From Streptomonospora mangrovi (GTDB taxonomy: Bacteria; Actinomycetota; Actinomycetes; Streptosporangiales; Streptosporangiaceae), in the NCBI RefSeq assembly GCF_027604915.1, contig NZ_JAJAQC010000017.1, positions 62,001 through 126,000 on the forward strand: DNA of 64,000 nt, read 5' to 3'. Shown here piece after piece: positions 1 to 64,000 of the stretch (the stretch's first letter is position 1; every line of letters begins with the position of its first letter). The position numbers were made by a program, and so were the translations under genes. The notes below the pieces were generated by a model. It had not been told where the DNA came from. It worked only from the letters and a program-made list of their open reading frames with translations, and did no database searches.

Positions 1-82
1 CGTGGGCGTCGCAGCCGCACTGGCCGGTGAGGCGGTACTCGACCTGGGTGGGGTCCGGGCCGAGGGTGGTGACCCATGCCAA
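1..82 (-). CDS. hypothetical protein, 5' end only
   Basis: The first 82 bases read open on the minus strand from a TTG at 80-82, about five bases after a purine-rich GGAGA. The 27 visible residues include the stretch GPDPTQVEYRLTGQCGCDAH, with a Cys-Gly-Cys-x-x-His cluster that could bind metal. The rest of the gene lies outside the window, so no family can be assigned. The start is a guess based on the ribosome-binding site, and the reading could be chance in such GC-rich DNA. Confidence 0.35.
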   Translation of the reverse strand, partial: MAWVTTLGPDPTQVEYRLTGQCGCDAH

Positions 83-253
83 TGGTTTCTCCGCTGGCGG
101 ACCGGGGGTGGGAGGCGGACAGGAGAGGGTGAGTGGTGATGGATTTTGACGCATCCGCGTGGACATGTCCAGTACGACACGCCCGGATGCTGAGATGCCG
201 GATACCTGCGCGCTTCCCGCTTCTTCGGGCGGGGGCGCGGGTCCGGCGGGGGT

Positions 254-285
254 CACCCACCGGGGGCCGCGGCCCCCGGTGGGTG
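254..285. terminator. 32-bp perfect palindrome, likely terminator of cassette A
   Basis: Bases 254-285 form a perfect palindrome with 16-base arms (CACCCACCGGGGGCCG and its complement). It begins six bases past the stop of the 47-residue gene at 291-434, so it would fold in that transcript's 3' end. There is no U tract, as is common for actinomycete hairpin terminators. It overlaps the left arm of the cassette-bounding inverted repeat. Confidence 0.65.
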
Positions 286-290
286 GGGGC

Positions 291-434
291 TCACCTGCCG
301 CGCGCCTCCCTCTCGGCCTCGGCGGTGGACGCCTTGGCGTCGGCCACGTCCTTCTCGCTGGACTCGCGGGCCTGCTGGACCTGGCGGGCGGTGTCCTCCT
401 GGATCTTCTTCACGAAGTCCTCGTCCTTGCCCAT
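291..434 (-). CDS. 47-residue charged small protein
   Basis: An ATG at 432-434 follows an excellent GGAGGTGA ribosome-binding site at good spacing. The 47 residues are almost all charged or polar and look like one helix: MGKDEDFVKKIQEDTARQVQ at the start, then repeated Ala-Glu-Lys-Arg heptad-like spacing to the end. There is no signal or membrane segment. It lies 52 bases after the 28-residue gene and is probably transcribed with it from the stress-type promoter at 633-657. I recognise no family. An amphipathic stress-induced protein is an inference from promoter and composition only. Confidence 0.7.
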   Translation of the reverse strand: MGKDEDFVKKIQEDTARQVQQARESSEKDVADAKASTAEAEREARGR

Positions 435-486
435 CTCTGTCACCTCCTCTCGGGGCTCGGTCGGGGCGGGTTCCCTTCGGCTCGCC

Positions 487-573
487 CTAGTCGGGCGTGG
501 GGCCGGGGGGCCGCTGCGGCTCCGAGTTCGGGCCGCCCGGCCGGGGCAGGGGTGCGGGCTTCTCCTTGGGCAT
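487..573 (-). CDS. 28-residue proline-rich small protein
   Basis: ATG at 571-573 preceded by GGGAGGTGA, the best-looking ribosome-binding site in the region. The product (MPKEKPAPLPRPGGPNSEPQ then PPGPTPD) is 28 residues, one third proline, and predicted to be disordered. The stop codon of the leader ORF at 577-624 lies within its ribosome-binding site, three bases upstream of the ATG, so translation may be coupled. No family is recognised. The strong site and promoter argue that it is made; the low-complexity sequence gives no function. Confidence 0.6.
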   Translation of the reverse strand: MPKEKPAPLPRPGGPNSEPQRPPGPTPD

Positions 574-576
574 CGT

Positions 577-624
577 TCACCTCCCTTGGCGCTCTGTGGA
601 GTTGTCAAGGAACTGGCCGTTCAC
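577..624 (-). CDS. 15-residue leader ORF, probably leaderless
   Basis: The GTG at 622-624 lies eight bases after the GGGTAA -10 element, so the transcript probably begins at or next to this codon. It encodes 15 residues containing FLDNSTER, and its TGA at 577-579 falls inside the GGGAGGTGA site of the next gene. Cassette B keeps the same promoter-to-GTG spacing, but there the GTG opens a zinc-ribbon protein instead. The 22-bp stretch at 590-611 that encodes part of it recurs exactly at 1129-1150. It may be a coupling leader rather than a functional peptide. Confidence 0.4.
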   Translation of the reverse strand: MNGQFLDNSTERQGR

Positions 625-632
625 TGTAGATA

Positions 633-657
633 TTACCCTTTCCAGTGGCGGCCAAAC
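633..657 (-). promoter_or_regulatory. SigB/SigF-type stress promoter, cassette A
   Basis: On the minus strand the elements are GTTT (654-657), a 15-base spacer and GGGTAA (633-638). This matches the actinobacterial SigB/SigF/SigH group consensus (roughly GTTT, 14-16 bases, GGGTAC/T/A). The 21 bp 622-642 covering the -10 and start region are identical to 1245-1265 of cassette B. Transcription is expected to start at about 624-627. Confidence 0.75.
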
Positions 658-663
658 CTCCGG

Positions 664-810
664 TTACGGGTGGCTGCCGGTGGACTGGTCGCCGCCCTCG
701 TCGCCGCTCGGCTCCTCGGCCGGGGGCATCTCCTCCCTGATCTCCTGGTTGGCCTTCGCCGCCCAGGCGGTGTAGTCCTTGCCCTCCTGGTACGCCTTCG
801 AGTCGCCCAT
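664..810 (-). CDS. 48-residue acidic small protein
   Basis: ATG at 808-810 follows GAGAGGAAG. The 48-residue product starts MGDSKAYQEGKDYTAWAAKA and becomes strongly acidic (EEMPPAEEPSGDEGGD). It is soluble, probably partly helical then disordered, with no signal peptide. It is the first gene of cassette A, upstream of the internal stress promoter. I see no clear SigB-type element before it. The beginning resembles small hydrophilic stress or hypoxia proteins in general character only; I do not recognise a family. Confidence 0.65.
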   Translation of the reverse strand: MGDSKAYQEGKDYTAWAAKANQEIREEMPPAEEPSGDEGGDQSTGSHP

Positions 811-1047
811 GATGCGCTTCCTCTCTGTTCCTTGTGTCGTGGGATGGATCGAAGATCCCTGCGCGCTGGGTGACCCCCGCCGGACCCGCGCCCCCGCCCG
901 AAGAAGTGAAGGGCGAGCAAGGCGACAACGGCGACACGCCCGAGATCGCAAGGCGGCGATACCTGCGCTCTTCCCTTTCGGGGGCGCGGGGCGCGGGTCC
1001 GGCGGGGGCCACCCACCGGGGGCCGCAACCCCCGGCGGGCGGGGGGC

Positions 1048-1110
1048 TCACTTGCCGCCCTTCGGCTTGCCGAGGTTCTTGGTGGGGGTGTCCTCCTCGT
1101 CGCTGCGCAT
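1048..1110 (-). CDS. 20-residue charged micropeptide
   Basis: ATG at 1108-1110 follows GGGAGGTGACGAC, a near-perfect ribosome-binding site like that of the 28-residue gene in cassette A. The product is 20 residues, acidic at the start (MRSDEED) and lysine/glycine-rich at the end (KPKGGK). It follows the zinc-ribbon gene and should share its promoter. A GC-rich hairpin (arms CCGGGGG/CCCCCGG near 1014-1033) lies downstream. It is too short for family assignment; the translation signals are the main support. Confidence 0.5.
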   Translation of the reverse strand: MRSDEEDTPTKNLGKPKGGK

Positions 1111-1166
1111 GTCGTCACCTCCCTTCGTCGCTCTGTGGAGTTGTCAAGGATCACTGCGGGCTCCGG

Positions 1167-1247
1167 CTACTTCGGCTGGGGCAGACCGCAGTTTGCGCAG
1201 TCCGCTCCTCCCGGCGGGTAGGGGGTTCCACAGTTGGGGCAATCCAC
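1167..1247 (-). CDS. 26-residue zinc-ribbon microprotein
   Basis: A GTG at 1245-1247 opens 26 residues containing CPNCG and CANCG, a complete CxxC-x10-CxxC zinc-ribbon knuckle pair and little else. The GGGTAA -10 element ends nine bases before the GTG, so a leaderless mRNA is likely and no ribosome-binding site is needed. A longer upstream reading exists but crosses the promoter and inverted repeat, so I reject it. Such small rubredoxin-like ribbons are common in actinobacteria. Binding partners are unknown. Confidence 0.65.
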   Translation of the reverse strand: MDCPNCGTPYPPGGADCANCGLPQPK

Positions 1248-1255
1248 TGTAGATA

Positions 1256-1280
1256 TTACCCTTTCTGTGCGGTTTGAAAC
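1256..1280 (-). promoter_or_regulatory. SigB/SigF-type stress promoter, cassette B
   Basis: GTTT at 1277-1280 (minus strand), a 15-base spacer and GGGTAA at 1256-1261 form the second copy of the stress-type promoter, identical in spacing to the one at 633-657. The -35 sits inside the palindrome GGTTTGAAACC. The predicted start is at the GTG of the zinc-ribbon gene. Confidence 0.75.
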
Positions 1281-1443
1281 CTGGGGATCGAAGATCCCTG
1301 CGCGCTGGGTGGCCCCCGCCGGACCCGCGCCCCGCGCCCCCGAAAAGGGGTGTTGACGGGGGGAAATGCGGACATCAGCCTCAAACACACACCCTTCAAT
1401 ATAACTTGCTCTCCTTTCTCTCTTTTTTCTTCTTTCGCCTTCG

Positions 1444-1662
1444 GGGTGGGGCGGGACAGGTGGAGCCGGAGGGTGGGGCGGGACAGGTGGAGCCGGGCGG
1501 TGGAACTGTTCGGGTGGCGGTGGGCGAGGGAGGGGGTGCGGGTGCGGGGGAACGAGAAGCGGGGGGGGGGGGGGGGGGGCGGGGGCGGGGGGGGGGGGGG
1601 GGGGGGGGGCGAGGCGCGCGGGGGGGGGGGGGGCCGGCCCCCCGGCCGCTTGGGGGGGGGGG
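1444..1662. repeat. 26-bp direct repeat followed by long G homopolymers
   Basis: A 26-bp unit (GGGTGGGGCGGGACAGGTGG followed by AGCCGG) is repeated at 1444-1469 and 1471-1496. Then come nearly uninterrupted G runs of 19 (1561-1579), 23 (1587-1609), 14 (1620-1633) and 11 (1652-1662). The stretch lies between the micro-protein cassettes and the stop of the ferric-reductase-like gene. No convincing gene spans 1248-1679. G runs this long could form quadruplexes, but run lengths are also prone to sequencing error. Confidence 0.8.
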
Positions 1663-1679
1663 CGGTTGTGGGAGGAGGG

Positions 1680-2708
1680 TCAGGGGGTTTGCGGTTTCTT
1701 GCGGGCGACGAGGGCGATCGTGGTGGTGATCGCGGCGAAGAAGAGGAACAGGGCGAGCCAGACCATGCCCTGGGTGACGTTCATTTCGGCGCCCTCCACG
1801 CCGCGGGTGCGGCCGCCGTCGCGGCCGGTGATCGCGACCGCGAGGACGGTGAGGATCGCCGCGGCCGTGCCGATGCGGGCCGTCCAGCCCAGGGCGCGGA
1901 CCGTCCGGCCGCGGGTGTGCAGGCGTTCGTTGCGGCGGGCCGGGGCGAGGAGGCGGGTCAGGAGCAGGGCGGCCACCGGGAGCTGGAGCAGCCAGACGGT
2001 GGTGCGGAACCAGCCGTCGTACCAGACGTTCGTTCCGTAGAGCAGGGTGTGCCAGACGCTGAGCGCGTAGACCACGAGGATGAACCGGTGCAGCGCCAGC
2101 CAGATCCGCGAACCGGTGCGGTGGCGCAGGTAGAACGCGAGGCCGAGCGGGATCGCCAGGTAGAGGGCGATGAGCCCGAGCAGGATCGCCACCTGTCCCG
2201 TGCCGGTCGCGTACCCGCCCGGTACGAAGGTCTCCACGAACGCCGTGCCGATGCGGCCGGCCCAGCCGAGATCGTGCTCGTTGCCGCGCACCAGTTCGGC
2301 GAAGAACATGAACGCGTGGGCGAACATCAGCCCGATGGTCGTCAGGCTGGTGGTGCGGTGCCAGCGCTCCAGTCGCGCGGGCGGCAGCGGGTTCCATGCC
2401 GGGCGGGCCGCGGAGCGGATGAGCCCGAGCATCACCGTGATCCACGCCCACAGCAGGGCGGACCAGCCGAACGCCTGGCACAGCCAGTACATCCAGTAGC
2501 GGCCGGGGTCGGCCAGCATCGGCATGACCTCGATGGTGGGGGAACTGCCGTCGGCGACGCGCGCGTAGAGCCAGGCGAAGATCGCCGCCGTTGCGATCAG
2601 GGCGGCGGTGGCGTCGGGGATCGCGGCCTGCGCGTCCGCGCGCAGGGCCGCCCAGTCGAAGCCGCGGCGGTTGCCCGCCGAGGCGGGGCGGGTGGTGTCT
2701 GTGGTCAC
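1680..2708 (-). CDS. ferric-reductase-like transmembrane protein
   Basis: The 342 residues form about eight membrane helices of the ferric-reductase/YedZ-like cytochrome b type. Candidate haem histidines lie in WHRTTS, FAHAFMFF, ALHRFILVVYALSVWHTLLY, paired across neighbouring helices. There is no FAD/NAD domain, so it would need a separate electron donor or act as a quinol-linked haem b protein. The GTG start at 2706-2708 has AAGGA eight bases upstream. It stands alone on the minus strand, downstream of the Lrp regulator by about 120 bases. The substrate is unknown. Confidence 0.75.
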   Translation of the reverse strand: MTTDTTRPASAGNRRGFDWAALRADAQAAIPDATAALIATAAIFAWLYARVADGSSPTIEVMPMLADPGRYWMYWLCQAFGWSALLWAWITVMLGLIRSAARPAWNPLPPARLERWHRTTSLTTIGLMFAHAFMFFAELVRGNEHDLGWAGRIGTAFVETFVPGGYATGTGQVAILLGLIALYLAIPLGLAFYLRHRTGSRIWLALHRFILVVYALSVWHTLLYGTNVWYDGWFRTTVWLLQLPVAALLLTRLLAPARRNERLHTRGRTVRALGWTARIGTAAAILTVLAVAITGRDGGRTRGVEGAEMNVTQGMVWLALFLFFAAITTTIALVARKKPQTP

Positions 2709-2825
2709 GGCAACCGTCCTTGAGGGGGGTCGGAACGGTGCGAACCGGGTGGGCCCCGGGGTCGCGGAGAGCGACTTCTTTGTAACCCGCGCGCGGGGAA
2801 TGGTCTAGACCCCTGGCCGACGGCG

Positions 2826-3296
2826 CTACCGCTGCGGGCGGACGGGTTCGACGGCCGGGGTGCGCATGTGCTCATAGACGACGCTGGTCTCGACGTCGGC
2901 GACCTCGGGGCGCTCGGTGAGGCGGTCGATGACGAACGCGTACAGGCCGTCGGTGTCGGGCACCGCCACGTGCACCAAAAAGTCGCGGGTACCCGAGGTG
3001 ACGAACACGCTGACGGTCTCGGGCAGCCGCGCCACCCATTCGCGGAACGCCTCGATGTTGCGCCGGGAGGGCGGGCGGATGCGGACGGCGATCATGGCCT
3101 GCACGCCGCGCCCGATGGACTCCAGGTCGATGTCGGCGCGGTAGCCGCGCAGCACTCCGCGCTCGCGCAGGGAGCGCACGCGTTCCAGCGAGGTGGAGGG
3201 GGCGACGCCGACGGCGGCGGCGAGGTCGCGGTTGGTGCGCCGTGCGTCCTTCTGGAGTTCCCGCAGAATCGCCCGGTCGAGTTCGTCGAGGTCCAT
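2826..3296 (-). CDS. Lrp/AsnC family transcriptional regulator
   Basis: A full-length 156-residue feast/famine regulator. Residues 1-60 form an AsnC-type winged helix-turn-helix (DELDRAILRELQKDARRTNR, then VGVAPSTSLERVRSLRERGV). Residues 65-150 form the RAM ligand-binding domain with GTRDFLVHVAVPD. Family members bind amino acids and wrap DNA as octamers. It is divergent from the DUF2000 gene across 101 bases that contain a clear inverted repeat, so it probably controls both itself and that gene. The effector is unknown. Confidence 0.92.
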   Translation of the reverse strand: MDLDELDRAILRELQKDARRTNRDLAAAVGVAPSTSLERVRSLRERGVLRGYRADIDLESIGRGVQAMIAVRIRPPSRRNIEAFREWVARLPETVSVFVTSGTRDFLVHVAVPDTDGLYAFVIDRLTERPEVADVETSVVYEHMRTPAVEPVRPQR

Positions 3297-3311
3297 GGTT
3301 TTCAGGGTAGC

Positions 3312-3328
3312 GCCGAATTTTGTTCGGC
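3312..3328. promoter_or_regulatory. inverted repeat, candidate Lrp operator
   Basis: GCCGAA-TTTTG-TTCGGC is a perfect six-base inverted repeat with an AT-rich centre, 15 bases upstream of the Lrp start and inside the divergent control region. This form suits Lrp/AsnC proteins. Assignment is from position and symmetry only. Confidence 0.55.
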
Positions 3329-3397
3329 GGGGGTTGGGTTGTCTTGCATTGGTGGATAGGTTCTGGGGCGGTTGTTGGATTTGTGAGGAGTGGTGTG

Positions 3398-3874
3398 GTG
3401 CTTGACCAGCGGGAGTTCGTCCTTGATCCCCAGGATGTGCGTATCGATGTGCCCACCCGCAGCGCGCCGGTGAAGTGGGTGATGGTCGTCAACCGGCTGC
3501 TGGAGCCGGGGTTGGTGGCCAACACGGCGGGCTGCCTGGCGGCGGCGGTGGCGCGGCGGGCGCCGCTGCTGGTGGGGCCGGGCGGTCCGGACGCCTCGGG
3601 GGCCGAGCACCCCGGGCTGCCGTGGACCGGGTGCACGGTGCTGGGCGCCGAGGACGCGGCCGAGGTGGGGCGGATACGCGAGCGCGCCCTGGGCAAGGCG
3701 GGGCTGCTGGTGGTGGACATGCCCGCGCTGGCGCAGGTGTGCCGGGTCTACGCGGGCTACCTGGAGTCGCTGGCGCAGACGGCGGCCGAGGACGTGGAGT
3801 ACCACGGGGTGGCGCTGGTGGGGCCGCGCAACCGGGTGGACAAGGTGGTGGGGCGGCTGCCGCTGCTGCGGTGA
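3398..3874 (+). CDS. DUF2000 family protein
   Basis: From the GTG at 3398 (GAGGAG seven bases upstream; an adjacent GTG at 3395 is possible) this gives 158 residues. The core VKWVMVVNRLLEPGLVANTA, then LAAAVARRAP, and the C-terminal DVEYHGVALVGPRNRVDKVVGRLPLL are characteristic of DUF2000, a small alpha/beta family of unknown function that I recall as structurally close to peptidyl-tRNA hydrolase 2. It is divergent from the Lrp-type regulator, its likely controller. A perfect hairpin starts at its last base. Confidence 0.8.
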   Translation: MLDQREFVLDPQDVRIDVPTRSAPVKWVMVVNRLLEPGLVANTAGCLAAAVARRAPLLVGPGGPDASGAEHPGLPWTGCTVLGAEDAAEVGRIRERALGKAGLLVVDMPALAQVCRVYAGYLESLAQTAAEDVEYHGVALVGPRNRVDKVVGRLPLLR

Positions 3875-3911
3875 GACCCGTGGGGGAGGGGTGCCCCTCC
3901 CCCACGGGTCT
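3874..3911 (+). terminator. perfect 18-bp stem hairpin after the DUF2000 gene
   Basis: The arms at 3874-3891 and 3894-3911 (AGACCCGTGGGGGAGGGG and its complement) pair without mismatch around a two-base spacer, which would be forced into a small loop. The hairpin starts in the DUF2000 stop codon. It is symmetrical enough to stop transcription from the convergent EF-Tu gene as well. Confidence 0.8.
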
Positions 3912-3916
3912 CCGTA

Positions 3917-4150
3917 GGCGACGACGATTCCGGTGACCCCGCGCCGACCGGCGTCCCCCGGCGACGACGATCCCGGTGACCCGGCGCCCACCGGCGCCCC
4001 CAGGCGACGACGATCCCGGTGACCCCGCGCCCACCGGCGCCCCCAGGCGACGACGATCCCGGTGACCCCGCGCCCCGGCGTCCCTCTAGTCGAGGACGCC
4101 GGTGACCTCGCGCCCCGGCGTCCCTCTAGTCGAGGACGCCGGTGACCTCG
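3917..4150. repeat. tandem repeat array: four 43-bp units then two 40-bp units
   Basis: Units start at 3917, 3960, 4003 and 4046 (exact 43-base period), each beginning GGCGACGACGAT. They run into two identical 40-bp units at 4071-4110 and 4111-4150. The second 40-bp copy contains the last seven codons and stop of the EF-Tu gene (4126-4150). On the minus strand each 43-bp unit could read VTGIVVA, like the EF-Tu end VTGVLD, so the array appears to have grown by duplication of the gene's 3' end. Confidence 0.85.
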
Positions 4151-5298
4151 CCCGCGCCGACGGTCAGGCCGCCCTCGCGGACGGCGAAGCCGAGGCCCGG
4201 GCGCATGGCCAGCGGCGTGCCCAGCTCCACCTCGACCTCGGCGGTCTCGCCCGGCAGGGCCGTGTCGGCGCCGCGCAGGGTGATGCGGCCCGGGGCGTCG
4301 GCGGTGCGCAGGTAGAACTGCGGCCGGTAGCCGTTGACGACGGGGGTGCGGCGGCCGCCCTCCTCGGCGGTGAGGAGGGTCAGCCGGGCGGTGAACCGGC
4401 GGTGCGCGGTCTGGCTGCCCGGGGCGGCCAGCACCTGGCCGCGCCGGACCTGCTCGCGGCGGACGCCGCGCAGCAGCAGCGCCGCGTTGTCGCCCGCCTC
4501 GCCGCGCTCCATGGTCTTGCCGAAGGTCTCGACCCCGGTGACCACGGCGGTGAACCCGCCGTTCTGGCCGACCGCCTCCACGGTGTCGCCGACGGCCACG
4601 GTGCCCTGCTCGATGGCGCCGGTGACGACCGTGCCGCGCCCGGTGACGGTGATCGCGCCCTCGACGGGCATCAGGAACGGCGCGTCGGTGTAGCGCTCGG
4701 GTACCGGGACGTGGTCGTCGACGGCCCGCAGCAGCGCCTCGATCGACGCGGTCCACTCCGGGTCGCCCTCCAGGGCGCGCAGGCCCGAGACCCGCACGAT
4801 GGGGGAGTCGGGGTAGCCGTGCTCGGCGAGCAGTTCGCGCACCTCCAGCTCCACGAGGTCGGTGAGTTCGGGGTCGGCGCCGTCGGCCTTGTTGAGGGCG
4901 ACGACGACGTGGGCGACGCCGACGCGGCGGGCGAGCAGGACGTGCTCGCGGGTCTGCGGCATCACGCCGTCCTGCGCCGAGATGACGAGGACGGCGCCGT
5001 CGAGCTGGGCCGCGCCGGTGAGCATGTTCTTGACGTAGTCGGCGTGGCCGGGCATGTCGACGTGGGCGTAGTGCCGGGTGGCGGTCTCGTACTCGACGTG
5101 GGAGATGCTGATGGTGATGCCGCGGGCGGCCTCCTCGCGGGAGCGGTCGATCCGCTCGAAGGGGACGTAGGCGGCCTGGTCGGCGGCGCTGAGCACCTTG
5201 GTGATCGCGGCGGTGAGGGTGGTCTTGCCGTGGTCGACGTGTCCCATGGTGCCGATGTTGATGTGCGGCTTGGTGCGCACGTAGGCCCGCTTGGCCAT
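4126..5298 (-). CDS. tuf: divergent second-type elongation factor Tu
   Basis: A complete 390-residue EF-Tu (usual actinobacterial length about 397) from ATG at 5296-5298 with AGGAAA upstream. All G motifs are present: GHVDHGKT (19-26), the effector stretch RGITIS (59-64), DMPGHADY (81-88, usual Cys replaced by Met), NKAD (136-139, usual NKCD). Domains 2 and 3 are complete ([25 protein letters not shown]). It stands alone, not beside fusA or rpsL, and is diverged, like the extra tuf3 genes of Streptomyces. Gln of PQTREH, Gly of NGYRPQF and Ala of FAVREGG are normal; the Tyr-160 equivalent appears to be His. A specialised stress or antibiotic-tolerant EF-Tu is possible. Confidence 0.93.
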
Positions 5299-5620
5299 GG
5301 TGTTTCCTGCCTGCTGGTGGGGGCGGCGGCCCGCGCGTGAGGTCCACCCCCTCCCGTCGGGCCGCTCCGAGGCGTGCGGGAGGGGGTCAGCGCTCGGCGC
5401 CGTCGCGGTGCAGGCGGGCACGCGCGGCGGCACCCGCGGGGGCGGGTGCGGTGGGGTGCGCGTGCCGGGTCATGGCTTTGATGGTGGCCCACGGGCGGGT
5501 GGGCGGCAACCGGTTTTTCCGGGCGGGTGGCCACCTTCGGCCGCGCGGGGGCGGGCGGCGGCGGGTACACATCCACCACGGCCGCGGGCGCCGGGCACAA
5601 CAGCACAAGGGTGGATGCGC
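5299..5620. other. divergent control region between tuf and the NYN gene
   Basis: 322 bases without a gene. It must carry the EF-Tu promoter on the minus strand and the promoter of the NYN gene on the plus strand. I find no convincing -35/-10 pair, repeat or RNA structure; open frames here are short and lack ribosome-binding sites. Confidence 0.5.
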
Positions 5621-6364
5621 ATGGGCGACGTCGAACGGCAGGTGGCCGTCTTCATCGACTTCGAGAACCTGGTCTGCGGTGCTCCGCAGGGCGGCGCCGA
5701 CCCCGTTCCCGCCGACGCGTTGGGCCGGTTGTGCCGCTACTACGGCAACGCCGCGATCCGGGTGGCCTACGCCGACTGGAGCAGGTTCGGCGGCCACCAG
5801 CACAAGCTGGCGATGAACGGGATCGACATGATCCACATCGCCCCGGCGGGTGCGGCCGGGAAGAACGGGGCGGACATCCGGATGGCGGTGGACGCGGTGG
5901 AGACGGTGTTCATCCACCCGTCGCTGGAGGTGTTCGTGCTGGTCACGGGCGACAGCGACTACTCGGCGCTGGTGGGTCGGCTGCGTGAGCACGGCAAGTA
6001 CGTGGTGGGGGTGGGCACCGAGAGCAACGCGAGTCGGCGGTTGGTGTCGGTGTGCTCGGAGTACCGGTACTGGGGGACGCTGGTGGCCGAAGTGGATCCG
6101 GCGGCGCGGCCGGTGCGCGACGCGGCGTTCCGGTTGGAGGCGGCCGAGGCGCTGCTGCTGCGGGCGTTCGAGGAGGCGACCACGGACACGCCCACGGCGG
6201 CCAGTCTGAAGAGCCGGATGCGGCTGCTGGACCCCACGTTCGATGAGCGCAACCACGGGTTCCGCAGTTTCCGGGACTTTCTGGCGGCGTTTCCGCAGCA
6301 TGTCCGGCCGGTGGGGCACTCGGGTGCCGATATCACGCTCGCGCGGGTGCCGGTGGCGTCGTAG
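5621..6364 (+). CDS. NYN domain ribonuclease-like protein with C-terminal LOTUS domain
   Basis: The 247 residues begin at the second of two close ATGs (5621), six bases after AAGGGTGG. Residues 5-150 form a NYN (PIN-like) nuclease domain: FIDFENL, NGADIRMAVDAVE and TGDSDYSALV carry the conserved acidic metal ligands. Residues 180-235 (LKSRMRLLDPTFDERNHGFRSF...) match the OST-HTH/LOTUS RNA-binding fold. This architecture suggests an RNA-cleaving or RNA-surveillance protein in the cytoplasm. The gene is monocistronic and no target is evident. Confidence 0.88.
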   Translation: MGDVERQVAVFIDFENLVCGAPQGGADPVPADALGRLCRYYGNAAIRVAYADWSRFGGHQHKLAMNGIDMIHIAPAGAAGKNGADIRMAVDAVETVFIHPSLEVFVLVTGDSDYSALVGRLREHGKYVVGVGTESNASRRLVSVCSEYRYWGTLVAEVDPAARPVRDAAFRLEAAEALLLRAFEEATTDTPTAASLKSRMRLLDPTFDERNHGFRSFRDFLAAFPQHVRPVGHSGADITLARVPVAS

Positions 6365-6432
6365 TTTCTGTTTGGTTGGTTTTGTGTGGGGTTGGCTGCG
6401 CGGTGCGGCCGGGTGGTCGGTAGGTTTGTCCC

Positions 6433-7257
6433 ATGAAGCGCATCCTTGCCGTGGCCGCTCTGGTGCCGCTGGCGGCCTGCTCGGGTCCGGGTGGCGCGGC
6501 CCCCGTGGACGCCCCGGCGCCGCCCCCGCTGCCGGAGAGCCCGGTCCTCGACTACCAGATCGGCGGTGCCTCCACCCCCGCCGAGGACGTGGAGGTCGTG
6601 ATCCGCGACCGCGAGGACCCGCCGGCGGAGGGCGTGTACAGCGTCTGCTACGTCAACGGCTTCCAGACCCAGCCCCAGGAGCTGGCGTGGTGGGAGGCCG
6701 AGCACCCCGGCCTGCTGCTGCGCGGCGGCGACGGGGAGTACGTGGTGGACGGCGAGTGGGACGAGGTGCTGCTGGACGTCTCCTCGCCGGACAACCGCGA
6801 GGACCTCGCCGCGATCATGGCGGAGTGGATGGCCGGGTGCGCCGCCGACGGCTACCAGGGGGTCGAGCTGGACAACCTGGACTCCTGGACCCGGTCGGAG
6901 GGGCTGCTGACCCCCGGGCACGCGGAGTCCTACGCGCGGCTGCTGACCGAGGCCGCGCATGAGGCGGGCCTGGTGGCGGGCCAGAAGAACGCGGCCGAGC
7001 TGATCGAGCGGGCCGGCGGCGGCCCCGCGGCCGGGTTCGACTTCGCGGTGGCCGAGGAGTGCGGCCGCTACGACGAGTGCGGGGTCTACCTGGGCGCGTA
7101 TCCCGACCGGGTGCTGGATGTGGAGTACCGAGAGCAGGACATGCCCGCGGCCTGCGAGTACGTGGCGGAGGGGGTGTCGGTGGTGCTGCGCGACCTCGAC
7201 GTGACGACCCCCGGGGACCCCGCCCACGTGCGCGGCACCTGCGCCGACTTCTCCTAG
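6433..7257 (+). CDS. GH114-type endo-alpha-1,4-polygalactosaminidase-like lipoprotein
   Basis: 274 residues starting MKRILAVAALVPLAACSGPG, a lipoprotein signal with lipobox LAAC and Cys-16 as the lipid-carrying residue. The remainder is a GH114/TM1410-like TIM barrel (YSVCYVNGFQT, DGYQGVELDNLDSW, AVAEECGRYDECG, YREQDM). The family hydrolyses galactosamine-containing exopolysaccharides such as Pel-like polymers. It would sit on the outer face of the membrane. It is alone on the plus strand and convergent with the radical SAM gene, with a hairpin between. Substrate is by family analogy. Confidence 0.85.
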   Translation: MKRILAVAALVPLAACSGPGGAAPVDAPAPPPLPESPVLDYQIGGASTPAEDVEVVIRDREDPPAEGVYSVCYVNGFQTQPQELAWWEAEHPGLLLRGGDGEYVVDGEWDEVLLDVSSPDNREDLAAIMAEWMAGCAADGYQGVELDNLDSWTRSEGLLTPGHAESYARLLTEAAHEAGLVAGQKNAAELIERAGGGPAAGFDFAVAEECGRYDECGVYLGAYPDRVLDVEYREQDMPAACEYVAEGVSVVLRDLDVTTPGDPAHVRGTCADFS

Positions 7258-7283
7258 AGCGACGGTCCGTCCCCGTCGCGTCG

Positions 7284-7312
7284 CGGCCTCTCCGCCTGGT
7301 GCGGGGAGGCCG
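7284..7312. terminator. bidirectional hairpin between convergent genes
   Basis: CGGCCTCTCCGC-CTGGT-GCGGGGAGGCCG forms a 12-bp stem with one G-U pair and a five-base loop, 27 bases past the GH114 stop and 16 bases from the radical SAM stop. It probably ends transcription from both sides. Confidence 0.7.
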
Positions 7313-7327
7313 TCGGTGTCGCGGGGG

Positions 7328-8395
7328 TCAGATGAGGGCGAGCTGCTCGGTGCGGGGTTCGGCCGGGGCGGGCGGGGCGGGGCGGTGGTCGGCGGATCCG
7401 GCGGGGCGGGTCAGGCCGTGGCGGCGGGCGGAGTCGCGGACGCGGGCGGCGACCAGGGCGCGGTAGGGCTTGGGGGCGTAGGCGCCGCGGCGGTACAGCT
7501 CGCGGTAGCGCGGCACCAGCCGGGGGTGCTCGCGGGCCAGCCAGGCGAGGTACCACTCGCGGGCGCCGGGGCGCAGGTGCAGGGTGATGGGGGTGACGCT
7601 CGCGGCCCCGGCGGCGGCGATCGCGGCGACCGTGGCGTCGATCTGGTCGGGGGAGTCGGTGAGGCCGGGCAGGATCGGGGCCATCAGCACCGAGCAGCGC
7701 AGGCCGCGGTCGGCGCACCGGCGGACGACGTCGAGGCGGCCGGCGGGCCGGGGGGTGCCGGGTTCGGCCGAGCGCCATACGGATTCGTCGAGGGAGCCGA
7801 CCGACACCGCCAGGCCGACGTCGGTGACCCGCGCGGCCTGTTCGAGGAGGGGGAGGTCGCGCAGGATGAGCCGGCCCTTGGTGAGGATGGAGAAGGGGTT
7901 GGCGAAGTCGCGCAGCGCGGTGATGATCTGGGGCATCAGGCGGTAGCGGCCCTCGGCCCGCTGGTAGGGGTCGGTGTTGGTGCCCATGGCGATGGGGTGG
8001 CCGCCCCAGCGGGGGTGGGCGAGTTCGCGGCGCAGGAGTTCCCCGGCGTTGACCTTGACCATGATCTTGGTGTCGAAGTCGTGGCCGGGGTCAAGGTCGA
8101 GGTAGGTGTGGGTGCGGCGCGCGAAGCAGTAGACGCAGGCGTGGCCGCAGCCCCGGTAGGGGTTGACGGTCCATTGGAAGGGGACCTGGGACTCCCCCGG
8201 CACGCGGTTGATGATGGAGCGGGCGCGGATCTCGATCGCGACCGGTGAGGCGCCCGAACCCGCCTGAATGGGGCCGGGTCCGGGCGCGGACAGCCCGGCG
8301 CGGCCGGTGCCCCGGTCGGGATCGGCGGGTGCCACGGCCGCGCGGTCGAAGAGCGCGGGGGCGGCGGAGTCGTCGCGGAGTCCTTCCCATCGCAT
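7328..8395 (-). CDS. Rv2578c-family radical SAM protein (SplB-like)
   Basis: 355 residues. The radical SAM cluster motif is CGHACVYC (C-x3-C-x2-C) within YRGCGHACVYCFARRTHTYL, followed by the SPASM-less core typical of the spore-photoproduct-lyase-like Rv2578c family (NPYRGC, GTNTDPYQ, ILTKGRLILRD, LAVSVGSLDE). The C-terminus is tail-like and basic. Members are thought to act on DNA or RNA damage, but no reaction is proven. Ten bases before the start lies a perfect LexA box, which strongly suggests SOS induction. AAGG just before the ATG is closer than usual. Confidence 0.9.
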   Translation of the reverse strand: MRWEGLRDDSAAPALFDRAAVAPADPDRGTGRAGLSAPGPGPIQAGSGASPVAIEIRARSIINRVPGESQVPFQWTVNPYRGCGHACVYCFARRTHTYLDLDPGHDFDTKIMVKVNAGELLRRELAHPRWGGHPIAMGTNTDPYQRAEGRYRLMPQIITALRDFANPFSILTKGRLILRDLPLLEQAARVTDVGLAVSVGSLDESVWRSAEPGTPRPAGRLDVVRRCADRGLRCSVLMAPILPGLTDSPDQIDATVAAIAAAGAASVTPITLHLRPGAREWYLAWLAREHPRLVPRYRELYRRGAYAPKPYRALVAARVRDSARRHGLTRPAGSADHRPAPPAPAEPRTEQLALI

Positions 8396-8404
8396 GCCTT
8401 CATT

Positions 8405-8418
8405 CGAACACAGGTTCG
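8405..8418. promoter_or_regulatory. LexA (SOS) box
   Basis: CGAACACAGGTTCG (read on the other strand CGAACCTGTGTTCG) fits the Gram-positive LexA consensus CGAAC-N4-GTTCG exactly in both arms. It lies ten bases upstream of the radical SAM start codon on its strand, where bound LexA would block transcription. Confidence 0.85.
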
Positions 8419-8533
8419 AGTCGTTGTCCAGCGAAAACCCGACAAAGAACAGGGAAGCCGGGGCCGCGCCGAGGGGGGTCGCGAGGGCCGGACGCCCGGC
8501 GGCGCGGGGGTTTCCGGGCGTCGGCGGCGGCCT

Positions 8534-8562
8534 TTGACACCGGGGGCGGGGACGACTTCACT
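8534..8562 (+). promoter_or_regulatory. candidate promoter of the 35-residue peptide gene
   Basis: TTGACA (8534-8539), 17-base spacer, TTCACT (8557-8562), followed by GGG. A start near 8569 would give a 33-base leader. The same TTGACA-N17-TTCACTGG arrangement recurs at 8876-8906, upstream of the oligopeptidase. The -10 is weak, so confidence is moderate. Confidence 0.45.
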
Positions 8563-8601
8563 GGGCAGCGGAACGGACACCGTGTGAGGAAGGAGACAAT
8601 C

Positions 8602-8709
8602 ATGTACGAACTTCCCGGTCTGATCTTCGTCGGATGGGCGTTCATCGCCGACGAGGTCCTGCACGTCGAAGGCTGGCGCGGCGAACTCCTCGAAGGGGAC
8701 CTGGGCTAG
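8602..8709 (+). CDS. 35-residue orphan peptide
   Basis: ATG at 8602 follows AGGAAGGAGAC, an excellent ribosome-binding site, and a candidate promoter. The product begins MYELPGLIFVGWAFIADEVL and ends EGWRGELLEGDLG: a hydrophobic first half and an acidic second half. A good hairpin with a T tract follows. It is thus a complete one-gene transcription unit. It lacks a leader-core layout with Cys or Ser/Thr residues and has no modifying enzymes nearby, so a ribosomal natural product is unlikely. It could be a small membrane-associated regulator. No family is recognised. Confidence 0.65.
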   Translation: MYELPGLIFVGWAFIADEVLHVEGWRGELLEGDLG

Positions 8710-8747
8710 CGCCCACGCCACGTCTCTACGGTCATCCATCCGTCCGG

Positions 8748-8785
8748 GGTCCGCGGGAGCCACCCGCCGGGCCTCTTTTTGTTTT
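8748..8785 (+). terminator. intrinsic terminator with T tract
   Basis: GGTCCGCGGG-AGCCA-CCCGCCGGGCC forms a ten-pair stem with one bulge and is followed by TCTTTTTGTTTT, a rare canonical U tract for this genome. It ends the 35-residue peptide transcript. Confidence 0.75.
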
Positions 8786-9160
8786 CCGCCCGGGAATTCC
8801 GATTTCCGGTTGGTTCTACGTTCTCTGCTCTTTTCCGGTTTAAATGGGGTTGCGCGGCATTTGCCCACCCCGCGGTTGACATTCGATTCGCGGTCCCATT
8901 CACTGGTCCGCACAGTGTCCGCCCGGCGCCCGCCCCGGTGGAGGGAGTCCGCGTTTGCCCGGTCCGTCCAGCGGAAACCCGCTCGCCCGCCGCTCCTGCG
9001 ACCCTCACCCGCGCGCCCGGGAATCTTGCCGCGAAAAGGCCGGGCTCGGCTGAGCCTTTCGGCGCGGCGCGGACCGCCGCCCATCCGCGTGTTCCGTCCT
9101 TTTCCGGGACCGCCGCCCTTCGCCGAGCGCGTTTTCCCGCACCCACCACAGGAGGCATCC
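8786..9160 (+). other. long upstream region of the oligopeptidase
   Basis: About 375 bases with no supported gene. The first 80 bases are unusually AT-rich for this genome, and TTGACA-N17-TTCACT at 8876-8904 is a promoter candidate. If it is used, the oligopeptidase mRNA has a leader near 250 bases. Open reading through this region has no ribosome-binding site and is probably untranslated. Confidence 0.45.
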
Positions 9161-11287
9161 GTGGCCGTTTCCGATTCCGACCGCGTGGCGATGCGGCCGC
9201 CCGCCCCCCGGCGCGGCGACGACACCGACCGCATCCACGGGCGCGTGGTCGCCGACCCCTTCCGCTGGCTGGAGGACGACTCCACCCCCGAGTGCGCCGA
9301 GTGGCTGGCCGGCCAGGCCGCGCTGCTGGAACGCCACCGCGCCACCTGGCCGCTGCGCGAGGCCCTCCACCGCGACCTCACCGGGCTGACCGGGGTCGGC
9401 GCCCTGACCGTGCCCGTCTCCTCACCTCCGGTGCTGCGGCGCGGCCGCCGGTTCTACCTGCGCCGCGCCCCCGGCCAGGAGCTGCCCGTGCTCATGGTGG
9501 CCGACCCCGGCGCCGCGCCTCGCGTACTGGTCGACCCGCTGGCGCTGGACCCCGGCGCCCGCACCACCCTGGACTCCTGGCGGCCGTCGTGGAACGGCGC
9601 CGTGCTGGCCTACCAGGTCTCCAGCGGCGGCAGCGAGCGCCCCGAGCTGCGCCTGCTGCGCGTCGCCGACGGCACTCCGGTGGACTCCCCCATCCCGCTG
9701 GCGCGGCCCACGCCCGTGGCGTGGCTGCCCACCGGCCTGGGGTTCCACTACACGCTGCCCGACTCCGAGGGCGGGCGCCGGGTGCTGCTGCACCGGCTGG
9801 GCACCGACCCCGCCGACGACGAGACCGTCTTCGCCACCGACCGCCCGCACCTGGCGATCAAGTCCGCCCCCGCCCGGCCGTGGCTGATGATCACCACCTC
9901 CAGCGGGGTGACCTCCGGCAACACGCTGCTGGTGGTGCCCGAGCCCGGCGCCCGGCCGCGCGTGCTGCACGACGGCGACCGCGACGGCGCGCGGGCGGTG
10001 CTGAAGTTCGGGCCCGGCCCGCTGGTCCTGGCCGTCACCGACCTCGACGCCCCGTTCGGGCGGGTCTGCGCGGTCGACCCCGACGACCCGGCGGCCCGGT
10101 CCTGGCGGACGCTGATCCCCGAGGAGCCCGGCGCGGTGCTCGACGACGCCGTGCCGCTGCTGGACCCCGACACCGGTGCGCCGTGCCTGCTGGTGAACCG
10201 CACCCGGCAGGGGCTGAGCGAGCTGGCGCTGCACGGCCACGACGGCGCCCGCGTGTGTGATGTCCCCGTGCCGGGGTCCGGGTCGGTCCGCCGCATGGCC
10301 GCGCCGCCCGACTCCGACCGGGCGTGGTTCGCCTACACCGACTTCGTGACCCCGCCGACCGTGTACCGGTTCGACCTGCGGGAGCGGCGGTGCGTGCCCG
10401 AGCCGGTCGAGGGCGCCCCGCCCGCACCCGCCGCCGAGGGCGGCGACGGCGGTGGCGCGGCGGCGGCCGCGCCGCAAGTGCGCCAGGTGGTCTACACCGC
10501 CGCCGACGGCACCCGGGTGGGCATGCACCTGGTGTTCTCCGGCGACCCGGCCGACGGCCCCCGGCCCGCCGTGCTCACCACCTACGGCGGGTTCGGCGCC
10601 TCCAGCGTGCCCGGCTACTCCCCCACCATCCTGGCGTGGGTGCGCGCGGGCGGAGTCTACGCCGTGGCGGGGGTGCGCGGCGGCGGCGAGGGCGGCACCG
10701 CCTGGCACGCGGCGGGCAGCGGCACCAACAAGCCCACGGCCATCGCCGACTTCCTGGCCGCCGCCGAGTGGCTGGTGGACCAGGGCTGGACCGCGCCCGA
10801 CCGCCTGGCCGTCAAGGGCGCCTCCCACAGCGGGCTCATGGCCGCCGCCGCGATCACCGCGCGCCCCGACCTGTTCGCGGCGGCCGTGGTGTCCGACGCC
10901 CTCACCGACATGGTGCGCTACCCCGGTTTCGGGCTGGGCCGGATGTGGCGCGAGGAGTTCGGCACGGCCGATGACCCCGACCAGCTCGACACCCTGCTGT
11001 CCTACTCCCCCTACCACCGGGTGCGGCCGGGCGCCGGCTACCCGGCGGTGCTGCTGACCTGCCCGCGCACCGACGCCCGGGTGGACTCCATGCACACCCG
11101 CAAGCTGACGGCGGCGCTCCAGGACGCCGCGGCGGCCACCCCGGGCGCCCGCCCGGTGCTGCTGCGGTGCGAGTCCGACGTGGGCCACGGCATGCGCTCG
11201 GCGTCGCGGTGGATCGCCCTCCAGGCCGACGTGCTGGCGTTCTGCGCGGCGCACACGGGGCTGGGCGGCGGCGACACCGGGCGGTGA
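9161..11287 (+). CDS. S9A prolyl oligopeptidase family peptidase
   Basis: 708 residues from a GTG with GGAGG upstream. The N-terminal half is the seven-bladed propeller (FRWLEDD, repeated beta segments). The C-terminal alpha/beta-hydrolase holds the nucleophile in GASHSG (Ser-555, where most relatives have GGSNGG), the Asp in DARVDSMHTRK and the His in VGHGM. The enzyme would cleave short peptides after proline in the cytoplasm; no signal peptide is visible. Residues 413-432 are an Ala/Gly-rich linker. The His-Ser variant of the nucleophile elbow is unusual but keeps the essential Ser and Gly. Confidence 0.92.
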   Translation: MAVSDSDRVAMRPPAPRRGDDTDRIHGRVVADPFRWLEDDSTPECAEWLAGQAALLERHRATWPLREALHRDLTGLTGVGALTVPVSSPPVLRRGRRFYLRRAPGQELPVLMVADPGAAPRVLVDPLALDPGARTTLDSWRPSWNGAVLAYQVSSGGSERPELRLLRVADGTPVDSPIPLARPTPVAWLPTGLGFHYTLPDSEGGRRVLLHRLGTDPADDETVFATDRPHLAIKSAPARPWLMITTSSGVTSGNTLLVVPEPGARPRVLHDGDRDGARAVLKFGPGPLVLAVTDLDAPFGRVCAVDPDDPAARSWRTLIPEEPGAVLDDAVPLLDPDTGAPCLLVNRTRQGLSELALHGHDGARVCDVPVPGSGSVRRMAAPPDSDRAWFAYTDFVTPPTVYRFDLRERRCVPEPVEGAPPAPAAEGGDGGGAAAAAPQVRQVVYTAADGTRVGMHLVFSGDPADGPRPAVLTTYGGFGASSVPGYSPTILAWVRAGGVYAVAGVRGGGEGGTAWHAAGSGTNKPTAIADFLAAAEWLVDQGWTAPDRLAVKGASHSGLMAAAAITARPDLFAAAVVSDALTDMVRYPGFGLGRMWREEFGTADDPDQLDTLLSYSPYHRVRPGAGYPAVLLTCPRTDARVDSMHTRKLTAALQDAAAATPGARPVLLRCESDVGHGMRSASRWIALQADVLAFCAAHTGLGGGDTGR

Positions 11288-11311
11288 GGGCCCGGGCCGC
11301 GCCCCCGGCGG

Positions 11312-12712
11312 CTACCAGTCGCGCTGGAGCGGGTGGTGCCAGTCGACGATGTTCCAGGGGCTGCGCACGTCGGTGCGCAGCTTCTCGTACGCCTTCTCGA
11401 ACCGGTCCTGGTTGTCGGGGGTGCCGCCGGCCCACAGGCGGCGCCCGCTGAGGTAGTAGCCGGCCATCTCGGTCCAGGAGTCGTAGTGGCGCTGGATGTC
11501 GCGCGCCAGCGGCAGCATGCGCTCCCAGCAGTACTCCTCGGTGAACCACCCCGCCTGGTGGCCCCACCGGTACAGCATCATGGCGCGGGCGTAGTCCCAG
11601 ATCATGTGCTTGTTGGCGACGTGGGCGGCGGGGTGGCCCGCCAGCAGGGCGACCCGGTCGGCCTCCTCCCGCGCGAACGCGGGGTCGGTGGCGAGCTGGG
11701 TGAGCAGGTGCCCGATCTCGGCGAGGGCGGGGGAGTCGGGGTTGCCGGGCTGGGGCCGCAGCCCGGCGACGAAGGCGTCGTAGAGGCGGGCGTGGTGCTG
11801 GCCTTCGGCGCCGTGGCGCAGGAACAGCAGCCGGCGCACGGCGCCGTCGAGCGGCTCGGCGCCGAACCGGTCGCCGGCGGCGAGCCGGTCGGCGATCCAG
11901 GCGAGCAGGTTGGCGTGCTCGTCGCGGACGGGCTGGGGCAGGGCGGCCACGGCCGCGCTCTGGGAGAAGTCCTCGCGGTGGCCGTGGGCGATGAGCGACT
12001 CGACGTTGGCCAGGAGCTGGTCGGCGGTCTCGGTGGACCACGCGGAGGCCAGGATCCGCTTGGCGGTGACGGCGTCCAGTGCCCGCCCGGCGGAGGTCTC
12101 GGCGCTGAAGCGGTCCAACTGCTGGCCGTTGACCTCGGCGAACACCGCGTAGGTGCCCATGATCCACCACTGGGTGGGGGTCAGCGTGCTGCCGTAGGTG
12201 CCGATGCCGCGCACGTCGGTGGCCGAGAACAGCTCCCAGAAGAGCTGGCGCAGCCGCAGGGCGGCGGCCTCCTCGCGCTGGCGGAAGGTGGCCAGTTCCT
12301 TGTTGATCCCGCCGCCGCGGAAGATCAGCTTGATCTCGCCGTCGCCGGGCTGGAGGAACATGTACTCGGGGCGGACGGCGTGGAAGGGCAGCAGCGCCTT
12401 CTTGTAGGCCACGGTCTGGCGCAGCAGCCGCACCTCGAACCCGGGGCGCCGGTTGGCCCAGCCGAACAGGGCGAGGAACACCATGCCCACGGCCAGGGCG
12501 CTCATGGCGATCTCGCCGGGGCCGACGAACGCGACGACCAGGGCGGTGAGCAGCCCGGCGATCCCGGCGAGCATGAGCAGCATGGTGGACGCCGCCCAAC
12601 TGGTGAACAGGCCGGGCACCTTGACGATGCTCTTGTCCTGGTCGAAGTAGAAGTCGTTCTCGGCGAGGGTGCCCTTGACGGTCGCCTCAAGCTGTTCGAT
12701 CTGGTTGGCCAT
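11312..12712 (-). CDS. DUF1266 membrane protein
   Basis: 466 residues from ATG at 12710-12712. Two membrane helices lie at about residues 37-85 (ASTMLLMLAGIAGLLTALVV and IAMSALAVGMVFLALFGW). The cytoplasmic part ends in a DUF1266-like domain (HMIWDYARAMMLYRWGHQAG, WAGGTPDNQDRF, WNIVDWHHPL). DUF1266 proteins are of unknown function and often occur near polymorphic toxin or surface loci. An initial 50 residues in the open frame before this ATG lack a ribosome-binding site and were excluded. Convergent with the oligopeptidase. Confidence 0.75.
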   Translation of the reverse strand: MANQIEQLEATVKGTLAENDFYFDQDKSIVKVPGLFTSWAASTMLLMLAGIAGLLTALVVAFVGPGEIAMSALAVGMVFLALFGWANRRPGFEVRLLRQTVAYKKALLPFHAVRPEYMFLQPGDGEIKLIFRGGGINKELATFRQREEAAALRLRQLFWELFSATDVRGIGTYGSTLTPTQWWIMGTYAVFAEVNGQQLDRFSAETSAGRALDAVTAKRILASAWSTETADQLLANVESLIAHGHREDFSQSAAVAALPQPVRDEHANLLAWIADRLAAGDRFGAEPLDGAVRRLLFLRHGAEGQHHARLYDAFVAGLRPQPGNPDSPALAEIGHLLTQLATDPAFAREEADRVALLAGHPAAHVANKHMIWDYARAMMLYRWGHQAGWFTEEYCWERMLPLARDIQRHYDSWTEMAGYYLSGRRLWAGGTPDNQDRFEKAYEKLRTDVRSPWNIVDWHHPLQRDW

Positions 12713-12926
12713 TGCGGTGCGCTTTCCACCTTGTGGAGGGAGGTCCCAAAAGGGGGGAGCAGGGAAGGGACGCGGACGTGGCGCTGCCCGCCGCGCGCGG
12801 TCGTGCCGCGGCTGCGGGGCGTGGTGGCACCTCTGACGCGGGTGACCGCCCGATGGTTGCACACCGTCCGCAATACGCCGACCGAAACCCCCCTGCCCGG
12901 ACCGCCCACGGCGCGTCGGCGGCGGG

Positions 12927-13778
12927 TCAGTCGCCGCCGGGCGCGGGCAGGACCACCTGGAGCCGGTCGGCGGGGACGGGCCGGCGCCGCCACTCGCGGG
13001 GGTAGCCCAGCGACACCTCCTGGAAGCGCACGCCGTCGTAGTGGGTGGTGCGAGGGATGTGCAGGTGGCCGTAGACCACGGCGGCGGCGTTGTACTTGGT
13101 GTGCCAGTTGGCGGTGTGCACGGTGCCGCACCACTGCGCGAACTCCGGGTACCACAGCACGTCGGTGGGTTCGCGCACCAGCGGCCAGTGGTTGACCAGG
13201 ACGGTGGGGCCGGAGATCTCGGCCAGCCGCCGCTCGGAGTACTCCAGGCGGGCGCGGCACCAGTCCTCCCGCTCGGGGTAGGGGTCGGGGTGCAGCAGGT
13301 ACTCGTCGGTGCACACCACCCCGGTGCCGCGCGCGTAGGCCAGCCCCTCCTCCTTGGTGGCGGTGCCCGGCGGGTGGAAGGTGTAGTCGTAGAGCGTGAA
13401 CAGCGGGGCCACGGTCACCGGCCCGCCGGCGCCGCGCCACACCGGGAACGGGTCCTCGGGGGTGTGCACGCCCAGGCCGCGGCACAGCTCGACCAGGTGC
13501 TCGTAGCGCTCCACGCCGCGGGTCTGGCCGGGGTCGCGCGGGGTGGTCCACAGCTCGTGGTTGCCGGGCACCCACACGACCTCGGCGAACCGCTCGCGCA
13601 GCAGGCCCAGGGCGGACGCCACGTCGGCGGGGATCTCGGCGACGTCGCCGGCCACGATCAGCCAGTCGCCCGGCGACCGGGGCCGCAGGCCGTCGAGGAC
13701 GTCGCGGTTCTCCCCGTGGGAGACGTGCAGGTCGCTGATGGCGAGCAGGCGCGGCTGCGCCTCGCTGGGTCCGGGCAT
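12927..13778 (-). CDS. calcineurin-like metallophosphoesterase
   Basis: 283 residues. All metallophosphoesterase motifs are present: ISDLHVSHG, VAGDVAE, VPGNHELW, LVNHWPLV and YGHLHIP, giving the two-metal site. The start at 13776-13778 has GGGGGAG ten bases upstream; an ATG 12 codons earlier is less well supported. Family members hydrolyse phosphomono- or diesters, often nucleotides, but the substrate is not evident. It is divergent from the AraC-type regulator with 168 bases between. Confidence 0.9.
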   Translation of the reverse strand: MPGPSEAQPRLLAISDLHVSHGENRDVLDGLRPRSPGDWLIVAGDVAEIPADVASALGLLRERFAEVVWVPGNHELWTTPRDPGQTRGVERYEHLVELCRGLGVHTPEDPFPVWRGAGGPVTVAPLFTLYDYTFHPPGTATKEEGLAYARGTGVVCTDEYLLHPDPYPEREDWCRARLEYSERRLAEISGPTVLVNHWPLVREPTDVLWYPEFAQWCGTVHTANWHTKYNAAAVVYGHLHIPRTTHYDGVRFQEVSLGYPREWRRRPVPADRLQVVLPAPGGD

Positions 13779-13946
13779 GTGCGCTGTGCTCCCCCTGTGC
13801 CGTGCGCGGGTCATCCGACCCAGTGTGCGGTACGGCCCCCGGTGCCGCCACCGCCGGGACCGGGGTCGGCCGCCCGGGCGGCGGGTGCCTAGAGTGGAGG
13901 CGGCGGCGCATGCCCGCCGACCTGCGACGGGAGCGAAGGGAGCACG

Positions 13947-14819
13947 GTGACCCGGTACGCGATCGCCCCGCCGCCCGGCGACCTCGCCGGGGTGCTGCGG
14001 CTGTCCTGGACGGCGCGCATCAGCGGCCCGCAGCGGCTGGTGCCCGACGGCTGCGTGGACGTGCTGTGGATCGCGGGCCGGCGGCTGGTGGTGTGCGCGC
14101 CCGAGACCACCGGCTGGACCTTCGAGCTGCCGCCGGACACCCCGGCGGTGGGGGTGCGGTTCCGGCCGGGCCGGGCGGGCGCCGTGCTGGGCATGGACGT
14201 CCCCGCCGCGCTGAACCGGCGGGTGGAGCTGGCCGACCTGCTGGGGGCGCGCGCCGAGCGGCTGCTGCGCGACCGCCTGGAGGCGGTCGGGGCCGCGCCG
14301 CGGGAGCAGGTGGCGGCGCTGGAGGGGTTCGTGCGGCGGCGGGCGGAGCGCGCGCCGGCGGCCGACCCGGTGGCCGGTGCGGCGGCGGAGCTGCTGGCGG
14401 CCGACCCCGCCGCCACGGTCGACGCGATCGCCGCCGCCGCGGGGGTCAGCGGGCGCCAGGTGCACCGGGCGTGCGTGGCGGCGTTCGGCTACGGCCCCTC
14501 GGTGCTGCGGCGGATCCTGCGCCTTCAGCGGTTCCTGCGCCTGGCCCGCCACCCGGGGGCGCCGGCCGACCTGGCGGGGCTGGCGCACCTGGCCGGGTTC
14601 ACCGACCAGTCGCACCTGTACCGCGAGGCCCGCGCGATCGGCGGCGCCCATCCCGCCGAGCTGGCGGGGCGCCGCGCGGGGCCGGCGGGCGCGGCGCTGG
14701 GCGGCGGGGTGCTGCCCGTGTCCGATCCGTACACGACACCGCCGCGGGCGGGGCGGGAGGCTGGCATCCATGACGACCACCACCGACATCGGCGAGCGCT
14801 ACCGCGCTCGCGCCGCTGA
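13947..14819 (+). CDS. AraC-family regulator with DUF6597-type N-terminal domain
   Basis: 290 residues from a GTG after AAGGGAG. Residues 10-95 (RLVPDGCVDVLWIAGRRLVV, VGVRFRPGRAG) resemble the DUF6597 sensory domain. Residues 140-235 are an AraC double helix-turn-helix (VDAIAAAAGVSGRQVHRACV and LAGLAHLAGFTDQSHLYREA). The last 40 residues have no domain and overlap the next gene by 50 bases in another frame. It probably regulates the overlapping TIGR03086 gene. Effector unknown. Confidence 0.85.
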   Translation: MTRYAIAPPPGDLAGVLRLSWTARISGPQRLVPDGCVDVLWIAGRRLVVCAPETTGWTFELPPDTPAVGVRFRPGRAGAVLGMDVPAALNRRVELADLLGARAERLLRDRLEAVGAAPREQVAALEGFVRRRAERAPAADPVAGAAAELLAADPAATVDAIAAAAGVSGRQVHRACVAAFGYGPSVLRRILRLQRFLRLARHPGAPADLAGLAHLAGFTDQSHLYREARAIGGAHPAELAGRRAGPAGAALGGGVLPVSDPYTTPPRAGREAGIHDDHHRHRRALPRSRR

Positions 14820-15327
14820 GTTCACCCGCCGGGTCGAGAATGTGCCCCCGGACCGGTGGGACTCCCCGTCGCCGTGCGCCGGGTGGAGCGCGCGCGACGT
14901 GCTGCGGCACATGATCGACAACCACCGGATGCTGCCCGGCTGGGGCGGGCTGGAGGTGGAGCTGACCGCCTCGGTCGAGGACGACCCGGTCGGCGCCTGG
15001 CGCGAGGCCCGCGACGCCGTGCAGGCGCTGCTGGACGACCCGGCGAAGGCCGCCGTGGAGTACGACGGCTACCTGGGCCGCACGAGCGTGGGCGCCACCC
15101 TGGACCGGTTCCTGGGGATCGACCTGGTGGTGCACGCCTGGGACCTGGCGCGCGCCACCGGGCAGGACGAGACCATGCCGGCGCAGGACGTGGCGTGGGT
15201 GCACGAGACCGCGCTGGCGCTGGGCGACAACCTGCGCGGTGAGGGCGTGTGCGGCCCGGCGGTGGAGGTGCCGGAGTCGGCCTCGCCGCAGGAGCGGATG
15301 CTGGCCTACCTGGGCCGCCGGCCCTGA
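14770..15327 (+). CDS. TIGR03086 family metal-binding (DinB/MDMPI-like) protein
   Basis: 185 residues. The N-terminal part (RWDSPSPCAGWSARDVLRHM, MIDNHRMLPG) and the middle (LVVHAWDLARATG) are typical of TIGR03086, a mycothiol-dependent-maleylpyruvate-isomerase-like DinB four-helix bundle with His ligands for a metal. These enzymes are linked to mycothiol-dependent detoxification, but most substrates are unknown. The ATG at 14770 has GGGAGG upstream and lies within the 3' end of the AraC gene, so the two are probably translated from one message. A GC hairpin follows at 15334-15369. Confidence 0.88.
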   Translation: MTTTTDIGERYRARAAEFTRRVENVPPDRWDSPSPCAGWSARDVLRHMIDNHRMLPGWGGLEVELTASVEDDPVGAWREARDAVQALLDDPAKAAVEYDGYLGRTSVGATLDRFLGIDLVVHAWDLARATGQDETMPAQDVAWVHETALALGDNLRGEGVCGPAVEVPESASPQERMLAYLGRRP

Positions 15328-15370
15328 GGCGGGGGCGGGGGCGGGGCCGCCGCGCGGTCCCGCCCCCGGT

Positions 15371-15838
15371 TCAGGGCGCGTCGTCGTCGGGCTCCAGGGC
15401 GCGCATGATGGCGCCCAACTGCTGGATCTGCTCGGGGGTCAGCCGGTCGAAGACCCGGTCGCGCACGAGCGTGGCGTGGCCGGGCGCGGCGGCCTCCAGC
15501 AGGGCGCGGCCGTCGTCGGTGAGGACCGCCCAGGCGCCGCGGCGGTCCTCCTCGCAGGTTTCGCGCCGCACGAAGCCGGCGCGCTCCAGCCGGGCGATCT
15601 GGTGGGAGAGCCGGCTCTTGGACACGATGACGCTGTCGGCCAGCAGCCGCATGCGCATGCGCGACTCCGGCGACTCCGACAGGGTGACGAGGATTCCGTA
15701 CTCGACCAGGCTGAGCCCGTTGCTGGCCTGGAGGTCGTGGTCGAGCAGGCGCTCGATGCGGGAGTAGGCGCGCAGGAGGCTGCGCCACGTGGCCTGCTCC
15801 TGCGCGTTGAGCCACCTGATGGCGTCCATGGCCGCCAT
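15371..15838 (-). CDS. MarR-family regulator, MhqR-like
   Basis: 155 residues with a central winged helix (LLADSVIVSKSRLSHQIARL, CEEDRRGAWAVLTDDGRALL). It is the last gene of a three-gene operon, five bases after the esterase gene. Gene order dioxygenase-esterase-MarR matches the set that Bacillus uses against quinones, where MhqR represses mhqNOD. It would autoregulate through the palindrome at 17544-17559. One Cys (in RRETCEEDRR) could sense electrophiles; that is speculative. Start ATG 15836-15838; a GTG three codons upstream is possible. Confidence 0.88.
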   Translation of the reverse strand: MAAMDAIRWLNAQEQATWRSLLRAYSRIERLLDHDLQASNGLSLVEYGILVTLSESPESRMRMRLLADSVIVSKSRLSHQIARLERAGFVRRETCEEDRRGAWAVLTDDGRALLEAAAPGHATLVRDRVFDRLTPEQIQQLGAIMRALEPDDDAP

Positions 15839-15843
15839 CGTAC

Positions 15844-16503
15844 TCACCCGGCCCGCCCCGGCCGGGGGTCTTGCCCGCCCAGGCCGGAGGTGTCCAGCCA
15901 GTCGCGGGCGGCGGCCAGCACGGGGGCGGGCAGGGCGTGGCCGCCGGGGTGCTCGGCCAGGCGCACGTCGGCGCCGCGCGCGCCGAGCTGGTCGGCGAGC
16001 AGCCGCGCCTGGTCGATGGGGGTGACGGGGTCGGCGCGGCCGGCGCCGAGGAACACCCGGGTGCCGGTGAGGTCGACCTGGTCGGGTTCGCGGCCCTGGA
16101 GGGGCGCGGCGGCGGCCAGCAGCACCGCGCCGGCCAGCAGGCCGGGGCGCAGCAGCAGCGTGGCGGCGGCGATGTTGGCGCCGTTGGAGAACCCGACCGC
16201 CACCAGGTCCTGGTGGGCGATGCCGCGCTCGGCGGCGGCGTCGGTGACGAAGTCGGCCAGCTCGTGGGTGCGGGCGATGACGTCGTCGACGTCGAAGACG
16301 CCTTCGCGCAGCCGGCGGAACCACCGGTTGGCGCCGTTCTCGCTGACCCGGCCCCGGGGCGACAGCAGCGCCGCGCCCGGGGCCAGCGTGCGGCCCAGGT
16401 CGAGCAGGTCGTGCTCGTCGGCGCCGGTGCCGTGCAGCAGGAGCAGCGCGGGGCGCCCCGGCTCGGTGGCGGGCAGGAACACGTGGTGGAACGGGGTGCT
16501 CAC
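15844..16503 (-). CDS. alpha/beta-hydrolase, phospholipase/carboxylesterase family (MhqD-like)
   Basis: 219 residues. LLLLHGTGADEHDLL forms the oxyanion region; the nucleophile elbow is GFSNGAN, with the Asp in GRADPVTP and the His in HPGGHALP. Twelve bases separate it from the dioxygenase gene upstream and five from the MarR gene downstream. In Bacillus, MhqD-type hydrolases are co-induced with MhqO by quinones and catechols. The actual ester or thioester substrate is not established. Confidence 0.88.
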   Translation of the reverse strand: MSTPFHHVFLPATEPGRPALLLLHGTGADEHDLLDLGRTLAPGAALLSPRGRVSENGANRWFRRLREGVFDVDDVIARTHELADFVTDAAAERGIAHQDLVAVGFSNGANIAAATLLLRPGLLAGAVLLAAAAPLQGREPDQVDLTGTRVFLGAGRADPVTPIDQARLLADQLGARGADVRLAEHPGGHALPAPVLAAARDWLDTSGLGGQDPRPGRAG

Positions 16504-16515
16504 GGTTGGCTCCTG

Positions 16516-17496
16516 TTACTCCTGGGCGGCGGCTGCGGGGCCGTCGGCGGGGCCGACGCGCAGTTCGGGCAGGTGGCGCTCGATCTGGGCGCGGTTGGGC
16601 TCCAGCCACGGCGGGAGCTTGAGGGCGCGGCCCAACTGGAGCAGCGGCTCGTCGTAGTCGAACCCGGGGCCGTCGGTGGCGATCTCCAGCAGCACGCCGC
16701 CGGGCTCGCGGAAGTAGATGGAGGTGAAGTAGGAGCGGTCGCGGATCTCGGTGACGCCGACGCCCTCCTCGGCGAGGCTGCGCTGCCAGCCGACCTGGGT
16801 GGGCTGGTCGGGGGCGCGGTAGGCGACGTGGTGGACGGTGCCGGCCGCCACGAGCCCGCGCCGGGCGCGGGGGTCGGCGAGGACGTCCACGACGGTGCCG
16901 ACGCCTTCGGCGGACTTGGTGGTGTGGAAGCGGTAGCGGTTGCCGGTCTCGGCGGCGAGGTGGAAGCCGAGGGTACCGCTGAGCATGTCGGCGGTGCCCT
17001 CCAGGTCGTGCTCGGTGAGGGTGACCGCGCGGATGCCGCGGATGGCGTGCTCGACGGGCACCGCGCCGCCGTCCCAGGGGTCGGTGTCGTGGTGGTCGGC
17101 GCTGGCGACGAGTTCGATGAGCAGGCCGTCGGGGTCGCGCAGGGCCAGCACGTCCTCCTCCAGCCGCTCGGCGGGCCGGGTGGCCTCCACGCCGAGGGAG
17201 GCGAGGTGGCGCTGCCACCAGCCCAGGGAGCCCTCGGGCACGGAGAAGGAGGTGGTGGTGGCCTGCCCGGCGCCGATGCGGCCGCGGGGGGCGTCGGGCC
17301 AGGGGAAGAAGGTCATGACGGTGCCGGGGTTGCCCGCGCGGTCGCCGTAGTAGAGGTGGTAGGTGTCGGGGGCGTCGAAGTTCACCGTCTTCTTGACCAG
17401 GCGCATGCCCAGCGCGTTGAGGTAGAAGTCGGCGTTGGCCTGGGGGTCGCTCGCGATCGCGGTGACGTGGTGGATCCCCGCGGGGCGCACATCCAT
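16516..17496 (-). CDS. ring-cleaving dioxygenase, VOC family (MhqO-like)
   Basis: 326 residues with two pairs of glyoxalase/VOC folds. Metal ligands are expected at the His in GIHHVTAI, the His in TVHHVAYR and the Glu in GGVLLEIATDGPGF. Length and motifs fit the MhqO/MhqA type, thought to cleave hydroquinone-like rings. It is the first gene of the operon, with GAGAGG before the ATG at 17494-17496. The control palindrome lies 48 bases upstream. Role in quinone or catechol detoxification is by family and gene order. Confidence 0.88.
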   Translation of the reverse strand: MDVRPAGIHHVTAIASDPQANADFYLNALGMRLVKKTVNFDAPDTYHLYYGDRAGNPGTVMTFFPWPDAPRGRIGAGQATTTSFSVPEGSLGWWQRHLASLGVEATRPAERLEEDVLALRDPDGLLIELVASADHHDTDPWDGGAVPVEHAIRGIRAVTLTEHDLEGTADMLSGTLGFHLAAETGNRYRFHTTKSAEGVGTVVDVLADPRARRGLVAAGTVHHVAYRAPDQPTQVGWQRSLAEEGVGVTEIRDRSYFTSIYFREPGGVLLEIATDGPGFDYDEPLLQLGRALKLPPWLEPNRAQIERHLPELRVGPADGPAAAAQE

Positions 17497-17543
17497 GGTG
17501 GGGCCTCTCGTGTGTGGTGGTGTCGCCGTCATCGGCCACCAAC

Positions 17544-17559
17544 AGTTGAAATTTAAACT
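17544..17559. promoter_or_regulatory. MarR-type operator of the quinone operon
   Basis: AGTTGAAATTTAAACT is a 16-base palindrome with 14 matching positions, very AT-rich against its surroundings and 48 bases upstream of the dioxygenase start. Size and symmetry fit a MarR/MhqR site overlapping the promoter. Confidence 0.65.
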
Positions 17560-17732
17560 ATATTCCGAGACGGCGCCAGGGGGGCGGGAACCGAAGAAGA
17601 GGGCGGGGGATCCGCGGAACGGCCGGGGGGGGCCGGGGTGGGGGTCGGGGAAGCGGACCGGCGGAAGGTCTCGCTACCATCCCCTCGCACCGCGCGGAAA
17701 GGCGCGCACCCCTCGTGTCAAAGGAGACACCC

Positions 17733-18020
17733 ATGGCCGACAGCAACGGACGCCGCGCCCTGCTGAAGGGAGCCGTCGCGGCGGCGGCCGTCGCCGGATC
17801 GCTCGACCCGTTCAACACCCTGGCGGCCCGGGCGGGCCGCTCGGGTTCGGGCTGCAAGAAGGGCGGCAAGGTGCCGTCGAACCCGGGCGGAGGCGAAGAG
17901 GAGAGCGAGAGCCCCGAGGCCCGCAGCGGCCGCTCGCGCCCCGCCCCGCTGGCCGCGTCCGCCGCCTCGCGGCGCGCCTTCATGACCGGCGCCGCCCGCG
18001 CACCGCGCGCGTCCCGTTAG
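17733..18020 (+). CDS. small Tat-signal protein of unknown function
   Basis: 95 residues from ATG at 17733, after AAAGGAGACACCC. The N-terminus SNGRRALLKGAVAAAAVAGS matches a twin-arginine signal (GRRALLK plus hydrophobic stretch). The remainder is short, low in hydrophobic residues, with one Cys (GSGCKKGGK) and a Glu/Ser then Arg/Ala-rich tail. It is either a small exported protein or the surviving start of a larger Tat substrate. No domain is visible. Convergent with the VanZ gene, one base apart. Confidence 0.6.
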   Translation: MADSNGRRALLKGAVAAAAVAGSLDPFNTLAARAGRSGSGCKKGGKVPSNPGGGEEESESPEARSGRSRPAPLAASAASRRAFMTGAARAPRASR

Positions 18021-18021
18021 G

Positions 18022-18648
18022 TCACCGACGGGGCGGTCCACCGGCGAGGGGCCGGACCTCCCGCCGGTGACGGCCCGACGGCACTCCGCCTGGCGCCGCT
18101 CCGGCCGTGGTGCGCCACCAGCGGCGCGACGCCAGTGCGGCCAGTGCGGCTCCGGCGGCGTTGACCAGGACGTCGTCCACCGAGGACACCCGGTCCAGCC
18201 GCAGGACGTACTGCGCGGTCTCGACCAGGACCGAGCAGCCCGCCCCGAGCGCCAGGACGCGCGGCACCGACGCCACCGCCGCGAACCGCATCGGGGCGAA
18301 GAACCCCAGCGCCGCGAACACCAGCAGGTTGCCGCCGATCTGGACCGCCACCGTCACGGGGGTGTCCGCGAGGATGTCGAGGAGGTCCCGCAGCGGCACC
18401 AGGCTCACCCGGGCGGGGGCGGTCTCGGCCCGGCCGCCCGGCAGCAGGATCATCCAGACCCACGGCACCGTCCCGTAGACCATGCCGACCTCGGCCAGCG
18501 CCGTCCGCCACGCCGCCGTGGCGCCGGCGGCCCTCCGGCGGAGCACCAGGACCACCACCGCCGACGCGGCCACCGGCAGGGCGGCCGCCGTGACGAGGAC
18601 GACACCGGTGAACGTACCGAACAGGTGGTGCCACCCCTGGATGATCAC
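18022..18648 (-). CDS. VanZ family membrane protein
   Basis: 208 residues with about five membrane helices. The VanZ signature is clear: LVPLRDLLDI, QIGGNLLVFAALGFFAPM, LVETAQYVLRLDRVSSVDDV, LVNAAGAALA. VanZ proteins confer low-level teicoplanin resistance in enterococci, but most actinobacterial homologues are of unknown function. It lies 39 bases downstream of the Tat serine hydrolase on the same strand, so the two may be co-transcribed and act together at the envelope. Confidence 0.88.
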   Translation of the reverse strand: MIIQGWHHLFGTFTGVVLVTAAALPVAASAVVVLVLRRRAAGATAAWRTALAEVGMVYGTVPWVWMILLPGGRAETAPARVSLVPLRDLLDILADTPVTVAVQIGGNLLVFAALGFFAPMRFAAVASVPRVLALGAGCSVLVETAQYVLRLDRVSSVDDVLVNAAGAALAALASRRWWRTTAGAAPGGVPSGRHRREVRPLAGGPPRR

Positions 18649-18687
18649 GCTGCCTCCGCTTCTCGCCGGGTCTGCCGCCGGATCCCC

Positions 18688-19974
18688 TCAGCCACCTGCC
18701 CCGCCGCCCGGCCCGCCCTCGGGCGCGATCCCGGTGATGGCCTGCGTCTCCTGCCCGATCAGGTCCTGGAGCGGCACGCCGTCGATGTTGCCGAGGATGA
18801 CGCCGACCCAGCCGGTGTCGGGGTAGACGGTCCAGTTCGCGGCGACGCCGGGGTTGCCTCCGGCGCGCTGGTACTGCCACTGGCCGCCGACGATGGAGAC
18901 CGGAATCCCGTAGGCGCCGAACGACGCGCCTCTGCGGGGGATCTTGGCCCCGGTGAGCACGTCGGCCCAGGGCCGGTCCAGGAGCGTGCCGTCGCTTAGG
19001 CCGCGCGCGAACCGGACCAGGTCCGGCGCGGTGGCGAAGCCGCCGTCCCCGGGGGCGTCGATGAAGGCGCGGCCCGGGTTCTTGCCGAGGACCTCCGAGC
19101 GGGGGCTGCCCTTGTCGAGGTTGCGGACGGCGTCGACCTGGCTGCCGTCGGCCAGCGTCATGTACGGATGCGCGATGCGCTCGTCGGTGAGCCACTCCGG
19201 CCGGGTGAAAAACGCCGAGCCGGTCATGCCGCAGCGCCCGAAGACGTGCTCCTCGACGTAGTCCCAGTACGTCGTGCCGGCCACGGCCTCCACGATCAGC
19301 GCGGTGATGGTGACCTCCGCCTCGGCGTGGGCGGCGCGCGGGGTGCCCGGGGTGCCCACCAGCTCCGCCTGCCGGGCGCGCCGCTCGTAGTACTCGTGCA
19401 CCTCGTCCCGGCTCTCGAAGACGCGCTCCACGTCCTCGTCCGGGCTGCCCAGCCCGGAGGTGCCCGTCAGCAGGTGGTGGATGTTCACCTTGTCGGCGAT
19501 GTCCGCGGCGAAGCCGGTCAGGTGGGTGCCCACCGTGTCCGACAGCCCCAGTCTGCCCTGCTGTGCCAGTTGCAGGACGGCCACCGCCGCGAACGGCTTG
19601 CCCGCCGAGCTGAGGCTGAACGCGACGTCCTCGTGGTTGGGGATCTCCTTCTTCCTGTCGGCCATGCCGTGGCTGCGCGACAGGACCGTGCGGCCCCGGT
19701 GCGACAGCAGCACCACGCCGGAGAATCTGCCCTCGGCGGCCAGCTCCGCCACGTACCGGTCGTAGGCTCCGCCGGGCCGGGTCTCGGGTGGGATGTCGGA
19801 GTCGGTGGAGGCCGGGCGGTACCGCCCCGGTTGTCCCGGCTGTCCCGTGGCGGCGGCGTGGCCGGGGCGGGCGCCCGCCGGCGACGCGGCGGCCGCGACC
19901 GCGCCGACCGCCGCAAACCCGCCCCACCCGAGCAGCCGCCGCCGGTCGATACCGCGTGCGGAATCCGAGCCCAT
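18688..19974 (-). CDS. Tat-exported beta-lactamase-family serine hydrolase
   Basis: 428 residues from ATG at 19972-19974 with AAAGGA upstream. A Tat signal (RGIDRRRLLGWGGFAAVGAV then AAAASPAGA) precedes a class C/PBP4-like domain. The catalytic Ser-x-x-Lys is SAGK in FSLSSAGKPF. The usual third motif is degenerate (RAGGNPGV), as in esterase-type members. It is exported folded and may hydrolyse peptidoglycan stems or esters. It is divergent from a two-component pair across 209 bases with repeated boxes, so it is probably their target. Confidence 0.88.
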   Translation of the reverse strand: MGSDSARGIDRRRLLGWGGFAAVGAVAAAASPAGARPGHAAATGQPGQPGRYRPASTDSDIPPETRPGGAYDRYVAELAAEGRFSGVVLLSHRGRTVLSRSHGMADRKKEIPNHEDVAFSLSSAGKPFAAVAVLQLAQQGRLGLSDTVGTHLTGFAADIADKVNIHHLLTGTSGLGSPDEDVERVFESRDEVHEYYERRARQAELVGTPGTPRAAHAEAEVTITALIVEAVAGTTYWDYVEEHVFGRCGMTGSAFFTRPEWLTDERIAHPYMTLADGSQVDAVRNLDKGSPRSEVLGKNPGRAFIDAPGDGGFATAPDLVRFARGLSDGTLLDRPWADVLTGAKIPRRGASFGAYGIPVSIVGGQWQYQRAGGNPGVAANWTVYPDTGWVGVILGNIDGVPLQDLIGQETQAITGIAPEGGPGGGAGG

Positions 19975-20061
19975 GACCACGGTCCTTTCCAAATCGACAG
20001 ACCGACCGCCGCAGGGCCTGCCGCGGTCCACGCCCCACTGAAGCCGGAACACCGTTGCGGC

Positions 20062-20161
20062 GGCGTATGCGGATTCGGATACGCCCGCGATAGGCCCGCG
20101 GCGCACCCCCGGTCCGCCTCGGCGCCGGCGAACGCGGACCGCCGCATACGCCGGCGATACG
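20062..20161. promoter_or_regulatory. repeated boxes between the serine hydrolase and the two-component genes
   Basis: Three related sites: GGCGTATGCGG (20062-20072) is the exact inverse of CCGCATACGCC (20142-20152), and CGGATACGCCCGCGATAGG (20077-20095) matches CGCATACGCCGGCGATACG (20143-20161) in direct orientation. OmpR-type regulators bind direct repeats of this kind, so these are candidate sites for the adjacent response regulator. Confidence 0.6.
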
Positions 20162-20183
20162 CGCCTCTGCCTAGGCTTCGAGC

Positions 20184-20879
20184 ATGCGCGTGCTGATCGT
20201 GGAGGACGAGCGCTACCTGGCCGAAGCCGTCCGTGACGGCCTCCGGCTGGAGGCGATCGCCGCCGACATCGCGGGTGACGGCGACACCGCTCTGGAGCTG
20301 CTGGGCGTCAACGACTACGACATCGCCGTCCTGGACCGCGACATCCCCGGCCCCTCCGGCGACGAGGTCGCCCGGCACATCGTGGCCTCCGGCAGCGGCG
20401 TCCCGATCCTCATGCTCACCGCCGCCGACCGGATCGACGACAAGGCGTCGGGGTTCGGGCTCGGCGCCGACGACTACCTCACCAAGCCGTTCGAGCTGCG
20501 CGAGCTGGTCATGCGGCTGCGGGCGCTGCACCGCAGGCGCGCGCACGCCCGGCCGCCGGTCCTGGAGGGCGCGGGACTGCGGCTGGACCCCTTCCGCCGG
20601 GAGGTCTTCCGCGACGGGCGCTACGTGGCGCTCACCCGCAAGCAGTTCGCCGTGCTGGAGGTCCTGCTGGCCGCCGAGGGCGGTGTCGTCAGCGCCGAGG
20701 AACTCCTGGAGCGGGCCTGGGACCAAAACGCCGACCCGTTGACCAACGCCGTGCGCATCACCGTCTCGGCACTGCGCAAACGGCTCGGCGAGCCGCAGGT
20801 CATCGCCACGGTGCCCGGTGTCGGCTACCGGATCGGCACCGGAGCCGACCCCGCCCGCCCCGGCGGTCCGCGTGAGTAG
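20184..20879 (+). CDS. OmpR/PhoB-family response regulator
   Basis: 231 residues. The receiver domain (1-115) has the acidic pocket VEDE, phosphoacceptor Asp-51 in VLDRDIPG and Lys in TKPF. The winged helix C-terminal domain (125-220) ends in the normal VPGVGYRI. The gene overlaps the histidine kinase by eight bases, so the pair is translationally coupled. Repeated boxes upstream suggest autoregulation and control of the divergent exported serine hydrolase. Confidence 0.95.
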   Translation: MRVLIVEDERYLAEAVRDGLRLEAIAADIAGDGDTALELLGVNDYDIAVLDRDIPGPSGDEVARHIVASGSGVPILMLTAADRIDDKASGFGLGADDYLTKPFELRELVMRLRALHRRRAHARPPVLEGAGLRLDPFRREVFRDGRYVALTRKQFAVLEVLLAAEGGVVSAEELLERAWDQNADPLTNAVRITVSALRKRLGEPQVIATVPGVGYRIGTGADPARPGGPRE

Positions 20880-21975
20880 GCGCCCGGGGCTCAGCGCCCG
20901 CCTCAAGCTCACCCTCAGCTACGCCGGGTTCCTCCTGCTGGCCGGCGGCCTCATGCTGGCCGTGGTGTGGGTGTTCCTGCTGCGCTACGTCCCCGACACC
21001 ACCCGGGGCCTGCTCGGGGTCGCACCCAACCGCCACGTCCTCGTGCAGGTCTTCGCCCCCGCCGCGGCCGCGGCGCTGGCCTTCCTCCTGCTGTTCGGCC
21101 TCCTGGGCGGGTGGGTCCTGGCCGGCCGGATGCTCGCACCGCTGACCCGGATCGCGGACGCGGCCCGGACGGCCGCGAACGGATCGCTGTCCCACCGGAT
21201 CCGCATGGAGGGGCCCGCCGACGAGTTCCGCGAACTCGCCGACGTGTTCGACACCATGCTCGACCGGCTCGAATCCCACCTCGGTGAGCAGCGGCGGTTC
21301 GCCGCGAACGCCTCCCACGAACTCCGCACCCCGCTGGCGGTCTCCCAGGCGCTCCTCGACGTCGCCCGCAGCGACCCCGGACAGGACCGGGGCGAGATCA
21401 TCGAACGCCTGCACACCGTCAACGCGCGGGCGATCGGCCTCACCGAGGCCCTTCTGCTGCTCACCCGCGCCGAGCGCGGGGACTTCGCCCGCGAGCCCGT
21501 CGACCTGTCCCTCGTCGCCGAGGAGGCCGCCGAAACCCTGCTGCCCCTGGCCGAGCGGCGCGGCGTCGCGCTCGACGTCACCGGCGGGAGGACCCGGGCC
21601 GTGGGCTCGGCGCCGCTCCTGCTGCGGATGGTGACGAACCTCGTCCAGAACGCGGTCGTCCACAACCTGCCCGCCGGCGGCACCGTGACCGTCCGCACCG
21701 AGCAGCGCGCCGACGCGGGCGTGCTGCGGGTCGAGAACACCGGTCACCGGCTCCCGCCGGAACTGGTGCCGACTCTGACCGAACCCTTCCAGCGCGGCAC
21801 GCAGCGCGTGCGCACCGGCGAGCACGCCGGCGTCGGGCTGGGGCTGGCCATCGTGAGCAGCGTCGTCCGCGCCCACGACGGGACTCTCGACCTGGCGCCC
21901 CGCCCCGCCGGCGGGCTCATCGCCACGGTCCGGCTCCCCGCCGCCTCCCCGGCCGTGCGCCCGGAGGTGCGGTGA
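20872..21975 (+). CDS. sensor histidine kinase
   Basis: 367 residues from the GTG that overlaps the regulator stop (GTGAGTAG). Two membrane helices (about 15-37 and 58-85) enclose only about 20 residues outside the cell, so the signal may be sensed within the membrane. HAMP follows, then the H box with His-149 in NASHELRTPL, N box LVQNAVVHN and G box GVGLGLAIVSS. Cognate of the preceding OmpR regulator. The short external loop resembles intramembrane-sensing kinases that respond to cell-wall stress. Confidence 0.95.
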   Translation: MSRRPGLSARLKLTLSYAGFLLLAGGLMLAVVWVFLLRYVPDTTRGLLGVAPNRHVLVQVFAPAAAAALAFLLLFGLLGGWVLAGRMLAPLTRIADAARTAANGSLSHRIRMEGPADEFRELADVFDTMLDRLESHLGEQRRFAANASHELRTPLAVSQALLDVARSDPGQDRGEIIERLHTVNARAIGLTEALLLLTRAERGDFAREPVDLSLVAEEAAETLLPLAERRGVALDVTGGRTRAVGSAPLLLRMVTNLVQNAVVHNLPAGGTVTVRTEQRADAGVLRVENTGHRLPPELVPTLTEPFQRGTQRVRTGEHAGVGLGLAIVSSVVRAHDGTLDLAPRPAGGLIATVRLPAASPAVRPEVR

Positions 21976-22025
21976 CCTGGCGCGGGGGCTACGGTGGGTG
22001 CGGTCACGACGGCGAGGAGGAGTGT

Positions 22026-22247
22026 GTGGGAGACGGGCGCGGGGTGCACGAAATCCGGTTGGGGGTTTATGCCACCGAGGAGGAGGCCGCGGAGATCAAG
22101 CGGCGGATAACCCGGCTGCTGTGCCCCGACCCCGACCACGCGGGGCCGTGCCCGGTGCCGTGGTCGGTGGCGCTGCTGGAGGGTGAAGAGGACGCCTACC
22201 CCGAACTGGTGGAGCAGGCGCGCGCCGAGCGCGGCGCCGACCAGTAG
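22026..22247 (+). CDS. 73-residue conserved-looking small protein
   Basis: GTG at 22026 follows GAGGAGGAG. The 73 residues have a folded look: HEIRLGVYATEEEAAEIKRR, then LCPDPDHAGPCPVPW, where two Cys and one His could form a metal site, then acidic helix EDAYPELVEQARAE. A longer frame upstream overlaps the kinase gene but has no ribosome-binding site. I do not recognise a family. It sits 50 bases after the kinase gene and may belong to that operon. Confidence 0.7.
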   Translation: MGDGRGVHEIRLGVYATEEEAAEIKRRITRLLCPDPDHAGPCPVPWSVALLEGEEDAYPELVEQARAERGADQ

Positions 22248-22310
22248 GGACGGGTAGGGACGAGACGTTCCGGCCCGCGCTCCCCCGCACCGCGCACCGC
22301 CCCGCCCGTC

Positions 22311-22910
22311 TCACTCCGGTGCCAGGTTCCAGGCGGTGAGCACCGGGCGGTCGTGTTCGAGGCCCAGGCGGCCCACCGCCGCGGTGTCCAGGCGGAACAG
22401 CCGGCCGTGGTCGGGCGGCAGGCCCAGCCGCCGGGCGGTGAGCACCCGCAACTGGTGGCCGTGGCCGACCAGCGCGACGTCGCCCGCCTCAGGGTCGGCC
22501 AGCAGCGGCGCCACGCGCGCCAGCACCCGGTCGGCGCGGGCGCCGACCTCCTCGACGGTCTCGCCGGGGTGCTCGGCGTCGCCGGGCACCACGCCGTCGC
22601 GCCACAGGTACCAGCCGGGCCGCCGGGTGCGGATGTCGGCGGTGGTGATGCCCTCGTACCCGCCGTAGTCCCACTCCATGAGGTCGGGTTCGGCCTCGGC
22701 GCCGGTGAGCCCGGCCAGGTCGGCGGTGTGCGACGCCCGGACCAGGGGGCTGGTGAGCACCCGGGCGAAGGGGCGCCCGGCCAGGAGGGGGCGCAGCGAG
22801 CGCGCCTGCTCCTCGCCCTCGGGGGTCAGCGGCACGTCGGTGCGCCCGGTGTGCCGGTGCGCGGCGCTCCACTCCGTGCGGCCGTGGCGGATCAGCAGCA
22901 GCTCGCCCAT
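22311..22910 (-). CDS. histidine phosphatase (phosphoglycerate-mutase-like) family protein
   Basis: 199 residues with the catalytic LIRHGRTEWS near the start, proton donor in MEWDYGGYEG and the second catalytic His in LVGHGHQLRVL. Family members dephosphorylate small molecules such as 2,3-bisphosphoglycerate, sugar phosphates or cobalamin intermediates; none is indicated. Same strand as pgi, but separated by 131 bases holding pgi's GC hairpin (22988-23030), so probably separate. Confidence 0.92.
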   Translation of the reverse strand: MGELLLIRHGRTEWSAAHRHTGRTDVPLTPEGEEQARSLRPLLAGRPFARVLTSPLVRASHTADLAGLTGAEAEPDLMEWDYGGYEGITTADIRTRRPGWYLWRDGVVPGDAEHPGETVEEVGARADRVLARVAPLLADPEAGDVALVGHGHQLRVLTARRLGLPPDHGRLFRLDTAAVGRLGLEHDRPVLTAWNLAPE

Positions 22911-23041
22911 GGGGCCTCCCGTGTCGGCTCGGTTCCCGCCCCCTCCTACTGCCCCGCCGAAGGGGCGCCGCAACCCCCGGCCCGCCGGCACCCCGGCCCG
23001 CCCGCGTTGCGCGCGGGGCGGGCGGGGTGCGGCCCGGGGCC

Positions 23042-24703
23042 TCAGCCCGCGCGCAGCGCGCGGTAGCGGCGCACCAGTTCGGCGGTGGAGGAGTCAAGGC
23101 CGGGGACCTCCGCGCCCTCGGTCAGGGCCGGCTCGATCCGCTTGGCCAGCACCTTGCCCAGCTCCACGCCCCACTGGTCGAAGGAGTCGATGTCCCAGAC
23201 CGCGCCCTGCACGAACACCTTGTGCTCGTAGAGCGCCACGAGCTGGCCCAGCACCGAGGGCGTCAGCTCGGGGGCGAGGATGGTGGTGGTGGGCCGGTCG
23301 CCGGCGAAGGTGCGGTGCGGCACCTGCTCGGCGGGCACGCCCTCGGCGGCGACCTCTTCGGCGGTCTTGCCGAACGCCAGCGCCTGGCCCTGGGCGAACA
23401 TGTTGGCCATGAGCAGGTCGTGCTGGGCGCTCAGCTCCGGGCTCAGCTCGGCGGCGGGGCGGGCGAACCCGATCAGGTCGGCCGGCACGAGCTTGGTGCC
23501 CTGGTGCAGGAGCTGGTAGTAGGCGTGCTGCCCGTTGGTGCCGGGGGTGCCCCACACCACCGGGCCGGTCTGCCAGGAGACGGGGCGGCCGGCGCGGTCC
23601 ACCGACTTGCCGTTGGACTCCATGTCGAGCTGCTGGAGGTAGTCGGGGAAGCGGGCGAGGTAGTCGCTGTAGGGCAGCACGGCGTGGGACTGGGCGTCGT
23701 GGAAGGACCCGTACCAGATGCCGAGCAGGCCCATCAGCAGCGGGGCGTTGGCCTCGGGCGGCGCGGTGCGGAAGTGGTCGTCCACGGTGCGGAACCCGGC
23801 GAGCATCTCGCGGAAGTGCTCGGGGCCGATGGCGGTCATCAGCGACAGCCCGATGGCGGAGTCGTAGGAGTAGCGGCCGCCCACCCAGTCCCAGAACTCG
23901 AACATGTTGGCGGTGTCGATGCCGAACTCCGCGACCTTGGCGGCGTTGGTGGAGACGGCGGCGAAGTGCCGGGCCACGGCGGCGGTGTCGCCGCCCAGCC
24001 CCGACAGCAGCCAGGCCCGCGCCGAGGTGGCGTTGGTGATGGTCTCCACGGTGGTGAAGGTCTTGGAGGCGACGATGAACAGGGTGCGGGCGGGGTCGAG
24101 GCCGCGCAGCGCCTCGTGCATGTCGGCGCCGTCGACGTTGGAGACGAACCGGACGTCCAGGGCGCGCCGGGTGAACGGCTTCAGCGCCTCATAGGCCATG
24201 GCGGGGCCGAGGTCGGAGCCGCCGATGCCGATGTTGACGACGGCCTCGATGGGTTCGCCGGTGTGCCCGCGCCACTCCCCCGAGCGCACCCGCTCGGCGA
24301 ACGCGGACATGCGGTCCAGCACCGCGTGCACGCCGGGCACCACGTCGCGGCCGTCGACCTCGACCACGGCGTCGCGGGGCGCGCGCAGGGCGGTGTGCAG
24401 CACGGCGCGGTTCTCGGTGACGTTGATGCGCTCGCCGCGGAACATGGCGTCGCGCAGCTCGGCCACGCCGGTGGCGGCGGCCAGGTCGCGCAGCAGCGCC
24501 AGGGTCTCGTCGGTGACCAGGTGCTTGGCGTAGTCGATGTGCAGGTCGCCGACCTGGAGGGTGTAGCGGGCGCCGCGGCCGGGGTCGGCGGCGAACAGGT
24601 CGCGCAGGTGCACCTCCCCGAGCTTCGCACGGTGCTCGGCCAGCGCGGCCCACTCGGGCAGCCGGTCCAGGCGGGTGCGGTCGGCGGGGTTGGTCTGGGG
24701 CAT
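23042..24703 (-). CDS. pgi: glucose-6-phosphate isomerase
   Basis: 553 residues, full length. Signature stretches [35 protein letters not shown], the catalytic Glu in MESNGKSV and [19 protein letters not shown] are intact. The enzyme interconverts glucose-6-phosphate and fructose-6-phosphate in the cytoplasm. Start ATG at 24701-24703 with GAGGAGCGA upstream. It stands alone; a hairpin with long GC arms (22988-23030) is the likely terminator. Confidence 0.97.
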
Positions 24704-25018
24704 CGGTGGTCGCTCCTCGCGTCGTTCGTGGACGTCCGGCGGCCGGCCGCGGACCCCGCGGCCGGCCCGCGCGCCGGGCGGGCCTTGCGCGCACTCCTAC
24801 CCGGCATCATGCACGTTCGCGCCCGCGCGCGGGGCGCGTGCCGGGCGCGTCGGCGCGGCCGGGGGGCGCGGGGTGCGGGAACCGGCACGGCGATCGGGGC
24901 GAAACGGTGGAGACCGCCGCACAACCGGCACCCCAAGCCGGGCGTGTCGGCGCCGCGCCCGGCCCGGGGTGGCGTAGGAAGTGAGTCGGCCCCACCGAGC
25001 GAGCAGAGGGAGCAGCAC
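24704..25018. other. divergent control region pgi / FAD oxidoreductase
   Basis: 315 bases without a supported gene. Open frames crossing it from the pgi antisense strand are composition artefacts. I see no clear promoter or operator beyond short GC palindromes. Confidence 0.5.
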
Positions 25019-26371
25019 ATGGAAGAGCGGTTCGACGCCGTCGTGGTCGGCATGGGTCCGGGCGGCGAGGTGGCCGCCTCGCTGCTGCTCGACGCGGGCC
25101 TGCGGGTGGCCGTGGTCGAGCGGGAGCTGATCGGCGGCGAGTGCGGGTACTGGGCGTGCATCCCCTCCAAGACGCTGCTGCGCCCGCTGGAGGCGGCGGC
25201 CGAGGCGGCGGGGGTGGCGGGGCTGGACCGCCCGGCGCCGGACTGGCCGGCGATGCGCGATTACCGGGACACCATGATCCGCCACCTCAACGACTCCAAG
25301 CAGGTCGCGGGCTACACCGACCGGGGCGCGGCGGTGTACAAGGGGGCCGCGCGCGTGGTGGGGCGCGACCCGTGGGTGGTGGAGGTGGAGGGTCGGCGGC
25401 TGCGGGCCGACAACGTGGTCGTGGCCACCGGTTCGGCGGCGGCCCGCCCGCCCATCGAGGGCCTGGAGGAGGTGGAGCTGTGGACCAACCGCCAGGCCAC
25501 CACCCTGGAGGAGATCCCCGAGCGGGCCGTGGTGGTGGGCGGCAGCGCGGTGGGCGTGGAGATGGGCCAGTTCCTGGCGCGCATGGGCTGCGAGGTGACG
25601 CTGGTGCAGCGCTCCGGCGCGCTGATGAACCGCGAGGAGCCGAGGGTGGGCGAGCTGGCCGCCGAGCTGCTGCGCAGCGACGGCGTGGTGGTGCGCACGG
25701 GCGCCGAGCCGCGGCGGGCGCTGCGCCGGGGCCGCGACAGCGTGCTGGAGCTGGCCGACGGCTCCTCGGTGGTGGGCGACGTGGTGCTGCTGGCGGCCGG
25801 GCGGGTGCCCCGGGTGGGCGAGCTGGGCCTGGAGGGCGTGGGCGTGGACACCGGCGGCGCCGGCCTGGCGGTGGACGAGCGCTGCCGGGTGGCGCCCGGG
25901 CTGTGGGCGGTGGGCGACGTGACGGGCACGGCGATGTTCACCCACGTCGCCAAGTACCAGGCGCGGGTGGCGGCCGCCAACATCCTGGGGCGCGACCGCA
26001 CCGCCGACTACACCGGGGTGCCGCGGGTGGTGTTCAGCGACCCCGAGATCGCGGCGGTGGGGCTGACCGCCGAGCAGGCGCGCGCCCGGGGCCTGGACGT
26101 GGTGGCGGCCGAGGTGGACCTGCCGGCGGGGCTGGCGCGGCCCTGGACCTATGAGACCGCGCCCACGGGCCGACTCGGCGTGCTGGCCGACCGGGGCGGC
26201 CGGGTGCTGGTGGGGGCGTGGGCGGTGGCGCCGCTGGCCGGGGAGTGGATCCACACGGCGGCGCTGGCGATCCGCGAGGGCATCGGCGTGGACCGGCTGC
26301 GTGACAGCGTGGCCCAGTTCCCCACCTACAGCGAGGGCTACCTGCTGGCGGTGGAGGCGCTGGACATGTAG
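25019..26371 (+). CDS. FAD-dependent pyridine nucleotide-disulfide oxidoreductase
   Basis: 450 residues from ATG at 25019 with AGAGGGAG upstream. FAD site GMGPGG (11-16), redox-pair motif CGYWAC (Cys-42 and Cys-47, C-x4-C), NAD(P) site VVGGSAVGVEMGQFL and second FAD motif LWAVGDVTG are clear. At the C-terminus the active-site His-Pro-Thr of dihydrolipoamide dehydrogenase and mercuric reductase is FPTYSE, so the base is missing. It is therefore not an ordinary dihydrolipoamide dehydrogenase and may be a quinone or thiol-coupled reductase. Monocistronic. Confidence 0.9.
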   Translation: MEERFDAVVVGMGPGGEVAASLLLDAGLRVAVVERELIGGECGYWACIPSKTLLRPLEAAAEAAGVAGLDRPAPDWPAMRDYRDTMIRHLNDSKQVAGYTDRGAAVYKGAARVVGRDPWVVEVEGRRLRADNVVVATGSAAARPPIEGLEEVELWTNRQATTLEEIPERAVVVGGSAVGVEMGQFLARMGCEVTLVQRSGALMNREEPRVGELAAELLRSDGVVVRTGAEPRRALRRGRDSVLELADGSSVVGDVVLLAAGRVPRVGELGLEGVGVDTGGAGLAVDERCRVAPGLWAVGDVTGTAMFTHVAKYQARVAAANILGRDRTADYTGVPRVVFSDPEIAAVGLTAEQARARGLDVVAAEVDLPAGLARPWTYETAPTGRLGVLADRGGRVLVGAWAVAPLAGEWIHTAALAIREGIGVDRLRDSVAQFPTYSEGYLLAVEALDM

Positions 26372-26527
26372 CGGACCCCGGCGCGGGGCGGGCCGGCGCG
26401 GCGGCGGGCCGCGTAGGCTGGTGCGCCCGCGGGAGTACGGGCGCCGTCGCCCCCGGGATGACGACAGGCGGGGGCGGCGGGCGGCAGACTCGGCGGCACG
26501 ATGTCGACGGCACGAGGGGCGGTCCCC

Positions 26528-27658
26528 ATGGCAGCCGAAGCGGTGCGGCGCCTGCTGGTCCGCCTGCGCGCGTCCGGCCCGGCCCCGGGCGGGGGCGCGC
26601 CGCCGGCGGGACCCGCCTCGCACAAGGGCGCCGCTCCGCCGCCCTCCCCGGGTGCTTCGCCCGCACCAGGGGCTTCGCCCGCCCCGGGCGCACCGCCCTC
26701 CGGAGGCGCTTCGGCCAACCCGGGTCCCCCGCCCTCCCCGGGCGCTTCGCCTGCATCAGGTACGCCGCCCGCCCGGGGCGCCTCGGCCGCCCCGGTGGCG
26801 GCGGCGCTGTCGGCGCTCACGGCGCTGGGCGCGCTCGGCGCCCTGGGTGCGGCGCGGGCGCTGCCGGCCCGGGTGCGCGTCCCGCCGCCGCGCACTCCCG
26901 CGCCCCTGCCGCCGCCCGCGCCGCGCCCGCCGCCCGACAACCGGATGTCGGCGGAGCCGGCGGCCCCCGCCGGCACCGCGCCGGGGCGGGCGGCGCCGCC
27001 GCGCGCCCCGGATGCACCGCCCGCCCCGGAACCGCCGCCGGTCCCGGACCCGAAGCGTTCCCCGCGCGTTCCGCGCTCTCCGCGCTTCCCGCGCCTCCTG
27101 CCGGTCCTGCGCTCGCTGCCCACCCGGCAGTCCCCCTCCGCCCCGCGTTCCTCCCCCGCGCCGCGCGGCGCCCCCGCGCCGCCGTCCCGGTTCTCCGCGC
27201 GGTCCCTGGCCGCCTCGGCCGCGCCGGCGACCTGGTGGCGCCCGGCCGCGCTGTGGGCGCTGCGCGCCGCCGCGCCCGCGCAGGCCGCCGCGCTGCTGGT
27301 GGCCGCCGCCACCGCCGGCGCGCCCGGCCCGGGGCCGGCCGCAGAGTGGGCGCCCTGGCCCGGCTGGGCCGGCGCCGTCCTGGGCGCCACGCAGGTGGCA
27401 CTGGCCGCCGCGATCGCGCTGGGCGCGCCCGCGTCGTGGTGGCCCGCCGTGTTCAGCGCGGCGGTGGCCGCCGGCGGGTGGGCGCAGGCGGCGGTGGCGC
27501 CCGCGCTGGGGCCGGGCGGGCCGCTGCTGGTGGGCGCGGTGCTGCTGGCGCCGGGCCTGTGGGTGGCCGTGTGGGCGTGGGGGTGGCACTGGCCGCCGGC
27601 CGGCGGCGCGGCGGGGCCGTGCGGCGGCTTGGGTCAGGGCCGCCAGGCGGGGTCGTAG
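26528..27658 (+). CDS. proline/alanine-rich membrane protein
   Basis: 376 residues from ATG at 26528. Residues 20-85 are Pro/Ala/Ser/Gly repeats (SPGASPAPGA type), followed by further proline-rich disorder and, after residue 230, four hydrophobic segments (ALWALRAAAPAQAAALLVAA, AGAVLGATQVALAAAIALGA and two more). The hydrophobic layout supports a real multi-pass protein, but composition is extreme and the opposite strand is also open. Its last 25 bases overlap the convergent DUF6221 gene. Function unknown. Confidence 0.5.
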   Translation: MAAEAVRRLLVRLRASGPAPGGGAPPAGPASHKGAAPPPSPGASPAPGASPAPGAPPSGGASANPGPPPSPGASPASGTPPARGASAAPVAAALSALTALGALGALGAARALPARVRVPPPRTPAPLPPPAPRPPPDNRMSAEPAAPAGTAPGRAAPPRAPDAPPAPEPPPVPDPKRSPRVPRSPRFPRLLPVLRSLPTRQSPSAPRSSPAPRGAPAPPSRFSARSLAASAAPATWWRPAALWALRAAAPAQAAALLVAAATAGAPGPGPAAEWAPWPGWAGAVLGATQVALAAAIALGAPASWWPAVFSAAVAAGGWAQAAVAPALGPGGPLLVGAVLLAPGLWVAVWAWGWHWPPAGGAAGPCGGLGQGRQAGS

Positions 27659-27933
27659 TCGGGGTGGGCCGCGTAGACAGCGGCGAGGTGCTCCAGCGCG
27701 CGGCGCCAGGCGTGCAGGGCCGACCACGCGCCGGCGTCGTCGCCGGGCGCGGCGCTGCCGCCGGCCACGGCCGCCATGCAGGCGCGGTGGGTGCTGGTGT
27801 AGCCGTGGAGGATGCGGCGCTTGGCGGCGACGTCGGCGCGGGCGCGCTCGGGGCCGCCCGTGGCGGGCGCGGCGGCGTGCGCGGCGCGCTCGTCCTCGGC
27901 CAGGCGCGCCGCCAGGAACTCGTCGATCTTCAC
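27634..27933 (-). CDS. DUF6221 family protein
   Basis: 99 residues with the pattern of actinobacterial DUF6221: FLAARLAEDERAA near the start, RADVAAKRRILHGY in the middle and LAAVYAAHPDYDPAWRP at the end. The family is small, soluble and of unknown function. It follows glnH by 126 bases on the same strand and could be at the tail of that transcript. Overlaps the convergent proline-rich gene by 25 bases. Confidence 0.8.
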   Translation of the reverse strand: MKIDEFLAARLAEDERAAHAAAPATGGPERARADVAAKRRILHGYTSTHRACMAAVAGGSAAPGDDAGAWSALHAWRRALEHLAAVYAAHPDYDPAWRP

Positions 27934-28059
27934 CCGCTCGGTCTCCCTTCGCCGGCCCGCGCCCGGACCGCACCGCTTCTCCGGCGCGCCGATTGTGCCT
28001 GATTCGGCGGCGGTTGTCGCCCCCGGGGACGGGGCGGCGGGCGGGGGCGGTGCGCCGGG

Positions 28060-28881
28060 TCAGCCGCAGCCCTCGAACTGGGGGACGGTGCGGACCAGGT
28101 CCAGGCCGGTGTCGCCGAACCACTTGTCCAGCAGCCGGGAGGCGGTGCCGTCCTGGTACATCTGGGTGACGGCGCGGTTGACGGCCTCGCACCCGGCGAC
28201 GTCCTCCTTGGCGACCCCGATGCCGTACTTCTCGCTGGTGAAGGGCTCCCCGACCAGGCGGAACGCCGAGGGCGCCTCGGCGAGGTAGCCGGCCAGGATG
28301 AGGTCGTCGGTGGAGACCGCGTCGACCACGCCCACTGCCAGCAGGTCGATGCACTCGCTGTAGGTTGCCCGCTCCACGCGCTGGGCGTCGATGCCGCGCT
28401 CCTCGATGATCCGGTTGGCGGAGTTGGATCCGGCGCCCTGGCACAGCTTGCGTCCGGCGAGGTCCTCCACGCCCTGGATGTCGGTGTTGTCGGCGCGCAC
28501 CAGGATGTCCTGGCGGGCGACGTAGTAGGGGCCGCCGAAGTTGACGACGGTCTTGCGCAACTGGGTGATGGAGTAGGTGGCCAGGACCAGGTCGACCTCG
28601 TCGTCGATGAGCACGTCCTCGCGCTCCTCGGAGGTGACCTGCACGAACTCCACGTCCTCGCGGGCCACGCCCAGTTCGCCGGCGATGTAGTAGGCGACGT
28701 CGACGTCGAACCCGGCGTAGGTGTCGACCCCGGTGCGCAGGCCCAGGCCCGGCTGGTCGCCCTTGACGCCGATGCGCAGGGTCTGGGCGTCGAGGATCGA
28801 GGCGTGCTCGCCCGCGGTGACGGCGCACGCGGGCAGCGCGACCGCGAGGACGGCCGCGCAGGCCAGATGGCGCAGCCTCAT
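28060..28881 (-). CDS. glnH: GlnH-type amino-acid-binding lipoprotein
   Basis: 273 residues from ATG at 28879-28881 (GGAGG nine bases upstream; a GTG four codons earlier would overlap that site). Lipoprotein signal with lipobox LPAC. Mature part is a family 3 solute-binding protein (LRIGVKGDQPGLGL, YAGFDVDVAYYIAGELG, LVLATYSITQLRKTVVNFGG, PYYVARQDILV). No permease or ATPase genes are near. In mycobacteria GlnH binds aspartate/glutamate and signals through GlnX to PknG; both partners are encoded immediately upstream here. Confidence 0.92.
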   Translation of the reverse strand: MRLRHLACAAVLAVALPACAVTAGEHASILDAQTLRIGVKGDQPGLGLRTGVDTYAGFDVDVAYYIAGELGVAREDVEFVQVTSEEREDVLIDDEVDLVLATYSITQLRKTVVNFGGPYYVARQDILVRADNTDIQGVEDLAGRKLCQGAGSNSANRIIEERGIDAQRVERATYSECIDLLAVGVVDAVSTDDLILAGYLAEAPSAFRLVGEPFTSEKYGIGVAKEDVAGCEAVNRAVTQMYQDGTASRLLDKWFGDTGLDLVRTVPQFEGCG

Positions 28882-29050
28882 GTGCGCGCTCACCTCCTGG
28901 TGGCGGGCCGCGGCGGTGGTCCGGCCGGTGCCGGCCGCCGCCCCGGCGGTGGGTGGTGTCGGCCGGACGCCCCCGCGTGCGCCGCCGGCCGCGGCGGTCC
29001 CCCTCCCCCGTCTCCGTGCCCCCTCCCCCCGCTCCTGTCCCGTCCCCGCG

Positions 29051-30547
29051 CTAGCGGTACTCCGCCAGCCGGGGCCGCACCCCCGCCGCGATGAGCAGGG
29101 CGAAGGCGCCGCAGGCGGCGATGACGCCGGCGTTCCAGCCGGCGAGGTGGTCCTCGGCCTGGTCGACGGAGCTGTCGAAGGTGGTCAGGTGCAGGTCGGT
29201 CAGGTCGATCAGCGCCTCCTCGTAGTCGGCGAACACCGCCTCCACGGAGTCGGGTCCGGTGATGTGGGCGTCGACGGCGGCGGCGGTGTCGCCTTCGCGG
29301 GCGATGTCGCGCATGCGCTCGTCGGCGCGCAGGAACGCGGCGAAGGTGCGCAGGGTGCGCTGCTGGGCGCGGGTCTCGGCCTCGCCGCCGCCGGTGGCGA
29401 TCTCCTCGCCGAGCAGGCCGAGCATGCGGCCGGGGTAGTCGTCGTGGCGGGGCACGGCGGCGGTGACCTCGGTGGTGTAGCCGCGCAGGTTGCCGGGGAC
29501 GTCGCCGTCCTCGGGCACCAGGAACACCACCGTCTGGGCGTCCTCCAGGAAGTTCTGCTCGTAGGTGGCGGCGTGCTCGGGGTCCATCAGCCACCGGCTC
29601 TGGTCGGCGTTCATGCCGGTGCTGATGGCGCGGGCGCGCGAGAGCGCCAGCACCGACTCCAGGCCGTCCTCCTTGGCGCTGCGCAGCAGTTCGGACTGGC
29701 GCTGGAGCATGGCGACGGCGGCCAGGCCCAGCACCAGCACCCCGGCGGTGGCCAGGGCCAGCGGGATGTTGTGGCGGCGGCGGAACCGGCGGCGCAGGAA
29801 GAGCTGGAGGACGACGAGGACGGCGACCAGGGCGGCGGCCGCGGCGGCGACCAGGCCGATCCCGGCGGTGGCGGCGGCGCTGTTCTCCTCGTAGGTGCTG
29901 CGCACGGTGGCGCCGCTGTCGAGGGTGAGGTTGTACGCCTTGGGCAGCAGGTCGCGCCGCATGAGGTCGGCGGCCTCGCGGTAGCGCTCGATGACGTCCT
30001 GGGAGGGCGGCCCGGCGGGGTCGTCGTCGGCGTCGTTGAGCAGCCGCGCCTCGGCCACCAGGCGCTCGTAGGTGTTCATGCCGTCCATGACGGCCCACAC
30101 GTTCTGCTCCTCGACGGGGTCGCCCGCCGCGAGCTGGGCGGCGTGCAGCAGCGCGCGGTTGGCGTCGGCGCGGCGGTCGCCGTAGCGCTCCAGGGCGGCG
30201 TCGCGGCCGGCGCCCAGGTCGTGCTCGGCGCCCAGCAGCAGCACGTTGGCCATCTGGGCGTCCATGTCCGACAGCGCGAAGTACAGGTCGGCGGTGGCCA
30301 CGACCTTCCGGCCCTCGCCGTGGCCGATGACGTCGAGCCCGTCGCGGGCGCGCTCCAGGGCGAGGTGGGTGGCGGCGAACAGGGCGGCGACCAGGGCGAG
30401 GGCGAGGGCGGCCAGCAGCCGCAGCCGGCCGCGGGTGCCGGGGCGGCGCGGCCACCGGGGGCGCCGGCGGCGGGGCGCGGGCGGCGCCTCCTCGGACGCG
30501 CCGCCGGCGCGGCGGGGGCCGGTGCCGGCCCGGTCGGTCGTGGCCAC
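29051..30547 (-). CDS. glnX: GlnX-like four-helix membrane signal transducer
   Basis: 498 residues from GTG at 30545-30547, five bases after the FHA gene. Four membrane helices: about 43-63, 226-251, 261-282 and one close to the C-terminus. They enclose two large external helical domains (65-225, and roughly 285-465) containing NVLLLGAEHDLGAGRDAALE and RARAISTGMNADQSRWLMDP. This layout matches mycobacterial GlnX, which relays GlnH binding to PknG. No enzymatic motif is present; the short cytoplasmic loops (251-260, N-terminal 40 residues, highly basic) are the likely contacts. Confidence 0.85.
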   Translation of the reverse strand: MATTDRAGTGPRRAGGASEEAPPAPRRRRPRWPRRPGTRGRLRLLAALALALVAALFAATHLALERARDGLDVIGHGEGRKVVATADLYFALSDMDAQMANVLLLGAEHDLGAGRDAALERYGDRRADANRALLHAAQLAAGDPVEEQNVWAVMDGMNTYERLVAEARLLNDADDDPAGPPSQDVIERYREAADLMRRDLLPKAYNLTLDSGATVRSTYEENSAAATAGIGLVAAAAAALVAVLVVLQLFLRRRFRRRHNIPLALATAGVLVLGLAAVAMLQRQSELLRSAKEDGLESVLALSRARAISTGMNADQSRWLMDPEHAATYEQNFLEDAQTVVFLVPEDGDVPGNLRGYTTEVTAAVPRHDDYPGRMLGLLGEEIATGGGEAETRAQQRTLRTFAAFLRADERMRDIAREGDTAAAVDAHITGPDSVEAVFADYEEALIDLTDLHLTTFDSSVDQAEDHLAGWNAGVIAACGAFALLIAAGVRPRLAEYR

Positions 30548-30552
30548 CGCCC

Positions 30553-31260
30553 TCACCCCCGCTGCCGGTGGAGGGTGATGGCGGTCCAGGCGCCGACGTA
30601 GATCCGGTCGGACTCCCGCAGGGGCACCTCCACGTTGGCGGCGACGGGATGGTCGGTGCCGTTGACCGTGGTGCCGTTCATGGAGCCCTCGTCCACCAGC
30701 ACCCAGGTGCCGCCGGGGCGGGCCAGCAGGACGGCGTGGGTGTGGGAGACGCCGGGGTCCTCCGGGGGTGCGGACAGGTCGATCTCGGGGTGGATGCCGC
30801 GGGTGAGGCTGCGCCGCCCGATGCGGACGCGGGGCCGGTTGAGGGGGACGCGGCGCTGGGGGGCGTGGGCGGGGAACGCGATGGCGGCGGGGTCGAGCAG
30901 GCCCCGGTCGGCCATGGCCTGGTAGTAGGCGGGGTCGGCGGTGATGATGGCCCACCAGTGGTCGGCGGCGGCGGCGCGGGGGTCGTGCCCGGCGGGGGTG
31001 TGGCGCCGGGGCGTGGGCGGTTCGGAGCGCACCGGCATGGGTCCGGAGAACAGCGGGAAGGGCGACGCCTCGGTCTGGTCGGCACCGGTGAAGTCGTGGC
31101 CGCAGCCCTCGCAGTAGCGGCCCTCGCGCTCGCCGCCGCAGACGGGGCAGGTGTCGTCCAGCGCGGCGAGGGCGCCGCCCAGGGGCGCGGCCGCGAGCAC
31201 GCCGCACACCGCGCAGGTGGGGTCGGGGGGCGAGGGGTGTCCGCCGGGGCAGGTCCGCAT
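30553..31260 (-). CDS. zinc-ribbon FHA domain protein
   Basis: 235 residues. Residues 1-60 carry two zinc-ribbon pairs (CPGG...CAVCG and CPVCGG...CEGCG). Residues 140-232 are an FHA domain: RIGRRSL, DPGVSHTHAVL (usual Ser-Arg is Ser-His), VDEGSMNGTTVNG. FHA domains bind phosphothreonine. In mycobacteria PknG phosphorylates the FHA protein GarA; this protein could be the equivalent reader or substrate. The start lies two bases after the VWA stop and the stop five bases before glnX, so all are co-translated. Confidence 0.9.
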   Translation of the reverse strand: MRTCPGGHPSPPDPTCAVCGVLAAAPLGGALAALDDTCPVCGGEREGRYCEGCGHDFTGADQTEASPFPLFSGPMPVRSEPPTPRRHTPAGHDPRAAAADHWWAIITADPAYYQAMADRGLLDPAAIAFPAHAPQRRVPLNRPRVRIGRRSLTRGIHPEIDLSAPPEDPGVSHTHAVLLARPGGTWVLVDEGSMNGTTVNGTDHPVAANVEVPLRESDRIYVGAWTAITLHRQRG

Positions 31261-31262
31261 GG

Positions 31263-32591
31263 TCAGGCGCCTCCTTCCCGGGCGGGGTGGTCGGCGCCGC
31301 GGGCGCCCACGCGCACGGTGCGGGTGGAGTGGGTGTCCAGGGTCATCTCGTCGAGCCGGGCGACCGCCGGGCGCAGCCGCACGGTGCCGGTGGCAGGGTC
31401 CTCCACCTCGACCACGCGGCGCAGCAGGGCGGCGGTGTGGTGGTGGCGGCCGGAGTGGGCCAGGGCGACGGCGCGGCCCAGGTGGACGGTGGCGGCGGCG
31501 GTGTCGCCGTCGCGGCGGGCGCGCAGGCCCTCCTGGACGGCCTGGGCGAGTTCGGTCTGGCCGGTGTAGTGGGCGACGGCGGGGTCGATGCGGGAGGCCG
31601 GCTCGGGGTCGGCGGTCCACTCGGCGAGGACGTCGGCGGGCGCGGTGGTCGCGGCGCCGTCGGGGCCGGGCAGGGCGATGCCGACGCGGGCGGCGCGCAT
31701 GCGGCGCCCGGCGTCGCCGGGGGGCACCTCCAGCCGCAGGTGGTAGTCGCGGCTCTCGGCGGCGCCCCAGGAGCCGGTGGGGTAGTCGCCGGTGCGCGGG
31801 TCGGCGCCGGCGCGCCGGCCGGTGAGGTCGTTGAGGGTGGGCGCGACCTGGGTCAGGGACACGACGCGGGTGCCGCGCGGGGTGCGCACCCGCAGGGCGA
31901 CGTCGGCGACGGTCTTGGCCATGGCGGCGGCGGCCATGGCGCGGAAGTCCTCGGGCATGCGGGCGGGTTCGGCGATGATGTCGACGGTGCCCAGCAGCGC
32001 GGCGGCGACGCGGCGCAGCTCCTCGACGTTCCAGTCGGTGCCCACGCCCCGGCAGTCGCACACGAAGCGCCCGGCCGCGGCGGCGAGGACGGGCTCGAAC
32101 GTGGCGGGCTGCTCGTTGTTCTGGCCGTCGGTGAGCAGGATGGCGTGCTTGAGGGTGCCGGGGGGCAGCGGCGCGAACAGGTCGGCGGCGGCGCGCAGCC
32201 AGGCGCCGGTGCGGGTGCCGCCCTGGGCGGTGAGCCCTTCGACGGCGTCGCGGACGTCGGCGCGGGTCCGGGGGGTGAGGGGGGCCAGGCCGCCGCCGGG
32301 CGGGTGGACGGCCTGGGCGGTGGCGGCGCCGGCGAGGACGGCCAGGTGCACGCCGTCGCGCAGGGCGTCCACGGCGGCGCGGGCGGCGAGTTTGGCGGCG
32401 GCGAGCTTGGGGCCGTACATGGAGCCGGAGGTGTCGATGATGACGACCTCGGCGGCGGGCGGCGGGTGGGGCGCGGGCGCGGGGCCGGTGGCCACGCGGA
32501 TGACGGCCTGCACCCCGGTGTGGCCGGGCGGCAGGTGGCGGTTCTGCTCGACGCGCACGGTGAACGCGGGCGCGCCCGCCCCGGGGGTCAC
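31263..32591 (-). CDS. von Willebrand factor A domain protein
   Basis: 442 residues. Residues 1-50 form a beta segment (VRVEQNRHLPPGHTGVQAVI), then the VWA domain with intact MIDAS residues: DTSGSM, Thr in QGGTRTGAWL and Asp in LLTDGQNN. The C-terminal half is beta-rich and then helical (LAQAVQEGLRARRDGDTAAA). Cytoplasmic. Its GTG overlaps the phosphatase TGA (GTGA). VWA, PP2C and kinase triads of this sort are known as TerY-P systems; this one is joined to GlnX/GlnH. Confidence 0.9.
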   Translation of the reverse strand: MTPGAGAPAFTVRVEQNRHLPPGHTGVQAVIRVATGPAPAPHPPPAAEVVIIDTSGSMYGPKLAAAKLAARAAVDALRDGVHLAVLAGAATAQAVHPPGGGLAPLTPRTRADVRDAVEGLTAQGGTRTGAWLRAAADLFAPLPPGTLKHAILLTDGQNNEQPATFEPVLAAAAGRFVCDCRGVGTDWNVEELRRVAAALLGTVDIIAEPARMPEDFRAMAAAAMAKTVADVALRVRTPRGTRVVSLTQVAPTLNDLTGRRAGADPRTGDYPTGSWGAAESRDYHLRLEVPPGDAGRRMRAARVGIALPGPDGAATTAPADVLAEWTADPEPASRIDPAVAHYTGQTELAQAVQEGLRARRDGDTAAATVHLGRAVALAHSGRHHHTAALLRRVVEVEDPATGTVRLRPAVARLDEMTLDTHSTRTVRVGARGADHPAREGGA

Positions 32592-33586
32592 CGGCCACCG
32601 CCGGGGGTGCGGGGCGGGGGCGGCGGTGCGGCGGGCACCCCGATGACGCAGGCGGTGACGTTGTCGGGGCCGCCGCGCTCCAGGGCCAGGCGCACGCAGG
32701 CGCGCGCGGCGTCCAGCGGGTCGGGTCCGGCGCCCAGCACCAGGCCGGCGAGGTCGGCGGGGTCGGGCAGCAGGTTCCACAGGCCGTCGGTGCACAGCAG
32801 CAGGGCGCCCGGGCCGCGGGTGTCCAGGGCGGCGGTGCGGCCCTGGGCCTCGCCGTAGTCGGCGCCCAGCCAGGCGGTGAGGGTGTGGGCGTGGGGGGAG
32901 CGCTCGGCCTCCTCGGGGGTGAGGGCGTTGAGGGCGACCATGGTCTGGGCCCAGGTGTCGTCGCGGGTGAGCAGCGCCGAGGGCGCGGCGGTGGGCGCGG
33001 CGGCCAGCCAGTAGGCGCGGCTGTCGCCGACCCAGGCGACGGTGAGGGGGCCGCGCGCGGGCACGAGGGCGGCGACGAAGGTGCAGGCGGGGGCGTGCGG
33101 GCCGGTGCCGCCCAGGGCGGTGACGGCGCGCCCGGCGCGGCGCAGGGCGGTGGCGAGCGCGGCGGCGGGCGCGGCGCCGGCGGCGGTCTCCTCGGCCAGG
33201 GCGGTGGCGCCGGTCTCGGCGGCCACGGCGGAGGCGGCGGCGGGGCGCGGGGAGGTGGAGACGCCGTCGCAGACGACGGCGGCGGTGGTGGCGGCGCCGC
33301 CGCACCGCAGGGCGCGCAGCGCCAAGGCGTCCTCGTTGCGGCTGTGGCGCAGGCCGCGGTCGCTGACGCCGGCGCCGGTGCCGGCGCGGGCCTCGACGTG
33401 GTCGCGGCGGCCGGTGCGGGCCAGCCCGCAGTCGGCGCAGGCACCGCCGGCGACACGTCCGCCGCAGCGGGCGCAGGGGGCGGCGGGCGCGGCGGCGGGG
33501 CCGCCGGCCAGGGTGTGGCCGCAGCCCTCGCAGTAGGCGTCGCCGAGCGCGGCGACGGCCCCGCAGGCCGAGCACTTCACCGGCAC
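32588..33586 (-). CDS. PP2C Ser/Thr phosphatase with N-terminal zinc ribbons
   Basis: 332 residues from GTG at 33584-33586, after GAGGAGGTG. Cys 5, 8, 19, 22 and Cys 38, 41, 50, 53 form two zinc ribbons. The PP2C domain has RNEDALA (Asp-86), VCDGVS, WVGDSRAYW, CTDGLWN and GGPDNVT, all metal ligands kept. It should reverse phosphorylation by the upstream PknG-type kinase. The gene is 85 bases downstream of the kinase and overlaps the VWA gene by four bases. Confidence 0.92.
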   Translation of the reverse strand: MPVKCSACGAVAALGDAYCEGCGHTLAGGPAAAPAAPCARCGGRVAGGACADCGLARTGRRDHVEARAGTGAGVSDRGLRHSRNEDALALRALRCGGAATTAAVVCDGVSTSPRPAAASAVAAETGATALAEETAAGAAPAAALATALRRAGRAVTALGGTGPHAPACTFVAALVPARGPLTVAWVGDSRAYWLAAAPTAAPSALLTRDDTWAQTMVALNALTPEEAERSPHAHTLTAWLGADYGEAQGRTAALDTRGPGALLLCTDGLWNLLPDPADLAGLVLGAGPDPLDAARACVRLALERGGPDNVTACVIGVPAAPPPPPRTPGGGR

Positions 33587-33671
33587 GGCGGCCACCTCCT
33601 CGGGCGGGCGGCGCCGGGGGCGGGCCGGGGCGCGGGGGCGGGGGCGCGGCGCGCGGGGCCGGTGCGGGCGT

Positions 33672-36191
33672 TCACAGCCACGTCCGGGGCCGGACCTCGT
33701 TGGCGAGGTCGACGAGGGCGCGGCGGCGGGTGCCGTTCTCGGCGTGGCGGGACCGCTCGCGGTAGGTGCGTTCGAGGGCGCGGCGCAGCCCGTCCTCGGT
33801 GAAGGGCGCGCCGAGCAGGTCGGCGCCCTCGCGGGCGGTGCTGCCGGCCAGGACCCAGTCCAGGGCGGCGTGCAGGACGCGGGCCTTGAGGCGCAGCCCG
33901 GCGTCGCCGTGCAGGCCCAGGCGGCGCAGCCGCGCCTCGGCGCCGTGGAAGGCGGCGGCGTCGAGGGTGCGCGGGTCGTCGGGGTCGCCGTCGCCGACCA
34001 GCAGGCTGACGGCGGCCATCTGCGCGGCGATGTGCACGCTGGACAGCTCGGGCACCATGTCCAGGACGCGCACGGCGGCGGCGGGGTCGCCCTGGGCCAG
34101 GCGGATGCGGGCCAGGCCGAACGCGGCGCTGACGTAGGAGTGGTCGGTGAGCCACACGGTGCGGTAGAGGTCGGCGGCGGCCTCCCAGACGCCCAGCCCC
34201 TCGCAGGCGGCGGCCAGGCCGAGCTTGGGCGCGGCCTCGCCGGGCAGGTGGTCGAACAGCTCCTCGAAGCGCTCGCGGGCGGTGTCGTGGTCGCCGTGGG
34301 CCAGCGCGATCGCCGCCCAGTACCAGTAGGGCCGCCAGTGGTCGGCGGAGCCGGTGCCGAGGTCCTGGAGGTGGGCGGCGGCCTCGTCGAGGCGGCCCAC
34401 GCCGATGAGCGCGCGGACGTGCAGCAGCCGGGTCTCGGGGGTGGGGTCGCTGTCGCCGGAGAGGGTGGCGGCGAGGTCCTCGGGGCTGAGCGCGGCGATG
34501 TTGGCGAGCTGGTCGGCGGCAGGGTCCTCGGCGTCGACGCGGGGGTAGGGCAGGCCGGCGGCGCACTCGGCGGGGGCGGGCCGCTGGAGCAGCCGGTCGG
34601 CCTCGTCGATGACCCCGCCCAGGTGGCCGGAGCTGAACAGCGGCCGCTCGGGGCCGAAGAGAGCCGAGGGCGCGGGGTGGGGCCGGCTCTCCTTGTCGGA
34701 GAGGACCTCGCGCAGCACCCCGGTGAGCTGCTCGGCCATCTCGGCGGCGTCGTGGAACCGCAGCACGGGCTCGGCGTTGAGGGCGCGGCGCAGCAGCCGG
34801 TCGTAGGAGGGGTGGCGGGCCAGCACGGGGACGCTGCGGGCGGGCGGCAGGTCGTGCTCGTAGCGGCGGGTGAAGTCGAACCGGAAGCTGAGCACGGCCA
34901 TGCAGCGGGCGATGGCGTAGAGGTCGGAGCTGACGGAGGGGCCCATGGCGCGCAGCTCGCTCTCGGGCACCCGGTAGCCGGGGGTGGTGTAGACGCGGCT
35001 GTCGGAGTCGATGCGGCGCACCGCCCCCAGGTCGATGAGCTTGATCTGCTCCTCGCACTGGATGACGTTGTCGGGCTTGAAGTCGCAGTAGAGCAGGCCC
35101 TTGGAGTGCAGGTGGTGGACGGCGCGCAGGCACTCCAGGCCGTAGGCGATGACCTGCTCGACCGGCAGGCCGTCGCCGCCGTTGCGGGCGCGCCGCTCCA
35201 GCAGGACGTCGCGCAGGGATTTCCCGCCGACGTACTCCAGGACGATGTGGCCGGCGGGGATCCCGGTGCGGGGGTCGGGGTGCTGGACCCAGTTGTAGAT
35301 CTTGACGATGTTGGGGTGCTCGACCTCGGCGAGCACGGCGCGCTCGGCGGCGGCGGTCTGGTGGGCTTCGGCGTCGCCGCTGTTGAGCAGGCCCTTGAGC
35401 ACCACCCAGCGGTCGTTGACGTTGCGGTCGCGGGCGAGGTAGACCCAGCCGAACCCGCCGTGGGCCAGGGGGCCGAGCACCTCGTACTGGCCGGCGACGA
35501 GGTCGCCGCGGCGCAGCTTGGGGGTGAAGGAGAACTCGGTGCGGCAGGCGCCGCAGTAGCCCTCGGTGCGGCCGGGGCGGCCGTTGCGGGAGCGGCCGAC
35601 ACGTTCGCCGCAGTGGCCGCAGAAGCGGTTCTTCTCGGCGACCACGGGGTCGCTCATGACGGCGGTGGCGGGGTCGCGGCGGGGCACGGGCGGCACCTGG
35701 ACCATGCCCAGGCCCAGCAGCCCGCGCGAGGAGGGGCCGGTGCCGGCGACGCGGGGCGGGTCGACCAGGACGGCGGTGCCGCGGGGGCGGTGGCGGGGCG
35801 GGTTGGTGCGGGCCGACATGCGGGCGGCGTCGCGCAGGGAGGGCACGGACACCGGGGACGACGGCGCGGACCCGCCGGAGGCGCCGGGCGCGCCGGAGGC
35901 GGAGCCCGCACCGGACGGGCCGCGGGCGCCGGGCGCGCCGGGGCCGGCGCCGCCGGCGGCGCGGGAGGGCGCCCCGTTGGTGGCCGCCGGCGGGGTGATG
36001 GGCTCGGCGGCGGCGGGGCGCACGCCCAGGTCGGGCACGACGGCGACCGCGGCGGCGGGGGCGTCGGCCGCCGAGCGGGGTGCGGGGACGGCCGGCTCCT
36101 GCTCCGGGGTGGTGGTCGGCGCCATGCCGCACACCTCGCAGTAGCCGTCGTCGATCGCACCGGTGCAGTCGGGGTCGGTGCAGTGGGTCAT
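33672..36191 (-). CDS. pknG: PknG-type Ser/Thr kinase with zinc ribbon, rubredoxin and TPR-like domains
   Basis: 839 residues (M. tuberculosis PknG has about 750). Cys 4, 9, 18, 21 form an extra N-terminal zinc ribbon, then a disordered Pro/Ala/Gly region to about 180. Rubredoxin-like metal site Cys 191, 194, 213, 216. Kinase: glycine loop AHGGFGWV (243-250), Lys-266, catalytic Asp-370 in LLYCDFKPDN (no HRD Arg, as in PknG), DLG at 387-389. The C-terminal 350 residues are helical TPR-like repeats. Soluble. First gene of a six-gene operon with the PP2C, VWA, FHA, GlnX and GlnH genes. Start ATG 36189-36191 with GGAG seven bases upstream. Confidence 0.94.
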   Translation of the reverse strand: MTHCTDPDCTGAIDDGYCEVCGMAPTTTPEQEPAVPAPRSAADAPAAAVAVVPDLGVRPAAAEPITPPAATNGAPSRAAGGAGPGAPGARGPSGAGSASGAPGASGGSAPSSPVSVPSLRDAARMSARTNPPRHRPRGTAVLVDPPRVAGTGPSSRGLLGLGMVQVPPVPRRDPATAVMSDPVVAEKNRFCGHCGERVGRSRNGRPGRTEGYCGACRTEFSFTPKLRRGDLVAGQYEVLGPLAHGGFGWVYLARDRNVNDRWVVLKGLLNSGDAEAHQTAAAERAVLAEVEHPNIVKIYNWVQHPDPRTGIPAGHIVLEYVGGKSLRDVLLERRARNGGDGLPVEQVIAYGLECLRAVHHLHSKGLLYCDFKPDNVIQCEEQIKLIDLGAVRRIDSDSRVYTTPGYRVPESELRAMGPSVSSDLYAIARCMAVLSFRFDFTRRYEHDLPPARSVPVLARHPSYDRLLRRALNAEPVLRFHDAAEMAEQLTGVLREVLSDKESRPHPAPSALFGPERPLFSSGHLGGVIDEADRLLQRPAPAECAAGLPYPRVDAEDPAADQLANIAALSPEDLAATLSGDSDPTPETRLLHVRALIGVGRLDEAAAHLQDLGTGSADHWRPYWYWAAIALAHGDHDTARERFEELFDHLPGEAAPKLGLAAACEGLGVWEAAADLYRTVWLTDHSYVSAAFGLARIRLAQGDPAAAVRVLDMVPELSSVHIAAQMAAVSLLVGDGDPDDPRTLDAAAFHGAEARLRRLGLHGDAGLRLKARVLHAALDWVLAGSTAREGADLLGAPFTEDGLRRALERTYRERSRHAENGTRRRALVDLANEVRPRTWL

Positions 36192-36581
36192 CGGTGCGCT
36201 CCGGGTGCGTTGCCTCCCGTGGCGGGGCGTTGGCGCCCCGCGCGGGCGCGGCCGGCGCGGGGGGCGCGGACGCGCGGGGGCCGGGGCCGCAGCCGCCGGC
36301 CGCTCCGGCGCGGCGCCGGGCCGAAGCGGTCCGTGGTCGTCGGCGGCCTTGGCGGTGCGGGCGTACTCGGCACTGGCCGCATGGGTGTTCGTCTCCGGCG
36401 ACGGTGTCACGGGTCTTGAAAAGAGTCTCGCCCCGCCGCGGGAACCCCACAAGAGCGCGCGGTGCCGACGGCCGTGTCCGGCCAGTGACGGCGGGGTAAC
36501 CCCGCGGCGGTTCGCCCTGTGTTATGCCGTCTGCCCCGTCCGCGCGGATTCACGCCCGCCGGGCGCGGTGGGGCCGGGGTG
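36192..36581. other. upstream region of the pknG operon
   Basis: 390 bases without a supported gene. The part from 36400 to 36450 is slightly less GC-rich and may hold the operon promoter (minus strand), but I cannot name -35 and -10 elements. The portion next to 36580 should hold the 3' end of the two-component transcript. Confidence 0.45.
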
Positions 36582-37247
36582 TCAGCCGAGCCAGCCGGGG
36601 CGAACCACGCCGCTCTCGTAGGCGATGACGACCAACTGCGCGCGGTCGCGGGCGCGCAGCTTGGTGAGCACGCGGCTGACGTGGGTCTTGGCGGTGGCGG
36701 GGCTGACCAGCAGGCGGCGCGCCAGCTCGTCGTTGGACAGTCCGGCGGCCACGCCCGCCAGCACCTCGCGTTCGCGCTCGGTGAGGGAGTTGAGCAGCGG
36801 CGCGGGCGGGGGCTCCTTGACGCGGTCGGCGAACTCGCTGATGAGGCGTCGGGTGACCGAGGGGGCGAGCAGGGCGTCGCCGCGGGCGACGACGCGGACG
36901 GCGTGCACGAGTTCGGCGGGCTCGGTGTCCTTGACGAGGAACCCGGCGGCGCCGGCCTTGAGGGCGGCGTAGACGTAGTCGTCGAGGTCGAAGGTGGTGA
37001 GGATGACGACCTTGACACCGGCCAGCCGCTGGTCGGCGGCGATGCGGCGGGTGGCCTCCAGGCCGTCGACCACGGGCATGCGCACGTCCATGAGGACGAC
37101 GTCGGGGCGCTCGGCCGCGGCCAGGCGCACCGCCTCGGCGCCGTCGCCGGCCTCGGCCACCACGCTGATCCCGTCCTCGCCGTGCAGGATGGAGCGGAAC
37201 CCGGCGCGCACGAGGTTCTGGTCGTCGGCGAGCAGCACCCGGATCAT
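36582..37247 (-). CDS. NarL/LuxR-family response regulator
   Basis: 221 residues. Receiver with Asp-54 in VLMDVRMP and Lys in LVKDTEP. C-terminal LuxR helix-turn-helix (LTEREREVLAGVAAGLSNDE, then VSPATAKTHVSRVLTKL). Cognate of the DesK-like kinase upstream, 145 bases away on the same strand. Targets are not evident. Confidence 0.95.
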   Translation of the reverse strand: MIRVLLADDQNLVRAGFRSILHGEDGISVVAEAGDGAEAVRLAAAERPDVVLMDVRMPVVDGLEATRRIAADQRLAGVKVVILTTFDLDDYVYAALKAGAAGFLVKDTEPAELVHAVRVVARGDALLAPSVTRRLISEFADRVKEPPPAPLLNSLTEREREVLAGVAAGLSNDELARRLLVSPATAKTHVSRVLTKLRARDRAQLVVIAYESGVVRPGWLG

Positions 37248-37392
37248 GCGGTCCTCACCTTCGGGTGGGCGGGGGCGGAGCGGGGGGCGGTGCGGGGCGG
37301 CGCGGGCGGGCGCCGTCCCCCCTTCCTACCAGGGGCGGGCGCCCGGCGGCGGGTCCGGCGCGGGGCGCGGGGACGGGACGCCGGGTGGCACG

Positions 37393-38616
37393 TCAGTCGG
37401 CGGTGGTGCCCGCACCACCCGCGCCCCCCGGCAGGGGCAGGTCGGCGCGCACCAGGAACCCGGGGGCGTCGGCGCGGGGTCCGGCCTGGCAGGTGCCGCC
37501 GGCCGCGGCGGCGCGTTCGCGCATGCCGCGCAGGCCGTTGCCCTCGGCGGGCGGCGCGGTGGCGGTGCCGTTGTCGCGCACCTCGACGCCGACGCCGCCG
37601 GGCCGGTAGGTGACGGCGACGTCGGCGCGGGTGGCGCCGGAGTGGCGCAGCGCGTTGGTGAGGGCCTCCTGGACGATGCGGTAGGCGGCGAGGTCGACGG
37701 CGGCGGGCAGCGGCACGGGGTCGCCCGCCACGCGCAGGTCCACCGGCAGCCCGGCACGGGTGGTGTGCTCGGCGAGTTCGCCCACGCGCGCCAGGGTGGG
37801 GGCGGGCGCGGTGGGCGCGGCGGTGGCGGGGCCGTCGTCGACCTGGCGCAGGACGCCCAGGGTGGTGCGCAGTTCGCGCAGAGCCTGGCGGCTGGCGGCC
37901 TTGATGGCGTCCAGGGCGGCGTAGGCGCCCTCGGGGTCGTCGCGGCGGTAGGCGGCGGCGCCGGCCTGCACGTTGATGAGCGAGATGTGGTGGGCGACGA
38001 CGTCGTGGAGTTCGCGGGCGATGCGCAGCCGCTCCTCGGTGGCGCGGCGGCGGCCCTCCTCCTCGCGGGTGCGTTCGGCCTCGGCGGCGCGGCGCTGCAC
38101 CTCGTGCAGGTAGGCGCGGTTGCTGCGGGCGATCTCGCCGGCGAGCAGCACGACGAGGGCGCCGCCGAGGGTGGACAGCGCGCGCCACAGCTCGAACCGC
38201 AGGGTCTCCCCCACGGCGATGGTGCCCATGAACAGGAGGGTGGCGGTGACGGCGGCGGCGCGGTGGCCGGTGGCGCCCAGCCGGATGACGCCGACGGGGA
38301 ACGCGAGCCAGGCCGCCCAGGAGTCGACCTGGCCGAGCATGTAGTACAGCGGGTTGACCGTGCCGAGCACCACGGCGGCGGGCAGCGGCAGCCGGGTGAG
38401 CACGGCCAGGGCGAGCGCGCCGGCCAGCAGCAGGGCGACGCTGTGCCCGGGGACGGCCAGGCCCCGGCCGGCGGCGGTGACGTACTCGGCGGCGAGCGCG
38501 ACGGCGGCCACGGGCGCGGCGAGCAGCAGGTCGACCGCCCAGGCGGGCAGGCGGACGCGCCCGATCAGCACGGAGCCGCTGTCGGGCGGCCAGCCGGCGG
38601 TTGGCGCATCGGGCAT
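37393..38616 (-). CDS. DesK/NarX-like sensor histidine kinase
   Basis: 407 residues. Five or six membrane helices in the first 160 residues with almost no external loops, then a coiled coil and HisKA_3 (RIARELHDVVAHHISL), N box EALTNALRHSG and G box GNGLRGMRERA. Start is uncertain: ATG at 38614-38616 has GGAGG only one base away, and a TTG four codons upstream is the alternative. Partner of the LuxR-type regulator downstream. The membrane-embedded input suggests an envelope or lipid signal. Confidence 0.92.
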   Translation of the reverse strand: MPDAPTAGWPPDSGSVLIGRVRLPAWAVDLLLAAPVAAVALAAEYVTAAGRGLAVPGHSVALLLAGALALAVLTRLPLPAAVVLGTVNPLYYMLGQVDSWAAWLAFPVGVIRLGATGHRAAAVTATLLFMGTIAVGETLRFELWRALSTLGGALVVLLAGEIARSNRAYLHEVQRRAAEAERTREEEGRRRATEERLRIARELHDVVAHHISLINVQAGAAAYRRDDPEGAYAALDAIKAASRQALRELRTTLGVLRQVDDGPATAAPTAPAPTLARVGELAEHTTRAGLPVDLRVAGDPVPLPAAVDLAAYRIVQEALTNALRHSGATRADVAVTYRPGGVGVEVRDNGTATAPPAEGNGLRGMRERAAAAGGTCQAGPRADAPGFLVRADLPLPGGAGGAGTTAD

Positions 38617-38755
38617 GCCTCCATTCAACTACGCCCCGGCCGGGCGGGGCGGCGCCCAGTGTGTGCCGCAGGGGGCGGCGGGCGCGTCGGCCGGGAGGCG
38701 GAGGCGGGGGTACGCCCCAGGGTGCGGGCGGGCGGCGCGGTGTCGGCCGCGCGCG

Positions 38756-39511
38756 TTACGCGCCGTCGCCGGGCCCGGGGGTGCCCGGTGCGGTGGGGCC
38801 GGTGCCGGGGGCGCCGGGTTCGCGGCGGGGGCCGCGGTGGCCGGTGTGCTCGCGGTCCTCGGGGTCCGCGGGGTCCTCGGGGTGCGCGTCGTCGGCGCGG
38901 TCGCGGTCCTCGGCGGGGCCGGCGGTGTGCTCCTCGGGCGCGCCGGCGGGCCGGTCCAGCGCGTCGCGGCGGCCGCCCTGCTCGGCGCGGGCCAGGCGCA
39001 GCCGCAGGCTCAGCACCACCAGCGCGGCGCCGAAGACGATGGCGTAGACGCCGATGACGAACGCCAGGCCCAGGGCGCCGCCCAGGGGCGCCACCCACAG
39101 CACCAGGCCGAAGGCGACCGAGAGCACGCCGGCGAAGATGTAGAGCCACTCGCCGGTCATCTCCTTGCTCAGCCGCACGGCCGCGGCGATCTCGAAGGCG
39201 CCGGTGACCACCGCCCACAGGCCGATGATCAGCGAGAGGAGGAAGACGGTGAGGGCGGGCCAGGTGAGCGCGAGGATGCCCAGCAGCACGCCGAGCACGG
39301 CCTCCAGGACCAGCGGCGGGCGGTCGGGTTTGGCGGCGCGCAGGGCCGCCCACCCGGCGAGCAGGCCGTCGGCCAGGGCGTAGACGCCGAAGGCGATCGC
39401 CAGGGCGAGGACGGTGAGCCCGGGCCAGAGGACGGCGACGAAACCGAACAGGATCGCCAGGGCGCCCCGGACGGCCAGAGCCCACCAGTTGCGGACCATG
39501 TAGTCAAGCAT
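38756..39511 (-). CDS. HdeD family membrane protein with acidic tail
   Basis: 251 residues. Residues 1-175 hold six membrane helices in three DUF308/HdeD repeats (WWALAVRGALAILFGFVAVL, LEAVLGVLLGILALTWPALT, GVLSVAFGLVLWVAPLGGAL). The last 70 residues are a charged disordered tail (Asp/Glu/Arg/Pro). HdeD contributes to acid resistance in E. coli; in actinobacteria its role is unknown. ATG at 39509-39511 has GGGGGAGA close upstream. Between the two-component genes and citrate synthase, apparently alone. Confidence 0.9.
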   Translation of the reverse strand: MLDYMVRNWWALAVRGALAILFGFVAVLWPGLTVLALAIAFGVYALADGLLAGWAALRAAKPDRPPLVLEAVLGVLLGILALTWPALTVFLLSLIIGLWAVVTGAFEIAAAVRLSKEMTGEWLYIFAGVLSVAFGLVLWVAPLGGALGLAFVIGVYAIVFGAALVVLSLRLRLARAEQGGRRDALDRPAGAPEEHTAGPAEDRDRADDAHPEDPADPEDREHTGHRGPRREPGAPGTGPTAPGTPGPGDGA

Positions 39512-39664
39512 GTCTCCCCCGATCGTTCCGGCCCGGGAGGACGCCTGCCCGGGGGCGCGGGGGGTGATGGCCGGTGCGGGGGAGTTATTACCGGGGGTGT
39601 GCCAAGTCGTTGCCGGGTGCCGACCCGGCGGGCGGCGCGGGGTCGCCCGCCGGTGCCGGCGCGG

Positions 39665-40957
<1,293 letters not shown>

Positions 40958-41255
40958 GCCCGAGCACCTTTCCAGGCGGGGATGCGGGGATCAGGGAATG
41001 CCGTCCCGGTCTCTCTGTTCAGTTCTTATTAAACTCCGGTGAAGCAAAATAATACAATTGTCGCGCATTAGCGAAGTCGTGACATGGGCCACACCGTTAA
41101 TCGCGCGGTGGATTTCTCTCAGGGCGAAGTTTCGCAGTTCTTTCCACGGGCAACGGGTGGATCCGTTCACATCCTGGACACACCGGCGGCCCGCCGGAAC
41201 CACCGGCGGACCGCGACGCGCCGACACCGGCGGCGGTGCGCGCCGGCGCCCCCGC
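40958..41255 (-). promoter_or_regulatory. AT-rich upstream region of citrate synthase
   Basis: 298 bases without a gene, containing the lowest GC in the neighbourhood (41020-41075). On the minus strand TATTAT (near 41050) and TTTAATAAG (near 41030) are possible -10 elements. I find no clear regulator site. The left end next to 41255 holds the 3' end of the methyltransferase gene's neighbour strand and a short GC hairpin. Confidence 0.45.
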
Positions 41256-41777
41256 CTAGCGGCCCGGGCGGGCCGCGGCCGGACGCCACGGCCGCAGGCG
41301 CGGCACCCAGGCGCGCACGTTGCGGCGGTACTCGGCGTACTCGGCGCCGAACATGCGCGCCAGCACCGGCTCCTCGTAGAAGCGCACGAACAGGGCCGCC
41401 ACCAGCCAGGCGGTCAGCGCCCAGGCCAGCACGCCCACCGAGCCGAACAGCAGGGCCTCGCCGATCAGCACGTGCAGCAGCGCGACGTACATGGGGTTGC
41501 GGACGTAGCGGTTGAAGCCGTCGACCACCAGGTGCTCGGTGGGCGCGGCGGGGATGGGCACCCCCCGGGCGGCGGCGAACCGCGCGAAGGCGTGCGCGCA
41601 GACGTAGAGCCCGGCGGCGATGAGGACCGCCCCGACCCACCGGGCCACCGCCCAGTAGGGCAGCGGCTCGGTGAACTCCCAGCCGGTGATCAGCCACGGG
41701 ATGACACCGACCACCGTGCCCGGAGCGGCGAGGAAGAAAACCGCGCTGCCCACGGCGGCCGAGGTTGTGCTGCGCAT
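41256..41777 (-). CDS. ICMT/PEMT-type membrane methyltransferase
   Basis: 173 residues with four or five membrane helices. The conserved NRYVRNPMYVALL and the C-terminal FYEEPVLARMFGAEYAEYRR match the isoprenylcysteine carboxyl-methyltransferase / phospholipid methyltransferase-like family, whose SAM site is formed by the C-terminal motif. Substrate unknown. It is divergent from a TetR-family gene across 104 bases and is likely to be its target. Confidence 0.88.
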   Translation of the reverse strand: MRSTTSAAVGSAVFFLAAPGTVVGVIPWLITGWEFTEPLPYWAVARWVGAVLIAAGLYVCAHAFARFAAARGVPIPAAPTEHLVVDGFNRYVRNPMYVALLHVLIGEALLFGSVGVLAWALTAWLVAALFVRFYEEPVLARMFGAEYAEYRRNVRAWVPRLRPWRPAAARPGR

Positions 41778-41881
41778 GATCGGACCTCTCGACGGGGATG
41801 AGGGGACGCCGGCCGGCGTCCCGGTTGACTCCCTGCCTTCATATCTGGAACGTCATGCGATTTACAGTAGTATCGAGTGTC

Positions 41882-42757
41882 ATGACATCCGGATCCCGTT
41901 CCCCTGCCCCGAACGACGTTCCCGGCGGCGCCCGGGACGTCGGGAACGCAGCCGGGAAGCCCCCTGTTCCGTCCGCGCCCACCGTCCCCGCCGACCTGGT
42001 CGACGCCGCCGTGGCGGCCGCCCGCGAGCGCGGGCAGGACGTCGCCGACGTCCCCCTCACCGCGATCGCCGCCGCCGCCAACGTCTCGCGCAGCACCCTG
42101 CTGCGGCGCATCGGCGGCACCCGCGCCGCCCTCGACGCCGCCGTGCGCGCCGCCGGGATCGACCCCGGCGGCCGCCCGCCGGTGCGCGAGCGCGCCGTCG
42201 CGGCGGCGGCCCGGCTGATCGGCGAGCGCGGCCTGGGCGCCGTCACCCTGGAGGCCGTGGCGGCGGCCGCGCCCTGCGCGCTGCCGAGCCTGCACACCGT
42301 CTTCCACGGCCGCGACGGCCTTTTGACGGCGGTGTTCGAGCGCTACGGCCCGGTGATCGACGTCGAGGCGCTGGCCGCCGCGCCGCCCGAGCGGCTGGCG
42401 GACGTGGTGCGCGGGGTGCAGCGGGCGGTGGTGCACGCCTTCGCCCGCGAGCCCCGCGTGGTGCCCGCCATCTTCGCCGACCTGCTCGCCCGCCCCCAGG
42501 GACCGGGCACCCGCCTGCTGGGCGAGGCCATGCCGCGCGTGTTCGCCGGGATCAGCACCCTGCTGCGTCCCGAGATCGAGGCGGGCCGCCTGCGCCCGCT
42601 GCCGATGCCGGTGCTCATCCAACTGATCATCGGCCCGCCCGCCGTGCACATGATGACCCGCCCGGCCCTGGAGACGGCCCTGGGCGAGCACCTTCCCCCG
42701 GTTGAGGAGTCCCTGGACCACTTCACCGAGTCCTTCCTGCGCGCCGCCGCCCCGTAG
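41882..42757 (+). CDS. TetR-like regulator with two helix-turn-helix domains
   Basis: 291 residues. Two TetR-type DNA-binding segments follow each other: residues 39-90 (LTAIAAAANVSRSTLLRRIG) and 101-155 (VTLEAVAAAAPCALPSLHTVF), then a TetR C-terminal ligand domain. A tandem arrangement is unusual. TAGTAT lies eight bases before the ATG, so the message is probably leaderless; the ATG also lies in the palindrome GTCATGAC. It presumably controls the divergent methyltransferase. The second domain has Ala-Pro where the turn normally lies and may not contact DNA. Confidence 0.82.
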   Translation: MTSGSRSPAPNDVPGGARDVGNAAGKPPVPSAPTVPADLVDAAVAAARERGQDVADVPLTAIAAAANVSRSTLLRRIGGTRAALDAAVRAAGIDPGGRPPVRERAVAAAARLIGERGLGAVTLEAVAAAAPCALPSLHTVFHGRDGLLTAVFERYGPVIDVEALAAAPPERLADVVRGVQRAVVHAFAREPRVVPAIFADLLARPQGPGTRLLGEAMPRVFAGISTLLRPEIEAGRLRPLPMPVLIQLIIGPPAVHMMTRPALETALGEHLPPVEESLDHFTESFLRAAAP

Positions 42758-42789
42758 CGATCCCCCCGAGGGCCGATGACCGCGCACGC

Positions 42790-42836
42790 GCGAGCGCCCC
42801 CGGCCGTCCTGGGGACGGGCGGGGGCGCGCTCGGGC
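42790..42836. terminator. hairpin between convergent genes
   Basis: GAGCGCCCCCGGCCGTCC and ACGGGCGGGGGCGCGCTC form a long GC stem with small bulges between the convergent TetR and CPBP genes, likely stopping both. Confidence 0.6.
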
Positions 42837-42860
42837 TGACGTGCGGTAGGGCTGCGGGGA

Positions 42861-43757
42861 TTAGCGGCGGGGGCGGCGGCCGGCGGTGGCGACGCCGAGA
42901 CGGCCTCGGGTGAGGACGACCAGGATCAGGGCGGCCAGGCCGACCAGGGCGACCTCGCCGATGCCCGCCGGGTCGCCGACCGCCGTGCCCTTGAGGCCGG
43001 TGACGACGTTGACGGCGGCGTGGGCGGCGACCGCGAGGAGCACGCCGCCTCGGGAGGCGTTGAAGACGTAGCCGAGGATCACGGTGAGGGCGACGCACAG
43101 CAGGGCGTAGGCGGGGAAGGAGACGTCGGACTGCACCGTGCCGGCGATGGTGAACAGCGGGGCGTGCCACACGGCCCAGATCGCGCCGAGCACCGCGTTG
43201 GCGGCCACGGGGGGCAGCGCCCCCTGGAGGCGCGGCAGCGCGAACCCGCGCCAGCCCAACTCCTCGTTGCCGCCGCCGGCCAGGGCGATGACCAGGAAGT
43301 TCACCGGGGCCAGGGCGGCGGCCGCGCTCAGCGCGGCGATGTCGGGCACCGCGCCCTGGAGGTAGACGGGGACCGCCGCCGAGCCCGCGATGGCCGCGAG
43401 GACCAGGACGATCGCGGCCAGCGGCCGGAACCAGCCGCGCCGCCGGGGCGAGTAGCGGCGGAAGAGGGCGCCGACCCCCGAGATGCCGTCGGTCGCCAGG
43501 GTGACGATCACGGCGGCGACGGCGGGGCCGAAGCTGCCGGCGATCACCGTGGGCATCGGGTTGCCGCCGGGCAGGAAGGTCGAGCCGGCCCACCAGGCGC
43601 CCCAGGAGAACGCGAACGCGATCACGAGGAAGGCGGTCAGGCCGCGCGGCGCCAGCGTGGTGGTGCGGGCCGCGTCGACGGGCTCGGCGGTGGCGGCTGC
43701 GGCGGGGGTGGTCGCGGTGGGTGCGGCCTCGGGGGCGGCGGTTGCGCTCATGGACAC
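42861..43757 (-). CDS. CPBP family intramembrane metalloprotease
   Basis: 298 residues from GTG at 43755-43757 (GGAGG six bases upstream; an ATG two codons later is the alternative). About eight membrane helices and the three CPBP/Abi motifs: EELGWRGF (EExxxR), WHAPLF and HAAVN. Members cleave CAAX-like or other membrane substrates, or in bacteria protect against bacteriocins. Divergent from a TetR gene with a direct-repeat operator between, so it is inducible by that regulator's ligand. Confidence 0.92.
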   Translation of the reverse strand: MSMSATAAPEAAPTATTPAAAATAEPVDAARTTTLAPRGLTAFLVIAFAFSWGAWWAGSTFLPGGNPMPTVIAGSFGPAVAAVIVTLATDGISGVGALFRRYSPRRRGWFRPLAAIVLVLAAIAGSAAVPVYLQGAVPDIAALSAAAALAPVNFLVIALAGGGNEELGWRGFALPRLQGALPPVAANAVLGAIWAVWHAPLFTIAGTVQSDVSFPAYALLCVALTVILGYVFNASRGGVLLAVAAHAAVNVVTGLKGTAVGDPAGIGEVALVGLAALILVVLTRGRLGVATAGRRPRR

Positions 43758-43811
43758 GGGGGGCCTCCTGGACGAAGCGGGTGGGCGGCGGGTGCTGCCG
43801 TTGGCCGTCAA

Positions 43812-43846
43812 CATACACTGTTGGATAAAGACATACAACGTAGGAT
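43812..43846. promoter_or_regulatory. 20-bp-period direct repeat, candidate TetR operator
   Basis: CATACACTGTTGGAT (43812-43826) and CATACAACGTAGGAT (43832-43846) match in 12 of 15 positions with a 20-base period. They occupy the divergent promoter region between the CPBP protease and TetR genes. AT-rich relative to surroundings. Confidence 0.65.
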
Positions 43847-43865
43847 CGCGAGTAGTCTGATGGCC

Positions 43866-44537
43866 ATGGCCGAACCCCGTGACAACCAGCAGCCCGACAG
43901 CGTGTTCACCCGTCCCCCGCGCGGCCGCCGCGCCCAGCCCGCGCTCAGCCGCGAGCGCATCGTGGCCGGGACCATCGCGCTGCTCGACCGCGACGGCGCG
44001 CCGGCGCTGACCATGCGCAAGGTCGCCGCCGAACTGGGCGTGCACGCCACGAGCCTCTACTGGTACGTGGACCGCCGCGAGGACCTGGTGGACCTGGCCC
44101 TCGACGCGGTCCTGGCCGAGGCCGCCGCCGGCCTGCCCGGCCCCGACGAGCCGTGGGAGTCCGCCGTGAAGACGACGGCCCGGCGCTTCTACACGGCGCT
44201 GACCGACCGCGCCTGGGCGGCGGAGTTCGCCGGCGTCCGCCCGCTGCTGGGCCCCAACGCGCTCGCCCTGTCGCGCCGGATCATCGCCGCGCTGGCCGAC
44301 TCCGGCGGCGGCGACGAGGACCGGGCCGTCGCGATCCGCGCCCTGGCCAACCAGATCCTGGGGGCGGCCACCACGACCGTGGCCATGCGGGCGGGCGCGG
44401 CGGCCGCACGCGGCGGGACCGACGACGCCCGCGCCGCCGCCGTGTCGGCCTCCGACGCCCTCGCCGTGGAGAACGCCTACTTCGACCAGGTCATCGACCT
44501 GCTCCTGGCGGGGATCCGCGCCCGACGCGCGACCTGA
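43866..44537 (+). CDS. TetR/AcrR family regulator
   Basis: 223 residues from the second of two in-frame ATGs; TAGTCT ends seven bases before it, fitting a leaderless message. Residues 28-75 form the helix-turn-helix (VAAELGVHATSLYWYVDRRE). The C-terminal domain is of the TetR_C tetracycline-repressor-like type (EFAGVRPLLGPNALALSRRI). It is divergent from the CPBP protease and probably represses it through the repeats at 43812-43846. Confidence 0.93.
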   Translation: MAEPRDNQQPDSVFTRPPRGRRAQPALSRERIVAGTIALLDRDGAPALTMRKVAAELGVHATSLYWYVDRREDLVDLALDAVLAEAAAGLPGPDEPWESAVKTTARRFYTALTDRAWAAEFAGVRPLLGPNALALSRRIIAALADSGGGDEDRAVAIRALANQILGAATTTVAMRAGAAAARGGTDDARAAAVSASDALAVENAYFDQVIDLLLAGIRARRAT

Positions 44538-45031
44538 GGCCGACGACCCGAACAGGCGCAACGGACCCGGCCCGCCCGCGAACCGGCGCCGACCGTCCGC
44601 GCGGACGCGACCGGTCCCCTGGCCCGCGCGGGCTCAGGGCGACGACCCGGCGCGGCCGATCCCGGCCGGTCCCCGGCCCGCGCGCGGGCTCAGGTCGGCG
44701 CCGCGAACGGGCACGGCCGGGCCCCGTCCGGGGGCGGGCTCGGACCGGCGGTCCGCACTGTCCCGGCCAGGCGCGGCCCGGGCACGGGCGGCGGCCGACG
44801 GTTTTCCGAAAGGGCAACCGGTCCCGGCCGGTTCCCCGGCCCGCGCGCGGGCTCAGGGCGGCGAACCGAACGCGGCACGGCCCGACCCGGCCGGTACCGG
44901 CCGGGCGCGGGCTGTCGGCGGTGGCCGGGGGCCGCTACCCTGCTGGTCTCGCCCGCAGTGCCGCGGGCGTGCCGGTGCCGCGCCGTCCTCGGGCGGGTGG
45001 GTGCCGGACCGCCGACCGAAGGGACGCCGGA
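44538..45031. repeat. repeat-rich intergenic region
   Basis: 494 bases without a convincing gene. A degenerate unit around GGCCCGCGCGCGGGCTCAGG recurs near 44620, 44674 and 44838, with a weaker copy near 44570; each has a CCCGCGCGCGGG palindrome and nearby CGGCCGGTCCCC-like bases. It resembles REP-type extragenic palindromes. Frames that cross it are low-complexity Arg/Pro/Gly and were rejected. Confidence 0.6.
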
Positions 45032-45976
45032 ATGGCGCGCGACCTGCCCCGAGAGGCTGTCTGTACCGGCTGCGACGGCCACCGGACCGTACCCGGAGCC
45101 CCGGACGGGAGCCCGGGCGCCGGGGTCGAGGTGCCCTGCCCGCACTGCGGCGGCACCGGCCGCCTGCCCTGGCGGCCGCGCGAGGACGCGCCCCTGCCCG
45201 ACGACCTCGCCGAGGCGGCGGGCGCCGGCCCGGACGCCGTCCTGGGGCCGCCGGCGGGCCGGCGGCTGCCGCTCGGCCCCAAGGCGGCGCCGGAGGGGGT
45301 CGCCAAGCACATCGGCGCCGCCGCGCGGGCGCGGCGGGCCGCCGGCGACCGGGACCGCGAGGAGGTCGGCGCCGACTCCGGTGCGGCGGCGGCGAGTGGC
45401 ACGGCGGCCGGCATCGCGGCGGCCCTCCCCGGCTCGACTCTTCCCGGCACGCCCCTGCCCGGCACCGCCCTTCCCGGCACGACCGGCAGCGGGAGCGGGC
45501 GGTCCGGCGCGGGCGCCGGCACGGGCGCGCCGGCCCGCCGCCGACGGCGCGGCACCGGCAGCCCCGCCGGCGGCGCCCCCCACACCGGTGACGACGCCGC
45601 GTCCGACGAGGACTCCCTCCCCTCCCCGGCCGACACCCGGGCCGCCGCCCACCGGCGGGCCGCCGCGGACGACGACCCCTTCGCCGACGCGCGCGGGCGT
45701 GTCCCCCGGCGCCCGCGCCGCCTCGGCGGCGCCGCCCCGACCGCCACGCCGTTCCAGCACGGCCTCCTGCACGCCGTGCTCGGCGAGTGCGCGCTTGACG
45801 CGCGCGGCGTGCACGGGCCGCGCTCCCCGCTGCACCTGGGCGGGGCCGGGCAGGCCCCCGTGCCCGCCCGGCCGCGCACCGAGGCCGGCGCCCGCGCGCG
45901 TCAGGCCGGGTCGTCGGGCTCCAACGCCGCACGCACCCGGCTCAACACGTCCGCCCCCGGCGTACGGGCCGGGTAG
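45032..45976 (+). CDS. DnaJ-type zinc-finger protein with low-complexity tail
   Basis: 314 residues from ATG at 45032 after GAAGGGACG. Residues 11-50 have CTGCDGHRTV and CPHCGGTG, a pair of CxxCxGxx zinc knuckles like the DnaJ cysteine-rich domain. The rest is largely disordered, with an LPGTxLPGT repeat (around 130-150) and an Arg/Ala-rich region. The 3' end overlaps the convergent TetR gene by 76 bases, which is odd; the true protein may be shorter if a frameshift is present. Function unknown. Confidence 0.6.
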   Translation: MARDLPREAVCTGCDGHRTVPGAPDGSPGAGVEVPCPHCGGTGRLPWRPREDAPLPDDLAEAAGAGPDAVLGPPAGRRLPLGPKAAPEGVAKHIGAAARARRAAGDRDREEVGADSGAAAASGTAAGIAAALPGSTLPGTPLPGTALPGTTGSGSGRSGAGAGTGAPARRRRRGTGSPAGGAPHTGDDAASDEDSLPSPADTRAAAHRRAAADDDPFADARGRVPRRPRRLGGAAPTATPFQHGLLHAVLGECALDARGVHGPRSPLHLGGAGQAPVPARPRTEAGARARQAGSSGSNAARTRLNTSAPGVRAG

Positions 45977-46650
45977 ACCGCCACCAGCACCGCCTGCGGC
46001 TCGGCCGCCGGGCGCGCGCGGGCGTCGTCGGGCGCCCGCAGCAGGTCGCCCAGGGACCCGGTGACGAAGTCCATGGCCTCGTCGAAGCGGTGCCAGGGCA
46101 CGGGATCCGCCGGCGAGCGCAGCCACGACCGCAGCACGTGATTGTGCGCGGCGATGACGGAGGCGGCCAGCGCCTCGGCGGCCAGCGCGCGCGGCCCGGT
46201 GCCCGCGCCGCCGCCCAGGTAGCGGCTGAACGCCCGCTGGTAGCGGGCGGTCATGGCGATCTCGCGGTCGCGCAGGCGCGGCACGGCCCGCACCAGCCGG
46301 AACCGGGGCACGGTGATGGCGGGGTCGGCCGCGTAGCGCTGGAACACCATGCGCGCGGCGGTCCGCACGGTGGCCACCGGGTCGTCGCCGGGCGCGGCCG
46401 CCAGGTAGCGCTCGACGGTCGCGAAGAGGTCGTCCAGTTCGGCGAAGAGGATGTCCTCCTTGGACCCGAAGTGGCGGAAGAGGCTGCGCCGGCTGGTGCC
46501 GGCGGCGGCCGCGATGTCGTCCATGGTGGTGGACTCATAGCCCGCCTCGGTGAACAGGCGCAGGGCGGCGGCCACCACCGCGCCGCGGTCGGGCGCGGCG
46601 CCCCGGCCGGTGCCGCCGGCCTCGCCGCCGCCCGTGGTCGGCTGCCCCAT
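45901..46650 (-). CDS. TetR family regulator of the acyl-CoA dehydrogenase
   Basis: 249 residues. Helix-turn-helix at about 25-70 (TTMDDIAAAAGTSRRSLFRH). C-terminal domain helical (MVFQRYAADPAITVPRFRLV). Divergent from an acyl-CoA dehydrogenase gene across 222 bases that include a 20-bp-period direct repeat, so it probably represses that gene and responds to acyl-CoA. The 3' end overlaps the convergent zinc-finger gene. Confidence 0.93.
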   Translation of the reverse strand: MGQPTTGGGEAGGTGRGAAPDRGAVVAAALRLFTEAGYESTTMDDIAAAAGTSRRSLFRHFGSKEDILFAELDDLFATVERYLAAAPGDDPVATVRTAARMVFQRYAADPAITVPRFRLVRAVPRLRDREIAMTARYQRAFSRYLGGGAGTGPRALAAEALAASVIAAHNHVLRSWLRSPADPVPWHRFDEAMDFVTGSLGDLLRAPDDARARPAAEPQAVLVAVYPARTPGADVLSRVRAALEPDDPA

Positions 46651-46787
46651 GCCTCTCCCCCTCCTCCTGCGGTCGCGGCCCGCCCGCGTCGCCCGTATCC
46701 CACCCGCGTCGATGGCCGGTCCGCGCCGGTGTATCCGAACTCCGAGTATCGGCGACCGTTCCCCTTGCCGCCGACACCCCGTAGGCT

Positions 46788-46822
46788 GACACTAGATGCC
46801 AGGATGCGACACTCGGTGCCAG
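46788..46822. promoter_or_regulatory. 20-bp-period direct repeat, candidate TetR operator
   Basis: GACACTAGATGCCAG (46788-46802) and GACACTCGGTGCCAG (46808-46822) agree at 12 of 15 positions with a period of 20 bases, 51 bases before the acyl-CoA dehydrogenase start. Candidate site for the divergent TetR protein. Confidence 0.65.
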
Positions 46823-46872
46823 CGGCGCGCCGGGTGGCCGCCGCCGTCAGCGAGGAAGGGAGCGGTCCGGCC

Positions 46873-48027
46873 ATGAGCGACTTCGACCTGTTCACCACCA
46901 CCGAGGAGCACGAGGAGCTGCGCGCTGCGGTGCGCGCGGTCGCCGAGGACAAGATCGCGCCGCACGCGGCCGAGGTGGACGAGCGCGCGGAGTTCCCGCA
47001 GGCCGCCTACGACGCGCTGCGCGCCACCGACTTCCACGCCCCCCACATCGGCGAGGAGTACGAGGGGGTGGGCGCCGACGCGCTGGCCACCTGCATCGTC
47101 ATCGAGGAGGTCGCGCGGGCGTGCGCGTCCTCCTCGCTCATCCCGGCCGTGAACAAGCTCGGCACGATGCCGCTCGTCCTGGGGGCGTCGGAGGAGGTCA
47201 AGCGGCGCTACCTGCCGCCGGTGGCGCGCGGCGAGGCGATGTTCTCCTACGGCCTGTCCGAGCGCGAGGCCGGCTCCGACACCGCGAGCATGCGCACCCG
47301 GGCGGTGGCCGACGGCGACGACTGGGTGATCAGCGGCCAGAAGTCCTGGATCACCAACGCCGGGGTGAGCCAGTACTACACGGTGATGGCGGTGACCGAC
47401 CCCGACGGCCCGCGCGGGCGCAACGTCAGCGCGTTCGTGCTGCACGCCGACGACCCCGGGTTCACCCTGGGCGAGCCCGAGCGCAAGCTCGGCATCAAGG
47501 GCTCCCCCACCCGCGAGCTGTTCTTCGACAACGTCCGCGTCCCCGGCGACCGGCTGGTCGGCCAGGTGGGCGAGGGCCTCAAGATCGCGCTGCGCACCCT
47601 GGACCACACCCGGGTGACCATCGGCGCCCAGGCGGTGGGTATCGCCCAGGGCGCGCTGGACCACGCGGTGGCCTACGTCAAGGAGCGCAAGCAGTTCGGC
47701 AAGGCGATCGCCGAGTTCCAGGGCGTGCAGTTCATGCTCGCCGACATGGCGATGAAGCTGGAGACCGCCCGCCAGATGGTCTACGCCGCCGCCGCCAAGT
47801 CCGAGCGCGGCGACTCCGACCTGGCGTTCTTCGGCGCGGCCGCCAAGTGCTACGCCTCCGACGCCGCCATGGAGATCACCACCGACGCGGTGCAGCTCCT
47901 CGGCGGCGCGGGCTATGTGAAGGACTTCCCGCTGGAGCGCATGATGCGCGACGCCAAGATCACCCAGATCTACGAGGGCACCAACCAGATCCAGCGCCTG
48001 GTGATGGCCCGCCAGTTGCTGAAGTAG
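46873..48027 (+). CDS. acyl-CoA dehydrogenase
   Basis: 384 residues, full length. FAD-site stretches FSYGLSEREAGSDTASM and KSWITNAG, the GITAFIV-like segment and the catalytic Glu-368 in QIYEGTNQIQR (medium/short-chain position) are intact. It catalyses the first oxidative step of beta-oxidation of acyl-CoAs; chain length cannot be read from sequence. AAGGGAG precedes the ATG at 46873. Regulated by the divergent TetR gene. Confidence 0.95.
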   Translation: MSDFDLFTTTEEHEELRAAVRAVAEDKIAPHAAEVDERAEFPQAAYDALRATDFHAPHIGEEYEGVGADALATCIVIEEVARACASSSLIPAVNKLGTMPLVLGASEEVKRRYLPPVARGEAMFSYGLSEREAGSDTASMRTRAVADGDDWVISGQKSWITNAGVSQYYTVMAVTDPDGPRGRNVSAFVLHADDPGFTLGEPERKLGIKGSPTRELFFDNVRVPGDRLVGQVGEGLKIALRTLDHTRVTIGAQAVGIAQGALDHAVAYVKERKQFGKAIAEFQGVQFMLADMAMKLETARQMVYAAAAKSERGDSDLAFFGAAAKCYASDAAMEITTDAVQLLGGAGYVKDFPLERMMRDAKITQIYEGTNQIQRLVMARQLLK

Positions 48028-48079
48028 CCGGCGGCGGGCCGGGGAGTGCGGAGCGGCCAGGGCGGGGCGCGCGGCGCGC

Positions 48080-48511
48080 TCAGCGCGCCGACCAGCCCGT
48101 CCAGCGGTCCACCGACACCAGGACCGCCGGGCCCGCCGGCGGGGTGGTCCGGTAGGGGGCGTAGCGCTCGCGCAGGCGGGCGACCGCCTCGGCGTGCTCG
48201 GGGCCTGCGGCGGTGATCCGCGCGGCGCCCTCGGCCCGGACCCACCACAGGCGGTCCCAGTCCTCGGTGTAGTGGTCGGCGAGCAGGCACACGCGCGGGT
48301 TGGCGGCGATGTCGGCCAGGCGGCGCAGGGCCGTGGTGCGCTTGGGCTTGTGGTCGACGGCGGTGGCCAGGGTGTCGCCGCCGTCGGGCGCCCGCCACAG
48401 GGCGAACACCACCGGCGCCAGGTGGGGGCGGCCGTCGGCGTCGGCGGTGGCCAGGCGCGCCACCCGGGCGCGGGCGAACGCGGCGCGGCACCGCTGTGCA
48501 CTCCAGCGCAT
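48080..48511 (-). CDS. TIGR03668 family PPOX-class F420-dependent oxidoreductase
   Basis: 143 residues of the split-barrel flavin/F420 fold: ARLATADADGRPHLAPVVFAL, DHKPKRTTALRRLADIAANP and VCLLADHYTEDWDRLWWVR are diagnostic of TIGR03668. Such proteins use coenzyme F420, found in actinobacteria, to reduce unknown small molecules. It is convergent with the dehydrogenase and on the same strand as the EamA gene, 102 bases downstream. Confidence 0.9.
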   Translation of the reverse strand: MRWSAQRCRAAFARARVARLATADADGRPHLAPVVFALWRAPDGGDTLATAVDHKPKRTTALRRLADIAANPRVCLLADHYTEDWDRLWWVRAEGAARITAAGPEHAEAVARLRERYAPYRTTPPAGPAVLVSVDRWTGWSAR

Positions 48512-48613
48512 GGGGCCGACTCTGCCACGGCGCCGGACGCCCTGTCGCGGCGCCGGGCCGGGTCGGACGCGACGCCGGAGGCGGGCGTGCCCGCCTCCGA
48601 CGCGCCCCCGCCC

Positions 48614-49519
48614 CTACTCCGGCGGACCGGCGCCGCGGTCCCGGCGGGTGCGCCGGGTCGCCACGGCTCCTATGGCCGCCGCCGTCACGCAGGCCACCGC
48701 GCCCCACTGGGCAGATGCCAGCCGCTCGCCCAGTACGATCAGCGCCGCCACCGCGCCCACCGCCGGCTCCAGGCTCTGCAACACGCCGACCACGCGCGGC
48801 GGCAGCCGGCGCAGCGCGGCGAGGTCCAGCGAGTAGGGCACCACCGCCGACAGCACCGCGATCCCCGCCCCGGCGGCCAGCAGCCGGGGGTCCAGCAGCG
48901 CCGTGCCCTCCTGGACCGCCCCGATGGGCAGCGTGATGAGCGCCGCCACGGCCACCGCCCAGGCCAGTGGCGCGCCGTCGGCGGCCGCCGCCCCGGCCCG
49001 GCGGCTGAGCAGGATGTAGGCGGCCATCGACGCCCCCGACCCCGCCGCGTACGCCAGCCCGACCAGGTCCGCCCCGCCGGATCCGGTGCCGGTGTCTGCG
49101 GCGAACAGCAGGATCCCCGCGCCGGCCAGTCCGCCCCACGCCAGGTCCACCGCCCGCCGGGAGCCGGCCAGCGCCACCGCCACCGGCCCCAGGAACTGCA
49201 CGGTCACCGCCATGCCCATCGGCAGGTGCGCCATGGCGGGGTAGATGAGGTTCATCCCGGCGATGGCGGCGCCGTAGGCGCAGACCAGCAGCAGGGTGCG
49301 GGCGTCGCGCGGCGGGCGCGGGCGCCACAGCGGCAGCAGCACCAGCGCGGCGATCCCCAGCCGCAGCGCCACGACCCCCGCCGGCCCGGTCCAGGCGAAC
49401 AGGTCGCGTCCCAGCGCCTGCCCGACCTGCACGCTGACCACGCTGCCCAGCACCAGGGCGGGCGCGGGCACGGCGCGGCGGGCCGGGCCGCGGCGGGATG
49501 TGTCCGGGGATGTCCGCAT
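48614..49519 (-). CDS. EamA/RhaT-type transporter
   Basis: 301 residues with ten membrane helices in two EamA repeats (GPAGVVALRLGIAALVLLPL and LQSLEPAVGAVAALIVLGER). Likely exports amino acids or metabolites (RhtA-like). ATG at 49517-49519. Divergent from a LysR regulator across 75 bases that contain a perfect palindrome, a common arrangement for inducible exporters. Confidence 0.92.
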   Translation of the reverse strand: MRTSPDTSRRGPARRAVPAPALVLGSVVSVQVGQALGRDLFAWTGPAGVVALRLGIAALVLLPLWRPRPPRDARTLLLVCAYGAAIAGMNLIYPAMAHLPMGMAVTVQFLGPVAVALAGSRRAVDLAWGGLAGAGILLFAADTGTGSGGADLVGLAYAAGSGASMAAYILLSRRAGAAAADGAPLAWAVAVAALITLPIGAVQEGTALLDPRLLAAGAGIAVLSAVVPYSLDLAALRRLPPRVVGVLQSLEPAVGAVAALIVLGERLASAQWGAVACVTAAAIGAVATRRTRRDRGAGPPE

Positions 49520-49579
49520 GGTCCCGAGTCTGGGCGCGGCCGACCGTGCAGGTCCATCTCGCATATGTGCACAGCGTCG

Positions 49580-49595
49580 TGTAGTCCTGACTACA
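49580..49595. promoter_or_regulatory. perfect palindrome overlapping the LysR start codon
   Basis: TGTAGTC-CT-GACTACA has seven-base perfect arms and includes the first base of the LysR ATG. It carries the T-N11-A form of LysR sites. Binding would cover the start of its own gene and lie 60 bases upstream of the exporter gene. Confidence 0.7.
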
Positions 49596-50578
49596 TGATC
49601 GACGTGCGGCGCCTCCAGATCCTGCGGCTGGTCCACCAGAAGGGCACGGTCACCGCCGCCGCGCGCGCCGCGCACCTCACCCCCTCGGCGGTCTCCCAGC
49701 AGATCCGGCTGCTGGCCCGCGAGGTGGGGGTGGACCTGCTGGAGCGCCGGGGCCGCCGGGTGCGCCTGACCGACGCCGCGCACACGCTGCTGGCCCACGC
49801 CGACGTGCTGTACGCCCAGTGGGAGCGGGCGCGGGCCGACCTCGACGCGCACGCCCGGGGCGCGGCCGGGACCGTGCGGATGTGCGGGTTCGCCACGGCG
49901 CTGGCGTCGGTGGTGGTGCCGGCGGTGCTGCGGCTGGCCGAGGCGCGTCCGGGGGTGGCGGCGCGCATGCGCGAGGCCGAGACCGGGGAGTGCTTCGACC
50001 TGCTGCTGGCCGGCGAGGCCGACATCGCCGTGGTGGCGCCCACCGCGGAGAGCCCGCCGGTGGACGACCCCCGGTTCGAGCAGTTCCCGCTGCTGGAGGA
50101 CCCCCAGGACCTGCTGGTGGCGGCCGGGCACCGGCTGGCCGGCCGGGACAGCGTGGCCCTGGCCGAGGCCGCCGCCGAGCCGTGGATCGCCGCGCCCGAG
50201 AGCCTGGACTGGCACCGGATGATCGTGGCGGCGTGCGCGGCGGCCGGGTTCGCGCCGCGCGTGGCCCACGAGGCAAGGGAGTGGAACGCGATCTGCGCGC
50301 TGGTGGCCGGCGGGTTCGGGGTGTGCCTGCTGCCCCGGCTGGCGCCGCTGCCGGCCCACCACGGGCTGGTGCGGGTGCCGCTGCGCGGCGACCCGGCGCC
50401 GACACGGCGGATCCTGGCGTGCGTGCGGCGCGGCGGCGCGCGGGCGGCGGCCACCGCGCACGGCCTGGCGGCGCTGCGCGAGGTGGCCCGGGGGCTGCCG
50501 CCGCCGCTGGTGCCGCCCTGCCGCGACCCCGGCCACGACGCCCGCACCGACCTGCCGCCGCACCGCCACCGCCGCTAG
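49595..50578 (+). CDS. LysR family regulator
   Basis: 327 residues. Helix-turn-helix in residues 1-60 (VHQKGTVTAAARAAHLTPSA VSQQIR type) and a periplasmic-binding-protein-like effector domain (VVVPAVLRLAEARPGVAARM, WNAICALVAGGFGVCLLP). The ATG at 49595 is inside the palindrome; no ribosome-binding site is present, so the message may be leaderless (TAGTCC lies seven bases upstream). Controls the divergent EamA exporter and itself. Confidence 0.93.
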   Translation: MIDVRRLQILRLVHQKGTVTAAARAAHLTPSAVSQQIRLLAREVGVDLLERRGRRVRLTDAAHTLLAHADVLYAQWERARADLDAHARGAAGTVRMCGFATALASVVVPAVLRLAEARPGVAARMREAETGECFDLLLAGEADIAVVAPTAESPPVDDPRFEQFPLLEDPQDLLVAAGHRLAGRDSVALAEAAAEPWIAAPESLDWHRMIVAACAAAGFAPRVAHEAREWNAICALVAGGFGVCLLPRLAPLPAHHGLVRVPLRGDPAPTRRILACVRRGGARAAATAHGLAALREVARGLPPPLVPPCRDPGHDARTDLPPHRHRR

Positions 50579-50649
50579 GTGTGGCCGGGGCCGCGCCGGG
50601 GCGGAGCGGTGGCACCGTGGGGCCGTGGCGCCTTGGGGTGGCCGGGGTC

Positions 50650-50955
50650 TTAGGAGGCCAGCCGCGCGCGGGCGGCGCGGTCGGGGCCGGCGGGGTCGGC
50701 CGCCCGGCCGTCGGGCCGGCTGACCTCGGCCCAGACGGCGTCGAGGGACAGGCCGAGGACGTCGGCGATCGCCGCGATGGTCGGGAAGGCGGGGGTGGCC
50801 ACCCGGCCGGACTCGATCTTGCGCAGGGTCTCGGGCGAGACGCCGGCGGCGAGGGCGGTGTCGAGCATCGAGCGCTCCCCCCGCGCCCGACGGAGGAGGG
50901 CGCCGAGGCGCTGTCCGCGCTCGACCTCTGCGGGTGTGAGCGGCAACCTGACCAT
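50650..50955 (-). CDS. XRE family helix-turn-helix regulator
   Basis: 101 residues: an HTH_3 fold (GALLRRARGERSMLDTALAA GVSPETLRKIESGR) and a short Arg/Ala/Asp tail. It is divergent from a methionine aminopeptidase gene with 66 bases between, containing two CCGGGATAGT boxes. It probably represses that gene and itself. Ligand unknown. Confidence 0.9.
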   Translation of the reverse strand: MVRLPLTPAEVERGQRLGALLRRARGERSMLDTALAAGVSPETLRKIESGRVATPAFPTIAAIADVLGLSLDAVWAEVSRPDGRAADPAGPDRAARARLAS

Positions 50956-50971
50956 GGCTCGGATTGTAGTA

Positions 50972-50995
50972 CCGGGATAGTATGGCCGGGATAGT
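50972..50995. promoter_or_regulatory. tandem CCGGGATAGT boxes, candidate XRE operator
   Basis: CCGGGATAGT occurs at 50972-50981 and 50986-50995 (14-base period) between the divergent XRE and map genes, overlapping a possible TAGTAT -10 element for map. Confidence 0.6.
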
Positions 50996-51021
50996 TATTG
51001 GAAACCTGAGGAAGGCGCCGC

Positions 51022-51804
51022 ATGATCGAGATCCTGAGTCCCGCCGAGGTGGCCCGCGCCCGGGACACCGGCGCCCTGGTCGCCGACATCCTGCACACGC
51101 TCAAGGACCGCGCCGCCGTGGGCGTCAACCTGCTGGAGATCGACGCCTGGACCCGCGAGATGATCACCGAGGCGGGCGCGCAGTCCTGCTACGTCGACTA
51201 CGCGCCGTCCTTCGGCCGGGGCCCGTTCGGCCACTACATCTGCACGGGCGTCAACGACGCCGTCCTGCACGGGCGGCCCCACGACTACGCGCTGGCCGAA
51301 GGCGACCTGCTGTCGCTCGACCTCGCCGTGGTGCTGGGCGGGGTCGCCGCCGACGCCGCCATCAGCTTCGTCGTGGGCGACACCGCGCCGCCCGAGAGCG
51401 TCGCGCTGATCGAGGCGACCGAGCGCGCGCTGGCCGCCGGGATCGCCGCCGCAGGGCCGAACGCCCGCATCGGCGACATCTCCCACGCCATCGGCACGGT
51501 CCTCTCGGCGGCGGGGTACAAGATCAACACCGAGTTCGGCGGGCACGGCATCGGCTCGACCATGCACCAGGACCCGCACGTGGCCAACACCGGGCGGCCC
51601 GGCCGGGGGCACCGGCTGCGCCCGGGGCTGATGCTGGCGCTGGAGCCCTGGGTGATGGCCGACACCGCCGACCTCGTCACCGACACCGACGGGTGGACCC
51701 TGCGCAGCGCGACCGGCTGCCGCACCGCGCACAGCGAGCACACGATCGCCATCACCCCCGACGGCGCCGAAGTCCTCACCCTGCCCACGGGGGCGCGGCG
51801 CTGA
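51022..51804 (+). CDS. map: type I methionine aminopeptidase, regulated isoform
   Basis: 260 residues. Metal ligands fit MetAP: Asp-100 and Asp-111 (11 apart), His in GGHGIGSTMHQDPHV, Glu in LALEPWV and Glu in SEHTIAI. It removes N-terminal Met from new proteins. It is not in the ribosomal-protein cluster but under a dedicated XRE regulator, so it is likely an inducible second copy, perhaps used when the main enzyme is inhibited or under stress. GAGGAAG precedes the ATG. Confidence 0.93.
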   Translation: MIEILSPAEVARARDTGALVADILHTLKDRAAVGVNLLEIDAWTREMITEAGAQSCYVDYAPSFGRGPFGHYICTGVNDAVLHGRPHDYALAEGDLLSLDLAVVLGGVAADAAISFVVGDTAPPESVALIEATERALAAGIAAAGPNARIGDISHAIGTVLSAAGYKINTEFGGHGIGSTMHQDPHVANTGRPGRGHRLRPGLMLALEPWVMADTADLVTDTDGWTLRSATGCRTAHSEHTIAITPDGAEVLTLPTGARR

Positions 51805-51805
51805 G

Positions 51806-51843
51806 GCCGCCGCCCGCCACCCGCGCCGGGCGCGGGCGGCGGC
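51806..51843. terminator. hairpin between convergent map and kinase genes
   Basis: GCCGCCGCCCGC (51806-51817) and GCGGGCGGCGGC (51832-51843) are perfect 12-base arms, two bases past the map stop and 22 bases from the kinase stop. Likely bidirectional terminator. Confidence 0.7.
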
Positions 51844-51865
51844 GGGCGCCCCGGGGGCCGGGCGG

Positions 51866-53587
51866 CTACGCCTCGGCGGGCTCGAAGGACTCCGTCATCT
51901 CGTCCAGGATCGCCTGGTTGAGGGCGAAGTCCTCCTCGGTCGAGACGAGGAAGAGGGCGTAGCCCTTCTCCTCGGTGTGGAAGGCGCGGTTGACGGCGTG
52001 CATGCGGCCGTCGCCGCCGTCGAAGGTGAACTCCCAGTCGGCGGCGCTGACGTACTCCTCGACCGCCTCGCCCTCGACCGGCTCGATGCCCACCAGTTCG
52101 TAGCCGGAGAAGTTCTGCGACAGCGAGGGCTCCTGGTTCCGCCAGTCGTCCAGGGCGTCGCTCCTGGGGTCGTCGGTCTGGTCGATCTGGAGGTAGCCGC
52201 CGCCGGGGATGTCGAAGTACACGCTGGTGCCCTCGCGGCGGTCCAGCGGCCAGTCCTCGGGGACGTCGACGGTGAACCCGGTCTGGTCCTCGTGCTCCTC
52301 CATGTCGGGCAGTTCGGGGTCGTCCTCGCCGCCGCCGTCGCCCTGCCCGCCCTCGGGGGAGGAGGCGGGCGGTTCGCTCGCCGCGGCGCCGCCCCCGCCG
52401 GCCTCGTCGCCGCCGGTGGCCTCCGGCGTGGCCTCGGGCGAGGGGCTCTGCTCGGAACCGGTCAGCTCGCCGGATCCGCCGCTGCGCAGCCCCAGCCACG
52501 CCGCCAGGGCCACGACGGCGACCAGCACCAGGGCGCCGGCGGCGAGCGCCAGCGGGCCGCGCCGGGACCCGCCGGAGCGCGCGGGGCCGCCCGGCCCGGG
52601 TCCGGGCGGGATCGAGGCGTCGTGGTGGTCGGCGCCGCCGGGCGGCGGCAGCGGCGCGGCGGGCATGGCGGTGGTGCGCTCGGCCGGCTCGGGCGGGGGC
52701 GCGGGCCGCTCGGCGCGGGTGGTGGCGTGGTCGTCGGCGGCCGGGGCGGCGCCGCCGGCGGGCTGGGCGACCTCCTGGAGCATGCGGGCGGTCTCGTGCA
52801 CGGAGGGCCGCTGGTCGGGCTCCTTGCTCAGCAGGTGCTCGATGACCGGGGTGAGCGGTCCGGCGGCCTGGGGCGAGGGCACCTCGGCGGTGACGATCGC
52901 GGTGAGGGTGGCCATGGGCGTGGGGCGCTGGAAGGGGGTGCGGCCCTCGGTGGCCTGGAAGAGGGTGACGCCCAGGGACCACATGTCGGTGGCGGGGGTG
53001 GCGCGGTTGCCGTGGGCCTGCTCGGGCGCCAGGTAGCTGGGCGAGCCCACCAGCAGGCCGGTGCTGGTGAGGTTGGTGGTGCCCTCCAGGCGGGCGATGC
53101 CGAAGTCGGTGAGGACCGCGCGGTCGCCGCGCGCGATGAGCACGTTGGCGGGCTTGATGTCGCGGTGCACGATGCCGCGCTCGTGGGCCACGGCGAGCGC
53201 GGCGGCGACCTGGAGGCCGATCCGGGCCACGCGCCCGGGCGGCAGCGGCCCCTCGCTCTTGATGACGTCGGACAGCGAGGTCCCGCGCACCAGCTCCATG
53301 ACGATCCAGGGGCGGTCGTCGATCTCGACCACGTCGAAGACGGTGATGATGTTGGGGTGGCTGAGCTGGGCCGCGCTGCGCGCCTCCCGCAGCATGCGGG
53401 TGCGCAGCACCTCGACCTCGTCGCGGGGGAGCTGGGGCGGGATGATCAGCTCCTTGATGGCGACCGGGCGGTCCAGCAGCTCGTCGACCCCCTCCCAGAC
53501 GCGACCCATCCCGCCTTCGCCGATCAGCTCCGACAGCCGGTAGCGGCCGGAGAGCAGCCGCCCCGGCCCACTGTGCTCGTTGGTCAT
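51866..53587 (-). CDS. transmembrane Ser/Thr protein kinase
   Basis: 573 residues. Kinase domain 15-270: GEGGMGRV, Lys-45, HRDIKPANV (141-149), DFG (161-163), APE. A Pro/Ala linker leads to one membrane helix at about 345-367, then an acidic Ser/Gly/Glu linker and an external domain (FTVDVPEDWPLDRREGTSVY, DWRNQEPSLSQNFSGYELVG) of the PsbP/lipoprotein-like type, with no PASTA repeats. It probably senses an external ligand. Alone on the minus strand, divergent from a zinc-ribbon gene across 275 bases. Confidence 0.93.
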   Translation of the reverse strand: MTNEHSGPGRLLSGRYRLSELIGEGGMGRVWEGVDELLDRPVAIKELIIPPQLPRDEVEVLRTRMLREARSAAQLSHPNIITVFDVVEIDDRPWIVMELVRGTSLSDVIKSEGPLPPGRVARIGLQVAAALAVAHERGIVHRDIKPANVLIARGDRAVLTDFGIARLEGTTNLTSTGLLVGSPSYLAPEQAHGNRATPATDMWSLGVTLFQATEGRTPFQRPTPMATLTAIVTAEVPSPQAAGPLTPVIEHLLSKEPDQRPSVHETARMLQEVAQPAGGAAPAADDHATTRAERPAPPPEPAERTTAMPAAPLPPPGGADHHDASIPPGPGPGGPARSGGSRRGPLALAAGALVLVAVVALAAWLGLRSGGSGELTGSEQSPSPEATPEATGGDEAGGGGAAASEPPASSPEGGQGDGGGEDDPELPDMEEHEDQTGFTVDVPEDWPLDRREGTSVYFDIPGGGYLQIDQTDDPRSDALDDWRNQEPSLSQNFSGYELVGIEPVEGEAVEEYVSAADWEFTFDGGDGRMHAVNRAFHTEEKGYALFLVSTEEDFALNQAILDEMTESFEPAEA

Positions 53588-53862
53588 GGATGAGGGTTCC
53601 TTCGCAGGGAGATGGCGACGTCCGTAGGGGCCGGATCGTCATCAAGGCGAGTGTAGAAGCTGCGGTCGGGCCGGCACCGCCGCGGCGGCGGGGGCCGGCG
53701 GGCGGCGCGCGGCGGGTCCGGGGCGGCCCGCCGCGCCGCGCCGGGGCTCCTGGCCTGGGCGCGAGCGGCGCGCCCGCCGCCCGTCGGTGCCGTGGATTGG
53801 CCTTTCATGAGGGGGTTTTCATCTTTATGCCGCTCCGAGGTGCGGGCCGCTATGGTGGGCGT

Positions 53863-54213
53863 GTGATATGCCCTAAGTGCCAAGGCCGTATGCAGACATT
53901 CGACCGTATGGGGATCCACCTGGAGCAGTGCGATAGCTGCCGGGGGATCTTCCTCGACCGCGGCGAGCTGGAGCAGATCGTCGCCGCCGAGCAGCGCCAC
54001 TACGGCGGTGCCGTCGGCCACGCGCCGGCGCGCCCCTACCGCGACTCCCCGCGCGGCTACGGGCGGCCCGACTCCCCCGCGCCGTTCCACGGTGGCCACG
54101 GCGGCTACTCGGACTCCCCCCGTCCCTACGGCCACGGCGGCTACTCCGACTCCCCCCGTCCCTACGGCCACCAGCGGCGCCGCAAGAGCTTCCTTGAAGA
54201 CCTCTTCGACTGA
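53863..54213 (+). CDS. TFIIB-type zinc-ribbon protein with Gly/Tyr-rich repeats
   Basis: 116 residues from GTG at 53863. Residues 3-40 are a zf-TFIIB ribbon (CPKCQGRM...CDSCRGIFLDRGELEQI). Residues 70-100 hold a tandem repeat GGYSDSPRPYGH, and the end is KSFLEDLFD. TATGGT lies six bases upstream, so translation is probably leaderless; an ATG 12 codons earlier lies inside that promoter and was rejected. The same ribbon-plus-tail layout is widespread in actinobacteria, function unknown. Confidence 0.85.
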   Translation: MICPKCQGRMQTFDRMGIHLEQCDSCRGIFLDRGELEQIVAAEQRHYGGAVGHAPARPYRDSPRGYGRPDSPAPFHGGHGGYSDSPRPYGHGGYSDSPRPYGHQRRRKSFLEDLFD

Positions 54214-54282
54214 CCGGCGCGGCCCCGCCGGAACCCTTCGGGGCGGTGCCGCCGGCGCCGCCCCGGTCCGGGCCGGGGCGGC

Positions 54283-54909
54283 GTGAACCCGCTCATCTGC
54301 GCCCGCTGCGGTGAGCACACCGACCACCCGCGGGTGGAGCCGGGGCCGGTGCTGCGGTGCGCCCGGTGCGGCCACCGCGAACCCTTCGCCCGGCTGCCGC
54401 TGTACTGCGTCACCGGACCCAGCGGCACCGGCAAGTCCACCGTGGCGCGGCTGCTGCTGCCCCTGCTCGCCGACCGGTTCGTGGTGCTGGAGCAGGACCT
54501 GCTGTGGACGGCCGGGCTGCGCGACTCCGGCACCGAGCACCCGCTGTTCCGGTCCACGTGGCTGCGCACGGCGGCGATGGTCCATCAGAACGGCCGCCCG
54601 GTGGTGCTGTGCGGCACGGTGGTGCCGCCGGAGCTGGAGCCGCTGCCCGAACGGGTCCTGTTCTCCGAGATCCGCTACCTGTCGCTGATGGCCGAACCCG
54701 AGGTGCTGGCCGAGCGGCTGCGGGCGCGGCCGAAGTGGCGGGAGTGGGACGAGCCGCGCATCGCCGAGATGCTGGAGTACGCCGCGTGGGTGCGCGACAC
54801 CGCCCACGAGATGCACCCGCCGGTGGACCTGCTGGACACCACCACCGCCGCGGTCGAGGACACCGCCGCGGCGGTCGCGGCCTGGGTCCTGGACCACGCC
54901 GGCCGGTAG
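54283..54909 (+). CDS. zinc-ribbon AAA/kinase-like nucleotide-binding protein
   Basis: 208 residues from a GTG. Residues 5-32 have CARCGEHTDH and CARCGHREPF (zinc ribbon). Then P-loop GPSGTGKSTVARLLLPLL and a Walker B-like VVLEQDLLW, with RPKWREWDEPRIAEMLEYAA near the end. This is an AAA or small-kinase-like protein related to adenylate-kinase/shikimate-kinase-type P-loops. Substrate unknown. It follows the TFIIB-type zinc-ribbon gene by 69 bases and may be co-transcribed. Confidence 0.85.
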   Translation: MNPLICARCGEHTDHPRVEPGPVLRCARCGHREPFARLPLYCVTGPSGTGKSTVARLLLPLLADRFVVLEQDLLWTAGLRDSGTEHPLFRSTWLRTAAMVHQNGRPVVLCGTVVPPELEPLPERVLFSEIRYLSLMAEPEVLAERLRARPKWREWDEPRIAEMLEYAAWVRDTAHEMHPPVDLLDTTTAAVEDTAAAVAAWVLDHAGR

Positions 54910-54947
54910 CGCCGCGCCGGCGGCGCCGCAGGGCGGCGGCCGCCGGA

Positions 54948-55985
54948 CTAGCCGCCGTGCCCGGGGCCGCCGGCGGCGCCGGGGCCGGCGCCCTCGGCCA
55001 CCAGCGGGGCGATCCGGTCCACCCGGTTGGTCCACACCAGCCCGGCGTAGTCGTCGGGCACGCGCTCCAGCGCGGCGGGGGTGTCGAAGCCCTCGGAGAA
55101 CCCGCCGGAGCCCGCCACCAGGACCACCCGGGTGTCCACCGAGGCCATGCGCTCGGTGAAGCGCGCCGGCCAGCCCCACAGCCACGGCGCGTAGCCCTCG
55201 GGGATGTGCAGTTGGGTGTGGGCGCAGGAGTCGGGGACGTGGCCGGTCCAGCCCAGCGCCTCATAGGCGATCAGGCAGTCGGTGAGGGTCTGGCGCGACA
55301 TCGACCGCACCCGGGGCAGCTCCTCGCGCAGGGCGGCGACGGGGCGGTCGCCGCCGTAGACGGTGATGCGCGCGAGCCGCTCGCGGGGCAGCCGGGCCAG
55401 CCGCTCGGCGAGCAGCACGCCCTCCTCGGGGTCCTCGCTCTTGACGTGGATCAGCAGCTCCCGGTCGGGGAACTCGGCGAGGACCTCGTCGAGGGAGGGC
55501 ATGAGGCCCCGGCCCTCGCCGCGGAAGGGGTGGGTGCGGCCGCCGTCGGCGGTGTAGCCGTGGCCGATGTCCAGGCGCCGCAACTCCTCCAGGGTGAAGT
55601 CGCGGGTGGTGCCGCTGGCCTCGGTGCGGCAGTCGACCTCCCAGTCGTGGAACACCGCGAACCGGTCGTCGGCGGTGCGGTGGACGTCGAACTCGACCTG
55701 GTCGGCGCCCGCGTCGAACGCGGCGCGCATGCCGGCGACCGTGTTCTCCAGGTAGCCGTGCTCGGGCGGGTCCATGCGCTCGGCCGTGCAGGTGTCGGCC
55801 GCCACGCCCCGGGGGTCGAAGGTCTGGCCCAGGCCGCGGTGGGCGAGCACGCCCGGCCCGGTGCCGGGCTCGGGGGCCAGCAGCGCGGTGTTGTTGAGCC
55901 AGGTGCCGACAACGAGCAGCACCAGGGCGGAGAGGACGAGGCGGCGGACGCGGCGCGGGCGCCGAGTGGAGGGGGTTTCCGGCAT
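54948..55985 (-). CDS. membrane-anchored glycerophosphodiester phosphodiesterase
   Basis: 345 residues. One N-terminal membrane helix (LVLSALVLLVVGTWLNNTAL), then a GDPD TIM barrel: AHRGLGQTFDP, HGYLENTVAGMRAAFDAGAD, VEFDVHRTADDRFAVFHDWE carry the catalytic His, Glu and Asp residues. It hydrolyses glycerophosphodiesters (phospholipid or teichoic-type) outside the membrane. It follows the SCP2-like gene by 81 bases on the same strand and may belong to the same lipid-related operon. Confidence 0.92.
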   Translation of the reverse strand: MPETPSTRRPRRVRRLVLSALVLLVVGTWLNNTALLAPEPGTGPGVLAHRGLGQTFDPRGVAADTCTAERMDPPEHGYLENTVAGMRAAFDAGADQVEFDVHRTADDRFAVFHDWEVDCRTEASGTTRDFTLEELRRLDIGHGYTADGGRTHPFRGEGRGLMPSLDEVLAEFPDRELLIHVKSEDPEEGVLLAERLARLPRERLARITVYGGDRPVAALREELPRVRSMSRQTLTDCLIAYEALGWTGHVPDSCAHTQLHIPEGYAPWLWGWPARFTERMASVDTRVVLVAGSGGFSEGFDTPAALERVPDDYAGLVWTNRVDRIAPLVAEGAGPGAAGGPGHGG

Positions 55986-56066
55986 GACGGGATTGTGCCA
56001 GCACGGCGGAGGCGCACGGACCGCGCGCGGCCGGGCCGGGGGTGGGGTGGGGGTGGGGCAGCGGGG

Positions 56067-56603
56067 TCAGGGCACGGCGGCGGGCACCCTGGCCAGGGCC
56101 GCCAGCGACTCCACGAAGAAGTACACGCCGCGGAAGAACAGCAGGACGTCGCCGTGCTCCAGGCGCATCTGCCGGTACATCAGCACCCGGCCGGGGTCCT
56201 CGCCGGAGAGCAGGCGCCGCCAGACGGCGTACTCGGCGCTGAGGACGTAGGTGCCGGGCGGGGTGGACGCGTCCGGCGCGGTGACGGCGACGCGGGCGCA
56301 CCGGCCGCCGGACCACTCCAGGGTGATGTCGCGGCGGGTGGAGCCGAGGGCGGCGGGGGCGCCGCGCACGCCCAGCACCCAGGTGGCGGTGTAGTCGGCG
56401 CGGCGGCGCTCGATCCAGGTCCAGTACTTGTCGAGCTTGGCGGCGCGGACCTCGGGCGGGGGGCCGGAGTCGACGGCGGCGCGCACGGCCTCGGCCCAGG
56501 CGGGGCCGAGGAACGGCGGCGGCGCGGCCGGGTCCGCCGCGCGGTGCGCGGGGGCGGCGGAGGGCGGGGAGGGCGGTGCGGTGCGGTCGAGCGCCACGGT
56601 CAT
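56067..56603 (-). CDS. SCP2 sterol/lipid-transfer-like protein
   Basis: 178 residues. After a Pro/Ala-rich start, residues 55-170 resemble an SCP2 fold: WVLGVRGAPAALGSTRRDIT, TYVLSAEYAVWRRLLSGEDP, GRVLMYRQMRLEHGDVLLFF. SCP2 domains bind lipids or fatty acyl groups in a hydrophobic tunnel. Its ATG overlaps the R2lox stop (ATGA), so the two are translationally coupled and likely work together. No sugar or CoA motif is visible. Domain call is by pattern, not by search. Confidence 0.7.
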   Translation of the reverse strand: MTVALDRTAPPSPPSAAPAHRAADPAAPPPFLGPAWAEAVRAAVDSGPPPEVRAAKLDKYWTWIERRRADYTATWVLGVRGAPAALGSTRRDITLEWSGGRCARVAVTAPDASTPPGTYVLSAEYAVWRRLLSGEDPGRVLMYRQMRLEHGDVLLFFRGVYFFVESLAALARVPAAVP

Positions 56604-57550
56604 CCTCCGGCGAGGTCGGGTTCGATGCGCTGGATGCTGTCGCGGATGTCGGAGGGGAGGTCGATGCCGACGTCGTTGACCTTCATCCACAACTGGCGGA
56701 TCATCAGCCGCCGGACCTCCTCGCCCGACCAGCCCAGGGCGCCCAGTTCCACGGGGCGGCTGGTGGCGCGGTTCATGGCGAGCAGGGTGCGCAGCGTCTC
56801 GTGGACCTCCAGCAGCAGGCGGGGGTCGGCGCGCACGGAGTCGCGCAGGAAGCGCATGCCGAACTGGACGTGGCGGGCCTCGTCGCGGCAGGTGGCGGTG
56901 AACCCGGCGGAGTAGCCGGGCAGGACGCCGCGCGAGCGGCAGTAGCCCAGGGTGATCTTCATGACCGACAGGGCCAGCACGCCCTCGATCCACAGGAAGT
57001 AGGCGGTGCCGAACCGCACTCGGGCGACGGGGTCGTCGGGGTCGCGGCGCAGGGTGTCGCCGAGGTGGGCGAGCAGCCCGAAGGGGCCGATGAAGGTCTC
57101 GGAGACGTAGTTGTAGGAGGCGTCCAGGAGGTCCTGCACGGAGTCGCCGGGCAGGCCGACGACCTCGCGGTAGAAGCGGTCGAAGAAGACCGTGTGCCGG
57201 GCCTCGTCCTCGATCTGGCTGGAGAGGTAGATCTTGGCCTCGTCGTCGCCGCCGAGCATGAACAGCGGGAGTTCGACCTCGACCTGCCGCTCACCGTGGT
57301 GGAAGCCGGAGGAGATCGCCACGAACGCGTCGCGCTCGTCGGCGGTCATGCGCTCGGCCCAGTCGCGGCTGTCGGGGGTGAAGTCGAGCGCGAAGACGTC
57401 CCAGCGCTGACGCAGGTAGCGCCGGTAGAGGTCGAGGTACCCGGGCAGCCGCTTGAGGTCGCGGTGGAGGTAGTCGAGCACGTCGTCGACGTCCACCGTG
57501 CCGAGCACGTCCAACCCGGACTCCGCGACAGCAGCGGGGGTCGTGGTCAC
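56600..57550 (-). CDS. R2lox-type ligand-binding Mn/Fe oxidase
   Basis: 316 residues from GTG at 57548-57550 after GGGAGGTG. Di-metal ligands fit R2lox: Glu-87, Glu-116/His-119 (ExxH), Glu-189, Glu-224/His-227. The crosslink pair is kept at canonical spacing: Val-90 is three after the first Glu and Tyr-184 is five before Glu-189, as V71 and Y162 in M. tuberculosis R2lox. The enzyme binds a long-chain fatty-acid-like ligand at the metal site. Here it is translationally coupled to a lipid-binding protein gene, which supports a lipid substrate. Confidence 0.92.
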   Translation of the reverse strand: MTTTPAAVAESGLDVLGTVDVDDVLDYLHRDLKRLPGYLDLYRRYLRQRWDVFALDFTPDSRDWAERMTADERDAFVAISSGFHHGERQVEVELPLFMLGGDDEAKIYLSSQIEDEARHTVFFDRFYREVVGLPGDSVQDLLDASYNYVSETFIGPFGLLAHLGDTLRRDPDDPVARVRFGTAYFLWIEGVLALSVMKITLGYCRSRGVLPGYSAGFTATCRDEARHVQFGMRFLRDSVRADPRLLLEVHETLRTLLAMNRATSRPVELGALGWSGEEVRRLMIRQLWMKVNDVGIDLPSDIRDSIQRIEPDLAGG

Positions 57551-57697
57551 AACGCACCTCCCATCCACGGGCCACCGTACCCCGCCCGCCGCCACCCGAG
57601 CAGGGATACGCACAGACCTGTGGACGACGGTTCCTCCACCGCGGGCCGGCGGTGGGCATACCCTGCTGCCTGAGAACTCGACCTCCGAGGAGTCGGC

Positions 57698-58180
57698 ATG
57701 ACGCGGATCGGGATCACCGGTCACTCCAATCTGACGAGCGGCAGCGTCCCGCTGGTGCGTGCGGCCCTGGCCGAGGTTCTCGCGCCCTACAGCGACGGCG
57801 GCTTGGTCGGCCTGTCCTGCCTCGCCCGGGGGGCCGACCAGATCTTCGCCGAGGTCGTCCTGGAGGTCGGCGGGAAGCTCGAAGTCGTGCTCCCCTCGGT
57901 GGACTACCGCGAGGCGAAGGTCAAGCCGGACAACCTGGAGCAGTTCGACAGCCTTCTGATGCGCTCGACTCTGGTCCGCTACATGCCGCACCGGACCGCC
58001 GGGCGGGAAGCCTACGAGGCCGCGAACGAAGCGATCCTGGGCGGGATCGACCGGCTTGTCGCGGTGTGGGACGGGCAGCCGTCCGGCGGCAGGGGCGGCA
58101 CCGGCGACGCGGTCGAGGCCGCGCGCGGCCGGGGCGTTCCGGTGGACGTGGTGTGGCCCGAAGGCGCCCGCCGGGAATAG
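57698..58180 (+). CDS. SLOG/TIR-like nucleotide-binding domain protein
   Basis: 160 residues with a Rossmann-like start GITGHSNLTSGSVPLVRAAL and the C-terminal AVWDGQPSGGRGGTGDAVEA, typical of SLOG-family proteins that bind or sense nucleotides such as ADP-ribose derivatives. No enzymatic fate is evident. It faces a DUF397 remnant; in actinobacteria genes for DUF397, XRE regulators and nucleotide-binding proteins often lie together. CGAGGAG precedes the ATG. Confidence 0.8.
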   Translation: MTRIGITGHSNLTSGSVPLVRAALAEVLAPYSDGGLVGLSCLARGADQIFAEVVLEVGGKLEVVLPSVDYREAKVKPDNLEQFDSLLMRSTLVRYMPHRTAGREAYEAANEAILGGIDRLVAVWDGQPSGGRGGTGDAVEAARGRGVPVDVVWPEGARRE

Positions 58181-58200
58181 CGCGAGGGGACGAGCACAAA

Positions 58201-58230
58201 GCCCCCTTCGGGAACGAGACCGAAGGGGGC
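58201..58230 (-). terminator. hairpin downstream of the DUF397 remnant
   Basis: GCCCCCTTCGG (58201-58211) and CCGAAGGGGGC (58220-58230) are perfect 11-base arms around an eight-base loop; on the minus strand TTTG follows. It lies 21 bases after the SLOG stop and 18 from the DUF397 stop. Confidence 0.75.
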
Positions 58231-58247
58231 GCCCGCCGCAGGCGGGA

Positions 58248-58301
58248 CTACAGGTCGGCGGTCTTGACCGCCATGAGGAAGGCCGCCCACTCGGCGGCAC
58301 C
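58248..58301 (-). pseudogene. C-terminal remnant of a DUF397 gene
   Basis: On the minus strand 17 codons read GAAEWAAFLMAVKTADL and stop, the unmistakable end of DUF397 proteins (AEWAAFxxAVKxGEF). The upstream part of a DUF397 gene is absent: sequence further 5' belongs to the copA gene, whose stop lies three bases away. A real terminator follows. It is a relic left when the copper cluster and the SLOG region were joined, or an independent deletion. Confidence 0.75.
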
Positions 58302-58303
58302 GG

Positions 58304-60757
<2,454 letters not shown>

Positions 60758-60848
60758 GGGTCTGCGGGTTCCCTTCGGGCCGTTGGCGGGCCCCTGGCTG
60801 CGTGGTGGCGGGTGCGGCGGGCGGTGGAGGCGCCGGAGCCGGGCGGGG

Positions 60849-61754
60849 TCAGTGCCCGTGCTCGGCGCCCTCGCCGGGCGGGGCGACCTCCCACCGGCCG
60901 TCCGCGGTGACGGTGAACTCCGCGGTGCGCACCTGGCCGCCGTGCTTGAAGTCGAGGAAGAGCCGGTACTCCCCGGGTGAGGGGGTCTCGGCGCTGAAGG
61001 TGATGTCGGGGCCGGCCGGGCTGCCCCCGCCGGAGTCGAGCTTGGGGTGGACGTGCAGGAACGCGAGGTCGCCGGTGCGCAGCGCCACCAGGTGGCCGTA
61101 GGCGCCGAGGTAGGGCTGGAGGTCGGTGACGGGGCGGCCGTCCCTGCTGACCCTGAACACGAGGTCGCGGGGGCGACCGGGCTCGATCCGGCCGGAGAGT
61201 TCGACCTCGTAGCCGTCGACCTCGGCGGTGGCGGCGTGCTCGGGCAGCGGCCGGGGTTCGTACTCGCCGGGCACGCCGAGGTCGGCGCCCAGCACCAGGC
61301 CCTCGGGGTGGGCGGTGGGCACGAAGTCGGCGAACACGCGGTAGGGGCCGGCGTCGGCGAGTTCGAGGTCGGTGCGCCACACGCCGTCGTCGCCCATGGC
61401 CGGGTGGAGGTGCTGGTAGCCGGTCATGTCGCGGCCGACCACGATGAGGTGCATGCGGCGTTCGTGGGTGGTGGTGAAGTCGGTGACCGGCCGGGTGTCG
61501 GGGCCGACGATCCGGAAGGCGAGTTCGCCGTGGTCGTCGGCGGCCTCGGGGGCCGAGAGGACGTCGAGCCGGTAGCCGGCCTGGGCGATCCGCAGGCCGG
61601 CGGGCTCCATCTCGGGCGGGGCGGTGTTGTCGGGCCGGCCGGACTGGGCGCTGTCGGGCACCAGGGGGTCGGCGATCCGCCCGGCGCCCAGCGCACCGGC
61701 GAACGCCACCACCAGGGCCAGCCCATAGACGCCGAGCCTGCCGCGGGTGTCCAT
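60849..61754 (-). CDS. membrane-anchored copper-cluster protein
   Basis: 301 residues. One N-terminal helix ([20 protein letters not shown]) anchors an extracellular beta-rich part with His/Met-containing segments: [40 protein letters not shown]. Members sit beside copper ATPases in actinobacteria and may bind or deliver copper outside the membrane. The start follows copZ by one base, and copA follows by 91 bases. No enzymatic motif is recognised. Confidence 0.75.
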
Positions 61755-61755
61755 G

Positions 61756-61992
61756 TCAGCCCTCCACCGTGTAACCGGCCTCGGCCACGGCGGCGCGGAC
61801 GGCGGCGGGGTCGGCCGGGCCGTCGCTGGTGACGGTGACGCGCCCGCTCTCGACGTCGACCTCGACGCCGGTGACGCCCGGCAGCGCGCCCACCTCGCGG
61901 CGGACGGAGGCGGCGCAGCCGCCGCAGTGCATGCCGGTGACCGTGTAGGCGGTGCTGACGGCGGTGCCGGGGGTGTTTCCGGTGTCGGTCAT
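61756..61992 (-). CDS. copZ: copper chaperone CopZ
   Basis: 78 residues of the heavy-metal-associated fold: GMHCGGCAASV with the Cu(I)-binding Cys pair, then VTGVEVDVESGRVTVTSDGP and AVAEAGYTVE. It hands Cu(I) to CopA. First gene of the operon; ATG at 61990-61992 with GAGGAGA upstream. A CsoR-like inverted repeat overlaps its promoter about 70 bases upstream. Confidence 0.95.
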   Translation of the reverse strand: MTDTGNTPGTAVSTAYTVTGMHCGGCAASVRREVGALPGVTGVEVDVESGRVTVTSDGPADPAAVRAAVAEAGYTVEG

Positions 61993-62060
61993 GGTGGTCT
62001 CCTCGTGCCGGGGAGGTGGCCGCTACGGCGCGGGCCGTTTCCCTGAAGTCTAGGAAATAC

Positions 62061-62079
62061 TATACCCCCCTACCGTATA
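62061..62079 (-). promoter_or_regulatory. CsoR-like operator over the copZ promoter
   Basis: TATAC-CCCCCTACC-GTATA is an inverted repeat with a G/C-tract centre, the form used by CsoR-type copper repressors. On the minus strand TATAGT (62058-62063) at its edge is the likely -10 element of the copper operon. No csoR gene is in the window. Confidence 0.75.
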
Positions 62080-62718
62080 TTCGCCCACTGTGTCCCATCT
62101 CACCGCACCACCCGGGACATGTGCTTTCCCGGCCGCCGCGCAGGGGCTGACGGGCTGCGCCCGAGTGCCCGCCGGCCCGCGCCCGTCCGCATGCGGACGG
62201 GCGGGCGGCACTCGGGCGAAACCCGAAGGGTGGTTAGCGGCGCACCGCAATCGGCGGCCGATACGCCCCAACCGCCCTGTTGCGCCCGCGTTGCCGCACT
62301 CGTCGACGGGCGCGCGCGGGAGGATTAGCGGCCTTTGACCGGTTTACGGCGGCGCGGCCTCCCGGCATGTCAAAAACCGCGATTGCCGGTGCCCTTGGCT
62401 GGAGAAAATTTTCATCGAGCAGGCACGCCGCCGGATCCGGTCCGGACCACGACCTCCCCCGCAGGCCAACCCCCCGAATGGGGCGCGATCACGGGTTCAT
62501 CGCGCCCCCGCCCCCGCCGCCCCCAGCGGCGGCGGGGGCGCCCCCGTCCGGCGGGTGGTGTGAGCGGGCGGACACCGGCACACGCGTCAGGGGATGACGC
62601 GCGCGACGCGGCGGCAAGCGGCGCCCCGGGCAGGCGGTCGGCGGCTCGCGCGCGACGGGAGGCACCGCCTCGTCCGCCTACCGGACAGAGGCCGACGCCC
62701 GCGCGGGTGCACCCGCGC
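62080..62718. other. non-coding stretch with strong hairpins
   Basis: About 640 bases without a supported gene. A large imperfect hairpin spans 62159-62217 (outer arms GCCCGAGTGCC, inner palindrome CGTCCGCATGCGGACG) and another GC-rich hairpin spans 62502-62551. Either could terminate the GNAT transcript. The segment 62360-62440 is less GC-rich and may be a decayed gene, but no frame shows recognisable protein similarity. Confidence 0.5.
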
Positions 62719-63318
62719 CTAGTCGTCCTTCAGGGTCAACCGGGCGATCGGGCGCTCGCTCACCGGGTGGGGCGCGCAGGTGAACCCGGCCTTCTGGAAC
62801 ATGCGCACCGTGCCGGTGTAGACCTCGGCGCTGGGCGCGCGCCCTCCGGCGGTGTCCACGGGGTAGGCCTCCAGCACCCGGCCGCCCTTGGCGCGGGCGT
62901 GCTCGATCGCGGCGTCCAGGAGTTGGGAGCCCAGGCCCTTGCGGCGGCGGCGCGGCGGCAGCCAGAAGCACACCAGCGACCACACGCCCGGCTCGTTGGG
63001 GTCGACGGGCCGCAGGGAGCGCGACCGCGACAGGCGGATGAAGTCCTCGCGGGGGGCGACCGAGACCCAGCCGCAGGGCTCGCCGCCGTCGTAGGCGATG
63101 AGGCCGGGCACCGCGCCGTCGAGGGTGATACGCCGCAGCGCCTCGCGGTTGGTGGCGCCGCGCTCGGGCGGGGCGCAGGAGATGCTGGCGGTGAAGTCCT
63201 TGGCGCGGCGGCGGAAGTAGACGCACCAGCAGTGGCCGTAGGCCCCGGTGGGGCCGAACAGCCGCTCCAGGTCCGGCCACCGGTCCGGGGTAGCGGGCTC
63301 GATCGCGACGATGGTCAT
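62719..63318 (-). CDS. GNAT family N-acetyltransferase
   Basis: 199 residues from ATG at 63316-63318 after GAGGGGG. The acetyl-CoA site is RRKGLGSQLLDAAIEHARAK, with VWSLVCFWLPP before it and YTGTVRMFQKAGFTCAP at the end, a layout seen in uncharacterised actinobacterial GNAT proteins starting IVAIEPATPDRW. Substrate unknown; many act on small amines or antibiotics. Alone on the minus strand. Confidence 0.9.
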   Translation of the reverse strand: MTIVAIEPATPDRWPDLERLFGPTGAYGHCWCVYFRRRAKDFTASISCAPPERGATNREALRRITLDGAVPGLIAYDGGEPCGWVSVAPREDFIRLSRSRSLRPVDPNEPGVWSLVCFWLPPRRRRKGLGSQLLDAAIEHARAKGGRVLEAYPVDTAGGRAPSAEVYTGTVRMFQKAGFTCAPHPVSERPIARLTLKDD

Positions 63319-63489
63319 TCCGGCCCCCTCGCACACGGGCTGCTGTGACCTAGAACACTAGCGACTCCTGACCGGATTCGGCACCCTCGGAGGGGTTGAC
63401 TTGTGGTATCGCATGTGTGCCGGAACGCCTGCCCCGCCGGGCGTGCCGGGCTCGCCGACCCCCGGACCCTCCGGACCCGCCGCGACCGC

Positions 63490-64000
63490 TCAGGCGTCCT
63501 CGGCGGCGGGCGCGCGGGCGCCGCGCAGCTCCGCGAGTTCGGCGCGCAGCGCCCGCAGCTCCGCCATGATCGCCGCGTTGTCGGGGCCGTCGTCGCCCGC
63601 GGCGTCCGCGTCGTCTGAGGAGGACGGCTCGTCGTCCTGCTCGTGCTCCAGCGCCTCGACCGCGACGGCGATGAACAGATTGAGGGCGATGAACGTAGAG
63701 GCCAGGATGTAGAGCACGAAGAACACCGCCGCCGCGGGCTGCTCCTCCATCACGGTCCGGGCGATGGAGCCCCAACTGTCGCCGGTCATGATCTGGAACA
63801 GGGTGAACAGCGACGTCGCCAGGTCGCCGAAGTGCTGCGGGGCGGTGGCGCGGAACAGGGTGGTCGCCATGACGGCTGCGACGTAGAGCAGCAGGCCGAC
63901 CAGTATCGAGATGGACGCCATGCCCGGCAGCGCCTTGAACAGGCCGCCGACCACGTGCCGCAGCGACGGCACCGCCGACAGCAGGCGCAGGACGCGCAGC
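63490..64000 (-). CDS. voltage-gated sodium-channel-type ion transport protein, C-terminal part
   Basis: The 3' 170 codons of an ion_trans gene; the 5' part lies beyond the window. Visible are the S4-S5 linker (RLRLLSAVPSLRHVVGGLFK), S5, the pore helix and filter TGDSWGS (NaChBac-type channels have TLESW-like filters), and S6 (FFVLYILASTFIALNLFIAV). A C-terminal acidic and coiled-coil region (MAELRALRAELAELRGA) would join four subunits. It is the BacNav type but with an aspartate in the filter. Confidence 0.9.
   Translation of the reverse strand, partial: LRVLRLLSAVPSLRHVVGGLFKALPGMASISILVGLLLYVAAVMATTLFRATAPQHFGDLATSLFTLFQIMTGDSWGSIARTVMEEQPAAAVFFVLYILASTFIALNLFIAVAVEALEHEQDDEPSSSDDADAAGDDGPDNAAIMAELRALRAELAELRGARAPAAEDA

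Follow-up and report, generated by a model that had tools for sequence, protein, structure and literature searches.

Repeated inverted-repeat units with a boxA-like segment and swapped micro-ORFs at a plasmid-type transfer locus of Streptomonospora mangrovi

The DNA analysed here, called the window, is a 64,000-nt stretch of the Streptomonospora mangrovi genome, at one end of which two units adjoin a MobF-type relaxase gene (Pfam, NCBIfam) that leaves the window's left edge. Both units read on the minus strand, toward this gene (Table 1). The general order within a unit is an upstream box, a 5' arm, a palindrome, a promoter-like element with a micro-ORF, a boxA-like motif, a Shine-Dalgarno (SD) sequence with micro-ORFs, a hairpin, a 3' arm and a two-part site, followed by the relaxase. 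The window units lie within an inserted block of ~7-8 kb that is missing from genome G001, where the flanking genes stand ~0.9 kb apart (an empty site), and the block looks like a plasmid remnant. An earlier, sequence-only reading of the window had stated that no transposase is present; none is seen in the annotated stretches, but that reading had passed over the relaxase gene beginning at the window's edge.

Table 1. Features of the two window units and the adjoining relaxase gene, in reading order (coordinates are those of the window)
Feature	Position	Strand	Basis
Conserved upstream box AGCAAGTTATA before unit 2; possible promoter or binding site	1400-1410	-	Exact 11-mer before 8/10 class I units
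Unit 2 5' arm of long inverted repeat	1306-1345	-	Perfect complement of 976-1015
Unit 2 el5, hairpin/palindrome GCGCAGGGATCTTCGATCC; possible operator or relaxosome site	1285-1303	-	Pattern scan, family genomes
Unit 2 promoter-like GGGTAATATCTACAGTG, leaderless layout	1245-1261	-	Promoter function inferred
Unit 2 leaderless-looking GTG ORF, 26-aa zinc-ribbon peptide	1167-1247	-	Pfam Zn_Ribbon_1 E 1.9e-4; codon comparison with G003
Unit 2 boxA-like 22-bp segment, core 1133-1147	1129-1150	-	13/15 positions as in host rrn leaders
Unit 2 20-aa ORF	1048-1110	-	SD 9 nt past boxA; 1-nt-different ORF in G003-2
Unit 2 terminator-like hairpin, overlapping start of 3' arm	1009-1042	-	RNAfold, 15-bp stem
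Unit 2 3' arm	976-1015	-	Pairs with 1306-1345
Unit 2 el3, a two-part site (GCGCAGGTATC - 19 nt - CGTGTCG); may be an origin of transfer or bound by a regulator	932-968	-	Motif
Unit 1 5' arm	867-906	-	Perfect complement of 220-259
Unit 1 el5 hairpin/palindrome	846-864	-	Pattern
Unit 1 48-aa ORF, upstream of promoter-like element	664-810	-	52-aa relative in G003-2
Unit 1 promoter-like GGGTAATATCTACAGTG	622-638	-	Letters identical to unit 2 copy
Unit 1 15-codon leaderless-looking ORF at promoter-like element	577-624	-	ORF reading
Unit 1 boxA-like 22-bp segment, core 594-608	590-611	-	Match to host rrn leaders
Unit 1 28-aa ORF, after boxA and SD	487-573	-	ORF and SD spacing
Unit 1 47-aa ORF	291-434	-	ORF reading
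Unit 1 terminator-like hairpin, overlapping 3' arm	254-285	-	RNAfold
Unit 1 3' arm	220-259	-	Pairs with 867-906
Unit 1 el3, two-part site ahead of relaxase gene (GCGCAGGTATC - 19 nt - CGTGTCG)	175-211	-	Motif
MobF/TrwC relaxase gene, 5' end; rest lies left of window (L004 7023-10082)	1-82	-	Pfam TrwC E 4.2e-44; NCBIfam MobF 123.6 bits, cut-off 100

The perfect repeats noted in the sequence-only reading (221-259 with 867-905, 976-1015 with 1306-1345) are indeed fully complementary, and that of unit 1 gains one more pair (220-259 with 867-906), so that each unit holds a 40-bp repeat with arms 607 nt (unit 1) or 290 nt (unit 2) apart. The longest perfect inverted repeat in 500 dinucleotide shuffles of positions 151-1420 (arms at least 200 nt apart) was 14 bp, and 12 of the 13 listed in the 64 kb (at least 18 bp, gap 20-1500 nt) are made of unit arms or hairpins, the single one outside being 18 bp long at 44970/45543. 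Across the ten units of this kind, termed class I, 22 arm columns differ with pairing kept (56 cells); 365 of the 378 arm cells are Watson-Crick, 6 G-U and 7 other, a high paired fraction that is partly by construction because the arms were picked for complementarity. Each repeat probably forms a long-range helix, and the scarcity of G-U pairs, in GC-rich arms and judged against one control RNA (this genome's RNase P), weakly favours single-stranded DNA over RNA as the pairing form. No promoter boxes (-35/-10) were seen within the arms, and DNA folds of the two strands had similar energies in the 5 units folded. Homogenisation of arms by recombination would give a pattern similar to the G-U scarcity.

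Beyond the arms, units 1 and 2 share the promoter-like element and the 22-bp segment. The former, GGGTAATATCTACAGTG, occurs at up to 1 mismatch in only 2 of 341 family genomes; matches to this 17-mer elsewhere (23 hits in species contigs, 22 with a named taxon and none of these actinobacterial, and 7 in viral contigs) were read as chance. The upstream box AGCAAGTTATA, which may bear some likeness to tracrRNA, stands exact before unit 2, G003-1, L011, L042, L043 and all three L044 units and is missing before window unit 1 and G003-2, while the el5 pattern GCGCAGGGATCTTCGATCC was found at 11 places in 5 of the 341 family genomes. The 22-bp segment is exact in both window units and has no other copy at up to 2 mismatches in the 6.36-Mb host genome. 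Its core agrees at 13 of 15 positions, differing at 2, with TTGAGAACTCAACAG, a motif that lies at 5 sites in host rrn leaders, 147-152 nt before the 16S start at 4 of them (the contig of the fifth ends first), and that is, by its place, probably boxA. These leaders were read directly, since an Rfam 16S model search of this genome gave no match, probably because contig ends interrupt its rrn operons. In all nine units having an ORF behind boxA, the gap from boxA to SD is 6-9 nt (9 nt in unit 2); the boxA of L011 is a poor match.

The ORFs of 28, 47, 48, 26 and 20 codons noted earlier are all present on the minus strand with SD-like or leaderless-looking starts, but the 48-codon ORF lies upstream of the unit 1 promoter-like element and does not follow it. 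For the proposed 26-residue zinc ribbon, two CxxC motifs are visible and Zn_Ribbon_1 matches as given in Table 1, but at 21.6 bits, under the curated cut-off of 25. Compared with its G003 counterpart, this ORF has 8 synonymous and 2 nonsynonymous codons (2, 1 and 10 differences by codon position) and looks coding. The 20-aa ORF of unit 2 recurs in G003-2 with 1 nt changed in 60, and G003-2 is by order and arms a non-corresponding unit, which shows shuffling of cargo. The 48-aa ORF and its 52-aa relative in G003-2 differ at 3 synonymous and 18 nonsynonymous codons, and the 28-aa ORF differs from G003-2 at 1 and 15, suggesting that these two either evolve more quickly than the relaxase or do not code. 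Elsewhere, synonymous-to-nonsynonymous counts are 4:20 and 0:2 for the first and second ORFs of L042/L043 and 5:5 for a SEC-C ORF, and such uneven ratios would be expected of fast-evolving cargo and of non-coding DNA too. Cargo size across units is 20-59 aa, with Cys-rich cargo recurring.

The sequence-only reading had also envisaged a modular unit that spreads with swapped cargo. Modularity holds up: eight further units outside the window carry other arm letters and other micro-ORFs. Independent spreading finds no support: the class I units found lie by transfer or replication genes, and the three pattern searches used gave no copy elsewhere. Apart from the two in the window, they lie on Nocardiopsaceae plasmids (one each on L042 and L043, three on L044) and in a sister species (two on its chromosome, G003, and one on its 14.7-kb contig, L011). 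They stand in one to three tandem copies, keep one order and orientation at their loci, and adjoin genes for MobF and a 159-aa protein or, on L011, the one contig without MobF, a Rep-looking gene. At least 5000 MobF plasmid records match; of the 11 that were retrieved, the 6 nearest relatives carry units and the other 5 do not; the same 6, two of which are nearly the same plasmid, hold copies of the 159-aa protein at least 72% identical, whereas the three inspected of its four weaker relatives (31-43%) lack the motifs. The stretches retrieved from L079 and from four MobF plasmids of Streptomycetaceae (L080-L083) lack boxA, upstream-box and el motifs, and MobF-matching loci of related genomes (L092, L095, L096, L097, L098 and L099) have neither a boxA match nor a unit in the parts examined. 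Blast of unit L044-2 returned no match in phages and five plasmid records, four of them Nocardiopsaceae plasmids already fetched and the fifth a short Borrelia match read as chance, and Rfam gave nothing reaching gathering score on the units.

Taken at the level of sequence, these comparisons demonstrate the anatomy of the unit, its recurrence, the two-sided change of its arms and the swaps in its cargo. The explanation we prefer, to which we give an even chance, is that the cassettes are copies of a boxA-controlled micro-operon of the Nocardiopsaceae plasmid transfer locus. Transcription would begin at the leaderless promoter and the first micro-ORF would be translated; a Nus complex would load on boxA, where it would govern how the following ORF is translated (the suhB situation in E. 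coli), allow RNA polymerase past the hairpin and the untranslated stretch and on into the relaxase gene (the rrn situation), or do both. Less surely, the arms may pair across 286-770 nt in the single-stranded DNA of transfer or rolling-circle steps, closing a micro-gene stem-loop, and the micro-proteins may be exchangeable plasmid-establishment cargo produced around transfer. A bolder and unlikely version is that of a new actinobacterial plasmid establishment cassette, in which the entering strand folds by its arms, a borrowed rRNA boxA secures transcription across the folded part, and swappable, fast-evolving micro-proteins are the first to be produced in the recipient, where they would protect the plasmid or install it.

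Several known systems resemble parts of the unit, as far as the excerpts of the cited papers describe them. In the BoxA-regulated suhB leader, boxA likewise shortly precedes the SD (6 nt, against 6-9 here; PMC5725501), but our units are repeated, sit at a plasmid-type locus and have arms and other cargo. In pLS20-family plasmids of Bacillus, EGeRS1 blocks recur upstream of five putative plasmid operons; they are 400-600 bp long, have a higher GC content, are rich in inverted repeats and are presumed to act when the plasmid enters the recipient (PMC8708921). The likeness, drawn from description, is that of repeated inverted-repeat blocks by plasmid genes, but the EGeRS1 repeats lie upstream of genes where here two arms enclose them, and that paper does not contain the word boxA. 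The units recall Frpo/ssi promoters and leading-region anti-defence islands, where modular genes close to the origin of transfer go with signals in folded single-stranded DNA (PMC11541004), but no -35/-10 boxes were seen in the GC-rich arms and the cargo is 20-59 aa long. Among the best-matching open-licence papers on Nocardiopsis relaxase plasmids or on boxA with plasmids, small RNAs, conjugation or Streptomyces, no description of such a unit was found. At actinobacterial plasmid transfer loci, the units bring together an antitermination signal of the rRNA type, a long inverted repeat that covaries, and micro-proteins that can be exchanged. Should the micro-proteins prove to be factors of establishment or counter-defence, arms plus boxA would offer a search handle for hidden proteins under 60 residues; if not, an rRNA-type boxA would still be used outside rRNA, on plasmids.

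A reading that overlaps the preferred one, possible though rather doubtful, places the function in RNA: a precursor like that of the rRNA operon, with boxA and a long leader-trailer helix that closes the transcript, the helix stabilising or processing the micro-gene mRNA or competing with the inner hairpin. A boxA-like motif and a long helix at the flanks are shared with rRNA operon leaders, which have boxB-boxA and a leader-trailer helix of 27-44 bp in E. coli (PMC10250234), and a transcript containing both arms could begin at the upstream box that precedes 8 of 10 units. The inner terminator-like hairpin (RNAfold) overlaps the 3' arm in 8 of the 10 class I units, the other 2 having no overlapping hairpin, and because it shares the first bases of that arm, hairpin and long helix are mutually exclusive. 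However, boxA precedes the leader strand of the helix in rrn, whereas in the units it lies inside the helix and is followed by SD and micro-ORFs rather than 16S; the clearest promoter stands between the arms, so that its transcript would lack the 5' arm; and G-U pairs are rare.

That rarity extends to three simpler relatives, class II, which have a hairpin without a second ORF at the same place on three plasmids. In their basal stem, 29 of 48 pairs changed on both sides, with mostly Watson-Crick covariation, and 2 of 270 standard pairs are G-U, whereas the RNase P of this genome has 6 in 96 (Fisher p 0.005, the cells not being independent); the loosely aligned apical part has frequent G-U (19, against 51 Watson-Crick and 20 other). 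These counts use 6 sense rows, with 4 antisense rows and one near-duplicate left out of 11. The hairpin model matches three further genomes, one copy lying near integrase-, Rep- and GntR-looking genes. Such hairpins lend support to a single-strand replication or transfer structure (sso- or oriT-like) in whose loop the micro-genes merely ride. This reading, which also overlaps the preferred one, leaves boxA, the SD spacing and the recurrent Cys-rich cargo unexplained, and we judge it unlikely. The class II hairpin shares with Ms1/6S RNA a long hairpin of ~185 nt, but the genes observed around it differ from those named beside Ms1 (PMC9130861). In Rfam it gave nothing at gathering score and no 6S match up to E 10, and its identification as 6S RNA was dropped.

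Quite improbable, in our estimate, is an assembly of ordinary pieces, namely terminators, an operator, the promoter region of the relaxase gene and chance ORFs. Terminator-like hairpins are present, an el3-kind palindrome stands before several other MobF genes and several ORFs show no sign of purifying selection, but the arms far exceed chance, and from unit to unit both partners of their pairs change; the zinc-ribbon ORF also looks conserved, and the boxA-SD spacing is constant. An autonomous or MITE-like cassette spread by its terminal inverted repeats, as first proposed, would account for long repeats, cargo swaps and 1-3 copies per element, but is very unlikely given the confinement to transfer or replication loci in constant order and orientation (by the patterns used), arm letters that vary between units of one plasmid though each pair matches, the absence of a transposase beside the units, and the failure to find dispersed copies by those patterns or target duplications by eye.

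The excerpt of a paper on the pIJ101 palindrome-binding protein gave no link to the units (PMC4170104). Five of the 10 class I units and two of the 3 class II units hold the exact two-part site (CGCAGG[GT]ATC-17 to 20 nt-CGTGTCG), which is also found on L011, L076 and L077, stretches that have no MobF; it is a candidate oriT or operator. A hairpin-then-nic order, if it applies here, would place the units on the trailing side.

Both cassettes in the window, unit 1 and unit 2 (W1 and W2), are class I units, with long inverted-repeat arms enclosing a promoter-like element, a boxA-like segment and micro-ORFs. The sequence-only reading had framed each cassette with a perfect inverted repeat; both repeats proved exact and in place, 40 bp apiece once extended, and the longest inverted repeat in 500 dinucleotide shuffles of window positions 151-1420 was 14 bp. 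The micro-ORFs and motifs that it named are likewise present, all on the minus strand, and the search of relatives that it proposed turned up further copies, bringing class I to 10 units (W1, W2, G003-1 and G003-2 from the sister species, L011, L042, L043, and L044-1, -2 and -3), a set that excludes the second copies present in the L042 and L043 records, as well as the L047 plasmid, a near-repeat of L042. The reading that fits the units best is a transfer-locus micro-operon whose expression boxA would control. The arms would pair into a long-range helix, for which single-stranded DNA is a likelier setting than RNA. An early establishment function would rest on position and on published analogues (PMC8708921, PMC11541004). 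Because several of these readings can hold jointly, their stated confidences overlap. The units work like parts of three known systems (plasmid establishment blocks, rrn leaders, BoxA-regulated leaders) and are filed under none of the three; no Rfam match reached a gathering score, one unit (L044-2) searched against phages gave no match, and no description of the units was found in the open-licence literature searched.

Features located in the analysis
Feature	Location	Strand	Remark
Unit 1 (W1)	window 220-906	-	class I
Unit 2 (W2)	window 976-1345	-	class I
159-aa protein	L004:6574-7053	-	next after MobF relaxase; no family match
~185-nt hairpin copies	L059:9570-9754, L043:6623-6810, L045:9710-9898, also L103-L105		MobF plasmids and three further genomes

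The 22-bp segment described as common to the two cassettes indeed has exactly two copies in the host genome at up to two mismatches. The boxA pattern TTGAGAACTCNACAG, allowing one mismatch, occurs at nine places in the genome, comprising five exact rrn-leader copies, the two units and two others, with no match to the reversed pattern in the same scan. Four of the five rrn copies sit 147-152 nt before the 16S start and the fifth, at a contig end, has the same flank; TTGACAACTCCACAG, the version in the units, shares 13 of its 15 positions with the host rrn copies. Every class I unit with an ORF behind boxA (9/9) has a boxA-to-Shine-Dalgarno gap of 6-9 nt, and no such ORF was seen in the L011 unit. 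In Escherichia coli suhB, which the Nus complex controls, this gap is 6 nt (PMC5725501).

Aligned arm cells of the 10 class I units are Watson-Crick in 365 of 378 cases (6 G-U, 7 other), a fraction partly by construction, the arms having been picked for complementarity. The informative part of the comparison is the columns that vary between units with pairing retained, and pair-keeping changes occur in 22 alignment columns (56 cells). The poorest arm pair, that of G003-1, has three mismatches and one gap. A local hairpin directly 5' of the 3' arm takes the arm's first bases in 8/10 units (exceptions L011 and L044-3).

Swapped cargo, also part of the sequence-only reading, is borne out: the 20-aa ORF of W2 recurs, changed at one position in 60 nt, in the G003 unit that is not W2's counterpart, and this is direct evidence of cargo shuffling. 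Between G000, the host genome, and G003, synonymous and nonsynonymous codon differences number 8 and 2 in the zinc-ribbon ORF, 3 and 18 in the 48-aa ORF, 1 and 15 in the 28-aa ORF, and 137 and 89 in MobF; the L042 and L043 first ORFs differ by 4 and 20, their second ORFs by 0 and 2, and the SEC-C ORF pair by 5 and 5. The 48-aa and 28-aa ORFs depart from the MobF ratio (Fisher p 4e-5 and 2e-5), with no difference for the zinc ribbon and SEC-C (p 0.32 and 0.52). Judged by these counts against MobF, one micro-ORF appears conserved and several look fast-changing or non-coding. First ORFs are Cys-rich by eye in 6/10 class I units (W2, G003-1, L011, L042, L043, L044-2).

The window corresponds to G000:C8:62001-126000. 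At its left edge, on the units' strand, begins a 1019-aa relaxase-helicase that passes the cut-offs of both Pfam TrwC and NCBIfam MobF. The 159-aa protein resembles a putative helix-turn-helix protein; it is 98.7% identical between G000 and G003 (MobF, 91%), its close relatives lie on the same six plasmid records that carry units, and it is a likely partner protein. The opposite strand nearby encodes a relaxase of MobA/VirD2 type, whose match clears the cut-off, and a NikA-like protein, whose match falls short of it. Right of the cassettes stands a gene with a ferric-reductase look and no family match; the intervening positions 1561-1662 hold long G runs, possibly an artefact of assembly or sequencing. 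In the single empty-site genome compared, G001 (two of six genus genomes are without the marker gene), a ferric-reductase-like gene and a relative of the block's far-side gene lie ~0.9 kb apart, and since both flanking genes are there without the block, the ~7-8 kb block was gained in G000 or lost in G001. The G004 stretch examined gave no match to the second flanking gene. In G003 the block is ~89% identical and holds two units; the MobF match there includes one TGA in the search's extension, and direct reading gives a 1012-aa ORF.

The promoter-like 17-mer (up to one mismatch) occurs in 2/341 family genomes, G000 and G003, and the pattern of el5, the hairpin just inside the 5' arm, at 11 places in 5/341. 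L011, a 14,689-bp G003 contig, carries the 17-mer, a unit, a Rep-looking gene and a TraB-like gene (below cut-off) with no MobF match. The G003 chromosome has a MobF gene and a site of the same type, and mobilisation in trans is possible. MobF orthologs (63.5-64.5% identity) with units upstream lie on plasmids of Nocardiopsis changdeensis, N. sp. MT53, N. flavescens and Streptomonospora nanhaiensis, the last with three units. The L042, L043 and L047 plasmid records hold the unit-MobF module twice, as a dimer or an assembly duplication. Among 11 MobF plasmid records examined, out of at least 5000 that match, six have class I and/or II units and five (L079-L083) have neither. The two-part site 3' of the unit occurs in 4/40 Nocardiopsis genomes, in two of them within a 3-kb stretch without a unit.

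Class II units, of simpler build, precede MobF on three plasmids (the N. flavescens second locus, N. eucommiae and Thermobifida pTH1), in the order palindrome or variant, Cys-rich frame (by eye in 3/3; that of N. eucommiae without a clear start codon), boxA-like motif and ~185-nt hairpin. Two of the three hairpins, folded as RNA, gave z of -6.5 and -7.2, with no Rfam match at gathering score. A model built from all three (R1) matched 4/40 Nocardiopsis genomes, one being the N. eucommiae source and the others scoring 106, 74 and 66 bits. In an alignment fitted to the model and so biased toward pairing, two-sided changes affect 29/48 basal-stem pairs across six sense rows (268 Watson-Crick, 2 G-U, 12 other, 6 gaps). 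In the apical part, where the alignment is loose, 51 cells are Watson-Crick, 19 G-U and 20 other. Host RNase P, as control, has 6 G-U in 96 standard pairs, a higher rate than in the basal stem (p 0.005) or the class I arms (p 0.02), in cells that are not independent. The scarcity of G-U is a weak sign that selection acts on DNA or for very strict pairing, and the hairpin is a candidate for either a single-strand origin or a new structured RNA. Of the three further copies, the one in G158 has the clearest setting and adjoins genes that look like integrase, Rep and GntR.

A GGTATC-loop-GATACC-like palindrome, a candidate operator or oriT hairpin, lies within ~100-200 nt upstream of several other MobF genes (L092 ~4580, L096 ~1415, L095 ~4580, and likewise L079, L080 and L082), its letters varying with symmetry retained.
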